From: Tetrahymena thermophila SB210
Taxonomy: Eukaryota > Ciliophora > Oligohymenophorea > Hymenostomatida > Tetrahymenidae
Assembly: GCF_000189635.1 (NCBI RefSeq)
Contig: NW_002476363.1
Coordinates: 248,001 to 312,000 of the forward strand
DNA length: 64,000 bases
Direction of reading: 5' to 3'
Part shown: positions 1 to 64,000 of the stretch, piece by piece
Layout of the letters: every line of letters begins with the position of its first letter
Position numbering within the stretch: the stretch's first letter is position 1
Program-made: the position numbers and the translations under genes
Notes under the pieces: generated by a model
What the model saw: the letters and a program-made list of their open reading frames with translations, nothing else
Told to the model about the DNA's origin: nothing
Databases searched by the model: none

Positions 1-290
1 TGTTCTTATGGCTAAAAAATATTTTTTATTCAATAAAAAAATAAATAAATAAATACCTTTCTCTCTAAGCTGTTAAGAAACTATGTCTCAAGCTTATCAT
101 TTTTAAATTTAGCCAAAAACTTATTGATATGATCTTATTGAAATAATTGCATTACACTGCTTATTGTCTTACAAAGAGTTAAAGATATTACTTTCTTTTT
201 TAATTAGCAATTTAAGTGTATTTCAGAAATTTATGATTTTTTAATTAAGAAATTGCATACATATTATCCAAAATGTTAAATATATAAATC
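1..290 (-). CDS. 3' part of an unrecognised gene (partial, runs off the window)
   Basis: Reading the minus strand with TAA/TAG as Gln gives a coding-like exon from about 290 down to 57 (SLTLCKTISSVMQLFQQDHI, then NSLERK). A donor GT lies at 56-55 and an acceptor AG at 13-12, after which a second exon runs off the left edge. The short intron of 44 bases is typical of this window. The helical Leu- and Lys-rich composition would fit an alpha-solenoid or coiled-coil protein, but I recognise no family. The 5' boundary is uncertain: an overlapping frame that starts with an ATG near 354 is also open, so the upstream exon could be read differently. Confidence 0.4.
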
Positions 291-1183
291 GATTTTTCAA
301 TCCAGTCAATTACAACTTATTTGCTTGGTAGTTTAGTTAACTAAATTAAACCATTTTTTTAAAGGCTATTCTAAAATCTTAAAGTATGAATACATATTAT
401 ATTCCATAAATTAATTATAAATTAGCTGATTGTAAAAAGTTTTATCTAAATAATTCAATTAATTCCTTAGAAGAATCATTAATTCATTATTAAAAATGTA
501 ATAAAATTATTATACTCTTAGGTTTTTAGTTCAATTTTTAAAAATTTATATAATGTAAGTAAGTACTCTTTAAAAAGGATCATTTTTTTATAAAGAGAAA
601 AAAATATTGAAATTAAAATTTTGAAAGATTGCTTCCCAAGAAAACTTATCCATTCAGTGTTAATTAAAAATTAGAGTAAATAAATTAATTATACAAGATT
701 ATTTTATGATATTACAAGTATTACTAATTAATAACTACCTTGTATTAGTTTTAAGTTTCTTTTTTTCATTTAATTAATAAAATAATTGTATTTCATATTT
801 AAGTAGATTTTTGATATTTTGTATTTTAAATTGAAATAAACAATATTTTAAGATTAAAAAAAACAAATTTTGCTATATTCTTAAATAAATAAATTAATAA
901 AAACAAAAACAGAACAAGAATATTTAAAATTTTATCAATTTTAATTGATTTTAAAGAATAAAAATAAATAAATAAATTAATAACAATTTTCACAAATATT
1001 TTTTTTAGAATCAAATACAAAATAATAATTAAAATAAAATATCATATTTCAAAATTATAATTTTATTGTTTTAATTTGGTTAATTCATCATAGATTTTTT
1101 AATATATTAATAAATTTAACTCAAATAATTATGTGCACCTAACCATATGCTTTTATGCAATTATTTAGTATCTTTATTATTTA
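291..1183. other. AT-rich intergenic stretch
   Basis: Very AT-rich sequence rich in A and T homopolymers. A small fragment near 615-660 can be read on the minus strand but has no clear splice borders. It may hold upstream exons of the partial gene at the left edge. No repeat or RNA gene was seen. Confidence 0.5.
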
Positions 1184-2699
1184 TCAATTTTGAATATCAA
1201 ATAAATTGTTTTATTTTGTAGATAAACTTTTTTTTTCTATCGGGGATTGTGGTAAATCCCATAAATTTTCTGATATATTTTCATTTATTTAAATATCAGT
1301 CTTATTTAAAATTAATTGCTAGTTTTTTTAAGATTTAAAGTTTTATAAGTCGTTAACTAAGAATTGATCCTCAAGACTATCTTCTTTTAATACTTCGTTA
1401 ATATGAGAATTTATTTTTTAAGAATTTTATGAAAGACCTTTTTTTAATTAAGAGTTTACTTATTAAATTTCATTTTACACTTCTTAAGTTTGAATAGAAA
1501 TAGGAAGCTAAGGAGGAGGAGGATGATGGATATTTAGTCTAGGATTTTTTTCCAAACACTCTGGACAAAACCAGTCTCCCTCAGGAACAGAACTAAGCTT
1601 ATTTTATAAGCAATATGTGTGAAAAGCTTTGTCGCAGTTATCACATAAAAGAATCAATTCTTCATTTTCATCCACTTGGCATTCCTCGCAATGTACTTTT
1701 TCTAGCTCATCTTATATTTTTTAATCTAATATGTGGCCATGATTAGGACAGTAAAGCTCAAATTTTATATGGTCTAGTCTTACATCAATATCGTCGCTTA
1801 AAGCACATTTAAAATGGAAAGTTTATTTGCAATCATTTACTTTACATCCTAACCCACCACCAAAGCTTCCACAGTATTTGCATAAACATTTGTTAGATCT
1901 GATAATTTCCTTTTTTATATTTATCATTTTATTTGTTTTCTCATCAAGATAAACTGCTGGACTCCATATAGCGCACATTAAATGCACATAATATGTGTTT
2001 TTCTTGTGCTTATAAGGACCATAAAACCACCCCAATTTTTTTATATATTCTAAATTATTAACACTTTCTTTGCAAAAAGCGCAAAATACTTCATCTTCAT
2101 CATCATCTTCTTCAATTTTAGAGGTTTAAACAGCTGAATAAGACCTGTTTACTTTTTCTATTGAAATTTATTTTACATTCTTTTTTGGTTTAACATATCT
2201 TGGATCACTTGGCTCATTTAAGCCAAATTCTTCATCTGTTGAATAAAAGTTATGTAGAGATGAATATAAAAAATCATATTAAAAATTTCCCAATATAATA
2301 AATAAAACAATTTCTATTTAGATCAAATAAAATAATAAATACATTACTCATTTTTTCTCCTTCTTCGTTAAAAACAATCTTCTATTTAATTTAATAAGTA
2401 TTCTGTGTAAATGTAAGAGTGACGTTAATACTTTCATTGTTTAAAAGTATACTTCTGATAATAAACTAAAGGTCATAGTCATTATTTATAGTTATTGGTA
2501 TCCCCATATGCTCTATTTTCATTATGGAATTTGGCTGGTTTATTACAGGAATATGAACATTTCTTAAAATCTTTCTGATAAATTTATCATAAGTAAGATA
2601 AGCAACATCAATCATGAGCTGCTTTTCAATTTTATCTTTAAATAAGCATTACACATTCACAATAAGAAATTTTTAGAAGTCTTGATCAGGGATTTCCAT
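1184..2699 (-). CDS. PB1-like / extended PHD / PHD zinc-finger protein, 467 aa
   Basis: Two exons, 2699-2348 and 2235-1184, with a 112-base GT...AG intron, give 467 residues. Residues about 8-100 resemble a PB1-type beta-grasp domain (weak call). Residues 169-285 form an extended PHD module: a CAFC knuckle, then VHLMCAIWSPAV, then CKYCGSFGGGLGCKVNDC with the closing H and C ligands. Residues 300-344 are a canonical Cys4-His-Cys3 PHD finger (C300, C303, C315, C318, H323, C326, C341, C344). In BRPF, JADE and MLL-type proteins this combination reads histone tails in the nucleus, so a chromatin-reader role is inferred. The tail after residue 350 is Gln/Asn-rich and unstructured. No catalytic domain is present, so this is likely a subunit of a modifying complex. 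Domain assignment is strong, the PB1 call weak. Confidence 0.88.
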
Positions 2700-3101
2700 T
2701 TTATTTACTTTTGAGAGCTATTTGATATTAAAATAATTTATCTATTTATTTTTTTAAAAATATTATCAGGCTAGAAAGTAAATGAAATTAATTAGAAAAA
2801 TTGTTATTTTGGTAGATCTACCTTTTTAATAATTACGCGCAATTAGATAGAAATAATGAAAGATATATCTAAAAAATATTATTTAGAGTTAATTAATTAT
2901 TTACTTTTTTTGTTTTTTTGTTTGTTTGTTGGCTTTCAAATTAATTTAATTAAGCGCAGATAGAATAACATCTAATGAAAATCATCAAAAATTATAAGAA
3001 TTAAATAAAGCATTAGGTAGGTCAGTCTTTATTTTTGCATGTGAAGTTAAAAAATGATTCAGTTTATATTTTAGAAAATTGTTTTCAGTTATATATAACT
3101 T
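2700..3101. other. Intergenic stretch between the PHD gene and the first tRNA
   Basis: AT-rich spacer upstream of the minus-strand PHD gene, so it should contain that gene's promoter. There is a short T/G-rich run near 2908-2932. No ORF or repeat of note. Confidence 0.5.
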
Positions 3102-3174
3102 GGGTAACTAGCTCAAATGGTAGAGCGTCTGGTTCGCATTCAGAAGGCACGGGGATCGATGCCCCGGTTATCCA
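3102..3174 (+). tRNA. tRNA-Ala (anticodon CGC)
   Basis: 73 bases fold as a complete cloverleaf. The acceptor stem GGGTAAC pairs with GTTATCC and contains the G3:U70 wobble that identifies alanine tRNAs. The anticodon loop is TTCGCAT, giving anticodon CGC for GCG codons. The T arm is CGGGG-ATCGATG-CCCCG. No intron is present. A T-run follows at 3177 onwards and can serve as the Pol III terminator. CCA is not encoded, as expected in a nuclear gene. Confidence 0.95.
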
Positions 3175-3309
3175 AATTTTTTTTATAAGTCCCACATAAT
3201 CAATGCAAATAAACACATTTAACGAAAAGCTAAATTCCCCTTCAAATTTTAGTGAAATGCACTTTTTGCTTTAAATATGTGTATTTCTTTATGTCTTAAA
3301 TACTAACGA

Positions 3310-3382
3310 GGGTAACTAGCTCAAATGGTAGAGCGCCTGATTTGCATTCAGGAGGCACGGGGATCGATGCCCCGGTTATCCA
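3310..3382 (+). tRNA. tRNA-Ala (anticodon TGC)
   Basis: Second alanine tRNA, in the same orientation and about 135 bases downstream of the first. It has an identical acceptor stem with G3:U70, an anticodon loop TTTGCAT (anticodon TGC) and an anticodon stem CCTGA/TCAGG. It differs from its neighbour at only a few positions, all in or next to the anticodon arm, which suggests tandem duplication followed by anticodon change. A run of T follows directly. Confidence 0.95.
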
Positions 3383-3953
3383 ATTTTTTTTTGTTTTAAT
3401 TAAAAATTAATCAAAAAATACCTTTTTAAATATTTTTGATTAAGACATCCTCTTTAGCTATTTTGTGATAATTAATTAATTATTCAAATATAATTTAATT
3501 TATTGCAATTAAAAGAATTAATTAATTAATTATTTTTATATTTAGAATAAATTTTAAAAGAAGAATTTAAAAAATGTTGTGAATATTTAAAATAGATATT
3601 TATTTATAAAAATAAAAATATATGAAATAGAAAAAACATATAGAAGAATGAATGAATCCATTAATAAATAAATAAGAAAGTAATCAAATTATTTATTTTT
3701 TACTTCATAATTGGAATTAAATAGTAAGCAGCTAAGAGGTATGCCAAAATCAATCAAAGTTATATTTCACATAAAACTATTAATTAATTAATCAATTATT
3801 TAGTAAAGTAGTAATATTAGCTCATTATTATTTAGTTTTTTAGGTATCAAAACTCTAGCAACAATTTATTTATCAGGAACAAGCAAATTTTGTATTGATT
3901 GAATTTTAAAGTATAGATTTTACTAGCTTAATAAACGCTAAGGGGTTTATCAA
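3383..3953. other. AT-rich intergenic stretch
   Basis: Spacer rich in TTAATTAA-type motifs between the tRNA-Ala pair and the next gene. It presumably contains the promoter of the plus-strand gene starting at 3954. Nothing else is visible. Confidence 0.5.
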
Positions 3954-5447
3954 ATGAATTAGAAATGCATTTGCTGTGGAATTTTAAGTGATGAGCTAAA
4001 TTGCTATAACTGCTACAAAAAAATTAGAGATATTTTCGTACCATCTTAGGTGTCTTAGGTGATGGGTGTTCAGAAAAAATTTATTGACGAACATTCAGAA
4101 CTATTGAAGAATTTAGCTAAAGACAAATTTTAAGATTTAGTTAACTTAAATGCTATTGAGCGAATAAGTATTTACCAAAAAAAATTATGTGAGATTAAAG
4201 ATGATATTTAGGACTACGAAGAGTTCAAGCAAATGATATAAATATAAACCAAAGAAATTGAGATCACAAATTAATATAAAAAAAAGAGAATAGAGCTGCT
4301 AAAAGTTTATTTAGAGAACCAAAAGAAAGAGCAGTAGAAGGCGAAAGAAGAATTAGAAAAGAGGTAAAGCATTTTGATGAATGTCAAGAAAAGAAAAGTA
4401 GAAATGGCATATAATTTGAGAGTCATTAATTACTAATTTCCTAATTGGTCTGTGAATAGTGAGCTTGAAAAAATAGAAATCCCATTTTAAAATAAAAAGA
4501 GCAATAAAATTGAAAAATCATATTAAAATTATATTCTGTTCAAGAAGAAATGGAATTTTTTAACATAAGTTTAACAGCAGCAATTTATCTTTTCGATGAA
4601 TTAGATTGCATTATTTATTTATAGTTTACAAACAATTTTCAAAATATCTTCATAGTTCCCTCTATAAAAAAAACCAAGAGAATAAATTTCTATTACAACT
4701 GAGAACATTAGATTATATGATGAAAATTTCCGTATATTCTATGATGAAAATATTATATACATCTACCTTAACTATAAGCTTATCCTATAAAGATTTAGCA
4801 TAAACAGAACGAGGAATCCTTATTTCTTTTTTGACTTTTCTTACTTCAAAGAACGCTTTTTTGCAAGATAAAATGTAATAGAAGACTAAAAAGATAAATA
4901 TAACATGCAAAGTAATAATAATGTCAGCTATCATCAATTAAATCTTGCTTCTTAATATTCTTAAGAAGCTATAGATATTTCTTTTTAATCACACACTGAA
5001 TTATACAAGTAAACGTAGGACAAAAAAATTATTGATATAAATTTAATAAACAACACACATGATAACTTTGAACAAACTATTTACAAAAAAGTCACATGCA
5101 AAACTCCTCAGAAATCTTTGATAAGTAATAACTTAACACATTCAGATTAGCATTTAACTATTCCTTAAGAAAATCAACGAATAAGAAGTTTATCTCATTT
5201 AGAAGAAACTTTTAAATAAATAAACGAAAATTAAAATCATCCTCACAACTAAGTTCAGCATGACATCAATTTTAATCAAGACCAAGGAAAGACTTTTAGA
5301 CTATTATTCATCAAATCGCCTTTGATAAAAATTGAGTATGAAGACAACTTAAAATAAAAAGAGTTTGGATTTAAAGATCCCTATATCTATGCTGCCAAAA
5401 AAGTAGTTTAAGGTGGATGGGAATTGTATGACAACGAAGAATACTGA
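3954..5447 (+). CDS. Candidate UVRAG/Vps38/Atg14-like coiled-coil protein, 497 aa
   Basis: A single uninterrupted frame of 497 codons from ATG to TGA with many in-frame TAA/TAG. The N-terminus carries a CxxC...CxxC pair (C5, C8, C17, C20) like the zinc-binding start of Atg14. A long Lys/Glu/Gln-rich coiled coil follows (about residues 40-150). Next comes a globular region with an NQIALFIYSLQTIF...SSQFPL block and a LYDENFRIFYDENIIYIYLN block. These occupy the place and order of the conserved GYVAHLV...LRYPI and FPLY...VYLLN blocks of UVRAG. Known members of this family bind Beclin 1/Vps30 and direct the class III PI3-kinase complex in autophagy and endosomal sorting. The assignment rests on architecture and motif order only. 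An unrelated coiled-coil protein is possible. Confidence 0.55.
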
Positions 5448-5857
5448 GGAGTTAAAAAATAAAACATATTTATTAACAAAAAAATTATTATATTTCAAAT
5501 AAATATTAATCATTTTAGATTATTAAAAAGCATATGATTTGTATATATTCATCAAAATTATATTTTCTAATCAAAATATTTCAATAAAGTTAATCAAATA
5601 ATGAATTCATTTATTTATTTAATAAATTATGGTATATCAACTTAAATCAAATGTAAGAACTTTTTGGATCATAAACATAGTTCTGTTTTTTTTTTTTGGT
5701 TAAAAACAATTTATTAAAATCTTATTTATTTATTTAATTTCTTTTCGTTCATTCTAAGTTTATTTATTTATTGATAATTAAATATCTTTATTTTTTGTTT
5801 ATTATTTGCATTTTAAAAAAATTCAACATAAAAGGAAGGTTTGTTTTATTTTAAAAA
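5448..5857. other. AT-rich intergenic stretch
   Basis: Contains a T-run at about 5689 and several TTTATTTATT runs. Spacer upstream of the first LRR gene. No other feature. Confidence 0.5.
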
Positions 5858-7476
5858 ATGCACGATGATATAACAGAAGTATTTGAAAGTTTGAAAGAAG
5901 TAAATACATTGATAGTAGCTAGTAAATATAGATATTTTTTTAATTGAATATCAAAAGCTTATTAATGATGATAAATCTTATAGAGAATAATTGACTCTTA
6001 AGTTTTTGTATTTAATTTAATGAGAATTACTTTTAATATTTTGAATAAGAAAAAAGTAAATTGATTCTGATTAAATAGAAGATTTAATTCTAGGAATTTC
6101 CAAATACAAAAATCTTAAATCTCTGACATTAAATATTGAGTGAGCATTTCTTTTTTTTGAAAAAAGATTAAAAATTTTATTATTTTTTTAAGAAAACATA
6201 GATTTGGCTCTGAAAAAGTTTACAAAATACTACAAGAAATACCATCGTTATGCCCCAATTTAAATTATTTAAATTTGAATTTAGAGTAATTTATTTTTTT
6301 GAATTAGTTATTAATTAAATTTGATATATAAAAGCGATAATTTGTTAAAAGACATTGGCAGCTCTAAGTTAGGATAAGCTTTAGGATAACTATTTTTTAA
6401 TTTGACATCTTTAACTTTGTTTTTTAAGTATTTTTAACAGTAAAATCTAAATTACTAAATCATAAACCAAATAATAGAAAAAATTCTATCTAAGAAATTG
6501 GTTCTTCTGGAATTGGTATTGGGATTGGCTAGTGCCTGAACTTAGAATATTTATCATTGGATTTTGAGTAACAATTATTAATTAAAATATTTTTTACTTT
6601 CTTATTTCTAAATACAAAAATTGTTTTTTTAGTTTAAGTTTTGTGATAATTTTATTTTTACTGAATTTAAAAAATTAAAAATTTATTTATTATTTTTTAT
6701 AAAATTCTTAAATCCAAAAGTAAAATGTTAATTTTAATGCTTATTTTTCTTCTTAGATTAAATATTATAGGAGATAGTGGGGTAAAAGGTCTTGCACTTG
6801 GATTATCTGAATGCATCAATCTAAACTAGCTTATTTTGTGTTTAGAGTACTAATTTTATTTAAATAAAAATTAATCATTCATATTTTTAAAATATTTATT
6901 TAAAGTGGTAACAAAATAGGAGACTCTGGAGCAAAATCTCTTGGAGAAGGAATTTCTACTTTGAAAAACTTAAAGTTTTTAAATATTTTCATGATGTAAT
7001 AAGTTTTTTTGAAAATTCTAAATAAATTCAAAAAAAATTGAATAAATTATTTTTACCAAAAATAAATAAAGATAAAGCTTATTAAATATTTAGGTAAAAT
7101 AAAGTAAGATGTAAAGGCTTAATAGGATTGAGTCAAGGGATATCTAAATGCACCAATTTAAATTCTTTATTTCTTCATTTAATGTAATAATTTTGTATTA
7201 GTTTGGTTTTAATTTATAAGCAAATAAAAAAATGTTAGGATGAATGAGATCAAATATGAAGGGTTAGGTATTTTCACCAGAAGCATTATTAAATGTTCAA
7301 AACTTAGCTTTTTGTTTATTTCACTTTAGTAAATATTTTAATTTATAGTATTTACTTTAAATTTTATCTTATAATTTCATTATAAAAGTATGAATAAAAT
7401 TGAAGCTTACAATTTAAATGAATTGAGAAAAGTTAAAAAATTAAAAAGACTTGTCAGAAGTTTTATATTATTCTGA
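5858..7476 (+). CDS. Leucine-rich-repeat protein with one repeat per 90-base exon, 304 aa
   Basis: Eleven exons: 5858-5914, 5958-6001, 6050-6139, 6193-6285, 6335-6427, 6478-6567, 6757-6846, 6906-6995, 7094-7183, 7239-7328 and 7389-7476. Joined, they stay in frame for 304 residues. Each middle exon encodes one ribonuclease-inhibitor-like leucine-rich repeat, for example GDSGVKGLALGLSECINLNQ or GDSGAKSLGEGISTLKNLKF. Six repeat exons are exactly 90 bases and two are 93. All introns after the first are phase 2, so any exon can be lost or gained without breaking the frame. LRR solenoids bind protein partners, but no enzymatic or membrane domain is visible and the partner is unknown. The first intron is the least certain. 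Confidence 0.8.
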
Positions 7477-8090
7477 TGATTAAATTTGTTTAACAAATAT
7501 TCATAATTGAATTCGTTTTATATCAATTTAATACATTTATGTTTATTTATTTGCTTTTTTTCTTTCTAATTTTGATATTGGCTTTTAAAATAAAAATAAT
7601 TTTTTAATTTGCAATTTTAATTAATTAAATCAAATTATTTTTGACAAGGTGTTTTTAAAAATTCAAATTGATTTTTATTGGGTTATAAAAAGAAGGAAAT
7701 GAAAATAGAATGAAAGAAGATTTATTAATATATTTTTTTATGTATGTAATAATGAATGTGTGTATGTATATTTATATGATTGTATGATTGGTTGTCTTCA
7801 AAAATAAACAGTGAAGAAATAGAGAGAAGACTTAGAAAGGTAGTAATAAAACAAAGGAAAATGAATAGATCCTTATGTGATTTAATTTATTAAATAAGAA
7901 TAAAAGAAATCTTTTGAAATAAATTTTCTTAAAATAAAAATTGTTAGATAAATAAACAATAAACTTGTAATAATTATCAAATTATCCTTATTGTGAAAGC
8001 AAAGGGTTAGTCAGAGAAAGAAAAAAATATATTAAGCCAGCCAGTAAATAAAAACAATAAATAAAGAGAGTGGTTTGAATAAGAGCAAGC
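7477..8090. other. Intergenic stretch upstream of beta-adaptin
   Basis: AT-rich spacer. From about 7730 to 7795 it has a GTATGTATGT/GATTG-rich patch, and from about 7800 to 8090 it is purine-rich (many AAATAAAGAGAG-type runs) directly before the adaptin ATG. It likely holds the promoter and 5' UTR. Confidence 0.5.
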
Positions 8091-11000
8091 ATGTCTTCAA
8101 CTAGTTCATCAAAAAGTTCTTCTTCGAAGGGACCAGCTAATGTTAAAAAGAATGAAATTTAGGAATTGCAAGATGATCTCATTAATAACAACGAGAATAT
8201 AAAGAAGGAAGCCGTCAGAAAAGTAAAAAAAAATTAATAAAAAAGGGAAAAATGAGGTTTTACATTTCCATAGAGGAGTTTAAAAGTTAGTTGAAAAATT
8301 TATTTTAGTATCAAGATCAACCTTCAAATTAAAAGGCTACTCTATGTTGAAATGTGGCAGCAACCAAATAAATTAATTAGCATTAAATAATTCAATTTTG
8401 AATATTTTTTAATTATCCTAGATTATTGATGCAATGACCAGAGGTAAAGATGTTTCTATGCTCTTCCCTCACGTTTTAAGAAATATGATGACCAAGAATA
8501 TGGAGTTAAAAAAATTGATATATTTATACATCATTAATTATGCTAAAACAAAGCCTGATTTAGTTATTCTCGCCATCAATTCATTCAAGAGTGTAATTTT
8601 ACATTAATTGTACAGCTAAAAAAAAGAAATTTTGAATTGCTTTTAGTTTTAATTACTTTGCAGACAATTAAATATATTTTTTTAGAAGGAATTTTCAACA
8701 ATGTTAATATAAATAGGATGCTTCAGATCCATCAAACCCCATGTTAAGAAGTTTAGCAGTAAGAACTATGGGTTGTATTCGTGTTAAAGAAATTATAGAA
8801 TACTTGTTGGATGCATTAAAAAAAGCAGTAAAAGATGAAAACCCTTACGTCCGTAAGACCGCTGCAGTTTGTATAGCAAAAATCTATGAAACTTATCCAG
8901 AATTAGTAGTTGAATAAGGTTTCTTATAGCAATTAGAATACCTTCTTAATGATAGCAATGCAATGGTTATTGCCAATGCAGTCTGTGCCTAAATGTAAAT
9001 TTAAGATATAAAGGGAGGAAATGTTTTGGAGCTAAATAAATTCAAAGTTTAAAAATTAAGAACTGCAATGAACGAATGCAACGAATGGGGTGTCATTTAT
9101 ATTCTTGACGCTCTTGCCGTTTACCGTCCTGATGACACCAAAGAGGCAGAAGAGTATTTACATATTTTAAATCCATTCATTTGTTTTCAAATAAATAAAT
9201 TAATTGAGTGAATTTTGAATCACGCATAAAATTTTATTTATTTCAGAACACTCTACATTTAATTTAAAATTTTTGGAGCAAATCCGACAGCTGGTCATTT
9301 CAACATAGCATTCAGAAAGCAAAATAAAATAAGTGCATATAAATTTAATTAAATAAAATATCTATAATTTAATCTATTTCACTATTTTAAAAGAGACTAA
9401 GATGAAAATTATTCTTTAAAACTTAACTATTTATTAATAGACAGTCGAAAAACTTTGATTAAATTTATTTTAAACATTCCTGCATTCAATCAATAATTTG
9501 GAATCTCCAATCTATTTTTAAACTAGGTTTCTGAAATAAATCTACCTTTTAACAAACAAATAAACAATCAACAATCTAAATTTATGAATAAAGATAATAA
9601 AAATAGATAAATAAGTAAATCAAACAATATAGTTTAAATAAAAAGAATTAAATTAGTAATAATACAAAAGCATTATTAAAATAATTAAATTTTTGATGTA
9701 AAAGTTAGACCTATCAATCGCTTTTATGAATTTTAAATATTAAAGCATATTTAACTTATCAATAAATGAATTCAATTTTATTTTTTATAATTTTACAACC
9801 TTAACAATTAAAAATTAATATTAAAATAAAACAGTATTTTAGAAAGAGTTATTCCAAGATTGTCTCACTAAAATCCAGGAGTTATTTTGAGTGCTACTAG
9901 AGTTATCATGAAATATTTAGACTACTTAACTGACCCTGAAATGGTTATTAACTATTGCAAGAAACTAACCAGTCCTTTAATTAGTTTATTGAATATGGAA
10001 CCTGAAATCGTATTTATTGCTTTAAAAAATATCAATTTAATTCTATAGAAGAGACCTATCATTATTGAGAAGGAAATTAAATTCTTCTTCTGTAACTTTA
10101 ACGATCCCATCTACATCAAAGTTATGAAAATTGAAATTCTTATTCGTCTAGCTAACATTGATAATATTCCTTAAATTCTTCACTAATTAAAAGAATATTC
10201 AGCAGAAGTAGATATTGAAATAGCCAAAAAGGTAAATTAAATAAATAAAAAAATAGATTTTTTTCTTCATAAAATAAGAAATAAGCAAATTTATTCAAAT
10301 ATAAATTAATGAATTATATTTTATTTATTTTACTTCAATTCACTTTCAGTCTGTCTTTAAATTATTTCTTTGAATTAACCAATAATTTTTTATAATAAAT
10401 AAATTAGTCTATCAGAGCTATTGGTAGATGTGCTATCAAGTTAGAAAAAGCAGCCCAAAAATGTGTTTAGGTTTTAAGAGACTGCTTAAGATCAAAGGAT
10501 GACTACGTTACTTAGGAAACTATTATAGTTATTAGAGATATTTTTAGAAAATATCCTAAAGATTATGAAGGTTTGTTAAAAGAAATATGCGAAAATTTAA
10601 AGACTTTAGATAATCCTGAAGCTAAGGCTGCCATGATTTGGATTATTGGTGAATATGTTGACACCATTGAAAACTCTGGCTCACTTCTTGAAGAATTCGT
10701 TAAGAGGTAAATAAATAAATAAAATATACCTTCATTTTTATCAAGAAAGTTTAGATTATTAAGTAATAAAATCAATTATTTTTTTAATATTTAGCTTTAT
10801 TGAAGAACCAGCTATCGTTTAGCATTAAATTTTAACTAGTTGTGTTAAATTGTTCTTGATGAGACCTTAAGATGGTTACGATTTAGTCCACAAATTATTA
10901 CAATAAGCCACTAACAATTGTGAAAATCCTGATATCAGAGATAGAGGTTATATTTATTGGAGATTGCTTGGTTAAAGCCCTGAATTAGCTAAAAAAATTG

Positions 11001-13039
11001 TTTACAGTGAACGTCCTGAAATTTCAGACAATACTTATGTATTGGAAACAGCTCTACTTGATAAGCTTATTGAAAATATTGGAACTCTCTCCTCTGTTTA
11101 CTACAAACCTCCTGAGCAGTTCGTTAAGCACTTAAGAGATATTATTAACCAAAAAGAAATGGAAGAAAATGTAATTTGATTTTTAATAAAATACTCAATT
11201 ATAAATTGAAATGGCTAATAAATATTTAAATAAACAGATTGTTGAACAAATAAATCAATTTTTATTGTTGTATTAAATAAATATATTTTATGTAAAATTG
11301 TTAATAGGAAGCAGAAGAAGCTGGTGATGAATTCTTCATTAAGGGTGAAAATAATGTAGCTGATAAAGATTACTATGGTGGGGAAGTTACGATTAATGAT
11401 GATCAAGCTTAATAATAGCAATCAAATATTTAATATAATATGAATAGCAATATTTAAAATACTTAAATGTAATTAAACCAAAGCAATATAAGCTCTACTC
11501 CCTCAACTGCTGCTACAGTTAACTAGAGTTAGGCTAAAAATTTATTAGATGATGACGATGATATAATGGCTCCACCAATATAATAGTAATAATATAATTA
11601 GCCTCCTCCTTAAGTTTATTAATAGCCACCTCAATAACAATAACTCTAACCTGCCCCTTCTTAGGCTAAGAATCTTCTTGATGACGATGATGATATCATA
11701 GGTGGAGCTAGCACAGCACCTTAACCTCAATAGATAAATTAAATGCAATATAATTAATCTCCCTAAGCTGTCAATAGTAATTAATAAGCTAGTTTCAGCA
11801 GCAACGGTTCAAATTCAAATAATAATACAGACTTCTTTGGGGGTGGCTCTTAATTAAGAGCTCCTAACATTAAAATACCTTTTAGCGTAATATTTTTTCT
11901 TTTCATAGATTGAATTTCATAACAATCAAATAAATAATTAGGAATGTGTAAATGAAAATAAGTTCTCGATGAAAAATATAGTGAATGGATTAAATATTGC
12001 TTGTGCCTTCTAAAGAGAGGGTGCCTAGATGTTTTTAGAAATTTAAGTTTCAAATCGTTTTGGAAATAACACTTTCTCAGATTTCGCTATTAAACTTGCT
12101 CCAAACAAATTTAAAATAAACCCAACAACTATTGATCTTAACAAATTAGGATAGGTAATAATTTACATTTAATTTTTTATTTTCAACGATTTTTTTTAAA
12201 GAATTATTTTATAAAAACTAATTTTTCTCTAATTTCTTTTAATTAAATAGCAATTTTTAAAAAAAATCTAGAATTCAGAAAATATTTTTCCAGTTTTATT
12301 TGGAATTTAAAATATGAACTGGTTTTTTATTTAAATTATTGTTAAGATTAAACATTTTTATCATAAAAACAATACTTTATTTTTCTAAATTGAATATTTA
12401 AAATTTATTTTCTGTAAACAAACAAACAAAGGTTGCCCCTGGTCAAACTAGCTCATGTAAAATTGAAATTGATTGTAATGGCTAAATTGATAATGGACCT
12501 TTGAGCAGCCCTTTCTTAGTAAATACTATGATAAAAACAAACTTTGATGTTTACTAAATGGCAATTCCTTGCAGTCTTTCAGTTTTAATCGTACCTGGAG
12601 CTCCTCTTTAAATCTAATAATATGGAGAATTCTCCTCTAGAATGGTCAAAAAAGCTGATAAGATTCCCATGATTATTGATAGAGATGCAGTAATATTTTT
12701 TACATAAAACTCAAATTTATTAAATATATTATTGAAAAAAAAATTAAATAGCTTGTAAAGAAAATGGCCAACAATAATATCTATTTTGTAAATTCTCAAA
12801 CTAATCCTTAGGGAATTGGTAATTTTATTAATAGACTGTTACAGATAATCAATTTATTTATTTATTTAAAAAACTAAGAAATGATAAACTTCTCATGTAA
12901 GTTAGCTAACGAAATGCCACTTTTATTAGATGTAATTATAGATAAGATAAATGGAGCACTTAATATTTAATATCACGCTCCTCACGACACTATTTTACCT
13001 CTTTTCTATTAAGCTATTATGTTCGTCTTAAAGTTCTGA
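8091..13039 (+). CDS. Beta-adaptin subunit of a clathrin adaptor complex (AP-1/AP-2 type), 1040 aa
   Basis: Eleven exons: 8091-8222, 8422-8592, 8717-9153, 9835-10231, 10408-10706, 10795-11170, 11308-11886, 11909-12154, 12432-12689, 12752-12818 and 12879-13039. They sum to exactly 1041 codons with consistent phases. The N-terminal trunk is unmistakable: [72 protein letters not shown]-rich hinge (about residues 625-790) carries two copies of [11 protein letters not shown], which fit the acidic clathrin-box consensus. The C-terminus is a beta-appendage domain with two subdomains. The protein should couple cargo and clathrin at the trans-Golgi or plasma membrane. AP-1 and AP-2 beta subunits cannot be separated here. 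Intron 3 is unusually long (681 bases), and intron 7 is only 22 bases. Confidence 0.96.
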
Positions 13040-14180
13040 AAGTCTCAGATTATTTTAGAAAAAGAATTAAAAATGGATAAATGATGAAATTATCATCGTT
13101 CATTCATTCAATCAATCAATTTGTTTATCTAACTACCTACCTACCTATCAATCAATCCTTTTTGTTTATAAAAGTTGTAATAATACTAGCTTATTTTAAC
13201 TTTGTTTGTCTCCGATTGCATTTTTGTATTTTGGATATTCAACTTATATTAAATGCTTTTTCAAATTGATATAATTGTGTAATCTATTTTTTCAATAATT
13301 TTTTAAGAAAATAATTCATTAGAAAACACTTTCAATTTATTTTTACTTTTCTTACAGAAAAATCTAATTTTATTTCTATATGAAAAAATTAAATTTTATT
13401 CAAATTAATTAGAACTTTTCTTTTTTTAGCAATAGCTGCTTACTTGAAAAAACAAAATTAAGCATCTAATTTTATTTTAGATGTTTTTAAGTCTATTTAT
13501 TGCTAATTTATTAAAATCAATTAAACATTTAGTAAAAAAATTCTTGAAAAACTTCTCATGTAAAATGAATTCCTTGATTAAATTAATCACTTTGGATTAT
13601 GTTTTAAAGGATAAAAAAAATTAAATACCCATTTTCGACTCTATTTAAAAATTTTAGCTATGCTTTTTTAAAGAGAAAATAATTTTAAAAATTTTGCATT
13701 TATTTCAAGCATTAGAAAATAAAAATGCAAGCAAAAAGGAAAATTTATAAATATTAAATAGTATTTTTCAGAAATGTTCTTGTTTAGTTAATAAATAAAT
13801 CAACTAATTTATTTTTATTTTTTTAATTTTAGTAAAAATTGTAAATAAGAATACATCATAAAAAAGAAGAAGTATCTAAAAAATTTGTAATTTTTTTTAT
13901 TGCTTTGATTTATTTAAATTCAGGTGTAATTTGTAAATATAAAAAGTAGAATCAATCAAAGTTATCTGCACATGTATTTAAAATTAAATGAGTTACTGCG
14001 CAACTTTTTTTACTCACAAATTATTAATAATATTTTCTTTGATGTTATCAAATTTTGTTTGTATAAGAACCATACATTCATTTCTGAATTTATAAGCCTA
14101 CAAATAAATAATAATAAATCAAATAATCCAATTAAAAATAGAACAAAATATATTTAATAGAACCTATCAAAATCAAAAAA
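13040..14180. other. AT-rich intergenic stretch
   Basis: Contains a CCTACCTACCTATCAATCAATC-like patch at about 13130-13157 and otherwise low-complexity AT sequence. Short open frames here (around 13081-13269 and 13972-14157) lack splice context and family resemblance. It includes the promoter region of the hydrolase gene. Confidence 0.5.
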
Positions 14181-15164
14181 ATGAATATACACGACTACCA
14201 TCACAATCCTACTCTCCGTTATGATTATTGTAAAAAAATTATGAAAATTTCTTAGATTGATAATCCTACAGACTTAAAGTAAATACCTGGATTAGAAGAA
14301 GAAGGCTTCAAGGAAGTAGGGGCTGTGAATTTTATTGTTACTGATAATTAGTATAAAATATGTGTGCACAGAGAACCTGCTCAAGGCGATGTCAAAGCTG
14401 TCTTAATTTTAATGCATGGATATAATGGACACATGAAAAGAGCTTAGCATATAGCTAAACAGCTAGCCTAAGAAGGGATTGAAGTTATCGGTTATGACTA
14501 GAGAGGATTTGGAAAAAGTGAAGGACCCAAAGGTTATATAGAGTCATTAGAGTAAATGATTGATGATTTTGAAGAGTTTTATAAGTAAATTATTGTTGAG
14601 CATTACCAATATAAACAAAGAGGACTACCTATATTTATGGGAGGTCTTAGTCTAGGCGGAATGCTTTCTTATAGAGTAGGCTTAAAATACCCAGATAGAT
14701 TTAAAGGAATTGTAATGATGGCTCCTGCCATTTAACCATTTCCCCTTTAGTATAAATTTATTTATTATCTTGCAGTGACTCTAGGAAAAATAATGCCTAA
14801 AGGTAATTTTATTAGCACTGGTGCTTGGAACTCTAATAAATACAATGAAGCTGAAATAAATATTAAAAAAGACCCTCTTTAATATACCTAAAAGCCTCCC
14901 TTCTCATCTCTCTCTTCAGTCATTAAAGGCTTATATAATACAAACGAAACATTTGAATAGTTTACTTGCCCTTTCCTTTGCATTATGGGTGACCTTGAAA
15001 AAATAGTAGATCCTTTCCTAGGTTTTGATTTAGAACATAAATCCCCCTCTTAAGATAAAACTGTAAAGTATTATTAACAAGTATGGCATAATATATGGCA
15101 AGAACCTGAAATATATGATATTAATAAAGATGTTATCTAATGGATTTAGCAAAGAATTAATTGA
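14181..15164 (+). CDS. Monoacylglycerol-lipase-like alpha/beta hydrolase, 327 aa
   Basis: A single-exon frame of 327 residues. The fold signature is complete: oxyanion-hole HG at 79-80 (LILMHGYNGH), a strand and loop with YDQRGFGKSEGPKG at 105-118, the nucleophile elbow GLSLGG with Ser157, and a C-terminal His303 (VWHNIWQEPE). This is the serine-aminopeptidase-S33/monoglyceride-lipase layout, and the usual length is about 300 residues. It is likely a cytosolic or membrane-associated lipid esterase, since no signal peptide is seen. One oddity: the acid of the triad normally sits in G-x-x-D before IVDP, and here the aligned residue is Glu273 (GDLEKIVDP), with Asp271 and Asp277 close by. Substrate unknown. 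Confidence 0.92.
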
Positions 15165-16380
15165 TTGATTTTCTATTTAATTCCTTACTTTACTTTGTAA
15201 AAATAAATAAAAAAATAGAATCTTTCTAATTAATCAGTTAGTTCTATAAATTCAAATTTATTTAATAATTATATTTCAATCTTAAATTTGTATTTTACTG
15301 TAACACCTAATTTAATTATTCATCATTTATTCTTTCATTTTTTTATAATAAAAACTAATATAATATTTGAATTTCTCCTTTCTTAATAAATATAAGTTTT
15401 CTCTTTTTTCTATATTATTTAATAAAATCATACTTGAAACATGCAATAACTTTTTTCCTTTTCGGTAATTGTAATTAAAAACAAATACTATTTAAATTTG
15501 TAAAATAAAATTCTAAACAATACCAATATATTTAAATTATAATTTTATAAAAAAGTTAAGTAATTCAAAACCATTTTTTTTACTTACTTTTAAAACGCCT
15601 ACAAACAAAAGAATTAAAATTTCTACTCTAAAATAAAATTAAATGCTTTAATAACATTTTTTAATTATTTTTAACTACCATCTTACCTTAAAGTTACGTA
15701 TTGCAAAAAATATTTTTTTAAAGTATTTCAGTACTTAATATCAAAGATAAAAATTACCCTATTTTTTTTACCTTTAATTAACTTAGAGGTAAGCTGGTAT
15801 TTAAATAATTTTATATTTTTTATGAACAAATAACAAATTTCGAAATTAAAATTATTAATTAATTTTAATCAAGCATTTGTTAAAATGTAAAAACCATCTA
15901 TCTCCTTTTTATAAAATGAATGAATATAAAACAAATACCTATTTTTCATTTCAAAAAAAAAAAAACAAATTAAAAATAAAATTATCATGTAAATTAGATA
16001 GAGCTAGTCAGATTTTTGTACAATTTTAATTTTGTTAACATATTTAATTAATTAAATGCAAACAAATTTTATTAAAAAATAATTGAAATTATAAAAATTT
16101 TAAATGTAAATTAAAAAAATAAAATAATCAAAGATTAAAACTAAATTAAATTGGATGAAATATTTTTAAATTTAATTTTGACAAAATAATTTACGTTCAA
16201 ATGTATTTAAAATTTAGCAATCTTTTTTTTAAAGTTTAATTAGAAAATATAGATGAAAATGTTTAACTATTTTTAAATTCTTTTTAAAATTACTAGTAAA
16301 AAAAATACATCTTTTTAAACATTTTTATTTAATATGTTTATGTAAATGTAAATTTACAAACAAAAGACATAATAAATATG
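15165..16380. other. Long AT-rich intergenic stretch
   Basis: About 1.2 kb of very AT-rich DNA with long A and T runs (for example near 15953-15965). No open frame with family resemblance, no RNA gene and no clear repeat. Confidence 0.5.
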
Positions 16381-17338
16381 TTAAAGTCATCAAAGAATTT
16401 GTAAAAATATCATCTAGAATCAGAATTTTATTTAAGGATGATTTTTTTACTGTTTATTATTTGTCTAACTTATTTACAAAAATCCTTTTTATAATGTGTT
16501 CGAATGTATCTAATATTTAAAAAACCTAAATATTGTTTCTATCTATTTTAATTATTGTTTCTATAAAGTTTATTTGAGTAAGTTTTAAAATTATTTAAAT
16601 AGAGAATATAGATAAATAAAATTAATTAATTTAGCAAATTTTTTAGCACTTTTATAGTATTTTGTTATTTATTTAAAAAATTAATTTGTTTTTTATTTTT
16701 TGATAATTTATCTAAATTAAGGATAAATCTTTAAAGACAGACTTAAGTAAAAAGGATATATTTTAAAAAATTAATGAGTTCATAAATAAACGCTAAATTT
16801 ACATGTTTAGTAGATGTAATTCATTTATTTAGAAATAAAAGACCACTATTTAACTTTTTTTCTAAAAAAAAGTTTCTTTCATAAGAAAAATATGATTAAT
16901 CTCAAATTTAATTGAAATTAAGGTAAAATATATTATAATTTGTTGAAAATTTTAATAAATAAAATGATTAGAATTCTAAAAAACGTATTTCTCAATTAAA
17001 TAATTAAATTAACTTTTAAATTAAATTATACAGAATATTAACATTAAAATTCTAGTTGAAATATAGAATATCTGCACTTCCTTTTAATAAATAACAATTA
17101 AACCCTAATTTTAGTTAAGCTCTTTGTCTAAAAAATCACAATAGTTTACTATAAGGAATTTATTAAAACTTTAAAGCATTTAAAAGACATTAAATATTTA
17201 AAAGATTGAAATATGATAACAATAATAACATTAATAGAATATTATTAACATTTTATTTTATTTAATAAAAGTATTTCATACAAGATTTTAATTTTGATTT
17301 ATAATTATTTTTTCTAATTAAATAATTTTAAAAACTAG
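16381..17338 (+). other. Unresolved region upstream of the second LRR gene, with LRR-like fragments
   Basis: Three short pieces can be read as LRR-flavoured peptides: about 16381-16438 (SSKNLQKYHLESEF), about 16720-16815 (IFQKINEFINKRQIYMF) and about 17100-17205 (FIKTLKHLKDIKYLK). None has a convincing GT donor in the expected place or a clean 90-base length. They may be the missing 5' exons, decayed repeats, or chance. Confidence 0.3.
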
Positions 17339-19193
17339 TAATAGCTTATTTGATAAAAATAATTCAGAATAATTCATTTAAGAATTGAAAAAATATTCCT
17401 AATTGACAAAATTAGCTTTGAGATTGGTGTAATTTATAAATATATTTTTTAATTGCAAGTAAACTTAAATTGAATTACTATTAAAAAGCTTGAATCAACT
17501 AAGTAGTGATATAGGTTCTATTTTAGGTAATGGATTTAGTCAAATGTCTAATTTACAGAGCTTAGAATTAATTCTAGAGTAAAATTAGAATAAATTAAAA
17601 TAATTTTAATTCTCTTTTATTAAAAGTTAATGTGAATATGACGATAATATAAATATAATTGGCTTACTTAATTTGCTCACAAGTTGCATCAAATTAAAGT
17701 ATTTAAATATACAACTCAAGTAAGAATAGCAAACATTCCTTATTTATTTTATTTACTTATTTTTTCTTTTTTAAATAGTTTTAAATTAATTAAATTTAAT
17801 ATTTTGAAAAAGTGAAAATAAATTAAACAATTAGAGATTATAAAATATTACCTAAAACATATAAAAATGTAAGGATCTGACTGATCTCTCATTAAATTTA
17901 AGGTGAATTTATTTTTTATGTTAATTCATTTATTTTTTTAAAAATTTCATTTTCAAAAATGATTTGATTTAAATTATGAAACAAAAAAGTGAGTGCTGGA
18001 TTGATGATGATGGTGTTTAAATTTTAAGCGGCATTATAACTGAATTCTAATATTTGATCAATATTAACTTAAACCTAAGGTACATATATACTAATTGTTA
18101 AAATCAATTATTCTATTCTTCATTTAATTTTTAATTAAAGGAGCTAAATATTTTAAATTAACTTTTTTAAAAAAATTAAAAACACTTAAAAAAACCAAAA
18201 ATTATTTTAAATATTTTAAATTTTAAGATATTTCCATCCTTTAAATTTTTCATAAGAAACATTATATTAAAATAGAATTAATAAATAAGCATACATATTT
18301 ATTAAAAAATTATTTTGAAAAACTATTAATTTTAAATAATAGCTTTCTTTAAAAGTTCAATTAAAGAAATCTAATTATTTTTTAAAAGCTGCAATTTTAT
18401 AGGAGCTAAAGGTGTGATTGATCTTGGAAAGCAGTTATCGTAGGTAGTGAATCTCAAAAAGCTTTAACTTTCAATGAAGTAAAATAAATTCTGAAATATA
18501 TATTTAGCTATTTAATTTAATAAATCTAAATTTAATATTTTACTTTGATGAGTCTTCATAATTTATAAATAAATTAATAAGCTACAATCATTTTAGAAAT
18601 GCTGGAATCGCTAATTTAATAGAAGAAATATCTTAATGTAGAAGTTTATAATATTTAGATCTTCAGTTAGAGTAACCAAAAATATTTAATTTTAAACTAT
18701 GAATAACTTATTTATTTATATAATTTTTATTTTGATATAAATTTTACTTAATTTATTAGAAAAAATAAACTCAGTAGCCAATATTTTTCAGAATTAAGCA
18801 TCTAATTTTTAAAATTTGTAAATCTCTCAACTTTAAAGCTAAGTTTTATGTAAGCTGCTTAAAATGCTTTTACTATTAAATTATATTCATGAAAATATTT
18901 TTGTACAATTAGATAAAATTATATCTAAGATGAAGGATTAATTGAGTTCGGAAGAAATTTAAAAAGAATTAAATGTTTGAAGCGTTTCATTATCAATATT
19001 GAGTAACTTTATAAAATTTAATTACATTAAATGCAAAAAAAATAAATTTTTTTTCATCTTTCTTAGATTAAAAAATTCAAAAATATTTTTATAAATAAGG
19101 GAAAATAATCAAATTAGCTATGAAGCAATTTTTCTATTCTATTAGAGAATAATTAAAATCAGAATGTTGGTTGAACACTTCATAAATTTTTGA
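17339..19193 (+). CDS. Second leucine-rich-repeat gene with 90-base exons; 5' end unresolved
   Basis: Ten exons read in register: 17339-17428, 17489-17578, 17627-17719, 17813-17902, 17990-18079, 18389-18478, 18582-18671, 18760-18849, 18913-19002 and the last 19067-19193 ending in TGA. Eight are exactly 90 bases and one is 93. All junctions are phase 2, and each repeat exon encodes one LRR such as GSILGNGFSQMSNLQSLELI or RNAGIANLIEEISQCRSLQY. The organisation matches the gene at 5.9-7.5 kb, though the repeats have diverged. No ATG exon was found upstream, so the gene is either longer than shown or truncated. Partner and role unknown. No extra domain is visible. Confidence 0.72.
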
Positions 19194-20062
19194 AAATTTT
19201 AATTAAATAATAAAACTTTTTTAAAGTTAAATTAATAATTAATTCAAAAAGCCAATTTTTAATTAAATACCAAGCTAGCTAGTATTTAAGTCAATTCATA
19301 ATAAAAAAATAATTAGACTTTTAATAAAATATGTATGTAATAAGTAGAAATATAAATTTTATAATTAAAACAATAAATAGTTGATGTGAAATTATCAAAC
19401 ATTTTCTGAAAACAAATACAAAAATGATATACGTTATATTAAAATATAAGCAAAAAAATAAATTAAATGTTGAGAAACTATTTGCATGATTATTAAAAAT
19501 GAAAACCATGAATCAAATATAAAAAAATTTAAGTTAAATGAATATAAACATTATAAGTAAATAGTATTTTTTATTTGGATAATAAAATAGATGAAAAAAT
19601 ATTTAACTAACTAACTAACTAACTACTTTATAATAATAATTTTAATCTTTTTTATTACTTTTTATAAATACCTAAAATAATTTATAACAATAAGAAATCT
19701 TTGAATATTGTAAAAATATTAATTATTTTTTTGGATATTTTGCTTATTAATTGATAGATATTTAAAAATAAATTGAAAATAAAATTTAAAAAGGAAAATA
19801 ATAATTTGAATTCTTTTACAAGTAAAAAAATATTTTTTATTTTAAATAATTTTTCTATTATTTTTATTATTAGCTAGTTAAAAATTAGATTTTAAAGATG
19901 ACTTTGATTTAATAGAATATATTTTTTGTAGGTATTTAATTAGAAATAATTACTTTTTATGTATTTACTTAAGAATATTAGTCAGCTTTTTGATAAAAAA
20001 ATTAGAAAGTTTTTTTGAAAACTGCATTTAAAAAATTGATTATTTTATAAAAAATTGATTAA
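19194..20062. other. AT-rich intergenic stretch with an AACT microsatellite
   Basis: Spacer between the LRR gene and the pseudokinase gene. It contains a short AACT tandem array (see separate entry). A minus-strand open frame at 19321-19509 is low-complexity and rejected. Confidence 0.5.
19603..19624. repeat. AACT tetranucleotide microsatellite
   Basis: About five perfect TAAC/AACT units in tandem in intergenic DNA. Confidence 0.85.
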
Positions 20063-21964
20063 ATGGAATATTTAAATTAAATAAACGGCTATTTGCCTTA
20101 GTTGATTACTTTTTTAACCTAGCATAAGTATGAAATTAAAGGATATGAATCTAAGAAGACAGATTAAAACATTCTTTCTGATTTATAAATTTAGCATGAG
20201 GAACATTTTTTGTTATTGAGGGGAACAAAAACTCATCTTGAATAAAATCAGTAAGTTTGCATTAAAATTTCGTACTCCGATGCTTCATCTTATGAAATAG
20301 TAAAATAGGAAGCAAGTATTCTTAAAGATTTATTGATTTTTAAGAGCGTTGTTTAGTTTGTCGATGAATTTGATTTTGAGGATCAAAGTTTATTTATACT
20401 AATTACTGAATCTTATGAAAAATTTGTTTAGTCTGAAATTGATGTAGCTTAGAAATATAATGATGAGCTTGCTCTTGTAAATGTTTATTATAGGATTTTG
20501 TTCTCTATCTTTGAACTTCATGAAAATAACTACTTTCATGGCAACATTAATCCTAATTCGATTGTTGTAGATGGAGAAGGAAATTATAAATTTATTAATT
20601 TAGTGACTAAGGAGTATTTGTTTCATAATTTTAATAGTGATAGTCAAAATATTAGCAGCAACTAGGAAATTCAATTAGAGCAAATTTAATAAAAGAAAGA
20701 ATTTATTAATAGTAGTCTCTACATTTCACCTGAAATCAAAAAAATTATAACTAAAAGAAAGACTAATTAGATAGAAGAAATATTGCAATTTCTAAAACAA
20801 TCAGATGTTTACAGCTTAGGCTTAGTTTTTTTAACACTTCTAGGAGTTTAAATCAATAAAACTACCATAAAATAGATCAAACATTAATGCTTTGATGATA
20901 TCCTAAAAGTCCTACCTTAAAATAAAATAAAGTTAATCTCTTTTGTCAGAAATTTCATGCTAAATTATAAACCTAGTCTTAGAGCTACATCATTTTAATT
21001 AAGAAAGGGTTTATTCTAACAGTATGAAGAAGTCTACTTATTTAAAGAAAAAGAGTTATTAAAATTAAAGGAACTTGTAAAGTTTTATGAGCAAAACAAG
21101 AAACTAACGGAGCACTATAAAGCTTATCTAGTTTTCTAACTTATTTAATTCGATCTTGTCTATAATAATTATATGCACCTTCATTATACTAAAAATCTAC
21201 TTATAAATTTAGATAGAAGCTCATATGAAAAAGATCATTTTTTGATTCATGAACTAGGCATCACATATTATTATTTTAAAGACTTTAAAAAATATGTTGC
21301 TTACTGTTTCAAAGCATTAGAAATTAGATAGAAGATATACCCTAAAAATCATTAGTTTATAGCAGAATCTCTTAAAGAACTAGGAAATGGGTACAAGCAT
21401 ATTGAAACTAATTGTGAAAAGTCATTCACCTATAAATCAGAAGCCCTTAACATATATAAAAGCTTGTATGAAAATTCTCATGAATTGATAGCTTAAACCT
21501 TTCAAAGTATTGGATCAGATTTTCTTTTGTATAAAAAATATTAACAAGCTCAATTATTTTTGACCTAAAGTCTAGAAATCAGAAAGCAACTCTATGTGGA
21601 TAATCATCTCTTCATCTCTGAAAATATAAGCGAGCTCATAAAATGCTATAAGCTTTAATCAGAATATGATAAATGCATTTTCTGGAACCTAAAAAATTTT
21701 AAAATCAAATACTTCTTATTCAAATAAATAAGCTACGAAGATCTCACCTATGTCCAGTCGTTAATAATTAAAATTAAAGACCCTCAAAAAAGACTCAAAT
21801 ATAATCTCAAAATTCTTAAACAACTAAATAAAATGGAAAACTGCAACCTACAATACAAAGCAGAATTGCTGAATAGCATCTCCTCTATTTACTTTGAAAT
21901 TAAAGACTATGAAAATTACAAATAATTCGGAAACCATTCAAAAAATCTGCTCAATTAAAAATGA
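20063..21964 (+). CDS. Pseudokinase fused to kinesin-light-chain-type TPR repeats, 633 aa
   Basis: One uninterrupted frame of 633 residues. Residues about 40-315 follow a protein kinase fold: CIKI with Lys68, a Glu83 candidate for helix C, SPE at 222-224 and SDVYSLG at 247-253. The catalytic residues are replaced. HRD is HGN (159-161), the following Lys and Asn of the loop are Asn and Ser, and DFG reads NLV (179-181). Residues about 400-560 carry at least three 42-residue TPRs with the ALEIRQKIYPKNHQFIAESL pattern found in kinesin light chains. The protein should bind partners rather than phosphorylate. The combined domain order suggests a ciliate signalling scaffold. The kinase-dead call rests on motif reading, and rare active kinases lack such motifs. 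Confidence 0.9.
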
Positions 21965-22524
21965 TAAAACAAATAAATAAAATATAAATAAATAAGTAAG
22001 TGAATAATTAAATAAATATAGATTTATAATTAATTATATAGAAAAATTTATATTAAATAATGTAAATTATTATCTCAAGTTTTTCAAAAAAATTATCAAT
22101 ATTTTTTATTGATGAAGATTAAATAAAATAATCAAATATTCTTAAATTTTAAATACAGTTTATTCTTTCTATATTTACCACTCAATGGGCCAATATTTTT
22201 TGTAAATAAATAAAGACTACCTAATTTTATAAATTAACAGCAATTTAAAAAAATAAATTTTACAAGTTACTATTTTGATGAAGTAGATTGTAGATTAAGT
22301 CTTGATTTTAATCCAACCAAAAACATTTATTTCACATTTGAAATAAAAAAATATCAAAGTAAATTTATTTTATAAGAGATAGAATAGCTTATTAAATAGA
22401 TTTTTGTAAGTTACAGTGAATTATAAAATATGTATGTATATATGTATACACTTGATATAGAATATAAAATGCTAAAGTATCGCTAAAACATAATTATGAT
22501 AATAATAAATATAGTTTTTCGTTA

Positions 22525-22790
22525 AAACCACTTAGATAACGTTGGAGAAGAGATCAAAAATACCCTAGAGATTTTCTGTTTGGTCTCGGTTAATTTAATT
22601 CTATGGGTTCTTCTTTTTTCTTGTGTTTTCTTGTCTTTAAATAAGCTTTCAAACTTATGAGTTGAGTTAATGACTACTGCTATTATTGTGGGTCTTAAAT
22701 TAAGTCTACTTTAAGCTTATTCACATATGCTGATACGGGTGGGACTATTACTTAACACACTTTTCTTATCTTCTAGATTGAAATATTACC
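22525..22790. other. Unassigned island of higher complexity, possible ncRNA or exon remnant
   Basis: Against flanks of almost pure A/T, this stretch has mixed composition with words such as GATAACGTTGGAGAAGAGATC, TGGTCTCGGTT and GCTGATACGGGTGGGACTA. The minus strand has two overlapping TGA-free frames through most of it (one containing PTIIAVVINSTHKFESLFK, another containing RKHKKKEEPIELNQPRPNRK), but neither shows a family or flanking splice logic. It matches none of the U1-U6, U3, SRP, RNase P, 5S or telomerase RNA signatures I looked for. Confidence 0.4.
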
Positions 22791-23481
22791 TATTTTTTTC
22801 CCCTTTTTTAATTAAAAAAAATTATTTTAATTTCTCTAAAATTTAGTTTTAGTTAATATAATACTTTGAAATTGCTAGCCAAATTTATCTAAGTATGCTA
22901 AAGTTAGTTTATTTAATAAAAAACTTGCTAGAGAAAAATATTTCCGTTGTTTTAATTTAATTGAAGTTTTTTATTGGTTATTGAAAAATATATTTCTTAT
23001 ATGGTATTTTTCAACAAAAATTTTTTGTTTCATTTAATCCCAATCATTTTTATTTTGAATAATTTTTAATTCATATTCTTTTTTTATTTATACAACTAAT
23101 TTAAATCAGAGAAAATCCAGAGTATGCTTTGTTCATTTTTTGCAAAGTAATTTAAATAAATAGTAAATTTAATAAATACAATTTTTCAGCAATCAATATA
23201 TCTAATAAATTTGAAATAAAAAGAAACAAAAGGTATGAAAAAGATAGTTATTAATCTGTAAAGGTTAAATATGATTTTGTATAAAAAGAGAAAAAAAATT
23301 TAATCAAATAACTGTAAAAAATAGATTAAAATTCTTAAATTCTAATTTTAATAAAACCAATACTGGTTCATAAAAATTTTTTGTATATTATCAATAAAAT
23401 AAATAATTATTTTTTTATATATTTTTTCAATTTTAAAATGATTATTTATTAATAAGATTTTTAATTAGTGTCTAAAATATG

Positions 23482-23500
23482 GTGAGGGGGAGGGGGAGAG
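23482..23500 (+). other. G-rich tract in AT-rich DNA
   Basis: GGTGAGGGGGAGGGGGAGAG-like sequence with two runs of five G, isolated in AT-rich surroundings. Three runs of at least two G give limited quadruplex potential. No neighbouring gene depends on it visibly. Confidence 0.5.
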
Positions 23501-24342
23501 TTTAAAAAGTTTGAAAATATCGGCTCAAGCAGAGGAAAATATGAAATAAATTTTTTTATTTTTATTTTTAAAAATTTAATATATAGTATATGATTTCGTT
23601 TTATAATAAGTAAAATACTATTAAATTTAAGTAATAAATTATGTATAAGATAAAAAGTTAAAACCAACTTTCATAATTATCATATTTTATAGAGTTACAA
23701 AGATTCACTCTTTTATAAAAATCTTACAAATCAAAATTAAATTAATAACTATTTTTTACTTTTTATATTTAAATTTTTAAAAGTCTAATAACATTTTATG
23801 GATATTTAATCAATACAAATTTTGGTTATAATATTATTATTCCAATTATTAAAGTAATTAATATAATGTCCAATTTAATAGGCATCAAATTTATATGTTA
23901 AAATTGCAATGTAATAAAAAAATGCGTTTAAAATAAAATTTATCTCTCTAAATATGTTATCTAAATTAATCAATATGTTAAAAAATACATGTTTTTTTAT
24001 TGAAAACACAAAACTTTTTTTATACATAATTACTACTGATTCGTTTTAGAAAATCAATAACAAAATTCATATTTAGATTTTAGATTTTAGAACTTTAGAT
24101 TCGAATGAAAATTAATATTTTAGAAATAAAATATTTAGAATAAATTTAGATGAATTTTAAAACTATTTAATTAGATTATTTATTTGAAATATTTAATTAA
24201 TTAATTATTTATTATAATTATTTTTATTTGTATTATAAAGTAGATTTATTTTTTTTAAAGTGAGCCCTTATAATTTTTGAATTTATTTAAGGTACTTTTA
24301 TATATTTCTTTTAGCTGTTTGTTGTGTAAAGATCATAAGAAC

Positions 24343-25533
24343 TCATAAGAGCCTTATTTTACAGGTTTTAGAATCCAAATTCGAATTAGAAGATCGATCA
24401 TGAATATAATAAATTTATTCCTCTGAATACCTTTAATAAAACTCTGTAAAATGCTAAACTGAACAATTATACTGAAAATGCTAAAATGACTATTCAGGCT
24501 ACTCATATACTTAATCTGTGAGTTATTTTGTTTTACTTTATCTCTTTTTAAGGATATATTACACTTATTTTTAATCCAGTATATATTTTTCTATGTTAAG
24601 ATATCCTAAAATTGGTCTTTTTCCTGGTACGTCTCCATCTTCCTCTAAGCCGTAGCAAATATGAATTTAAGGCACTATTTTTGGTGATATTTTTAATCCA
24701 TCAAAAGTTAAAATATCTATATTATCAGATATCATAATACTTGAAAAATCAAAGCCATTTTCAACAAAACTCTTTACAATGTTCAAAAATTCAAGAGATG
24801 ATTCATTTCTTTTAGTATAACTTGTAACTTCAAAAAAACCTTGGCGCATAATAAAATTGATGTAATTTTCTACATCAAATCCTAAAAGCTTAATAAAATT
24901 TTCATTACATCCCTATTATATAGATCTTGCATCAGATAGATCATCGATACATTACATTAAATTGTAAGTATAAAATCCATAAATATCCTATTATTCTAAT
25001 AAGCTTTTCAGTTCCTCATTCATAAACTTGTTAAAAATCTCATAATTCCTGCTCTAAACTTCAGGATTTTTTCTTTTTTGACTTAATTTATTAAAAAATG
25101 AAAGATTATTTTAAAAAACTTAGATTTCATTTGCCATTTCATGATACTATTAATCCTAAAGAGAGTTTAACTAATATATTAAAAAACTAAAATCTTATAT
25201 TCCTCTTTATGCTTAATCTAAGTTTATTTGTATAAATTTATCCTATTTTAAATGGTTTAATGAAACTACAGGTCTTAGCTACTTGAAAAGCTATTTATAC
25301 ACTTAAAATCCTTCATCATTATCAAGTCCATTGTATTCTAGATACACATCATAGGGTAAAAATATTTCTTTTTATGAGATTATTTGTTTAGAAATGATAT
25401 TAGCAGCTCTTTACTAAATTTGATTCATTTTTAATTTAGCTAGTTACAATTTATTCTTCTTCTTATACTACCCTTTGTTTTTTGATGGTTACTTCAAAAT
25501 CACCAACCTAGTCTTTTTTTCTTCCATGTCCAT
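24343..25533 (-). CDS. Paralogue A of an unrecognised PAS-like family, 396 aa
   Basis: A single-exon frame of 396 residues on the minus strand, TGA at 24343-24345. The N-terminus is very basic (MDMEEKKTRLVILKQ...KKKNKLQLAK). A Q-rich middle leads to a globular region of about 150 residues: DDLSDARSI...GCNENFIKLLGFD, RQGFFEVTSYTKRNES, IMISDNIDILTFDGLKI, VPQIHICYGLEEDGDVPGK. The NxxFxxLLG and strand-rich pattern resembles a PAS fold. A basic N-terminus plus a PAS-like domain could suggest a DNA-binding regulator, but this is inference. A second copy about 8 kb to the right (32971-34152, same strand) shares the whole layout down to the C-terminal SKTCKIR(F/L)L. I do not recognise a named family. 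Confidence 0.8.
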
Positions 25534-26149
25534 ATCTTCTCTTATGATAATAATAAACAAAATTAGTTATTTTTAATTAAAATATTCTTACTTCTAAAAA
25601 ATTTGATATGATTATACAAGACAAGTAATCACAAATTTTTAATTTACTTTTTTTAATTTCTCATTTTACAAAATTAATTAAATAGATTGATTGATTGAAT
25701 ATCAAAATTCATAATGATTAATTAATTATAATATTAGTTATCTTATCATTAAATGGATAGTAATTAAAAACTTTTTAGTGCTAAGTTTTTTTTTAATTAT
25801 AAAATTAATTAATTAGATTTTAGTTATTCATATTCAATAATAATCACAAAAAAAAATATCATTGATTTTCTTTTAAAAATAAGTTGATAATAAAGAAATG
25901 TAAAGTATTTACTTTCTTCAACAAACAAAGATTATATTTATGTCATTTTTTATATTCAAATTATAAGAAAAATAATTTTATCATAAAATCTAATTTTTAT
26001 AAATATAAAATTGTTCTATTTTATTTTATTTTTTATTAGCTTCTCTTCAAAATTTTAATATTTATTTTATATTTTTTTATAATTATATAAAATTTATATA
26101 TAATGGCAATATTTTATATTTTATTTGAGAAATAAATTTATTTATTTAT
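25534..26149. other. AT-rich intergenic stretch
   Basis: Spacer between paralogue A (its upstream side) and the end of the pepsin-like gene. Nothing beyond AT-rich low-complexity sequence is seen. Confidence 0.5.
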
Positions 26150-27316
26150 TCAGCCAACCTATCTTAACTATTTTTTTGGTTTCAATGGCGTTAAAGCATA
26201 TTTATAGTTCATGTTTTCATCTTAATAGGTATAAAACAAGTATTAGCTGAATACTCGCTTTCCTAATGGCAAATAATCCTAATTGATATCTAAGAATTTT
26301 AATTTAGGCATATAATAGTTGTTTTTTTACTCCATAAATTGTTATGAAGTATATTAGAGCTCTAAAAATGGTTTTTTAGGAAAATCTCCAGATTAGTCAA
26401 TTAATATATTGATATCAAAAGTGAAATCATTGACTAAATAGCTCCATTTACCTAGTTGGTCTGCTGTGAAAATCGACATATCTGGTTAAAGTCTTTTTTC
26501 ATTTATTATTTATATAAAGTCGTCTAGGCGGTGCTTATGAAATTAGAAAAAAGAATCATCAAAAGTTGGATCAATTTATACAACAACCTGACTAGTGTTT
26601 AGTAGCTCTCTGCAAAATAGGAGCTGCCCATTAAAATTTTTAATAATGGTTTCATTATAATACAAATGACTTACACTAGTTAAGTTATAAAATGGTTAAT
26701 AAACAAGCTATGTATCATACCCAGGGATTATTAAATGATAACTATTATCTGTGTAGTAAATTGAATAACCGAGTTTATCAATTTTTCCCTAATTAAAAAG
26801 AGAAAGAAGAACTTAAGATTCTAGTCGAGCACTTGGAATTGAATATAAGAGCAAACCTATTCTCTGTGAGTCGTATTTTTAAGGATTTAGACTAGTAGGT
26901 TTGATATATTTAACATGATAAACGCCTTAAAGATATAAAATTGTACCGTCTATCACGATTGGTACATCGATTATGTCTCCACTAGCAAAATAATCTTAGC
27001 TTATTTAAAAGTTTGTGAATTAGCCTACTACAAGACAACTATTTTAAGGCAAACAACTATATGGAGTTAATTCATTTTCTTCTGTAAATAGATAGCAGTC
27101 TTAGCAATCAGGAGATGTAAAATAAGTAAACCTAGTTTATAAATCAAATTTTACATTGGTCACTCCAATAGTTTCAATATGCATTGAAGCTCTGAATTTA
27201 TCATCTAGCACAATTTTAAGATTTTTTTAAAGACTCTTTTCATATGAGGCGTTTAGTAGTGAAATTGTACAGCAAGCAAAGCTTAATAGTAGACAAAACA
27301 GGATGAAGTTTTTCAT
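26150..27316 (-). CDS. Secreted pepsin-like protein with degenerate active sites, 388 aa
   Basis: A single-exon frame of 388 residues starting with a clear signal peptide (MKNFILFCLLLSFACCTISL). The order of segments follows a family A1 aspartic protease. First lobe: VKFDLQTRFTYFTSPDCQDC, where a peptidase has FDTGSSxxWxPSxxCxxC. Mid-region: SGDIIDVPIVIDG, then IGLLLYSIP, then LFNQGKIDKLGYSIYYTD. Second lobe: VVQIDPTFDD, where a peptidase has a DTG(T/S)S. Both aspartates remain but the Gly/Ser/Thr context that shapes the active site is lost, so it is probably a non-peptidase secreted or vesicle-lumen protein. Length agrees with the family. The family call comes from segment order only and could be wrong in detail. 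Confidence 0.7.
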
Positions 27317-27493
27317 GTTATTTCCAATTTATGTTTTTTTATTAATATTTAATTATAAGATCAAAATTGTTTCTAAGTTTTTCAAATATAAATGAATTAA
27401 AAATACAATTTTGATTAGATTTCTAAATGCTGAAGATTCCTATTTTTAATAAATGTGTAAAGTTCCTGATTAGTTATTTAAGAGGAGAAGTTA

Positions 27494-27662
27494 TTGAAAT
27501 TGGTTTTCAAATTTAATTTATGTAATCATTAAATCGACTACCATTAAATTTTTCTTTGCTAAAGTTTACAAATATTAACAATAGTGTAAAATTTCTAATT
27601 TGTGAATAGAGAGATGTAAAATAATAAAAATTGGTTTTCAAATTTACTTTTTATAATCACTG
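27494..27662. repeat. Short direct repeat pair
   Basis: AAATTGGTTTTCAAATTTA occurs at about 27496-27515 and again at about 27628-27647, each followed by a similar TAATCA(T/C)T tail and AAT(C/T)GA. The period is about 132 bases, consistent with a local duplication. Confidence 0.6.
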
Positions 27663-28339
27663 AATTAATTGATCACAATCAAAAACAATAAATAAAACAT
27701 CATAAATGTATTTTTTTACTTTTTATAGCACAAAACAAGAAAGAAGTAACACAATATTGTTTGAAAAATATAAAAATATATTTATTAACATTTTAATTTT
27801 TAGTTTGTTTGTAGTAAATTAGTATGAAGCTAGTTAGTCTATTTATTACTCTTTTTTTAAAATTTAATATAATAATTAAGATAAATTTTTTATCTGATCA
27901 TCTCCACCCAATTGATAGGTTAACTTTTAATGATCCAACTAACAATTAGATTTCTAATTCATAATAAGTAATTTTTAATTTATCATGTTTAGGTATGTAA
28001 GTAAGCTATCTTGCGTATTATCAACTAAAAGGACTACAATATGTATTAGCTTTAAAAATATCTATCCATAAAAAAAAATTTACAGCAAAAAATACTTTTC
28101 TTTAAGAAAATATGTTAAACTATTTTTTTATAATTGTAATCTGTAAAAAATATTAATATTAATTCAATAATTTTGAAGATAAAACAGTTTATTTTTAACA
28201 ATATATGACTATTTTTGACAAATAATAATGAATTATAAAATTCTTATAATATAATTTACTAAAACATCAAAAAATAAAGTCACTTTACTTTATTCTAAAA
28301 TAAATTTAAACTTTTAAATAGTAAATTATCCTTAACTAT

Positions 28340-28825
28340 TATTCACCACAAAATATTTTTTATTTTTGTAATCACTTTATCCATAATAGAAAAGAAAATA
28401 TATAGATAATACTATTTAGTTTCCTGATAAGAAAAATAATACATATTATAATACTTATTAGGATATAAAAAATCTAATTTATTAAAACTGTATCCTCATA
28501 ATCAATTATCCAAAAAACACTTCCAGTGTAAGGTATTATCTATAAGTAAAAGTAATATTTTATTTGATCATTTTGTTTTTCATAATAATAAACTAAATTA
28601 ATATATCACCTTTAATATTTTGAATAAAAAAATATTTTTTGCATCAAAATTATTCATCATAAAATACATTTTTTCTAATAGAAAAGAGTTTTTTATCTAG
28701 TATAAATTTGGCACTCATAATAAATAAAAAAATTATAGGTAATAAACATAAAATTCCTGAATAGAACAAATAATATATATTAGGTTTATAATACTTATTA
28801 GGATATAGGAATTTATTAAAACTAA
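28340..28825. repeat. Decayed direct repeat, unit about 150-180 bases
   Basis: The block ATAATACTTATTAGGATATA followed by an AATTTATTAAAACT tail occurs near 28448-28489 and near 28788-28823. Both copies are preceded by TTCCTGA and, further left, by a TAATAGAAAAGA motif. The copies are diverged, so the duplication is old. Confidence 0.6.
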
Positions 28826-29272
28826 TTTCTTATTAACTATATAATATTTTTTAATTGTTTGTTATCTTCAAAAACCTAAAATTCCTAAAGAAACTTGCCA
28901 AATATTCATAATTTGAAAACTTTGACTATCCTATCAAAACAATACTGAGCAGAATAGATAATTAATTGATAGGTTTTATAAAATTATATTAAAATTATAA
29001 GATAAATTAAAATAGAACTGTTTAAATTTATATTTTAAATAAATACAATGTTTAACTAAAACATTTATTTGTTTTATTTATTTATTTTTAACTGGATATT
29101 GTTGATTTAATCAAATATTAATTTTCTTTAATAAGTTTAATTTTTGCTCATTTGCTTGCTACCTTTCATTTAAAATATTTGCAAACAAAACAAAATCAAA
29201 TTTTATTAATAAAATTTGAAATTTTAGAATAATCATTAAATAGAAGAGTAAGTATTAATTATCAAAGAAAGA

Positions 29273-32200
29273 ATGTCTTCACTAAAAGATGTAAAAATTA
29301 GAAAACTTAGGATTAAATAAATAACAAGTTTACTTTAAATTTCATAATATGAAAGAGATTATTAGAAAGAATTAACTCTCTTAATTTTAGTGATTCAGAA
29401 GAAGAGTCAAACTACAAGAAATCATAGTAAACGAAGAACCAGCGTGATCTTACATTTCCTAATAAAAAGTTGAAATTTGATGGTAATTATTTAGTAGATT
29501 CTTCATTTGGATTTCAAATTATTATTTAATAAAAGATAATCAAAAAAAGATGAACACAGATTTACCAAGAAGTGTTGTGGAAAAGAAATAAGCTTAAAGT
29601 AAGAGTAAAAATAAATTACATTTATGAAAATAATTTTCTACATTTAATAAGGTAGGAATTATAGATAATAAGAAAGTATGAATTAAAAAATAGAAACAAA
29701 AGAAAAATTTAATGGAGTTGAAGAAAATAACTAAACTTTTGCAGATATTGAGAGGCGTATTTAATAATTGGAACTTGACCTCTCTAAAAGTTTAATGTCA
29801 TCATAAAATAATTACAATAATAGTTAACACAAGATTGTAGATGAAAGTAGCATTAACTATTCGGACAGTTTGAGGGATTAAAAAGGCGAATATGAATATT
29901 ATGATGCTGAAATGCAGTAGCATAACAAAGAATTAGAATAAATCACTTAAACTATGGGGAATGTATTAGACAATAAAAATTTTTCATAAATAAGCTACTT
30001 ACCACATTAGAACAATCAAAATATCAATAGAAATTCAAAAAATTTCATTAACTCAAATAATAATTGCACCAGCTGCACTCACGTTGGTTCTTTCAACTGT
30101 TTTTAAAATTAACTTTCTTAAGATTGTTTGTGTTGCAAATAAGCTCAGCATCACTTTCACTCTTGTCATAGCAATCACACTTTTAACACTGAACATGAAA
30201 TGCAATACTGTCCTCATTGTAATTGTTTACTATTTTAACTTTTTATTCAAAAATATAGAGCTAGCAAAAGATATTTTCTAAATAATTTAAAATTCATTAA
30301 ATTTATAAATTTTAAAATAATAATTCTTATTAGAAACAATCAATAGCAATGTTTGCTATAGATAAAAAGTTAATAGTATGGAAAGAAATTAATCAAATGG
30401 ACAATATCTTTATTAAGATAATAAGTAGATATATCAACATGATAGATTTTAGAGGAATGTGAATAAGAATTTTGAGAATTTCGAGAGAGAAACTTAGGAG
30501 TTAAATAGAAGGGTTGCAGAAATAAAAAAAGAATTGGAGAATGACAACGAATCATCTGAAAATAGTGACGATGAAAGCAGTAAAAAATAGAAAGATAGAT
30601 CATTATTAGACTCTAATTCCTTTTATAGAAACAAAAAGAGCAATGATGTCTCTGTTGATTCTGTAAGCTAAAGAAAGCCATAGAAATCAATTTTAAAACA
30701 TAGCTTTTCAAATATAGACTAAAAAATATAAAATTCTTAAATGAAATTACTCTAAGAATTAGAGAAATCCTATTCCTAAGCAGATGGTGGAAGTGGCTTA
30801 GATAATAATCAATAAAATTACTTTTTATAATAAAAATACCAATAATAGTAATAATAAGATAGAAGTTCCTATTACACAAATAATTCATAAAGTCATGAAT
30901 AAAAATATTAATTCTCTTAGAATTAAAATAACAATTATAGTAGCTCAAACCAAGTATACAACGATAAGGAAAATAACTACTAATCATAAAACTATAGTAA
31001 TATTAGTACAACTCCTTTTTAATCTAGACCTCTCTTTAATGACGCTGATAAAACTGAATTACTAAATTAGCTGGCTAGAGAAAAATAGTTGTTAGAAGAA
31101 ATAGCAAATTTAAGGTATTTATTTTTGATTTATTTGAATTTAAATCATCTAAAAATCAAGCTCAAATAAAATATTTTATAGAAGATAAAATAATTAGCTT
31201 GCAAGCTAAAATGGTAGTAGAAACGGAAGTAGAAATGCAAGTAGAAAAGAGAGCAGGCATGAGGATGAAACATACAATAAAAGTAGAAATAATAGTAATA
31301 GCAGAAGCCCATCTTTAAAAGAATATAAAACTCCTGATTTAAAATTTAAAGAGTAATCAGAAGAAAAAATAAAAAGAAAGAAAAGACAAAACTCATTCCA
31401 GAATGAATATTAAACAAATGAAGGAAATCAGCAAAAACAATATGAAAGTTAAAGAAATCCCTCCAAATAAACAAATAAATCCTATGAAAATTAAAAATAA
31501 TATTAAAAGTAATTAGATAACTATTCAACTAAATAAACAGAGCAATATCAAACTTAGCAGAATTAATAATAAAATGATAATAATTTCTACAGCAAGAGAT
31601 CAGATTCTTAAACTAATACAAAAAGAATAGTCAAATAATAAAAGCAAGTTAAAGAAATGGAAAAGCTAAAGAAAGAAACTGAGTTATTGTAATTAAAATT
31701 CTTATCAATTTACTTTAATTTACATTATTTTTTATTAGAAAATAAGTAGAAAGGATCAGAAAAAATATTTAGCACTCCATAAAAAAAAAGATAAATGAAT
31801 AAAAGCTTATAGAGTAATTTCATTAAGATTTTATCAAATTTTTAAGCATTCAATTTATAGGAAATAAGAAAAAGCTTAGAAAGCTAGAAGATAATAGCAC
31901 AGCTCATAACATGATCTTTAAAACCAATAAAAAATGGTTTCTAAAAGTTAAATGTAAAATAAATAATAAAACAAACTAATTTAGATTATAAGTTAAATTT
32001 TTAATAAAAAAGGTAAAACCACTGTTAAAATTGCTCTTTCTTACTAAATAGAGGAATTCCTACAACTTACTGCAGCTGTGATAAAAATAGAAAATGAAAC
32101 GAAAAACAAAATATTCCTAAAAGGAAACCAATTTTCATAAATAAAATATTAAGAAAAAGTTTAAAATAGAAAAATACTACATAATGAAATCATTAGAAGT

Positions 32201-32410
32201 TTTTTTTAAAATGTTTATTTATTCATATACAATTATTGTTATTTATTCTTGCATATAAATCAATCATCACATAAAAATTATTCCATTTCTTTAAAAATTA
32301 ATAATTTTTTTTATTTAGTTTAATAATTCAGTTAAATAGGTATTTTATAGTTAGAAAGGTAAATTTTATTTTTTCATATTCTAAAAAATGTATTTTTTAA
32401 TTAAATTTGA
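29273..32410 (+). CDS. Q/N- and S-rich coiled-coil protein with a Cys/His patch, 895 aa
   Basis: Eight exons fit in phase: 29273-29290, 29356-29482, 29536-29598, 29652-30218, 30334-31114, 31182-31688, 31739-31813 and 31861-32410, totalling 896 codons. The protein is highly charged and rich in Ser, Asn, Gln and Lys. Residues about 210-260 hold a dense Cys/His cluster (CTSCTHVGSFNC, DCLCCKQAQHHFHSCHSNHT, HEMQYCPH) that could bind metal. Coiled-coil segments follow (LNRRVAEIKKELEN, LAREKQLLEEIANLR, MEKLKKETELL). No enzyme motif is visible. The last exon becomes AT-rich after about 32190, so the true stop may come earlier through one more intron. Function unknown; a structural or centriolar/ciliary role would be a guess. 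Confidence 0.7.
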
Positions 32411-32970
32411 ATGAAGCAAAATCTAAAAAATGTTAGTATTCGTTTTTATAACCCCCCATTTTTAAAATTTTCAGCTCATGGTAAATTGCGCCAAGTGAAG
32501 CAGTGGGCAGATAGTACGCTAACGAAGTATTTATTACCAACAAATTATTTTTACATTAAGAATAAAATAGAGTAAAAAGTAGAAGTTTAGTGATATTACA
32601 AGTGAATAAATTTGTATTTATATATTCAAATACATAACAAGAATATACTTAATAATTTCGAAACTTAGGGATATTAAATAAATATATAATTAAATATTTT
32701 TATGTATATTTATTGATGACAACTAAATTAATTGATCAAGCTCTTATAATAAATTATTTTTATATAAAGAATGAGATAGAGTTAAAAGAAGAAGTGTTAT
32801 GTTTGTTTGTTTATATTTGAGAATTTAATTAATAATGAGTATTTTTATTAAGTTGAGCCAAATTTGTTTTGAATGGTAGATTGTTTTTGAATGATATTTG
32901 TCTAAACAGTTAGTAAATATTCCATTAACTTATAAGTTGTTAAATTTTACAACTTTTTGTAGTATTTATT
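32411..32970. other. Intergenic stretch with a GC-richer patch and a direct repeat
   Basis: Convergent gene ends face each other here. At about 32470-32530 there is an unusual mixed-composition patch (GCGCCAAGTGAAGCAGTGGGC and following bases). A diverged direct repeat is present: TTATTTTTACATTAAGAATA near 32545 and TTATTTTTATATAAAGAATG near 32754, period about 209 bases. Confidence 0.5.
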
Positions 32971-34152
32971 TCACAGGAACCTGATTTTACAGGTTTTAGA
33001 TTCACAGTTTTAATAGTCGTTTGGAATTTATTAAAATGATTATTTTGAGTGTTTTTCTTAAAATTCTTTGAAATGCTAGGCAGAGCAGGTGTATTGAAAA
33101 TGCTAGAATGATTATTCAGGCTCTTCATAAATTAGCTCACTAAACTCCTTTTTTTTATTCTGCCTCACATCAAGAATATATTGAATTTATTTTTCATCCA
33201 AAATATATTTTACTATATAGAGATATCCTAAAATTGATTTCTGACCTGGTATGATTCCATCTTCGTCTTAGCCGTAACAAATATGAATTTAAGGAACAAT
33301 TTTAGCAGTTATCTTGATTCCATCTAAAGTTAAAATATCTATATTGTCACTCACCATAATACTTGACATATCAAAGTTGTTTTCAAAGAGAGTCTTTACA
33401 ATATCAATAAATTCTTAGGTTTGTTCATTCCTTTTGGTATAATTAGTAACCTCAAAGAAACCCTGACGCATAATCAAATTATAATAACTTTCTAAATCAG
33501 ATCCTAAAAGCTTAATAAAATTTTCATTGCAACCTGATTAGATAACACTTGCATCTGATAGATCATCTACACATTAAATTAATTAATAACTATAAAATCC
33601 ATAAGGATCTTGTTCTTCTAAAAAAATCTTGAGCTCTTCATTCATAAAAGTGTTAAAAGTTTGATAGTTTCTTTTCTAGATTTCTGGAATTTTTCTGCTT
33701 AAACAGCATTATGCTATGTAGTGAAGATTCTATTTATAATTTGTAAGACGCGTAGCCAATTAATGATATTCTTAATTTTGTAGCGAATCCAGCTAATTTA
33801 TCAAAGGATCTAAGTTAAGTATTCCTCTTTACGTTTAATCTAAGTTTACTTGAAGAAATTTTAGCTATTTTAGATGATTAAGCGAAACTACAGGTCTTAG
33901 CTATTTGTAAAGAGATTTATAAACTAAAAATCCTTATTCATTATCAAGTCCATTAAACTCAATATACATATCATGCGATAAAAATATTTCTTTTTGAGCA
34001 GCTAATGGCTTGTAAATGATTTAGACAACTCTTTGCTATATTTCATTTGGATTTCTCTTAGCTAGCTATAATTAATTATTTTTATTTTAGTCTTCATTCT
34101 TTTTTGGCTGTCTTAAAATAACAAGTCTTGTCTTGGTTTCTTCTATTTCCAT
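32971..34152 (-). CDS. Paralogue B of an unrecognised PAS-like family, 393 aa
   Basis: A single-exon frame of 393 residues, TGA at 32971-32973. It is collinear with paralogue A over its full length: MEIEETKTRLVILRQPKKN, KEIFLSHDMYIEFNGLDNEQ, LYKQLRPVVSLNHLKQ, GCNENFIKLLGSDLESYY, RQGFFEVTNYTKRNE, ICYGQDEDGIIPGQKSILGY, EEPEQSFQHFQYTCSAQHF and the end SKTCKIRFL. Divergence is higher in the middle Q-rich linker (about residues 125-175) than in the PAS-like region, which suggests selection on the latter. The copies keep the same strand and lie about 8 kb apart with other genes in between, so this is a dispersed or since-interrupted duplication. Function unknown. Confidence 0.8.
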
Positions 34153-35190
34153 TTTTGCCTTAATTAAATAAAAACAGACTTACTAAATAAATTAGAATTC
34201 TAATTAGCTAATTAATTAATTAGTAGTAAAATTTGTTTTAAGTATATATTATATATAAAGCTAATAATTCATTCATTAACTTTTCAAATTGATTAGTTGT
34301 TTTGCTTCTCCTCTTCTTTAAATTTGATAAATTAATTGAGGCTTAAATGGAATGCTTTACAATCATTTTTTAGTCATATTTAAAATAGATTGCCAAAAAA
34401 AGCAGTATTATTCTCAATTTTCAAAATATTTATATTATCTATACAAAACAATAGCAAAAAAAATGTTAGGTTATCTATCGTTGAATCAAGTATATTTTAA
34501 TTATTTTGATATAAAATTAAATTCTGAAAACCTTCAAATCATTATTAAAACCTAAGAATAAAGTATCATTTTTTTTAATTGAAACAAAATGTAATTTCAT
34601 ATTACAATTACATAACACAAACTAATAAATAATTAAAAAATACAAAATAATAAATAATAAATATTTCATGAAAACAAACTTTCAAAAAAAAACTACTTTA
34701 AGAGGAATTAAATAAAATACAACAATTTTTTGACTATTAATTTTTATTTTTTTATTCTCTTAATCTTTATCTAGAAAAAATGCTATTTCATTAAAAAATA
34801 AATGAAAACATCAAAAATATACCCTCTTTAGCTTTTTAGGTAAGAACATTCATTTTTAAGGTTGTTGCCATCGTTTGAATAGGCAAAGAAGTTTAATTCA
34901 ACTAACATTTTTTATTTTGAAAATAATTTGAAGTATTTTTGTTCACAAAAAAATTATAATGTTATTTAAATATTATTTATATAATTTGAGTTATTTATAT
35001 ATGAAATAGATAGATAGATTAGATCTTTTTATGAAATAATTATATCAAATAAAATATATTATATAAAATTTGAGTTATTATATAACATAGATTATATCTT
35101 TTTATGGCATATTATTACATATAGAGTACTAGAAATTTGAGTTTATCAATTTCATTTAGTTTATGAATTCAATGCGATTAAATTGCTTTT
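34153..35190. other. AT-rich intergenic stretch
   Basis: Region between two minus-strand genes. A plus-strand open frame at 34352-34555 has no family and no context. Near 34985-35110 a TTTGAGTTATTATATA... motif followed by AGAT...CTTTTTATG occurs twice (period about 80 bases), a minor local repeat. Confidence 0.5.
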
Positions 35191-37210
35191 TCAGTTTTTA
35201 ATTTTTACAATTTTTTTAGAAATGCGATTGCTTTTATTTTTTTCTAAGATAAGCTAAGATTATTCTAGCTCTTTCAGCAGTATTTCTTCTCTTGAATCCT
35301 TTTATTAAAGAAATATATTTTATCTGGGTAGAGAGCTAACTAAAGTTTGATATTATTAATTTAAATATGGTTGAGGATCACCTGTCTTGATTAAGTTAAA
35401 TTAATTCATAAGCAAAATACCATTTTCAATTTTCATAAAGTCTCTCAAATTATTATTTTAGTTTTATTCTTCTAACTACTCTGAGGCCTTGTCGTTTTAA
35501 TTTTAAATGTTCATAGCTTAAATAAAGTTTCCTTTAATTATTTCTGTTTCTTAACTTAAAATTATGTCAGTCCTTCCATCAAATGAAAAATAATACTTGA
35601 GAGATGTCTATGGTGGAATCATTCTTTAGATAGAAAACATTCCTTATTAAATTTAACTTTACAGCATTTTACATGGGACAAACTCGTCTATTTCTAAATG
35701 TAAGTAGAGATTTTATTCTTCTCGGTAGAAATTTAAAAGGTTATAAACATTCAAATTCAGTTCAAACTCGTGTTCAATCCATCCTTCACAAATCCAGCAG
35801 TTCTCTGACTCCGCCATTACAAAATTTTCAAATAAATTATTTTTTTTAGCTCTAAACGGTCTTTTATAACTTTTGAAAATAAAATAGACATAATTTAATT
35901 TTCTATTTCAATTAATGTATATTCATCAAAATAATTCATAAAAACCACAATTCCACACTATAAACAAAATTTCAAGATCCTTACAATAAATTTTAAATGA
36001 GTTTACTGTTTGATATTTCAACTTACAATTGATGTAAAAAATAATTATCAATAAATAAATAAACTAAAAATCTTCATATTTAAGATAATTCGAATTTTAA
36101 ATATGAATTTGATAAGTATCTAATCATTTTTTTTATCGATTTAAAGAAATTATGTTGTATAAATATGTTAGCAAATTTTTGAATTTAATAAAGAAATTTT
36201 CTTGTTTGTTTTTAAGTTAATAGCAATCAATTATCTTTAATCAATAAAAACTGTATTGTTTATAATGTAAACTATACATTAGATGTATTGGTTAGTGGTT
36301 GGTAGATTTTATTCTATTTAAAGTTAATTAGTTAACAAAAATGAATAAATTATCTATTTTTAAATAGGATTGCTTAATCTTACTTGATTGGATAGATGGG
36401 AAGAAATTCTGAGTATTCTGGCAGTTAAACTTGTTGATCCTATGAATAAATTTTTAAGTTATTGCACGAATCCATGTAGCACTCATGACCATATGAGAGA
36501 TGAATGCACGGAATTGATTAATTATATTAAATACTTCGAGCCATTTCAATAAGCTGCTCCTTTTTTATCTAATTAACTCTTAAATCTAAATGAACTAACC
36601 CATCTTCTTACTCTAATTTCATTAATCTATCAAATGAAATCAAAAATTTTCCTTTTAGAAAGTAAAAACTGAATAAAAAAATAGTTATAATCTTAGAATT
36701 TAAATTACTTATGCTTGCTTAAGTACCATTTCCCAAAGAGTTGTTTGAGAGATCTAAAACTTTTAAGGAATTTTTTGCTTAGATGCTATCTAAAATCTAA
36801 GAAGCCCCATCAGAATTAAATTTATTCCAACTAAGATAAAGCTCTTTCAAATTGATATTTGATTAAATAATAAATTTTATCTCCAAACACCCAATATTAG
36901 TAATAGAGTTTTTCGACAAATCTAAAACAATTAATGGCTAATTTAATTGAAGAGCACATGATATTATACTAATAGAATCGTCTGTGATCCCAACATTTGA
37001 AAGCTTAAGTACTTCAAGATTCACCTAAAGAGAATTAAACTTGTTCATTAATAAGTCAAGACAAATCGATGTGAGATTATTATCAGATAAATTAACTTCT
37101 TTATCATTTTAAGTTAGCTCCTAAATCAAATCTATTATCTTTTTCTCTCTCAGTCTATTCACTTTATGGAGCACAGGTCTATTAATCATTTACTTAGCAG
37201 CTTCACTCAT
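35191..37210 (-). CDS. LRR protein with C-terminal CWICEGW domain, 482 aa
   Basis: Three exons, 37210-36709, 36651-36384 and 35869-35191, give 483 codons in consistent phase. Residues about 25-220 are typical leucine-rich repeats (NDKEVNLSDNNLTSICLDLL, LIVLDLSKNSITNIGCLEI, NLKELYLSWNKFNSDGASQI, LKVLDLSNNSLGNG). From about residue 280 comes a separate conserved module: CWICEGWIEHEFEL, LYLHLEIDEFVPCKM and RMIPPQTSLKYYFSFDG. I recall the same LRR plus W-I-C-E-G-W arrangement from other ciliate and animal LRR proteins, where its function is not established. A coiled-coil tail ends the protein. Likely a scaffold; location unknown. Introns of 57 and 514 bases. Confidence 0.85.
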
Positions 37211-37365
37211 AGCAAATTCGAATTCATTTTTATAACTACAAAATTTTAATAAAATTGAATTTATTATTTATTAATATTAGAGTTTTTTAATAAAATAAAT
37301 TTATTTTTGCTATATATTTATATACCTTTAATCTAATTTTTACATAATCTCTTTATAATTTACAA

Positions 37366-37673
37366 TCATTAAAAATAATTGAAAATAATACCATTTAATG
37401 CTTAAAAGTATATGGGAGAGGCTGGTAAGAATAAATGAGGATTTATAGTATTTTAAATAGCAAATATTTATTTTATATTGTTTAAGTTATATTTATTGAT
37501 TTCAGAAAATATTGTTTTTTTGTATTAGTGTGATAATTAATCAAAATTCATGGTATTTAAAGAATATTCTGATTTTAAAAAATTGTTTAAGTAGAATTTT
37601 TGTTTGAAAAAATGAATGTAAATTTATACTAAATTTTTAATTAAACGTTTTAAAAAATTTTATGAATTAGTTA

Positions 37674-37705
<32 letters not shown>

Positions 37706-39033
37706 GAATTGTAATAAATAAGATACTTTTCCTATTATGGCTATTCATTTGGAGAAGGTAGATCATTGTCTTTTTTATCAGTGAAGGTTATTTTTATAGG
37801 AAGAGGTGCTAACATTTTAATTTTAGGGATTTTATTATTATTCGTATGCTGTTTATTATTACTAGGAGATGAGCTGATTTTTCTATCTATTATATTATCA
37901 TCAGATTTTTACGTTTTAAGCTCTTTTTTACTTATTATCATTTTCTTGAAGTAGTAAAGAGAGTCATCGTTAAAATTAACTATCCTATTTGATTGTGAAC
38001 TACTGTTTTCTTTTGAGGAAATAAAATAATTTTATCTGCTGTTTGTTTATTGATCTTAAACTTACTTTTTAATCGAAGTTAATTTAGGTTCATTATTAAA
38101 TTTCTAAATTTTATTATCTTCTGATTTAATAAATTCTTAGCTTGGTTGAATCTCTTATATTGAATTTAAAAAATTTTTAGTTTTTATTTACTAGAGTTGA
38201 TGAGGAAGCAGTTTTTTCAATTTAGGAGAGCTACTACGAGCATTTCTCTTCATATAAAAGACTTGCTTTACTTCTACTTGTTTTACATTATCTTTATGAT
38301 AATATTTTGAGGCTGCTTATTCTAAAATTTTAATTGCTTAATCCACTTTAAACTATGTTTTTAAATTAGAATCAGGATCACTGAATAAGTTAGCTAGTTC
38401 TACTTATTTTCTCTCTTTAAGTTATAATTCCTCTTCTTATTATTTTTACTCAAATTAAGCATCTTCTTCTCTAATCGAATTTAAAAAAGTGTTGAAAAAA
38501 AAATTTTATGAAGTATTAGCTGCTGTCACTTTTGACTTATATAATAACTTTTCTCTGCTTTGATCTAATTCCTGTATTTGTTTATCATATTTTTTTATGG
38601 ATTACTGTCTTTATGATTTCTCAATCTGAGGTAAAGATACTTCGTTATTAATTGTAGTTGAAGTGAATATTTATTCTATTTTCAGCTCATTAGCTAATGA
38701 AGCATCATTTTATTAATTTGTTTAGTTATTCTAATTTTAAAGTTATGAAGGACTGTTTGAAGTAATTGAAATATCTAATAAAATCTTATTAAACTTTTTC
38801 TATGAATTTGTTTCGCTTTCTTTAGCATTATTATTTATATTTGGCAAGATGCTTGTTTCTTATTTAGTAAAATTGAATGTTTCAGCAGTCGTTTCAGTGT
38901 TATTATTAGCATTGGTCAAATTAATATTGTTGATTAAAAGCAAGTCAGAAATTTGACTGCTATCGCTCCCGTTTTTGCTATTTTTATTGTTCTTTACATT
39001 GTATTTTACTTTCTTAACCTTTTTTTAACTCAT
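37366..39033 (-). CDS. Unrecognised S/N/Q-rich coiled-coil protein, 555 aa
   Basis: One TGA-free frame of 555 codons from ATG at 39033 to TGA at 37366-37368. The N-terminal 130 residues are Asn/Ser-rich. Residues about 140-290 are predicted coiled coil (SLPQIEKSQRQQSIKKYDKQ, IREEDAQFEQKQQEEELQLK, KVDQAIKILEQAASKYYHK). The rest is basic and low-complexity. Codons for SDRQIDRQIDR lie on a TAGA microsatellite, so repeat-length change would alter the protein. After the microsatellite (residue about 450) the composition becomes more hydrophobic and could instead be non-coding if an undetected intron ends the gene earlier. The start lies 156 bases upstream of nothing else, and the LRR gene begins 155 bases after its stop on the same strand. 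Function unknown. Confidence 0.65.
37674..37705. repeat. TCTA/TAGA tetranucleotide microsatellite
   Basis: About seven to eight perfect TATC units. On the minus strand it falls inside the coiled-coil gene's open frame, where it encodes repeated D-R-Q-I. Confidence 0.9.
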
Positions 39034-41141
39034 ATATCATTTAAAAATTTACTCAAATGATATTCTTATAATTAAATAGATAGACTGGGTTTATCAATCT
39101 ATATATTTATAAATTAATTCAAATTAATAAATAAGCATCTAAAATCAATAATTGATTGGTCCAGCATATTCAATAAATCCTATCTTTCTTACCTACTTAA
39201 ATGATACACATATTTGCATAAAAAAATATATTTGCTCAAATTCTATTTACAGTCAGATAATTATTAGTAGATTCAAATATGCATTTAGATATTTTTTAGT
39301 TGACAGCTTAAAGATTTATTTAATTTTCTTTGAAATATATTTTGATGTTGAGTAATTTATACACCTCACATTTATTAAAATATTTTTAAAAATTATTAAT
39401 TATTTTTAATAAGAAATTAAAGATATTTTTTAAATTTATTTGAATTTAAATTCAGTTATATCAACCTATCATAAATATTTTTCACTCTTTGTATCATTAG
39501 CTAATAACAACTGATTAAAAGTATATTTGTTTTGATTTATTTATTTAAATATTAATTAAATTTGATTTTTTCACAATTAATTATTTTGAAGATTTATAAG
39601 ATTATAATCTATTTTAAAATTAATTTAATAACAAATAAACAAAAGTACTTCACGATATCAAAAAATAATTATCCTTATTTATTATTGATAGTTAAATAAT
39701 AGTTAGAACTATATTAATAAAATTAAAGATTATATAAAAAACAAAAATTTATTTTCTGATATATTGTTATTAATTAAATGAAAAAAGTATATCATCAAAA
39801 TATTAAAAAATTTTGTGCAAAAATTAATGCCATAATCGAAAAAAAAAAAAATTTAATAAAAAAAATGCCTTAATTAACGAGCATTTACATTATAATTTTT
39901 ATGTATTTATTTATTTACTTTAATAATATTTTAAAATAAAACTACACATGAGGAATTTGTCATTTCAATATTTTTTTCTATTTAAAATAATTATTTTAGT
40001 ATAATAAACACTTGCATGTATGTATGCATGTATGGAATAAATCTACAATAACTTTCAAATAAGAAATTCAAAATATTGCTGAGTCATTTTTAAAGAGAAT
40101 ATTAGATATTACTTTTCATTTATTTGTAAAATTAATAACAGAATCAACTTTCTTATAACTTATATTTTATAAGAAATGTTAATGCTTGAACGAAATTGAA
40201 AAAGATAAACTAAATTTCCTCTATTTCAATTAAATAATTATATATTAATAAAACTAAAAAATCTTAAGCAAAAGTATATATCATTAACTAAGATTTTTAA
40301 ACTAACAAAATTTTAAAATATTTTTATATTTCTCTATTGTTATTTATTTAATAAAATACTTGATATTTAAACTGATTAATTCTAAAACAAATATTTTTGT
40401 ATGAATTAGATTGCTTATTTAATTTTTGATAAAGCTAATTTTATTAATTAAGAAATAAATGTCTAAATAAATTTACCTTAAAATTAAATTAGCTATTTAA
40501 AATATTGATTAATTAACTTATTGCTCGAAAATCAAAACAATTTATTGTAATCACAATCTATTTTAACTTAAAAATTTTTTAGATAATAATAAACGTATTT
40601 GATCTTAAAGTAGAATTTTAATTATTGTTGGCTATTATATCATTAATCAAAAGATCAATTAAAATACCTGATAATATGAAGAAACTAAGTGCAGTAAATT
40701 TTTGAAAAAATTGATTTTAAATGTTTCTTCATACTTTTATTTATTTATTTCCTTCATAACTTTAATGATTTTAGCTACCTAAATTTCTTTAAAAAAAATT
40801 ATTTCTTTCTTGAAAATGAATAGTCAATCTTTTTGCTATTAAAATTTGCTTATTTTAAATCTGTTCAGTATTATAAACAGTAGTTGAATATGCATTATTA
40901 CATTATCTTTATCATAATCAATAATAAATCTTATCAATAAATACTCTGATTAAAGTTAAATAAATTATTAATTTAATTTGATCTCAAAGCTGAATCAAAA
41001 TTTTATCTATCTCTATCTATCTAAATAGAGAGCTATTATAATTGTGATTTTCTATTTATACTCAGATATTTTAAATTTAGTTATAATTAATAAAACGAAA
41101 AATATCAAATTAAAATTATTAAGTAGTAATAAAAAAATAAA
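39034..41141. other. Long AT-rich intergenic stretch between divergent genes
   Basis: About 2.1 kb between the minus-strand coiled-coil gene and the plus-strand membrane-protein gene, so both promoters should be here. It holds a TGTATGTATGCATGTATG patch at about 40015-40032 and a TATCTATCTCTATCTATCT patch at about 41003-41023. The open frame at 39152-39355 is not supported. Confidence 0.5.
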
Positions 41142-41804
41142 ATGATTTAAGAATAAAATTAGAATATCGATCCTGAATTAGATGAAATTTAGTTTGATGA
41201 TTATGTTAAAAAAGCATAAAATACTCACACCTAAAACAATTAATTAAAAACACATGTAAAAAATTTAGAAGATGCTTTAAAAAATATGAATTAATAATAA
41301 GCAACAGAATAATAAGCAGCATAGAGCTCTCCTAAAGTTGCAAAAACTCTTTGTCTTGGTTTATGCTATTTAATTATTAAAATAGTATTTGCAACAGGCT
41401 CTTCTATTACTTTTGGTGTTTTATTTTATATATTCTAAAAATATGATGAACATAACGACTACTGCGAAAACGAAACTCTCAAAAAATGGGCCTTATCTAT
41501 AAGCATTTTATTTTTTATAAACAGTGGTTTATTCTTTTTAGAATTTTTAGAGGAGATCTTTCTCAAATAAGAATACAATGAAAAAGGCCCTTTGGGCATT
41601 TTATTGTATCCTTTAAAATCTTTAGTTGGAATTGGCTTTTTTACTTGTTTAATTGGACTTCAAATAAATAATTCAAGTGAATGTGGTTCTCTATACAAGG
41701 TTACTTTAGCTTACTGTATAATAACTTATATAGGTTTTGGAATATTAGGATTGGCCTTAATATTCATGTGCTTAGCATTTATAATTAGAAAAATAAGTGG
41801 ATGA
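41142..41804 (+). CDS. Small four-helix membrane protein, 220 aa
   Basis: A single-exon frame of 220 residues. The first about 70 residues are hydrophilic and Gln-rich with coiled-coil character (LKTHVKNLEDALKNMNQQQA). Four hydrophobic segments follow: GLCYLIIKIVFATGSSITFG, ALSISILFFINSGLFFLEFL, LVGIGFFTCLIGLQI and YIGFGILGLALIFMCLAFII. The order is a cytosolic N-terminus and a compact membrane bundle. Between helices lie short loops with Cys (DYCENE, SSECGS) that could form a disulphide on the outer face. I do not recognise a family. The neighbour to the right is convergent. Confidence 0.75.
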
Positions 41805-42198
41805 TATTTTATTGTTTCATTAAATATATATATAAAAACATTTGCATTTATTTACATTTATCATATTTATGATTTTTTTTATAAATTTAATTAAATATAG
41901 TTAATAATATAAAGTAGAATATATAATTAAGATTGAAAATTTCTATGGAAAAACAGACTAAAAATTAGAATAATAATAGGAAAAAAAATTTTTAACAAAT
42001 TAATATTATATTAAAAATAAGTAAATTAGACGATTATAAAATAAAAACAATTTACAAAATATTTAAATCTATTATTAGTTAATAATAATATTAATAGATT
42101 AAATTTCAAGATAACATAATCAAATATGATTTTATCAATTTTTTTCATTAGATGATTTATTTTTATCATAAATATTGCTTTAGCTTCCTAAAATAAAG
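41805..42198. other. Short AT-rich spacer between convergent genes
   Basis: Shared 3' flank of the four-helix protein gene (plus) and the giant membrane protein gene (minus). Only low-complexity AT sequence is seen. Confidence 0.5.
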
Positions 42199-45100
42199 TC
42201 ATCTTTAAAGTAGTTAACTACAATGCTACTCAAGTTAGGAGAAAATTTCCATTAAGGGCCTTAAATTATTTTAATATATTTTAACCTTAATTTAAAAAAT
42301 CAAATTAAATTACTTGTTGAGTGTGATATATTACTGTTTTAAAAAGCTTTGTTTGGGTCTAAAATATAATTTGATGAATTTATATTGCTTACAAAATAAT
42401 TATTTGATGAATTTTTCCTTTTTTGAACTTTAAATTTATTAGATTAAATTTAATTTTTGTGAAATAAAATTACTCGTTTAATTTGTTTTAGTTGTTTTAA
42501 GAGGAGATTCATTTTATTATAGACGTTATTTAGATTAAATATCATGATTTATAAAGCTTCTCTTATTTGAAGAAAATATCTCTTTATTTGCTAATTGTAA
42601 ATAATTCAATGTGGCTATATTAGAAAAATTTATAATTACTTTATTAGCATGGTTCTTATTTTTTGAAATGAGACAATCTTTTTTATTGAATAGAATTTTC
42701 TTAAGATTAAAATTATTTTCCTGAGAACTTACAAGAAATTCTTCTATCTTTTGAAACTTTTAAATTTTTGAATTCATTTCAATATGTAAAAAAGAAATCA
42801 ATTAAAAATTACATAATTAGGTCGCAGTTAGTTTACTTTTTTTAGATTTTTGTTAAGAGGATGCTAATTCCACTAAAGATAAATTATTTTTAACCTTTAA
42901 ATATTTAACATATTTTTTAATTTTAAATTTAATATTCATTAACTTTAATAGTGATCTTATTTTATTTTTGTTTTATATTTAAACATCAAGCAATTATGGA
43001 TATTTTTTGCTAATGAAATAAATAAGTTTTTAAAAAATATTTCTTTTATTCTTCTCAAAATTTATTATGAATTTTAATAGCCCCATTATCAACGTGACGA
43101 TAAAAAGAATATTAATAAATACTAATAGTATTATCCAAAAAGGGTTCACTTAGTCTGCTGCAACTTATAAAAAAGATAAATTTAAAGAAAGAGCACATAT
43201 CAATGTAGATTTCTACTGCAATTAATTAAAGTATTCTCTTATAAAAGGTTTATATCTAACTATAAAGTAAAATTCTAATAATAAAATTATATTTATAATG
43301 CCTACCTTTTAAATTAAAAATTTAAAGAGTTAAAATAAATAAATAAATTTAATTGAAGTTAATTAATTATTATGGGAGGGTTTATACAATCAAATTTGTA
43401 GTATTAAAAATAATATCAAAATATGGAATTGAATTTAATTAGGCGTTTAGCTATAATATCTTTTTTTTAATACCCGTCCACAAAAATTTTATTTGCTATT
43501 TAATTAAAAAAAATATTTAATAAAAAAGATTATTTACTTGAAAAGAAGTATTTTGCTTCAACAAAACCGACATTGAAATCAAACAAGTTTTATAAAGTAA
43601 TTTTTAAAACTCCCAATAATAGTACTTTTCTTTGTATCCAGCATAGAATATAGAGTATTTCATTTGTTGGAATATAGAGTTTTATTTGTATTTTGTTTGG
43701 TAAATCTTATAAAATAGAATAATAGGAATTATTAGTGCCCAAGCCATTATTACAGGAACACTAAAATATAATATTTAAGGCCTATGCATCTTGCTATCGT
43801 AGCACTAGATATTCATATCTAGATCAAGATATTCTTTACCTCCTATAGAAATACAGTTTAGTGATCTAAAAGCCATAGTAATTATCATGGGGTAAAAATA
43901 AAAGTAAATAAAAATAGATGCTGTTCGAAGATATTTGATAAAAATTTTAACGTTTTATTAATCTAATATTATTCCAATTATAAGATATATAAAAAATACT
44001 GTGATCGGTAAAGATAAGGACCAAAGAGATTAAAATAACCATAAAGGCTATAATTAAGGATATTTTGAAAAAAGGCAATCAATAGATTTACTAGTAATAA
44101 TAGCAGAGTTTCCTGAGATGCTTACAGGAAAAGTAAAGAAATTAGGCATATTAGAAGTAAATATACATAATTAAGAAAGTATATGTAAATGATCTGTTAA
44201 AATTTTAGATATTACTTATGATCTATCTGATTAATTTACTATTAGATAAAATAATAAGTAATTAATATTAATAATTAATAAAGATAAAATTTACAAGTAG
44301 TTCCTAAATAAATGATATCTAATTTATTAAAAAAATATCCTGTTAGTTTAAATTCCATTTGTGCTATAATTCTTTTCAAAAGGATCAAAATATAAAAAGA
44401 TGTAAGTAAAATAATAGATAAATTGAAAAATATTATCGAATAAAAGCTTTCTTAACATTTTTAGCACTAAAAAGACTTAAATAATGTAGAATAACTGGAT
44501 CCCCAAATATTGCCATACGTATCACAACTACTACATAGTGGACCTTTATAACCTTCAATACAGTTAAACTTTTAAATTTATAATAATGAAATAATTGAAT
44601 GAAACTAACTAATTTTAGGAATTAAAAATATAACAAACTTTTAGAAAAAAAAAAGAAATAATATAAATTTTGTTATTTTTTTTTTTTTGATATAGCAAAA
44701 ATCTATTTAAAATTTAAAATATTACTTTTGAAGTTGGGAGCTATGGTTGACAAGATAAAGGATTAAAATTACAATAAACAATATTGTCAGTTCTTTCATT
44801 TTCTCTCCAATAACCACTTTTTAGCTAAATATTCGTGCCTGAACAGTTTTTAGCTTATTCGGGACACTATTTACACTCTTGGTCATTTAAATTTAATGAA
44901 TATTTACCATCAGGACAAGTTTCACATGCTATTGAGTTACCATAATTTTAAAGTATTTATCCTAATTAACACTATTCTAATGTTATATTCAAAATTTATT
45001 ATAATTGACCTGCACTTTATATTATATTTCCTTTTGAGTCTTTGATTTAGGGAAAAGAATTGCTAATTATTTTAAGTGACATATTAGAAATAGGTTTGTA

Positions 45101-48100
45101 AAAAACCTGAACATCTAATTTAAAACCTCCATCTGAAAATTATTTTGTTTGAAGTTATCCAATACATTGTATTTCTTTATTTTACTAATCCCATGATACA
45201 GAGATACTTATTTATTGAACTAAAGATTAAACCTCGTTGCTTAATAGGTAAAATTAAGTAGAGTTAGCATCTATAAATTTCATAGGATTGCCTTCTTCAT
45301 CAAGTAATTAGATTTGTTCAAAATTTATTTATTCTCCACTTTTAAATTATTTTATAAATATCGTTTCATTTTATTATGATTTTAAACTTGTTTTAGGAAT
45401 GCTTATTTTTTCTAAATTTAAAAATATTTTCCTTAATGTTGAACCAAAATTTTATCCATAAATCTATGCTATATTATCTTTAAAAGTATTATTGTTATTT
45501 CTGCCTAATTAAAAATCGATTAAAAAATCTGGTATTATCTAAACATAGTAAATTCCTCCACCAATTTGAGCTTGATTTAACCTGATAATAGAATTTTGCA
45601 TGATTAAATTATTATTTTAGAGAAAAATTGAGCCACCAGAAGAATAATCTGATTTATTTTCTATAAATTAAGTTAAATTTATCTACAAAACCCCTAATTG
45701 AATAATATTTATCATATAAATAGCTCCTCCATTTTGCAATTTACAAGTATTAAGCCTAAAGTTTGAATTTAATATTGTAACTAATTTATTTTCAAGAGCA
45801 TATATTACTCCTCCTGGGCCTTTAATGTTTGTATTCTTTGTAAAATTACTGTTGTAAATTGTAACTATATCACAATTTTATATAACAACTATAGAAATTA
45901 GGGAGCTATTTGTATTAATTACGCCTTCTATTAATATATTTTATAACTTAACATTTGACAGGTTGTTTAAAAGTATTAAGGGTTTATTACCAAGAATAGA
46001 AGAATTTATGAATTCTGCTTAAGAAATAAGAGCATTTCCCTCATTATTTTATTAGTTTAAAGAAATCAATGATATTTAATTTCTACTTGAATTAATATTA
46101 TTTATCTAAAAGTCAGTAAAGCCTATTATACTAATTAAAATACCATCTAATCTTGAAGGTAAATATTCTGTATTTGTAATATTTAAATTAGCAATATTTA
46201 CTTAATTAGCTTGAATAATCAAAATACTTTATGAAATTTAGAGAAGATCAATTTTTAAATTAGAAAGTTCAAAAATGTTAGTTTTAAAAGAAAAAATGGT
46301 ATCTACACAGTTAGTTATCTCTAAATCAGTTAATATAGCCTAATCACTCAAATATTAAATGGTACCAATATCTTATTCTTTTACTTAAACAATTACACTT
46401 TAGGTTGAATTTATTAGTTAAATTTTTTAAAAAGTTGATATTTTTGTGCTTTGTATAAAATAAATATTTGAAAAAGAACTTTAAATTATTGAAGTATTCA
46501 CAATTTTAAGATTATTTATTTACCACAATTCAAAGGCATTATTTAAATCAGAGCAATTTGATAGAGTAACATTTGATATATTCACAGATTCGCTTTAACT
46601 AATCTAAAAAATATTACTCTAAGTTAAATCAGAAAGATAAACCTAATTAATCAAAACACTAGTATTATTAGTGAAAACAAATATAAACTATTCGTGTTAT
46701 TATATGTCTTTTAAAAACAATTAGTCTATCACAACTAACTCACAATTAGAAATTTAAATCTAGCTAAGACTTTCTATTTTTATTACTAACTGTTATAAGT
46801 AAACCTTTTTAAAATTATTTAAATAGAGTGATTCATTTAAATTTAAAGAAACATTCAACATTTAAAAATTTTCAATTGTATTATTTAAATTTAAATTTAT
46901 TTGAGTTGTTATTGATAGAGTCATTTATTTTAAAAATAAATTCGACACTATTGAAGATAATTTAATATCATTTTGCCATAGAATTTTATTTTCATATTTA
47001 GAAAATAATCTTAAGCTCAGTTTGTGAGTTTAATCTATGTTTTAGTCTTGAACTTCAAAATTTGTTTATTCGATAGATTATCCATCTAAATATTATATTT
47101 CTATCAAAGAAAGTATTTAGTTAATTTATTAGATGGATTTAGTTGTCTAGCCAAGTATTTCTTAGGTATAAATATTTTCAGATATTCTATTCTGTTATTG
47201 TATGTATACAGAGCATAATTTATTTGTAGAAAGTGGTAACTATATTAAAGATATATTCTAATAGTTTGAAATTAATATATATGCATAATTTTGATTGTTA
47301 TTATCTTAGATAAGCTTATAGCTTTAAACAATGAAGTTTGATTATTCATACTCATAAATAGTTGAATAAGTATCATTATATTTCAGCTATATTATTGATA
47401 ATTTATTTTTTTAAATTACCATAATTAAGTTATTATAATTCATATTAATCAAATTATTTGCTTCTGTGATCCCTTTATTTATTGTAGGAAATTATTGTTC
47501 AAAGCTTATTCCATTGTAAATAATAATATCAAATGGACAGATAGAATAAACAAAATTCTAATCGAAAGAAATAATTGCTTGTTTCAAACAAGGATTTGTA
47601 ATATAAGTTATAAAATTTAAAGTGTAACTAAAAATATAAGTAGTTGCTTCATTGCTTACTATATAAATTAGTTATTTAATAGGATCATTAGCAATATTCA
47701 TTATATTCCAATTGTTTAAATTTTTTTAAAAAGTGAACTTAACACTAACCAAATCTAAAATTAATATCGTGTTACCATAATCTTATTTTTGTAATATAAA
47801 AATATTTTTTGCAAATGTTCCTTCATTTATCAAGTCATTGGTATTAAATCTTTTATTGTCTTCAAAAGGTATTTTCCACCAATTATTTGCTTATTGACTA
47901 ATTTATTTTAATTATAGTTTAAAAGCAATTTTTATTTTACCTACATTTGGTAAATCAATGCTTTATGTTTAATTAGATTTAATATTGTATATTTAAATAG
48001 TGTTATGACTAGGGAGAATTATGTATTAACTGCATATAAAAGCACTTTATATATCACCTTATTAAAAATTATTTAAAAACACTTCTCCTGAACTAAGTAT

Positions 48101-51100
48101 TCTAATATTTATACTATTTAACTAAAAGCTTTACTTGTATAATAAAAATACTTAATTCTAATTTTAGTCATAAAAGAAATTATCAGGGATATTTTATAAC
48201 TAAATTTTAGAAATTAATTCTAATGTATTTTTCAAGAAATTTACTTAAATTATATTTAAATAATTAAAAGTAATATATATGAATTGGTTTTCAGATATTA
48301 AAATTGGCTCAGTTAAGTATGGATAAATATTATATTAGAATGGTTCAAATAGTAAAGAGTCAACAAGTATTGCTTTATAGAATAGATTAAGTGAGAGATT
48401 GGTAATACTATAGTATACTTAATATTCTTCATTTAAATATATATTCTAAACATTCTAATACTAAAATAAGCTAATTTCCTATACAAGAAGCACTTCTGTA
48501 AGATCAAAAGCAATAAAAGCTGTTGTTGTTTAAACTATTAATATTTAAAGTAGCTAGTTTATTTTAACATCTATGATGTTTGTTTGATTGTATTATTGTA
48601 ATGAAAACACCTCAATAAGTTACATTTCTGGATACTTTAAAGCAGTAATAAATTAATATGAATAAAAGAAAAGGATATTCTTATCCTGATACATTAATAT
48701 ACCTTAAGTATCTTTAACATATGTGTTAAATGTTGTTATATTTCTTGTTACATAGTTACATAAGTAAATTATAGGAGTAGTATCAATTACAATTAGACTT
48801 GTTTGGTCCTCAAAATAGTATGTTGCTCCTTATAAAAATGAGTTGGTTGTGTAGTATGTAAATAACACTTGATCGCCTGGAATAGTCATAATAGTTATTT
48901 TTTTAATAACTCCAGTTACTCTTATTAAAGCATTATTTAATAAATCATAGTAAATATTTGTACTATTTTATCTATTGTCTAAAAAATCAATATATGCTCT
49001 AAAGTCATTTCTTTAAAAGTAGTTAACTTGAGTATTAGCTTAGCATATTATAAGTTTCTTTTGTATATTTATTATTGGTATATTTTGTGCATCATTGAAA
49101 AAATTATTTAAACTAACCTAAAATTTAAAAAAATAATAAATAAAAATTTTGTTCATAAATAAATAAATTAGTAATTAATTTAATACCCCCGAAAATGCCG
49201 ATTCATATTTTCCAGTAAGTATATTTATAATTTAAACAGTAGGCGAGTAAATTATCAATATATTTTCATCACATTTCAGAATAAATTTAAGCTTTAAGAC
49301 AATTAATTGGTTTTAATATGAGAATTATGTTTAGACTTTTGATGAAGTATAATCTGACATCTATTAAATATTATTGATAAGTTAAAATAATAAATAACTT
49401 AATTAATTAAAATTACTTTGATTATATATATATTTTATTTTTAAGTTTAAGCCACGATAATTTGTTATTATTAGCAGTATTAGTAATCTACAATATTAGA
49501 GTTTAACTGGCGAATTTTTACATTCTAATTAGTATTATTTTTTGGATTGTAAAAATAAAAACTTGAACCATTCACATATATAAAACTATAATTGTTCCAA
49601 TCAACTAACTTGATTCTTAAATCAAATTTATAGTTAAAAGTTATTTAGCCAACTTATGTTATGTTTTTTATGATGTCATAAATAAATAGACTTTAGAAAC
49701 TACTATCGTAAAATGCTATTAAATTTTACCCATTTTCAAAATAGAGATCTTAAAGAGTTTAATTTGAAGTAAAATTTACTACTTAAAATGGTATATTTAA
49801 TATATTTTTATGCCAATAAACTCCATTCACTGATTAAAATATGTGGACTAATGTATCATCCATTTATATTTAACCAATAAAGTTGTTGTTTTCTTGTTGG
49901 GATTTTATAATAATCATATTTTTAGTGTCAATTATTTCTCCAGATTTTTTTACATATGAAGTGCTACCTAACTATTAAAAGTTTACAACTTGAATCTAAC
50001 TAAAGTCATTAATTGTCACAGCCTCTAAAATTTAGAATTGTTTAATCTCCATATCAAACTTATAGAAATAAGTTGAATCATAATAAAATACATATCTTTC
50101 AGTTTAAAAAATAGATGTTTATTATGTGATTTGATTATATGAATATTGAATACCAAGATCTAACTCAGCCTGAAATAGTAAATCAAATGTGTATATTTGT
50201 ATAATTCCATAATAAAATATAAATATTTCTTTGGTTTTTTAATAAAAAGTAGTAGGATTGTTTATAGGAAATAATTATAGTTAAGTGGCTTGCATTATAA
50301 AGTTTTATGCTTGCAAAGAAAAAGGTTGGCAAATAGGAAATTCATAAATTTCGCAAAAGAAAATAATATCATTATCAAATATCACAGGATAATATGAACC
50401 TAAATCAACAGTCCAAAATTTATTCATAAAACTTTAATGAAAATTAAATATTTAAGTGGATATTAAAGTAGATAAATCTAATTTATATAATATTAATTCA
50501 TAATAATTATGTAAAGATAAGTAAACCAAATAATCTTCGTTGATTATTACATAACTACACAGTGATAAAAATTGGGTTTAATCACTATTAATTAACTCTT
50601 ATGAGTTACTAAGATTAAAGATTTAAGGAAGGTTTTATACTAATAAAAGATTTTTATCTTAAAAGTAATAATATTTTGTTTCTTAATAACCGTAAGTATA
50701 ATTATAAGATAATATCTATTTTCCTTATTAAATATCAATAATATAGTCGAAAACAATATAATTAATAGATTATTAAATCAAAATATATTAATTACCTATT
50801 TGACTAATAAATTTGTAAGTATTTTGATTAGTGAAAGTGCTTTAATTTTTATTCATTATTTTCGTATTAATTGCAGGTATTTTTTAAAAATAATAGGCAG
50901 ATTCCTATATTGCCAGATACCCTATGGTTTAGTTTACAAATGTTTGATGACCATCAAAAATAAAAAATAAATTCATATTACTTTTATCAATATGAGTGGT
51001 TGATAATTAATTTTAACTTAAATGATAATTATCATCGTAATATAAATTCTTAAATTAATAAGGATTTAAGTACTAAAATTTATATGTATAATTGGTTAGA

Positions 51101-52820
51101 TTATACCTCAATCTAATCTGCTATTAATAAGCATTTTAATTTGTAAGAATTTGAGTAGCAAAAATATCGATTAATTTTTAATCTAATTTAAAGATTACTT
51201 TCGTTATTGTCGATATTTTAGTTATATAGCTTAAATTTAAAGATTTGAATTAGTTGACATAATTTTATGTTTAGCCTTAATGGAAAGAAATTAAATAATC
51301 TGTTAAATTCAATACTTATAAAATATCAGTGAATATGAAAACTAAAGTAGTGTTTGATGGGGTATCTTCAAAAACTTGAAATTAGCTGATTTATGTAGAA
51401 GTTAAATTCGTCCTAAAAATTATTTAATCAGACGATTAGTTTAAAGCTAACATTTCTAATAGCAGACTATCACTGTTTTGTATAACAATGCAATTAAGAA
51501 GATTAGAGTAATACATTTATTATATTTATTCTAATTATGTTGGGTTAAAATGCGCTATTTGTGTTACTAATTGTATTGAGTCTTGCTTGATATCAATTTT
51601 AATTACTTCAGGAATGAGATATCCAGAAAAAGAAGTTAAAACAAAGAAATTATTGAATTATTTTATATTTAAAAAAAACAAATAATCCAAATTCAATTAA
51701 TTGATATTTTTAAATGCTAAATTTCTCTATTCATCCAAAGCTCCTATCTGTTTGTTTTATTTAAATAAAATTATGAAATAAATTTTCCTTTTAATTAATT
51801 AAAATTTACTTTCAATGATAAATCGTTTATTTACATAATATAACTTGTGCTGTTATTGCTTTGAATTTAAAAAAATGCTAAAATTATTGAAAAACTTATT
51901 TGGCATTAATTTAAACTCTTATTAATAGCATCATACCATAAAATAATGTTAGAGTAAGCTGATGATAGAAATACAACTTAATTTTTTTAATCTACGCATA
52001 AAACAAAGTAATCAAATTCTGTATCACTCATAAATATAACTTCTAATGCTTAAAAATCCATCACTATCAATTATCTGTTAGCAGTACATCCTCCTTAATT
52101 TCCAACTATAAAACTTTTTATATTTTCTTGTACTCCAAGAGAAACAATAATTGAATCTTAATTTATTTCATCTTAAAGGATTTATATATTTATTATTTTC
52201 CAGTCACTATCAACTAAAGCAAAATTGCAATCATTTCCTGTGACTAAATATTAATTTTCATTAATTGATTCTACTTATGTTACTGTTTTATCCATTGAAA
52301 GCCTTTAACTTTCCTCAATCTAAATACATTTTAGAGTTTCTTCACAAACCTTAGCTTCCATATTCTAATAAAAGCTTTATGAACATTCTTAATCACATTA
52401 TCTTAGGATTGATGGCCCTTATATAAAATTCACCAAAAATGGACAAATGTTATTCACCAATGTACACTAATTATTAATTAAATCAAGGTTTAAATTTATA
52501 TCACATTACTGGCATATTTAGTTTGTATCACATTTAATGCATCCATACACTTAGCATCTCTCACATTCTAAATTTTCATTTACATACTCTTCTTTTGAAC
52601 ATTTTTGTACGCATGTAGAACTATTAACAGAGCTCTTAAATAGATTAGCATCACAACTTATACATGCTGATTCATTAGTATTAAAGCAAGTATTGCATTG
52701 GTTTGAACACTAAAGGCAGGATTAAGATATCAAAGAATAAATTTACTTTGATTAGCAATTTGTACAAAAACATATTTTAATCAATTATAAGATAACTACA
52801 AAAATGATTTAGTAATTCAT
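42199..52820 (-). CDS. Giant secretory-pathway membrane protein: Cys-rich, beta-helix and multi-helix C-terminus
   Basis: About 10.6 kb on the minus strand, mostly one frame broken by a few short introns (near 49.13-49.19, 49.38-49.41, 44.62-44.71 and 43.4-43.55 kb), giving roughly 3,400 residues. It begins with a signal peptide (MNYQIIFVVILQLIKICFC) and furin-like CxxC pairs (CLQCSNQCNTC, CQVYGCIKCDTNQICQQC). A long region of propeller-like and then right-handed beta-helix character follows, with short NGGAIY, SGGSIF and IGGGIYY rungs near 45.5-45.8 kb. Next comes the hallmark CETCPDGKYSL, then CSGTNIQLKSGYWRENE, then CIEGYKGPLCSSCDTYGNIW. About seven hydrophobic helices and a basic cytosolic tail end the protein. 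This layout is a ciliate surface/membrane family. Individual exon borders were not all fixed, and ligand and role are unknown. Confidence 0.85.
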
Positions 52821-53200
52821 ATTTTTTTAATTGTTCGTTCAGAGGTTTTTACTTTTTCCTTAATTATTTAATTAAATTAATAATATCTCACAATTTTTAT
52901 ATGTATTGTTAACCTTCTTCATCTAATAACTATAAATATAACAAGCACAAATTATACATACAGATTCACTATTATACATTTATTCCATTTATTTGAATGC
53001 TAAAAGCAATATTAAGATATATTATAATATACTTCTTTGATTAGTAATTTGTACAAAAACCTATTTTAATAAATTAAAAGACGTCTGCAAAAATTATTTA
53101 GCAATTCATATTTTTTAAGTTTTTCAGAGGTTTCTTTCTACTTTTTCATTAATAATTTAATTTAATTAAAAAATTTCATTCAATTTTTAAATGTATTCAT
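52630..53200. repeat. Tandem duplication (period about 289 bases) covering the 5' end of the giant gene
   Basis: The two halves align nearly end to end: TTTGTACAAAAACATATTTTAAT against TTTGTACAAAAACCTATTTTAAT, AGTAATTCATATTTTTTTAA against AGCAATTCATATTTTTTAAG, and TCAGAGGTTTTTACTTTTTC against TCAGAGGTTTCTTTCTACTTTTTC. The inner copy is the live gene start. The outer copy has decayed. Confidence 0.85.
52966..53109 (-). pseudogene. Decayed copy of the giant gene's signal-peptide exon
   Basis: It starts with an ATG at 53109 and reads MNCQIIFADVFQFIKIGFC, clearly matching the live start MNYQIIFVVILQLIKICFC. After 48 codons it reaches an in-frame TGA at 52966-52968. The Cys codons that follow in the live gene are lost (NIAFSIQINGINV where the gene has a Cys-rich stretch). 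It could still act as upstream leader sequence in the transcript, which would create an upstream ORF. Confidence 0.8.
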
Positions 53201-53325
53201 CTCTCTCTTCAATAACTCTAAAATTAATTTAAGTAATATAAAATAAAAAATCTAATGAAAATTTTAAAAATTAATATATGAATGAATGATATTAAAGTGA
53301 CTTTTATTATATTTACTAGTGATCA

Positions 53326-53339
53326 ACCGAATATTCGGT
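53326..53339. repeat. Perfect 14-base palindrome ACCGAATATTCGGT
   Basis: Self-complementary over all 14 bases and unusually GC-containing for its surroundings, about 500 bases upstream of the giant gene start. Could be a dimeric protein binding site. No further support. Confidence 0.5.
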
Positions 53340-54697
53340 CTGTAGTGAAAATTTTATTAAAAAAATTGAAATATTTTTACAAAAATATTTGAATCTTCAT
53401 TATTTATTTTTTAAAAATAAATTTAATTATCTAAAATAAATTTAAACAGATAAAAAAAAAAATAAACTTCTAAAAGCCTAGTGGAATGTTTTTAAATTTT
53501 TACTTGTTAATAAAAAATTATTTCTTTGGCAAAAAAGTAAGAAATAATGATTTTTGTAATCTTTCTATAATATAAATAAATATAGTTAGAGAGCTAGTTT
53601 TGATTATCTTGAATTCACCTATAATTAAATCTTAATGCTCTTTAGAACTCACTATTAAAAAAATAAGAATTTAATTAAATAATGCAGAAAATATATTTTC
53701 TAGTAATTAAGTAAATTTCTATGTATTAGTTTTCTTCATACAAAGTTAATAATTTATCAAGTTTAAAATTTCATTTTTTTATTTATATTTTCAATAAAAT
53801 TCTATTTTGACTAATTAAAAGTAGTAGAGAAAAATTATTTTTTTATTTTAAATTGAATTTTTTTAAAGATTTTCTTTGTAAAATAAGATTATAAGCAACT
53901 TTCTTGATGTATATTAAATACTTCTACCAGAAAAAAAACCACATAAATCTATTTAAATTAAATAAAAAGAAATACTAAGTTAAATGAAAGAGTTAAGTAT
54001 GCAGATGTTATCTTTCATTAGTTTTTCTTCGCTTGATTTATTGAATAAAAATAACAGAAAATAAACCCAAAAATTTCAGCAAAATTTTCGTTTGATTATA
54101 ATCAAGCCTATTGCCGCTTATAATTATAGCATAACATTAGTAAAGATCTGGATGGATTCCAAAAATATCTTAGTAAAGGATAAATGTTGATACACAAATA
54201 AAGTAAGTTAGAAATATATTTAGTAATCATAATTTTTAGAATAAAGGAGCTCATATAGTTAAGCAAAATGCTAACTTTAAAAATAAAAATTATATTTTTA
54301 TGATTTTTAAGCTAAGTCAAAAAACTAATTCAAGACTGTTTAAGCAAACCCAAAATTTTTTTGAGATTAAAGGTTCTGACTAAGTTACTTAATTAAATAA
54401 TTAAATGGATAATGCAATAATCAGATTTAAATCGCACCAAAAAGAAAATTAATAAATAACTCCTACCTTCTCTTTAAAAATATTATATTTTAAATGAGAA
54501 AGATATTTTTCTTCAAATAAATTTTCAAACATTAAATCCTCTTGCTAATATAATTCTTTCAATCATTCAAACATAAATAAATATTAGCTGATATAAATTA
54601 ATTTAACTAAGATTTTTAATTTACAAATAACAGTTAAAAAATAATATTTTATAAAAATGATATATAAATAAGTTAAGATAATATATTGCTTTATATT

Positions 54698-57600
54698 TCA
54701 ATAGAAGTGATATTTATATAACATATTAGTTTTAACTTCATTAAGTTTTATTTAATCAACTATTTCTAAACTGCTTGTAGTTTGGTGTAATTTACTTAGG
54801 ATGCTATTATCAAGCTAGAATTAAGACCAGTCTTTGGCATTTTTCTTGAATGGTATGCCAAAACTGTTAGCATAGAGCTCTCCTTATGGGCAGTTATGAG
54901 GATAGCTTACATAAATTACTTAGGATGTTGTTAAATCTAAGAATAGTGAAGAACTGCAATGCATTTATTTTGCATGTAAATTGAGGTTTCCTAAATGGTT
55001 CTTAGCATTTATTTATTCATAACTTTTGCATGTTATTGAGCATATCACATCTCCACAAATCAAGCACATAGTCGGGTTACCATCTCTATATTTAGATAAA
55101 TCTCCACAAATTGAACATTTGACACGTTAGTATTTTTTAAATAAGTCATTAAAGTTGTGTTCGAGAGATACAAAATTTAAAGATGTATTATTAGGTGTTA
55201 TTTTAAGAATATTTAAATTATTGTGATTAAACTAATGCTTTAAGCATAATTCGATGAATTGTTTTTATTCTTCTTATGAAGATATGTCCACATTCATAAA
55301 TCTAAGCAAACTCAATACCTCATCTTTTGAGTCATCGAAAATTAAGTTTAGATTCTACTTGATTTTTGTATCATAGTCGAAGAATAGTGATAATAAATTC
55401 CAAACTCTTTGTAAAATGTCAACATTAAACTAGCAAGCTTCATTATCATTAAAAGTGTTTATTTGCTCAGCATTTAAATTAAAATTCTAATTTTCATTCC
55501 CTTGTTATTTTTTTCTCTATTAAACAATGCAAATTTAAATGAATTTTGCTAGTAAAACTGGGACGATTGTTTTTTGAATTAGTTGTAAGGATTCTTTTTC
55601 TGAATGGAAATAGTTGAGACTGTAGAATAAGAATCTTGTGTACATCTCTTTGAGGTCATTTTCTAAAAGATTATTGCTAATATTCTTAAATGAGGAAGAA
55701 GAAGTTGTTAATTAAATATTTGATAATAATTTCATCACTGTGATGCAATAATTCTTTCTCTTGATGTAGAACTTTTCCAAACAACTTTGATTCAGACTCA
55801 AATTCAAATTCATTAATATTTATCTCAAAAGAGAGAGTTTCTTAGGTTAAGAAATGAGAGTATTAGGGCTGCATTCAAAATCTGTAATTCTCAAGTGATT
55901 GAGAAGAATATTTTCAATTCTGTTCATCTACTTTTCGTCACTCGATTCGCTTTCAATTTCCATATTTTGAGAGACATCTTTATTTTTTTAAAAATCATCG
56001 TCTTCGTATTGAGTAATGTTTATTGTTTCAATCTAGGTAGAAAGGAAATGGTAATCGATATTATCTCCTAAATGATCTTTTTTATTCTAATACTTCTTAT
56101 ACTTGAAGTCTGTACTGTTGCTGCTATCACTGTCATTTTCACTGTTACTTGCCTTATTCATCTCACATTTTCTTTTTTTATTCAAGATTTCATATTCAGA
56201 AATTATTTTCTACTAAATTTCATGAGTTTTAAAATCTTACTCTGTCTATTATTATATGGATGATTCTGAAACGGAAATGGGTTGACTCCATACCAAATTA
56301 CTTTGTTCTTTTATATCATATGCAGAGAAAGATTCAGTTAAAGTTTTTAGACTCTAGCTTGAATCTAGAGTTAAAAATGAGTTCAGCAATTTATTACACA
56401 AAGGACACTTGTATTCATGCTCGTAGAAATATTGATGTCTTTATCCATTTGACTTCTACTAATTTTTAGTGTATAAGTACTACTGATAGCAACTCTTGTG
56501 GATATGATGGAAGCAGGAGTTGACATACCAATTGCCTTCTTTTAAATTCCAAAATGTGAAATTTTTAGTAGCTTCTTATTTAATGCTGCTCTAGTGTACT
56601 GATTCCTCATAATTCTATTTAAAATATTAATATAAATAAATGAATTTTAAGTAAAATCTATCAATTAAGATTTATTAGATAGCATTTTTTTTGATTTTGT
56701 TTAAAAAAGGAATAGAAAATGTTTATTTATTTTCTGATTTACTTAATTTAAATATTCTTTAATAAATTACTTATTGAATGAAACCTTTAAGTTCAGAAAA
56801 TTCATAAATATTTGTTTTTTGGCAATAAACGCCATATCCAAATTCAGATTCATCATCGAGTGATTTTTTGCAAATTACACAACATTCACTGTCTGATACA
56901 GTCCTTTCGAGGAATAGTTCGTCTTTGTTTTTCTCTGAGTAGGTAGCACTTCTTTGCTAAAATAATTTTAAAATTTCTTCTTACTTTTTTTTGATTAATT
57001 CCTTCTTTTTTTGAGCATCTTCTTTGTCTTCTTCCGTTTGAGATGTCCCTTTTTGGAAAAAGAGTTAGTTTGAAGAGGCTAACTATTCTTATAAATATTG
57101 GATTGTGTCTGCCAATTCTTTGACAAAATTATCTTTGTATTGTGTTAAGAATGTCAAGATATTCGTTACATGCAACTCTAAAGGCTCACGATTAGTATAT
57201 AGATTTTAATTTTAAATATAGAGTAGTATAAGCTTTAGTATAGGAGTAACCAAATGCTACTAAGCTATGGATTTCTTTTATTAAAATTGCTTGCTAATTA
57301 AAGGTTATCTGATGAGATCCTCAATAAAAGACAAAGAATTCGCATTAAATATATATTTGAAAGAAGATTTTTGTGTTTGATTGAGCTCAGCATTACCTAA
57401 TAAATAGATATGCATTTCTTTTGACTAATATATTAATTTTATATTTCAAAATTTTATTTATTTCATTTTGAATAAATTTACATTTTAGTATTTTTAGAAA
57501 GTCTTATCATGAAAAGAAGATTTAATCATAGGAGACCAATAGAAGAAGTTAGGCTCGCAGAGCTTACTATTACTTTCCATCAAAGAAAATTTCTTAGTAG

Positions 57601-60600
57601 ATTTATTGAAGGTGCAAACTTGCATCAAGAAAGTAGATATATCTTAGTACTTTCCAAATGTTTTAATTAAACCTTCTTAAACCTCCTGAATAGAAGCTGA
57701 TTTAAACTTTTAATTAAAGCATTTTATATATTATAAAATCTCAAATTTCATTTTTAATTTAATAAATTTAAATAAATTATTACCAGTTTATTTTATTATA
57801 AAACAAATAAACTTTTTAGTATTTTATAAAATATCAAGTTGAGAAGAAATATGGTAATTTAAAAAAATATGTTTATTTTACTTAGTGCATGAATGATGAA
57901 ATGAAAGAATTAGTGTATTTTAAATAAGGCTAAATCTCATCAGAAGTTTTATGTAAAATTGATTATGCCAAACCGTATAGAGATACTTAATCTAACAGGC
58001 TGTATACTGTAAATGAAAAGAATTCACCTAAAACCTTTTCATTTTTTTCTAGGAAATCTGCACTGTCTTTTTTACTGTTGGTTACTAATCTCATATTTAT
58101 AATGTCATAAAACTCTTTTTTAGTGCTGAAATTCTAGCAAATTTATTCAAGACTAAGCTCTTAGAATGCCATTTTCAAAACAAATTAAATGAAAACAGTA
58201 TCATAAATTTAAAATCCTAGATCCTGTGATATGTAGGCAGTAGATAAATACTTAAATTCTTCGCCATGGAAGTTCCAAACGCCACAATCAAGTTCCTTTT
58301 ATTTAATTGAATAGTTAATTTTAATATAAATTTAATAATAATCTAAAATATTTTACTTTGATAAAGGAAATAACATTTAAAGGATATTTCATCTAAGCTA
58401 TGAAAAATTACCCAAACTATTCGTAATCTAAGTTAAGACTTCTAGCAAGTTAGTTGAGAGATTGGGAATTAACTTTATCAAAATCAAACTTGAAATAGGA
58501 CATAACAAGAATAATTAAAGCTCTGTGCAGAGGAATATGAATTGAAGAGATATCGCTTAATTATTGCTTTTCGTACTTTTCAGTTGTTTCAATTATCTTC
58601 TTCATGATAAGCTTCATGTAATCAAAATGAATTTTGTTAAAATAATTTTGATCATTTTTTTTTTCAGAATGGAGATATGAAAGTATTCTTCTTAAAATAG
58701 AAATCATTAATTTTTCACAATCGCAGGCATTAAAGAAATAAGAATCTGTAGAGTAGATAGTCTCAAATTTTCTTTTAAGTTTGCTATCAATTTTGTAGTG
58801 CATTTTAGAAAGTATCTCGACAAATTTTTATCTGAAAATGTCTTTTTCAATTAGCTTTGATAAACTGAATTCTTTTTGGGAGATGTATTTTATATGATAA
58901 AAAGTCTTAAAAAACTGTTCAACAACACTCTTCTACTTAAATGAATAAGAGGCAAAAAGAAGCAACTTATCCAAAATATTTCCAAAATAATACTCATTCA
59001 CGAAATTTTAAATTTTATTTGCATCTTTCTTTTATTCTTCACAGTCAAAGAGTGGTAAACTGTCATCAATTTATTCATCTTACTCCATATCCATATATAT
59101 ATTATCTTCATCAGAGAATTAACCTTCATCTTCTTCTTCTTCCTCCTCCTCATCGTAATATTCTTCGTCTTCACCTTCTTATCCTTCTTCTTCTTCAGTC
59201 TCAAAGTCTTCCTCTCTATCTTCTCCTTATTATTATTATTAGCCTTAAAGGTGCTGTTAAAGGCGTTCAGGTTCAATTTCAATTTCTTCGAATTGAACAT
59301 TTTACTCTTTTCTTTCTTCTTCTTATTAATTTTCTTGCTGATTTTAATTTTACTAACTTTAACTTTAGTTTGTTTAATTTTCTTATTTTTAGATTTTTTC
59401 TGAACCCTTTCTTGACTAAGGCTTAACCTATTTGCTGTGATTTTCTGAGTCTTTTCTGTGTTGAGCCTTTTCATTCATTGAATTTTTACGACTGGAACCT
59501 TACTAGTTTTTAGCCATGAAATACTCTATAATATAATCCTCTGTCTTTTAATCTAGGACGTATCCTGCTAATATATCAGAAGTAAAAAGTTAAACGTTTA
59601 AGTCAACAAAATTAGTTAAAAAAGGATGTGAGTCTTTATTGTTCTTGCTATCATCATAGTAATAGAAGAAATTAAACATCTTAGTGTAGGCTGTGATAAG
59701 ATTTTGTTTAAAGTGGTATAAATTAAACATGCTAATATAAAAGTTTTTAATTTTTTCTTGAACGTTATTGTTAAATGAGACAATATATCTTAGCATTAAC
59801 TCAAGAATTGAACACTAACACTTATGTAAAGGATGAGTTTTTTTGTTATCAATAGTAACTCTAGAAATAATATCAGGACAGATGTGTCTGAACTTGAACC
59901 TATCTTCATCAAAGCGAATCTCGCATAAAATATGATTGAATAAATTCTATAAAACTGTATTTTTCATAACAATCTTATCAATAAGGACTATAGTGTATTC
60001 AACAACTTTTTAGATAGTTAAATTATTTTAAATTAGTTAAATCTATTATCCATTTTATGTGTTGCTAATCAAGTCTTCTATCTGGCTAAATATACAGTAG
60101 AACAGAAACTTAAATCCTTTTATGATATTATCTCTATATTTTTTATTTATTTATTCTATGCTAAGCTATTCTTGAGTCAAAAAACCTTTGTGATCAGAGC
60201 AAAATCCCTTTATTTAATTAAAAAAATTAAATGAAAAATGATAATTTATAAAATTGAAAATAATTTTTATCAAAGAATTGATTTAACATCACATTTTTAT
60301 TGAAATAATAGACAAATAAATTATTTACTTCTTTTTTCCATGCTTCAATATCACCACAATCGCAACATCCTTAGCACCCTTTTTGAACAACAGTTCTATG
60401 GCCTCTGTGATCTCCTTTTTCAAAGCACTCTTTACAAATGATGCAAGTAGGATCCATTTCGCAATCGTAACACTTATAGCCAACATCATTTATCTTTAAA
60501 ATTTTACCACAATATACTTTAATGTTATTTCCTGTTTTCCAAAATGCACTCAATTCCTCTAAATGTTTTTCCTTTTCGAATATTCCTACAAACATAGTCT

Positions 60601-60915
60601 TTTAAAGCTCAACCAACTATATAAATACAATAAAACCTTAATAAAATCATTATCAAATAATATAGAAATATATACAGTCTTTGTGCACAAATCACAAAGT
60701 TAATCTTCTGTCTTGTGCTAAAAATTAAAACATGGATTGCAAGAAAAGAGCTTATGAATCAATTCGCTAATATTTTTTTCAAACTAAGAAAGATTCTAGG
60801 GTAAAGTGATCTAAGAAAACTTAAAAATCTCCTTTTATTCGGATGATTGAGATTAAGGTGGATGTTAACCAAACTATTATAATACATTTATGCCCTACTA
60901 CTATAGCATTTACAT
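54698..60915 (-). CDS. UBR1/UBR2-type N-recognin E3 ubiquitin ligase
   Basis: About 6.2 kb on the minus strand. Exon 1 is 60915-60676, exon 2 is 60616-60329, and exon 3 starts at 60207 and continues to about 58.37 kb. Further exons follow, for roughly 1,900 residues. Residues about 114-176 are a UBR box: YKCYDCEMDPTCIICKECF, HRGH, CCDCGDIEAWKK, then GFCSDHKG, the pocket that binds N-terminal degrons. A strongly acidic segment (EEEEE and DEEYYDEEEE) lies at about 59.05-59.26 kb. A RING-H2 domain follows at 56.9-56.4 kb (CCVICKKS, then CFHHIHKSCYQQYL, then KCPLCNKLL). The C-terminal UBR-cap region ends with CSICGDLSKYRDGNPTMCLI and HNCPQGELYANSFG, close to the C-terminus of yeast and animal UBR1. 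It should act in cytosolic N-degron proteolysis. Internal introns near 57.45, 57.8 and 58.35 kb were not all fixed. Confidence 0.92.
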
Positions 60916-61549
60916 TAAATTATGAATGTTATTCATTTTTGTTATTGATACAAATTAATTAATATTTTTAAATCTTTAGAATTAATTTTTTTTAATTAAT
61001 ATTTTTATTTATATCCACTTTTCTTTCTTTATTATTAAAATATCGCGCTTTCTAAATTGCGAACAAATAAACTAATTAATTATGACTTATTACTTATGTT
61101 CTTTATAATAATTTCTTATGTTTCTTTAAGAAATATCTAAAAGATAATATTTTTGATTGCTCATATATTTTACAGCTTTCTATTTTTTGGCATTGAACAT
61201 TTTAATTATTAAGATTAAATAGAAATAAATGATATTTTAAATCAAAAATTAAATACACTAAAAATATTCAATTTTTCAATATTTGAGAATTATTTTATTT
61301 AAAAGTTTATTTTTTTTAGTTATTTTTTTAATAAATTTTAAATTTCTTAAATGATTTGAAATTGAAGAGATTTAAGGTATTTAAAATGAAAAAATTAATT
61401 TAAATTAAAATAATTAACTAGTATAATTTACAGGAAATTAATTAGTAAATGATTTAACAACTAAAAATATAAATGAGAATAGTAAATTTCAATTCTAGTA
61501 CAGTTATTTTTTCATCAGATTATTTGATAACTTTAAATATGTTTAGTTT
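60916..61549. other. Intergenic stretch between p24 and UBR-like genes
   Basis: AT-rich spacer upstream of the UBR-like gene start and downstream of the p24 stop; both genes are on the minus strand. Nothing else is seen. Confidence 0.5.
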
Positions 61550-62788
61550 TCAAATACCAAAGGGAGTAGAGTCTTTAAAAAGACCAGTTAAGAAAACTAT
61601 TTAAATTGTAGTGATTGAAATCATCAATACCATCTTAATAACACTACACCATTTAACCTTATTTTCAGTTGATTCCAAAACTAAATTACAATAAAAAAGC
61701 ATGAAAACAATATTAATATGATGTCAAATTTACTTTGAGCTTGCATGTCAGTCTTCATCAATTAATGTCTTAAGTTACTGTATATGACATTCAATTAGTA
61801 TTGAGCATCTTAAAGAATATCAAATGTCTTTTCCAAAGTTTCTATTTTTATAATTCAAAATTTTAATAACAAATATTTTAATTGAATATGATAATTTTTT
61901 TATTTTTCACTATTTATTTGATTAATTTTTATTAAAATGTTTTTGAATTAAATTTATTAATTTTAGCAAATTTCATTTTTTTGCAAATTCTTGAATGATT
62001 TTATGTAAAAAAATATTTGGCTATTTTTATTAATTCTAACTAATTTAATTTGCTTTACTGTTTATTAAGCTTAAATTTGGATATCAATAACTTTCTATGA
62101 ATGTAGAATATTATCAAATAGGATTTAAATAGTCAAATTAATGTTAAGTTTATTTAAAATAATTTATTTACTATCATTAACAAAGCTTTCATCCATCTTT
62201 TCTCCTCTGATGAATTCAAATTAAAGAATCTTTCCAGAGCTGTCGAGGGATTAGAAACAGACCTTATATTCTTTAGGTTCTTGAGACCATAAGCTGTAGG
62301 TTGTGGATTTTTCCTTTTCTGTGGTGTGGACAGGTTGTTCATTTAGCTTGCTTGCATCATAAATCTAATTTATTCATTTAAAAACATATTAATTTTGCAT
62401 AAGTTCCTTTTTACTTTTGTTGTAAATTAATAATCAATCTATTTATTCATTCATTCTACCAAAAATTTCTTTTAAGAAATTTAAAAATAAAAGCTATAAA
62501 AAATGAGCTTATAATTTTGAATAAATAAAATCTCCTAATTTTTGAAGGTGAAAAATATCTTTTAAATGTGCTAACTAAAATTGTTTTAATGTTTATTTAA
62601 AAAATAAATACAGTCATTCTGAATTCTTATGCTTTATATCCTGTGACTTCATACTAAATATTAACAGTTTCCTTAGCAGCGAGATCTAAATAAAAGCAGT
62701 GGGGCATTCTATTTCCTATGTTAAGATCTAAGCAGCTGATAGTGCCAACTGCTAATGCTAATATCAAAATAAATTGGTTTGATTTCAT
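61550..62788 (-). CDS. p24/TMED (emp24/GP25L) cargo receptor, 202 aa
   Basis: Four exons, 62788-62612, 62364-62172, 61841-61734 and 61680-61550, join in phase to 203 codons. A signal peptide (MKSNQFILILALAVGTISC) is followed by a GOLD domain: MPHCFYLDLAAKETVNIQYE, IYDASKLNEQPV, EYKVCFQSLDSSGKILQFEF, with two Cys in the usual places. A coiled-coil stretch (LEKTFDILQDAQYQLNVIYS) and one transmembrane helix follow (VIKMVLMISITTIQIVFLTG). p24 proteins recruit cargo and coat between ER and Golgi. The cytosolic tail is only about LFKDSTPFGI and lacks the typical FF plus KKXX signals, so retrieval may rely on a partner subunit. Length fits the family (about 200). The reading of exon 2 in this frame replaces a shadow frame in the same place. 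Confidence 0.9.
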
Positions 62789-63918
62789 CCTAAAATGGTA
62801 TATTATTGAAAGAATAAGTTTACTGTTATTATTTTATTATTTATTTAATAAATATGTGAAATTAAAGATATAAATTCTTTTACTTTTAATAAACATAGAG
62901 AAATTAACAATGCAAAAAATATCTTTGTGAATTTTGATATCAACGCGTTGGAATATACAATATGATTTTTTATAATATAAGATTTGCCTAATCATTCATT
63001 ATTGTTGCTTGTTTGTTTTTATGTATGTATTTTTTATCATAAGATGTTTGTTTCTTAATCAGGAATCATAAACATTTAACATAATCAAACAAAAGCTTAT
63101 TAATAAGCATAAATATATTATTTTTAAATATATTTTAAATTGGATGTATTCAATCAGCTAGCTATTTACTAATTATTTTTAATTTTTGAAATATCTATCA
63201 ATCATTTCGTTATTAAATAATAAACAACTTTTACTTATTTGTTTTTTTATAAAATATTTTTTAAAAATTTTTATCAAATTGTTTTTTAAAATGTTTTGAA
63301 ATAATTTAATGATTAATCAATTTGTATTTATTCATTTTTTATTATAGTTAAATTATCCAAAAAATAAAACAAAAAATGAAAGAAAATAATATCAAAATTT
63401 TATAAATAACTCACTAATTTAATACTTTTTTAATTATATTTTAAGATAATCCTCTTTCATTCAAATGTAACTCTATTAAGGAAAATTTTTTTACTTATTT
63501 AAAAAATTTTCTCAAAAAATATCGAAAATGAATAAAAGTGAGTCTTCCTTAATATAGGAGAACCTACAGTATATAAATAAAAAGATTAATTAATTCTACA
63601 GCAGATTTTCAAATCAAACAAAACAATTTTATTTTTTCAATTTTTTTCATTGAGTCTTATATTTATTTATATTATTTTTCTATTGAATCTATTAGACTGT
63701 TTTTTCATAAGATATTTAAAATAAATAAATAAAACATCACATTTTCTCAATAAGTTAAAAAGAAATAAATAAGTAATAAATTTTTAAATAGATAAAAGAT
63801 TCTGAAGTAAGTAGGCTGTTAAATAGTATTTACAAAAAAAAACAATTTTATAAGTAATCAAATTTAACTTTATAAAATATATTTATTTATATTAATTTAA
63901 AGGCAATTAAATAGTTTT
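62789..63918. other. AT-rich intergenic stretch
   Basis: Upstream region of the p24 gene and downstream flank of the partial gene at the right edge. Low-complexity AT sequence only. Confidence 0.5.
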
Positions 63919-64000
63919 TCAGTTACTTGAAATTTCTTCTTCCATTGTATATTCATTTTCACTAAATTCGCTGTCTTCATTTTCATTAGATTCGCTCTCT
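63919..64000 (-). CDS. C-terminus of an unrecognised acidic protein (partial)
   Basis: A minus-strand frame entering from the right edge ends at TGA 63919-63921. The readable C-terminus is acidic and low-complexity (ESNENEDSEFSENEYTMEEE). Too short for a family call. Confidence 0.55.
   Translation of the reverse strand, partial: ESESNENEDSEFSENEYTMEEEISSN

Follow-up and report, generated by a model that had tools for sequence, protein, structure and literature searches.

The gene at positions 5858–7476 (+) of the window, a 64,000-nucleotide stretch of Tetrahymena thermophila SB210 DNA (contig NW_002476363.1), is almost certainly, taken as a whole, an ordinary member of the published class of leucine-rich-repeat (LRR) genes with 90-bp exons, and is most like the older 'group II' of that class. 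The 90-base exon-per-repeat pattern to which the original prediction drew attention is real, but it was already published in 2019, and the present analysis confirms that gene class from raw sequence. New beyond the available text of the 2019 paper (PMC6564038) are contiguous 90-base repeats, without introns, in the same T. thermophila genome.

Previous work found a 90-bp exon in 1,500 of the 1,874 LRR genes of T. thermophila, with phase 2 in more than 98% of the introns ahead of 90-bp exons in LRR genes (Xiong et al. 2019, PMC6564038). The genes carry 1 to 51 such exons each, a range ascribed there to ectopic recombination, so that the easy repeat-number evolution foreseen for the present gene is documented for its class. 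Unequal crossing-over, possibly with retrotransposition, was put forward as the origin. Group II of that study comprises 566 genes which are older, have introns near 56 bases and show no repeat masking at the DNA level.

Read with ciliate code 6, in which TAA and TAG specify glutamine, and with GT-AG introns, the gene is predicted to have 11 exons encoding 304 amino acids and a stop (Table 1). GT-AG borders were present in all ten predicted introns, which measure, in order, 43, 48, 53, 49, 50, 189, 59, 98, 55 and 60 bases. The first intron is phase 0 and the other nine, by predicted splicing, are phase 2, in agreement with the claim that every intron after the first splits a codon at position 2. 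The splice model also reproduced the repeat-exon lengths, 90 bases in six cases and 93 in two, with one LRR of 30 or 31 residues predicted on each, as in the exon-per-repeat cassette array that had been described. All six of the 90-base exons lie in a phase-2 setting under the predicted splicing, and five of them are consecutive (6478–7328). Any exon had been said to be removable without a frameshift; when each repeat exon was deleted singly, one open frame with one terminal stop was kept in 8/8 cases. The strict pattern is broken by exon 1 and by the repeat exons of 93 bases. The model is weakest at its 5' end, whose exact position is not secure, because a donor after 5899 fits equally well as one after 5914; the 5899 version gives a product of 299 residues.

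Table 1. Predicted exons of the 5858–7476 gene and candidate exons of a second LRR gene in the window
Feature	Positions	Strand	Basis and remarks
Exon 1, start codon	5858..5914	+	donor uncertain (5899 or 5914); next intron phase 0
Exon 2, 44 bases	5958..6001	+	splice model; ends in phase 2
Repeat exon 1, 90 bases, one LRR	6050..6139	+	splice model; profile score 25.8
Repeat exon 2, 93 bases, one divergent 31-residue LRR	6193..6285	+	splice model; missed by 29-residue profile
Repeat exon 3, 93 bases, one 31-residue LRR	6335..6427	+	splice model; profile score 12.3
Repeat exon 4, 90 bases	6478..6567	+	splice model; profile score 49.0
Repeat exon 5, 90 bases, after long 189-base intron	6757..6846	+	splice model; profile score 44.2
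Repeat exon 6, 90 bases	6906..6995	+	splice model; profile score 54.2, the gene's highest
Repeat exon 7, 90 bases	7094..7183	+	splice model; profile score 45.9
Repeat exon 8, 90 bases	7239..7328	+	splice model; profile score 13.7
Last exon, C-terminal motif (..KLKRLV..) and TGA stop	7389..7476	+	splice model
Second gene, candidate exons 1–3	17339–17428, 17489–17578, 17627–17719 (93)	+	profile scan, phase-2 reading
Second gene, candidate exons 4–6	17813–17902, 17990–18079, 18389–18478	+	profile scan, phase-2 reading
Second gene, candidate exons 7–9	18582–18671, 18760–18849, 18913–19002	+	profile scan, phase-2 reading

A 29-residue repeat profile was made from 120 repeats in 11 LRR frames on other contigs, which avoids circularity; it replaced an earlier profile built from the gene's own exons (threshold 12). 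A repeat model of this kind, run on the 304-residue product, had been proposed as a check. The independent profile scored above 4 only at residues 35, 96, 127, 157, 187, 217 and 247, and each of these seven peaks marks where a repeat exon starts. The only one of the eight repeat exons to be missed, the 93-base exon 6193–6285, scored −27 in the profile register, and its extra residue probably shifts its repeat out of register. On both strands of the 64-kb window, 11 AG-90-GT phase-2 exons scored 12 or more, six of them in this gene and five in the second gene. By the same profile no such exon occurred when the gene region was dinucleotide-shuffled 300 times, nor in any of 10 shuffles of the whole window. 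When the window was scanned with the profile alone, blind to splice sites, 12 repeat-like stretches were found, and AG before and GT after 90 or 93 bases flanked all 12.

Eight of the gene's ten introns are 43–60 bases long, the others being 98 and 189, which places it with group II by intron length. A DNA search with the gene covered its own genome, a 101-Mb assembly of 445 contigs, and returned the gene itself and nine weak matches of 71–79% identity over 75–142 bases. By query coordinates, eight of these nine lie mostly in the AT-rich introns of the gene; the ninth, C17:1340495-1340569 with 79% identity across about 70 bases, falls largely within repeat exon 6050–6139. Seven of the weak matches (L002–L008) contained no 90-base LRR exon by profile, and the earlier, self-derived profile had also found nothing in them. 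The weak matches were therefore dropped as candidate relatives. Because its introns are short and its DNA matches elsewhere are weak, the gene fits group II rather than group III, an assignment that is indirect. It shares with the published class (PMC6564038, as far as the available text describes it) the 90-base exon array, the phase-2 introns, the LRR consensus positions, the short introns and the weak DNA matches; it differs in that two of its eight repeat exons are of 93 bases, with no other notable difference.

As read from the sequence with predicted splicing, the gene would hold eight RI-like LRRs of 30–31 residues, each on one symmetrical phase-2 exon. Because one phase-2 intron would sit at the same codon of every repeat, exon length would equal the 90-base repeat unit. 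On the reasoning of Xiong et al. (2019), unequal crossing-over in the germline nucleus probably enlarged the array by duplicating whole units of exon plus intron, and the copies would then have undergone drift and intron shortening. Repeats would likewise be gained and lost when such units recombine in the germline.

The top protein matches elsewhere in the T. thermophila genome were LRR frames without introns between the repeats, a kind of frame that a six-frame search favours. In three protein searches, the best 130 of 340, 150 of 717 and 150 of 4545 candidates were scored; among the best 150 of 4545, at least 41 places gave one-frame matches of 59 residues or more. Thirty arrays, from 47 of 69 loci, were classified, the 22 loci left out being 14 that overlapped others, the seven weak DNA matches L002–L008 and one TERT locus (L009). 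Twenty-four of the 30 arrays were contiguous, four (the 5858–7476 gene included) were exon-per-repeat and two were mosaic, in a sample biased to contiguous arrays. Among 324 repeats, 265 were contiguous, 29 had AG and GT on both sides, 14 stood at the end of a run next to AG or GT, and 16 were unclassified. At the classification threshold of 14 only five of the eight repeats of the 5858–7476 gene appear, so weak repeats are missed in general. Given the bias to contiguous arrays and the few candidates scored, the counts describe the sample and are not to be read as genome-wide ratios of architectures.

The contiguous arrays (L010, L011, L012, L014, L021 and others) have the 30-residue unit and the register of the 5858–7476 gene but, unlike it, no introns between repeats. 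In the 11 contiguous frames from which the profile was built, the spacing of successive profile hits was 30 residues in 83 of 109 cases and 31 in 14 of 109. Since the 30-residue period thus also dominates the contiguous relatives, the 90-base size is not a feature of splicing as such. Further, the C-terminal motif [KR].[KR]RL[VI], present in the 5858–7476 gene, ended nine of 25 closed contiguous frames, one doubtful frame (C138) included; it occurred in 60 of 50,000 shuffled tails, a figure that gives no clean probability because the motif was chosen after the tails had been viewed. One of the two mosaics, C300 (L066), has single 90-base exons together with two of exactly 180 bases, so that two of its repeat boundaries lack an intron. 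Of the six introns that separate its repeats, four have lengths indivisible by three and must therefore be spliced, and C300 is the only firm mosaic. The other, C138 (L054), is doubtful as a mosaic; its 60-base spacer keeps the frame, contains no stop and may be an insertion rather than an intron.

For the T. thermophila MAC genome, the available text of PMC6564038 reports no more than a single case in which two LRR exons may have fused. The contiguous and mosaic arrays are at odds with this statement taken literally, perhaps because the published search targeted young exons that are similar at the DNA level. The main text of that paper, so far as it was available, uses none of the terms 'intronless', 'single-exon', 'intron gain' and 'intron loss', and the best-ranked literature matches for Tetrahymena leucine-rich repeats together with intronless genes or intron gain included none relevant by title.

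How the intron-per-repeat state arose is a question of origin, and the first answer considered here is compatible with membership of the published class. The 90-base LRR unit may predate the introns: one phase-2 intron would have entered a contiguous array, the ancestral form, and the intron-bearing unit would then have spread. We judge the chances of this account to be evenly balanced. It is consistent with the contiguity of 24 of the 30 sampled arrays, in the same register and mostly of the same period, with the shared C-terminal tail, and with the report that genes without 90-bp exons are older (PMC6564038, available text). Repeats of the two LRR genes of the window (n=10) had a mean identity of 0.283 to contiguous repeats, against 0.278 for contiguous repeats among themselves, figures which agree with the account but are biased, because the profile used to select the repeats had itself been derived from contiguous arrays. 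A FastTree tree was built from 317 29-residue repeats, of which 269 were contiguous, 24 were group III-like, 10 came from the two window genes and 14 from C138 and C300. The 10 window repeats required 10 changes, the 24 group III-like repeats seven and the 14 mosaic repeats 14. As yardsticks, single contiguous arrays scattered as well, with 16 and 15 changes, and the tree is for that reason silent on the direction of intron change.

It is also possible, if rather improbable in our judgment, that the contiguous arrays go back to spliced 90-bp-exon genes, as old retrocopies or as copies converted by cDNA, with wholesale loss of the introns. The two 180-base exons of C300 are what precise loss of single introns would give, and a retrotransposon, REP, is associated with the 90-bp-exon class (PMC6564038, in the text available). 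Against such an origin stand the single possible fused case of the published search and the lack of any strong DNA match elsewhere in the genome for the 5858–7476 gene, the sole gene so tested. Further, at least one contiguous array carries another domain, the frame at L019 (C288), in which a protein-kinase-like N-terminus, read by eye, is fused to the LRR array.

Three architectures occur among the arrays, namely contiguous arrays, a mosaic with 180-base exons and strict exon-per-repeat arrays. We offer only tentatively the wider proposal that one 90-base LRR unit underlies all three, that the 'exactly 90-bp exon' was inherited from this unit, which occurs both with introns and without them, and that such exons also explain the exon-skipping bias of T. 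thermophila taken up below. If the proposal is true, it becomes testable whether introns were gained or lost at a single recurrent site: the contiguous arrays and the C300 mosaic provide paralogous sites with the intron present or absent at the same codon, a natural test of gain versus loss.

The majority consensus of the eight repeats is xNxIxxxGxxxLxxGISxCxNLxxLxLxL, with leucine at residues 12, 22, 25, 27 and 29 and mostly isoleucine at 16; only residues 22 and 25 are invariant across the eight. Consensus residues 12, 16, 22, 25, 27 and 29 match the conserved LRR-exon bases 36, 48, 66, 75, 81 and 87 given in the legend of S15 Fig of PMC6564038. In Pfam the product matched LRR_4 only, at 19 bits and under the cut-off of 27, so that identification of the LRRs depends on the family profile and on PDB matches. 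Among the latter, the best was 5irm (E 2.5e-6; entry titled 'Uncharacterized protein'), which we take to be NOD2; other LRR proteins matched too, and ribonuclease inhibitor (1dfj) was a weak match (E 0.11). The repeat type is similar to that of the LRR domains of ribonuclease inhibitor and NLR proteins (1dfj, 5irm), but the sequence similarity is weak. Vertebrate RI-like repeats are 28–29 residues long. In contrast to NLR proteins, no NACHT domain was reported for the product in the Pfam search. Like the gene studied here, human NLR genes carry their LRRs on modular exons (PMC6642158, available text).

The original prediction spoke of receptors. A crude hydropathy test of the 304-residue product found no hydrophobic N-terminus, and the Kyte-Doolittle value did not exceed 1.41 in any 19-residue window; most Tetrahymena LRR genes lack transmembrane domains according to the available text of PMC6564038. 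With neither a hydrophobic N-terminus nor a strong transmembrane window, 'receptor' is not supported; most likely the product is an LRR horseshoe, soluble and intracellular, that would bind another protein.

The repeat exons might also be alternatively spliced cassettes that give proteins of different length. All eight are frame-neutral, and two published observations, in the text available, point the same way: T. thermophila is the only organism outside the animals with an animal-like bias of exon skipping toward 3n exons (p = 2.18e-5; PMC6142364), and the LRR exons of human NLR genes are modular, with exon 5 of NLRP3 being skipped (PMC6642158). Against these, RNA-seq of T. thermophila gave 139 cassette-exon events among 1,474 alternative-splicing events, and intron definition was inferred there (PMC3274533, available text). 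LRR exons are not named as skipped in the available text of PMC3274533 or PMC6142364, and in repetitive genes wrongly mapped reads can pass for exon skipping. Because eight of the ten introns of the 5858–7476 gene are of a size suited to intron definition, and because cassette events are so small a share of those recorded, exon skipping and length isoforms are unlikely in this gene, and we consider cassette use of its repeat exons very improbable. For the genome as a whole, no cause of the 3n bias is given in the available text of Grau-Bove et al. (2018, PMC6142364). We propose that 90-base LRR exons could be its source, and the class would offer a concrete, checkable explanation for the exon-skipping bias in one ciliate. 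The literature found on Tetrahymena, exon skipping and LRRs held no title on the subject. Introns of cassette events in T. thermophila average 279 bases (PMC3274533, available text), near the 257-base peak of group III introns. The coincidence fails: the average counts three introns per event, taken to include the skipping one, and with a 90-base exon the flanking introns would be nearer 190.

A second LRR gene with 90-base exons lies at 17339–19002 (+) of the window. Its nine candidate exons, eight of 90 bases and one of 93, are all open in the phase-2 reading used by the scan; the exon chain is a prediction, four of the nine candidates scoring only 6.8–12.0. Other features of the window include a TERT exon that aligns with PDB 2r4g over 102 residues, 101 of them identical; 6d6v also matches, and both entries are presumably T. 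thermophila TERT. Just downstream of the 5858–7476 gene, an Adaptin_N / Cnd1 stretch at 8636–9208 (+) is likely part of an AP-complex large subunit. An alpha/beta hydrolase frame (Hydrolase_4) occupies 14088–15161 (+) and a PHD-finger frame 1187–2347 (−). Two tRNA-Ala genes, at 3101–3175 (cgc) and 3310–3382 (tgc), are both on the + strand, about 130 bases apart.
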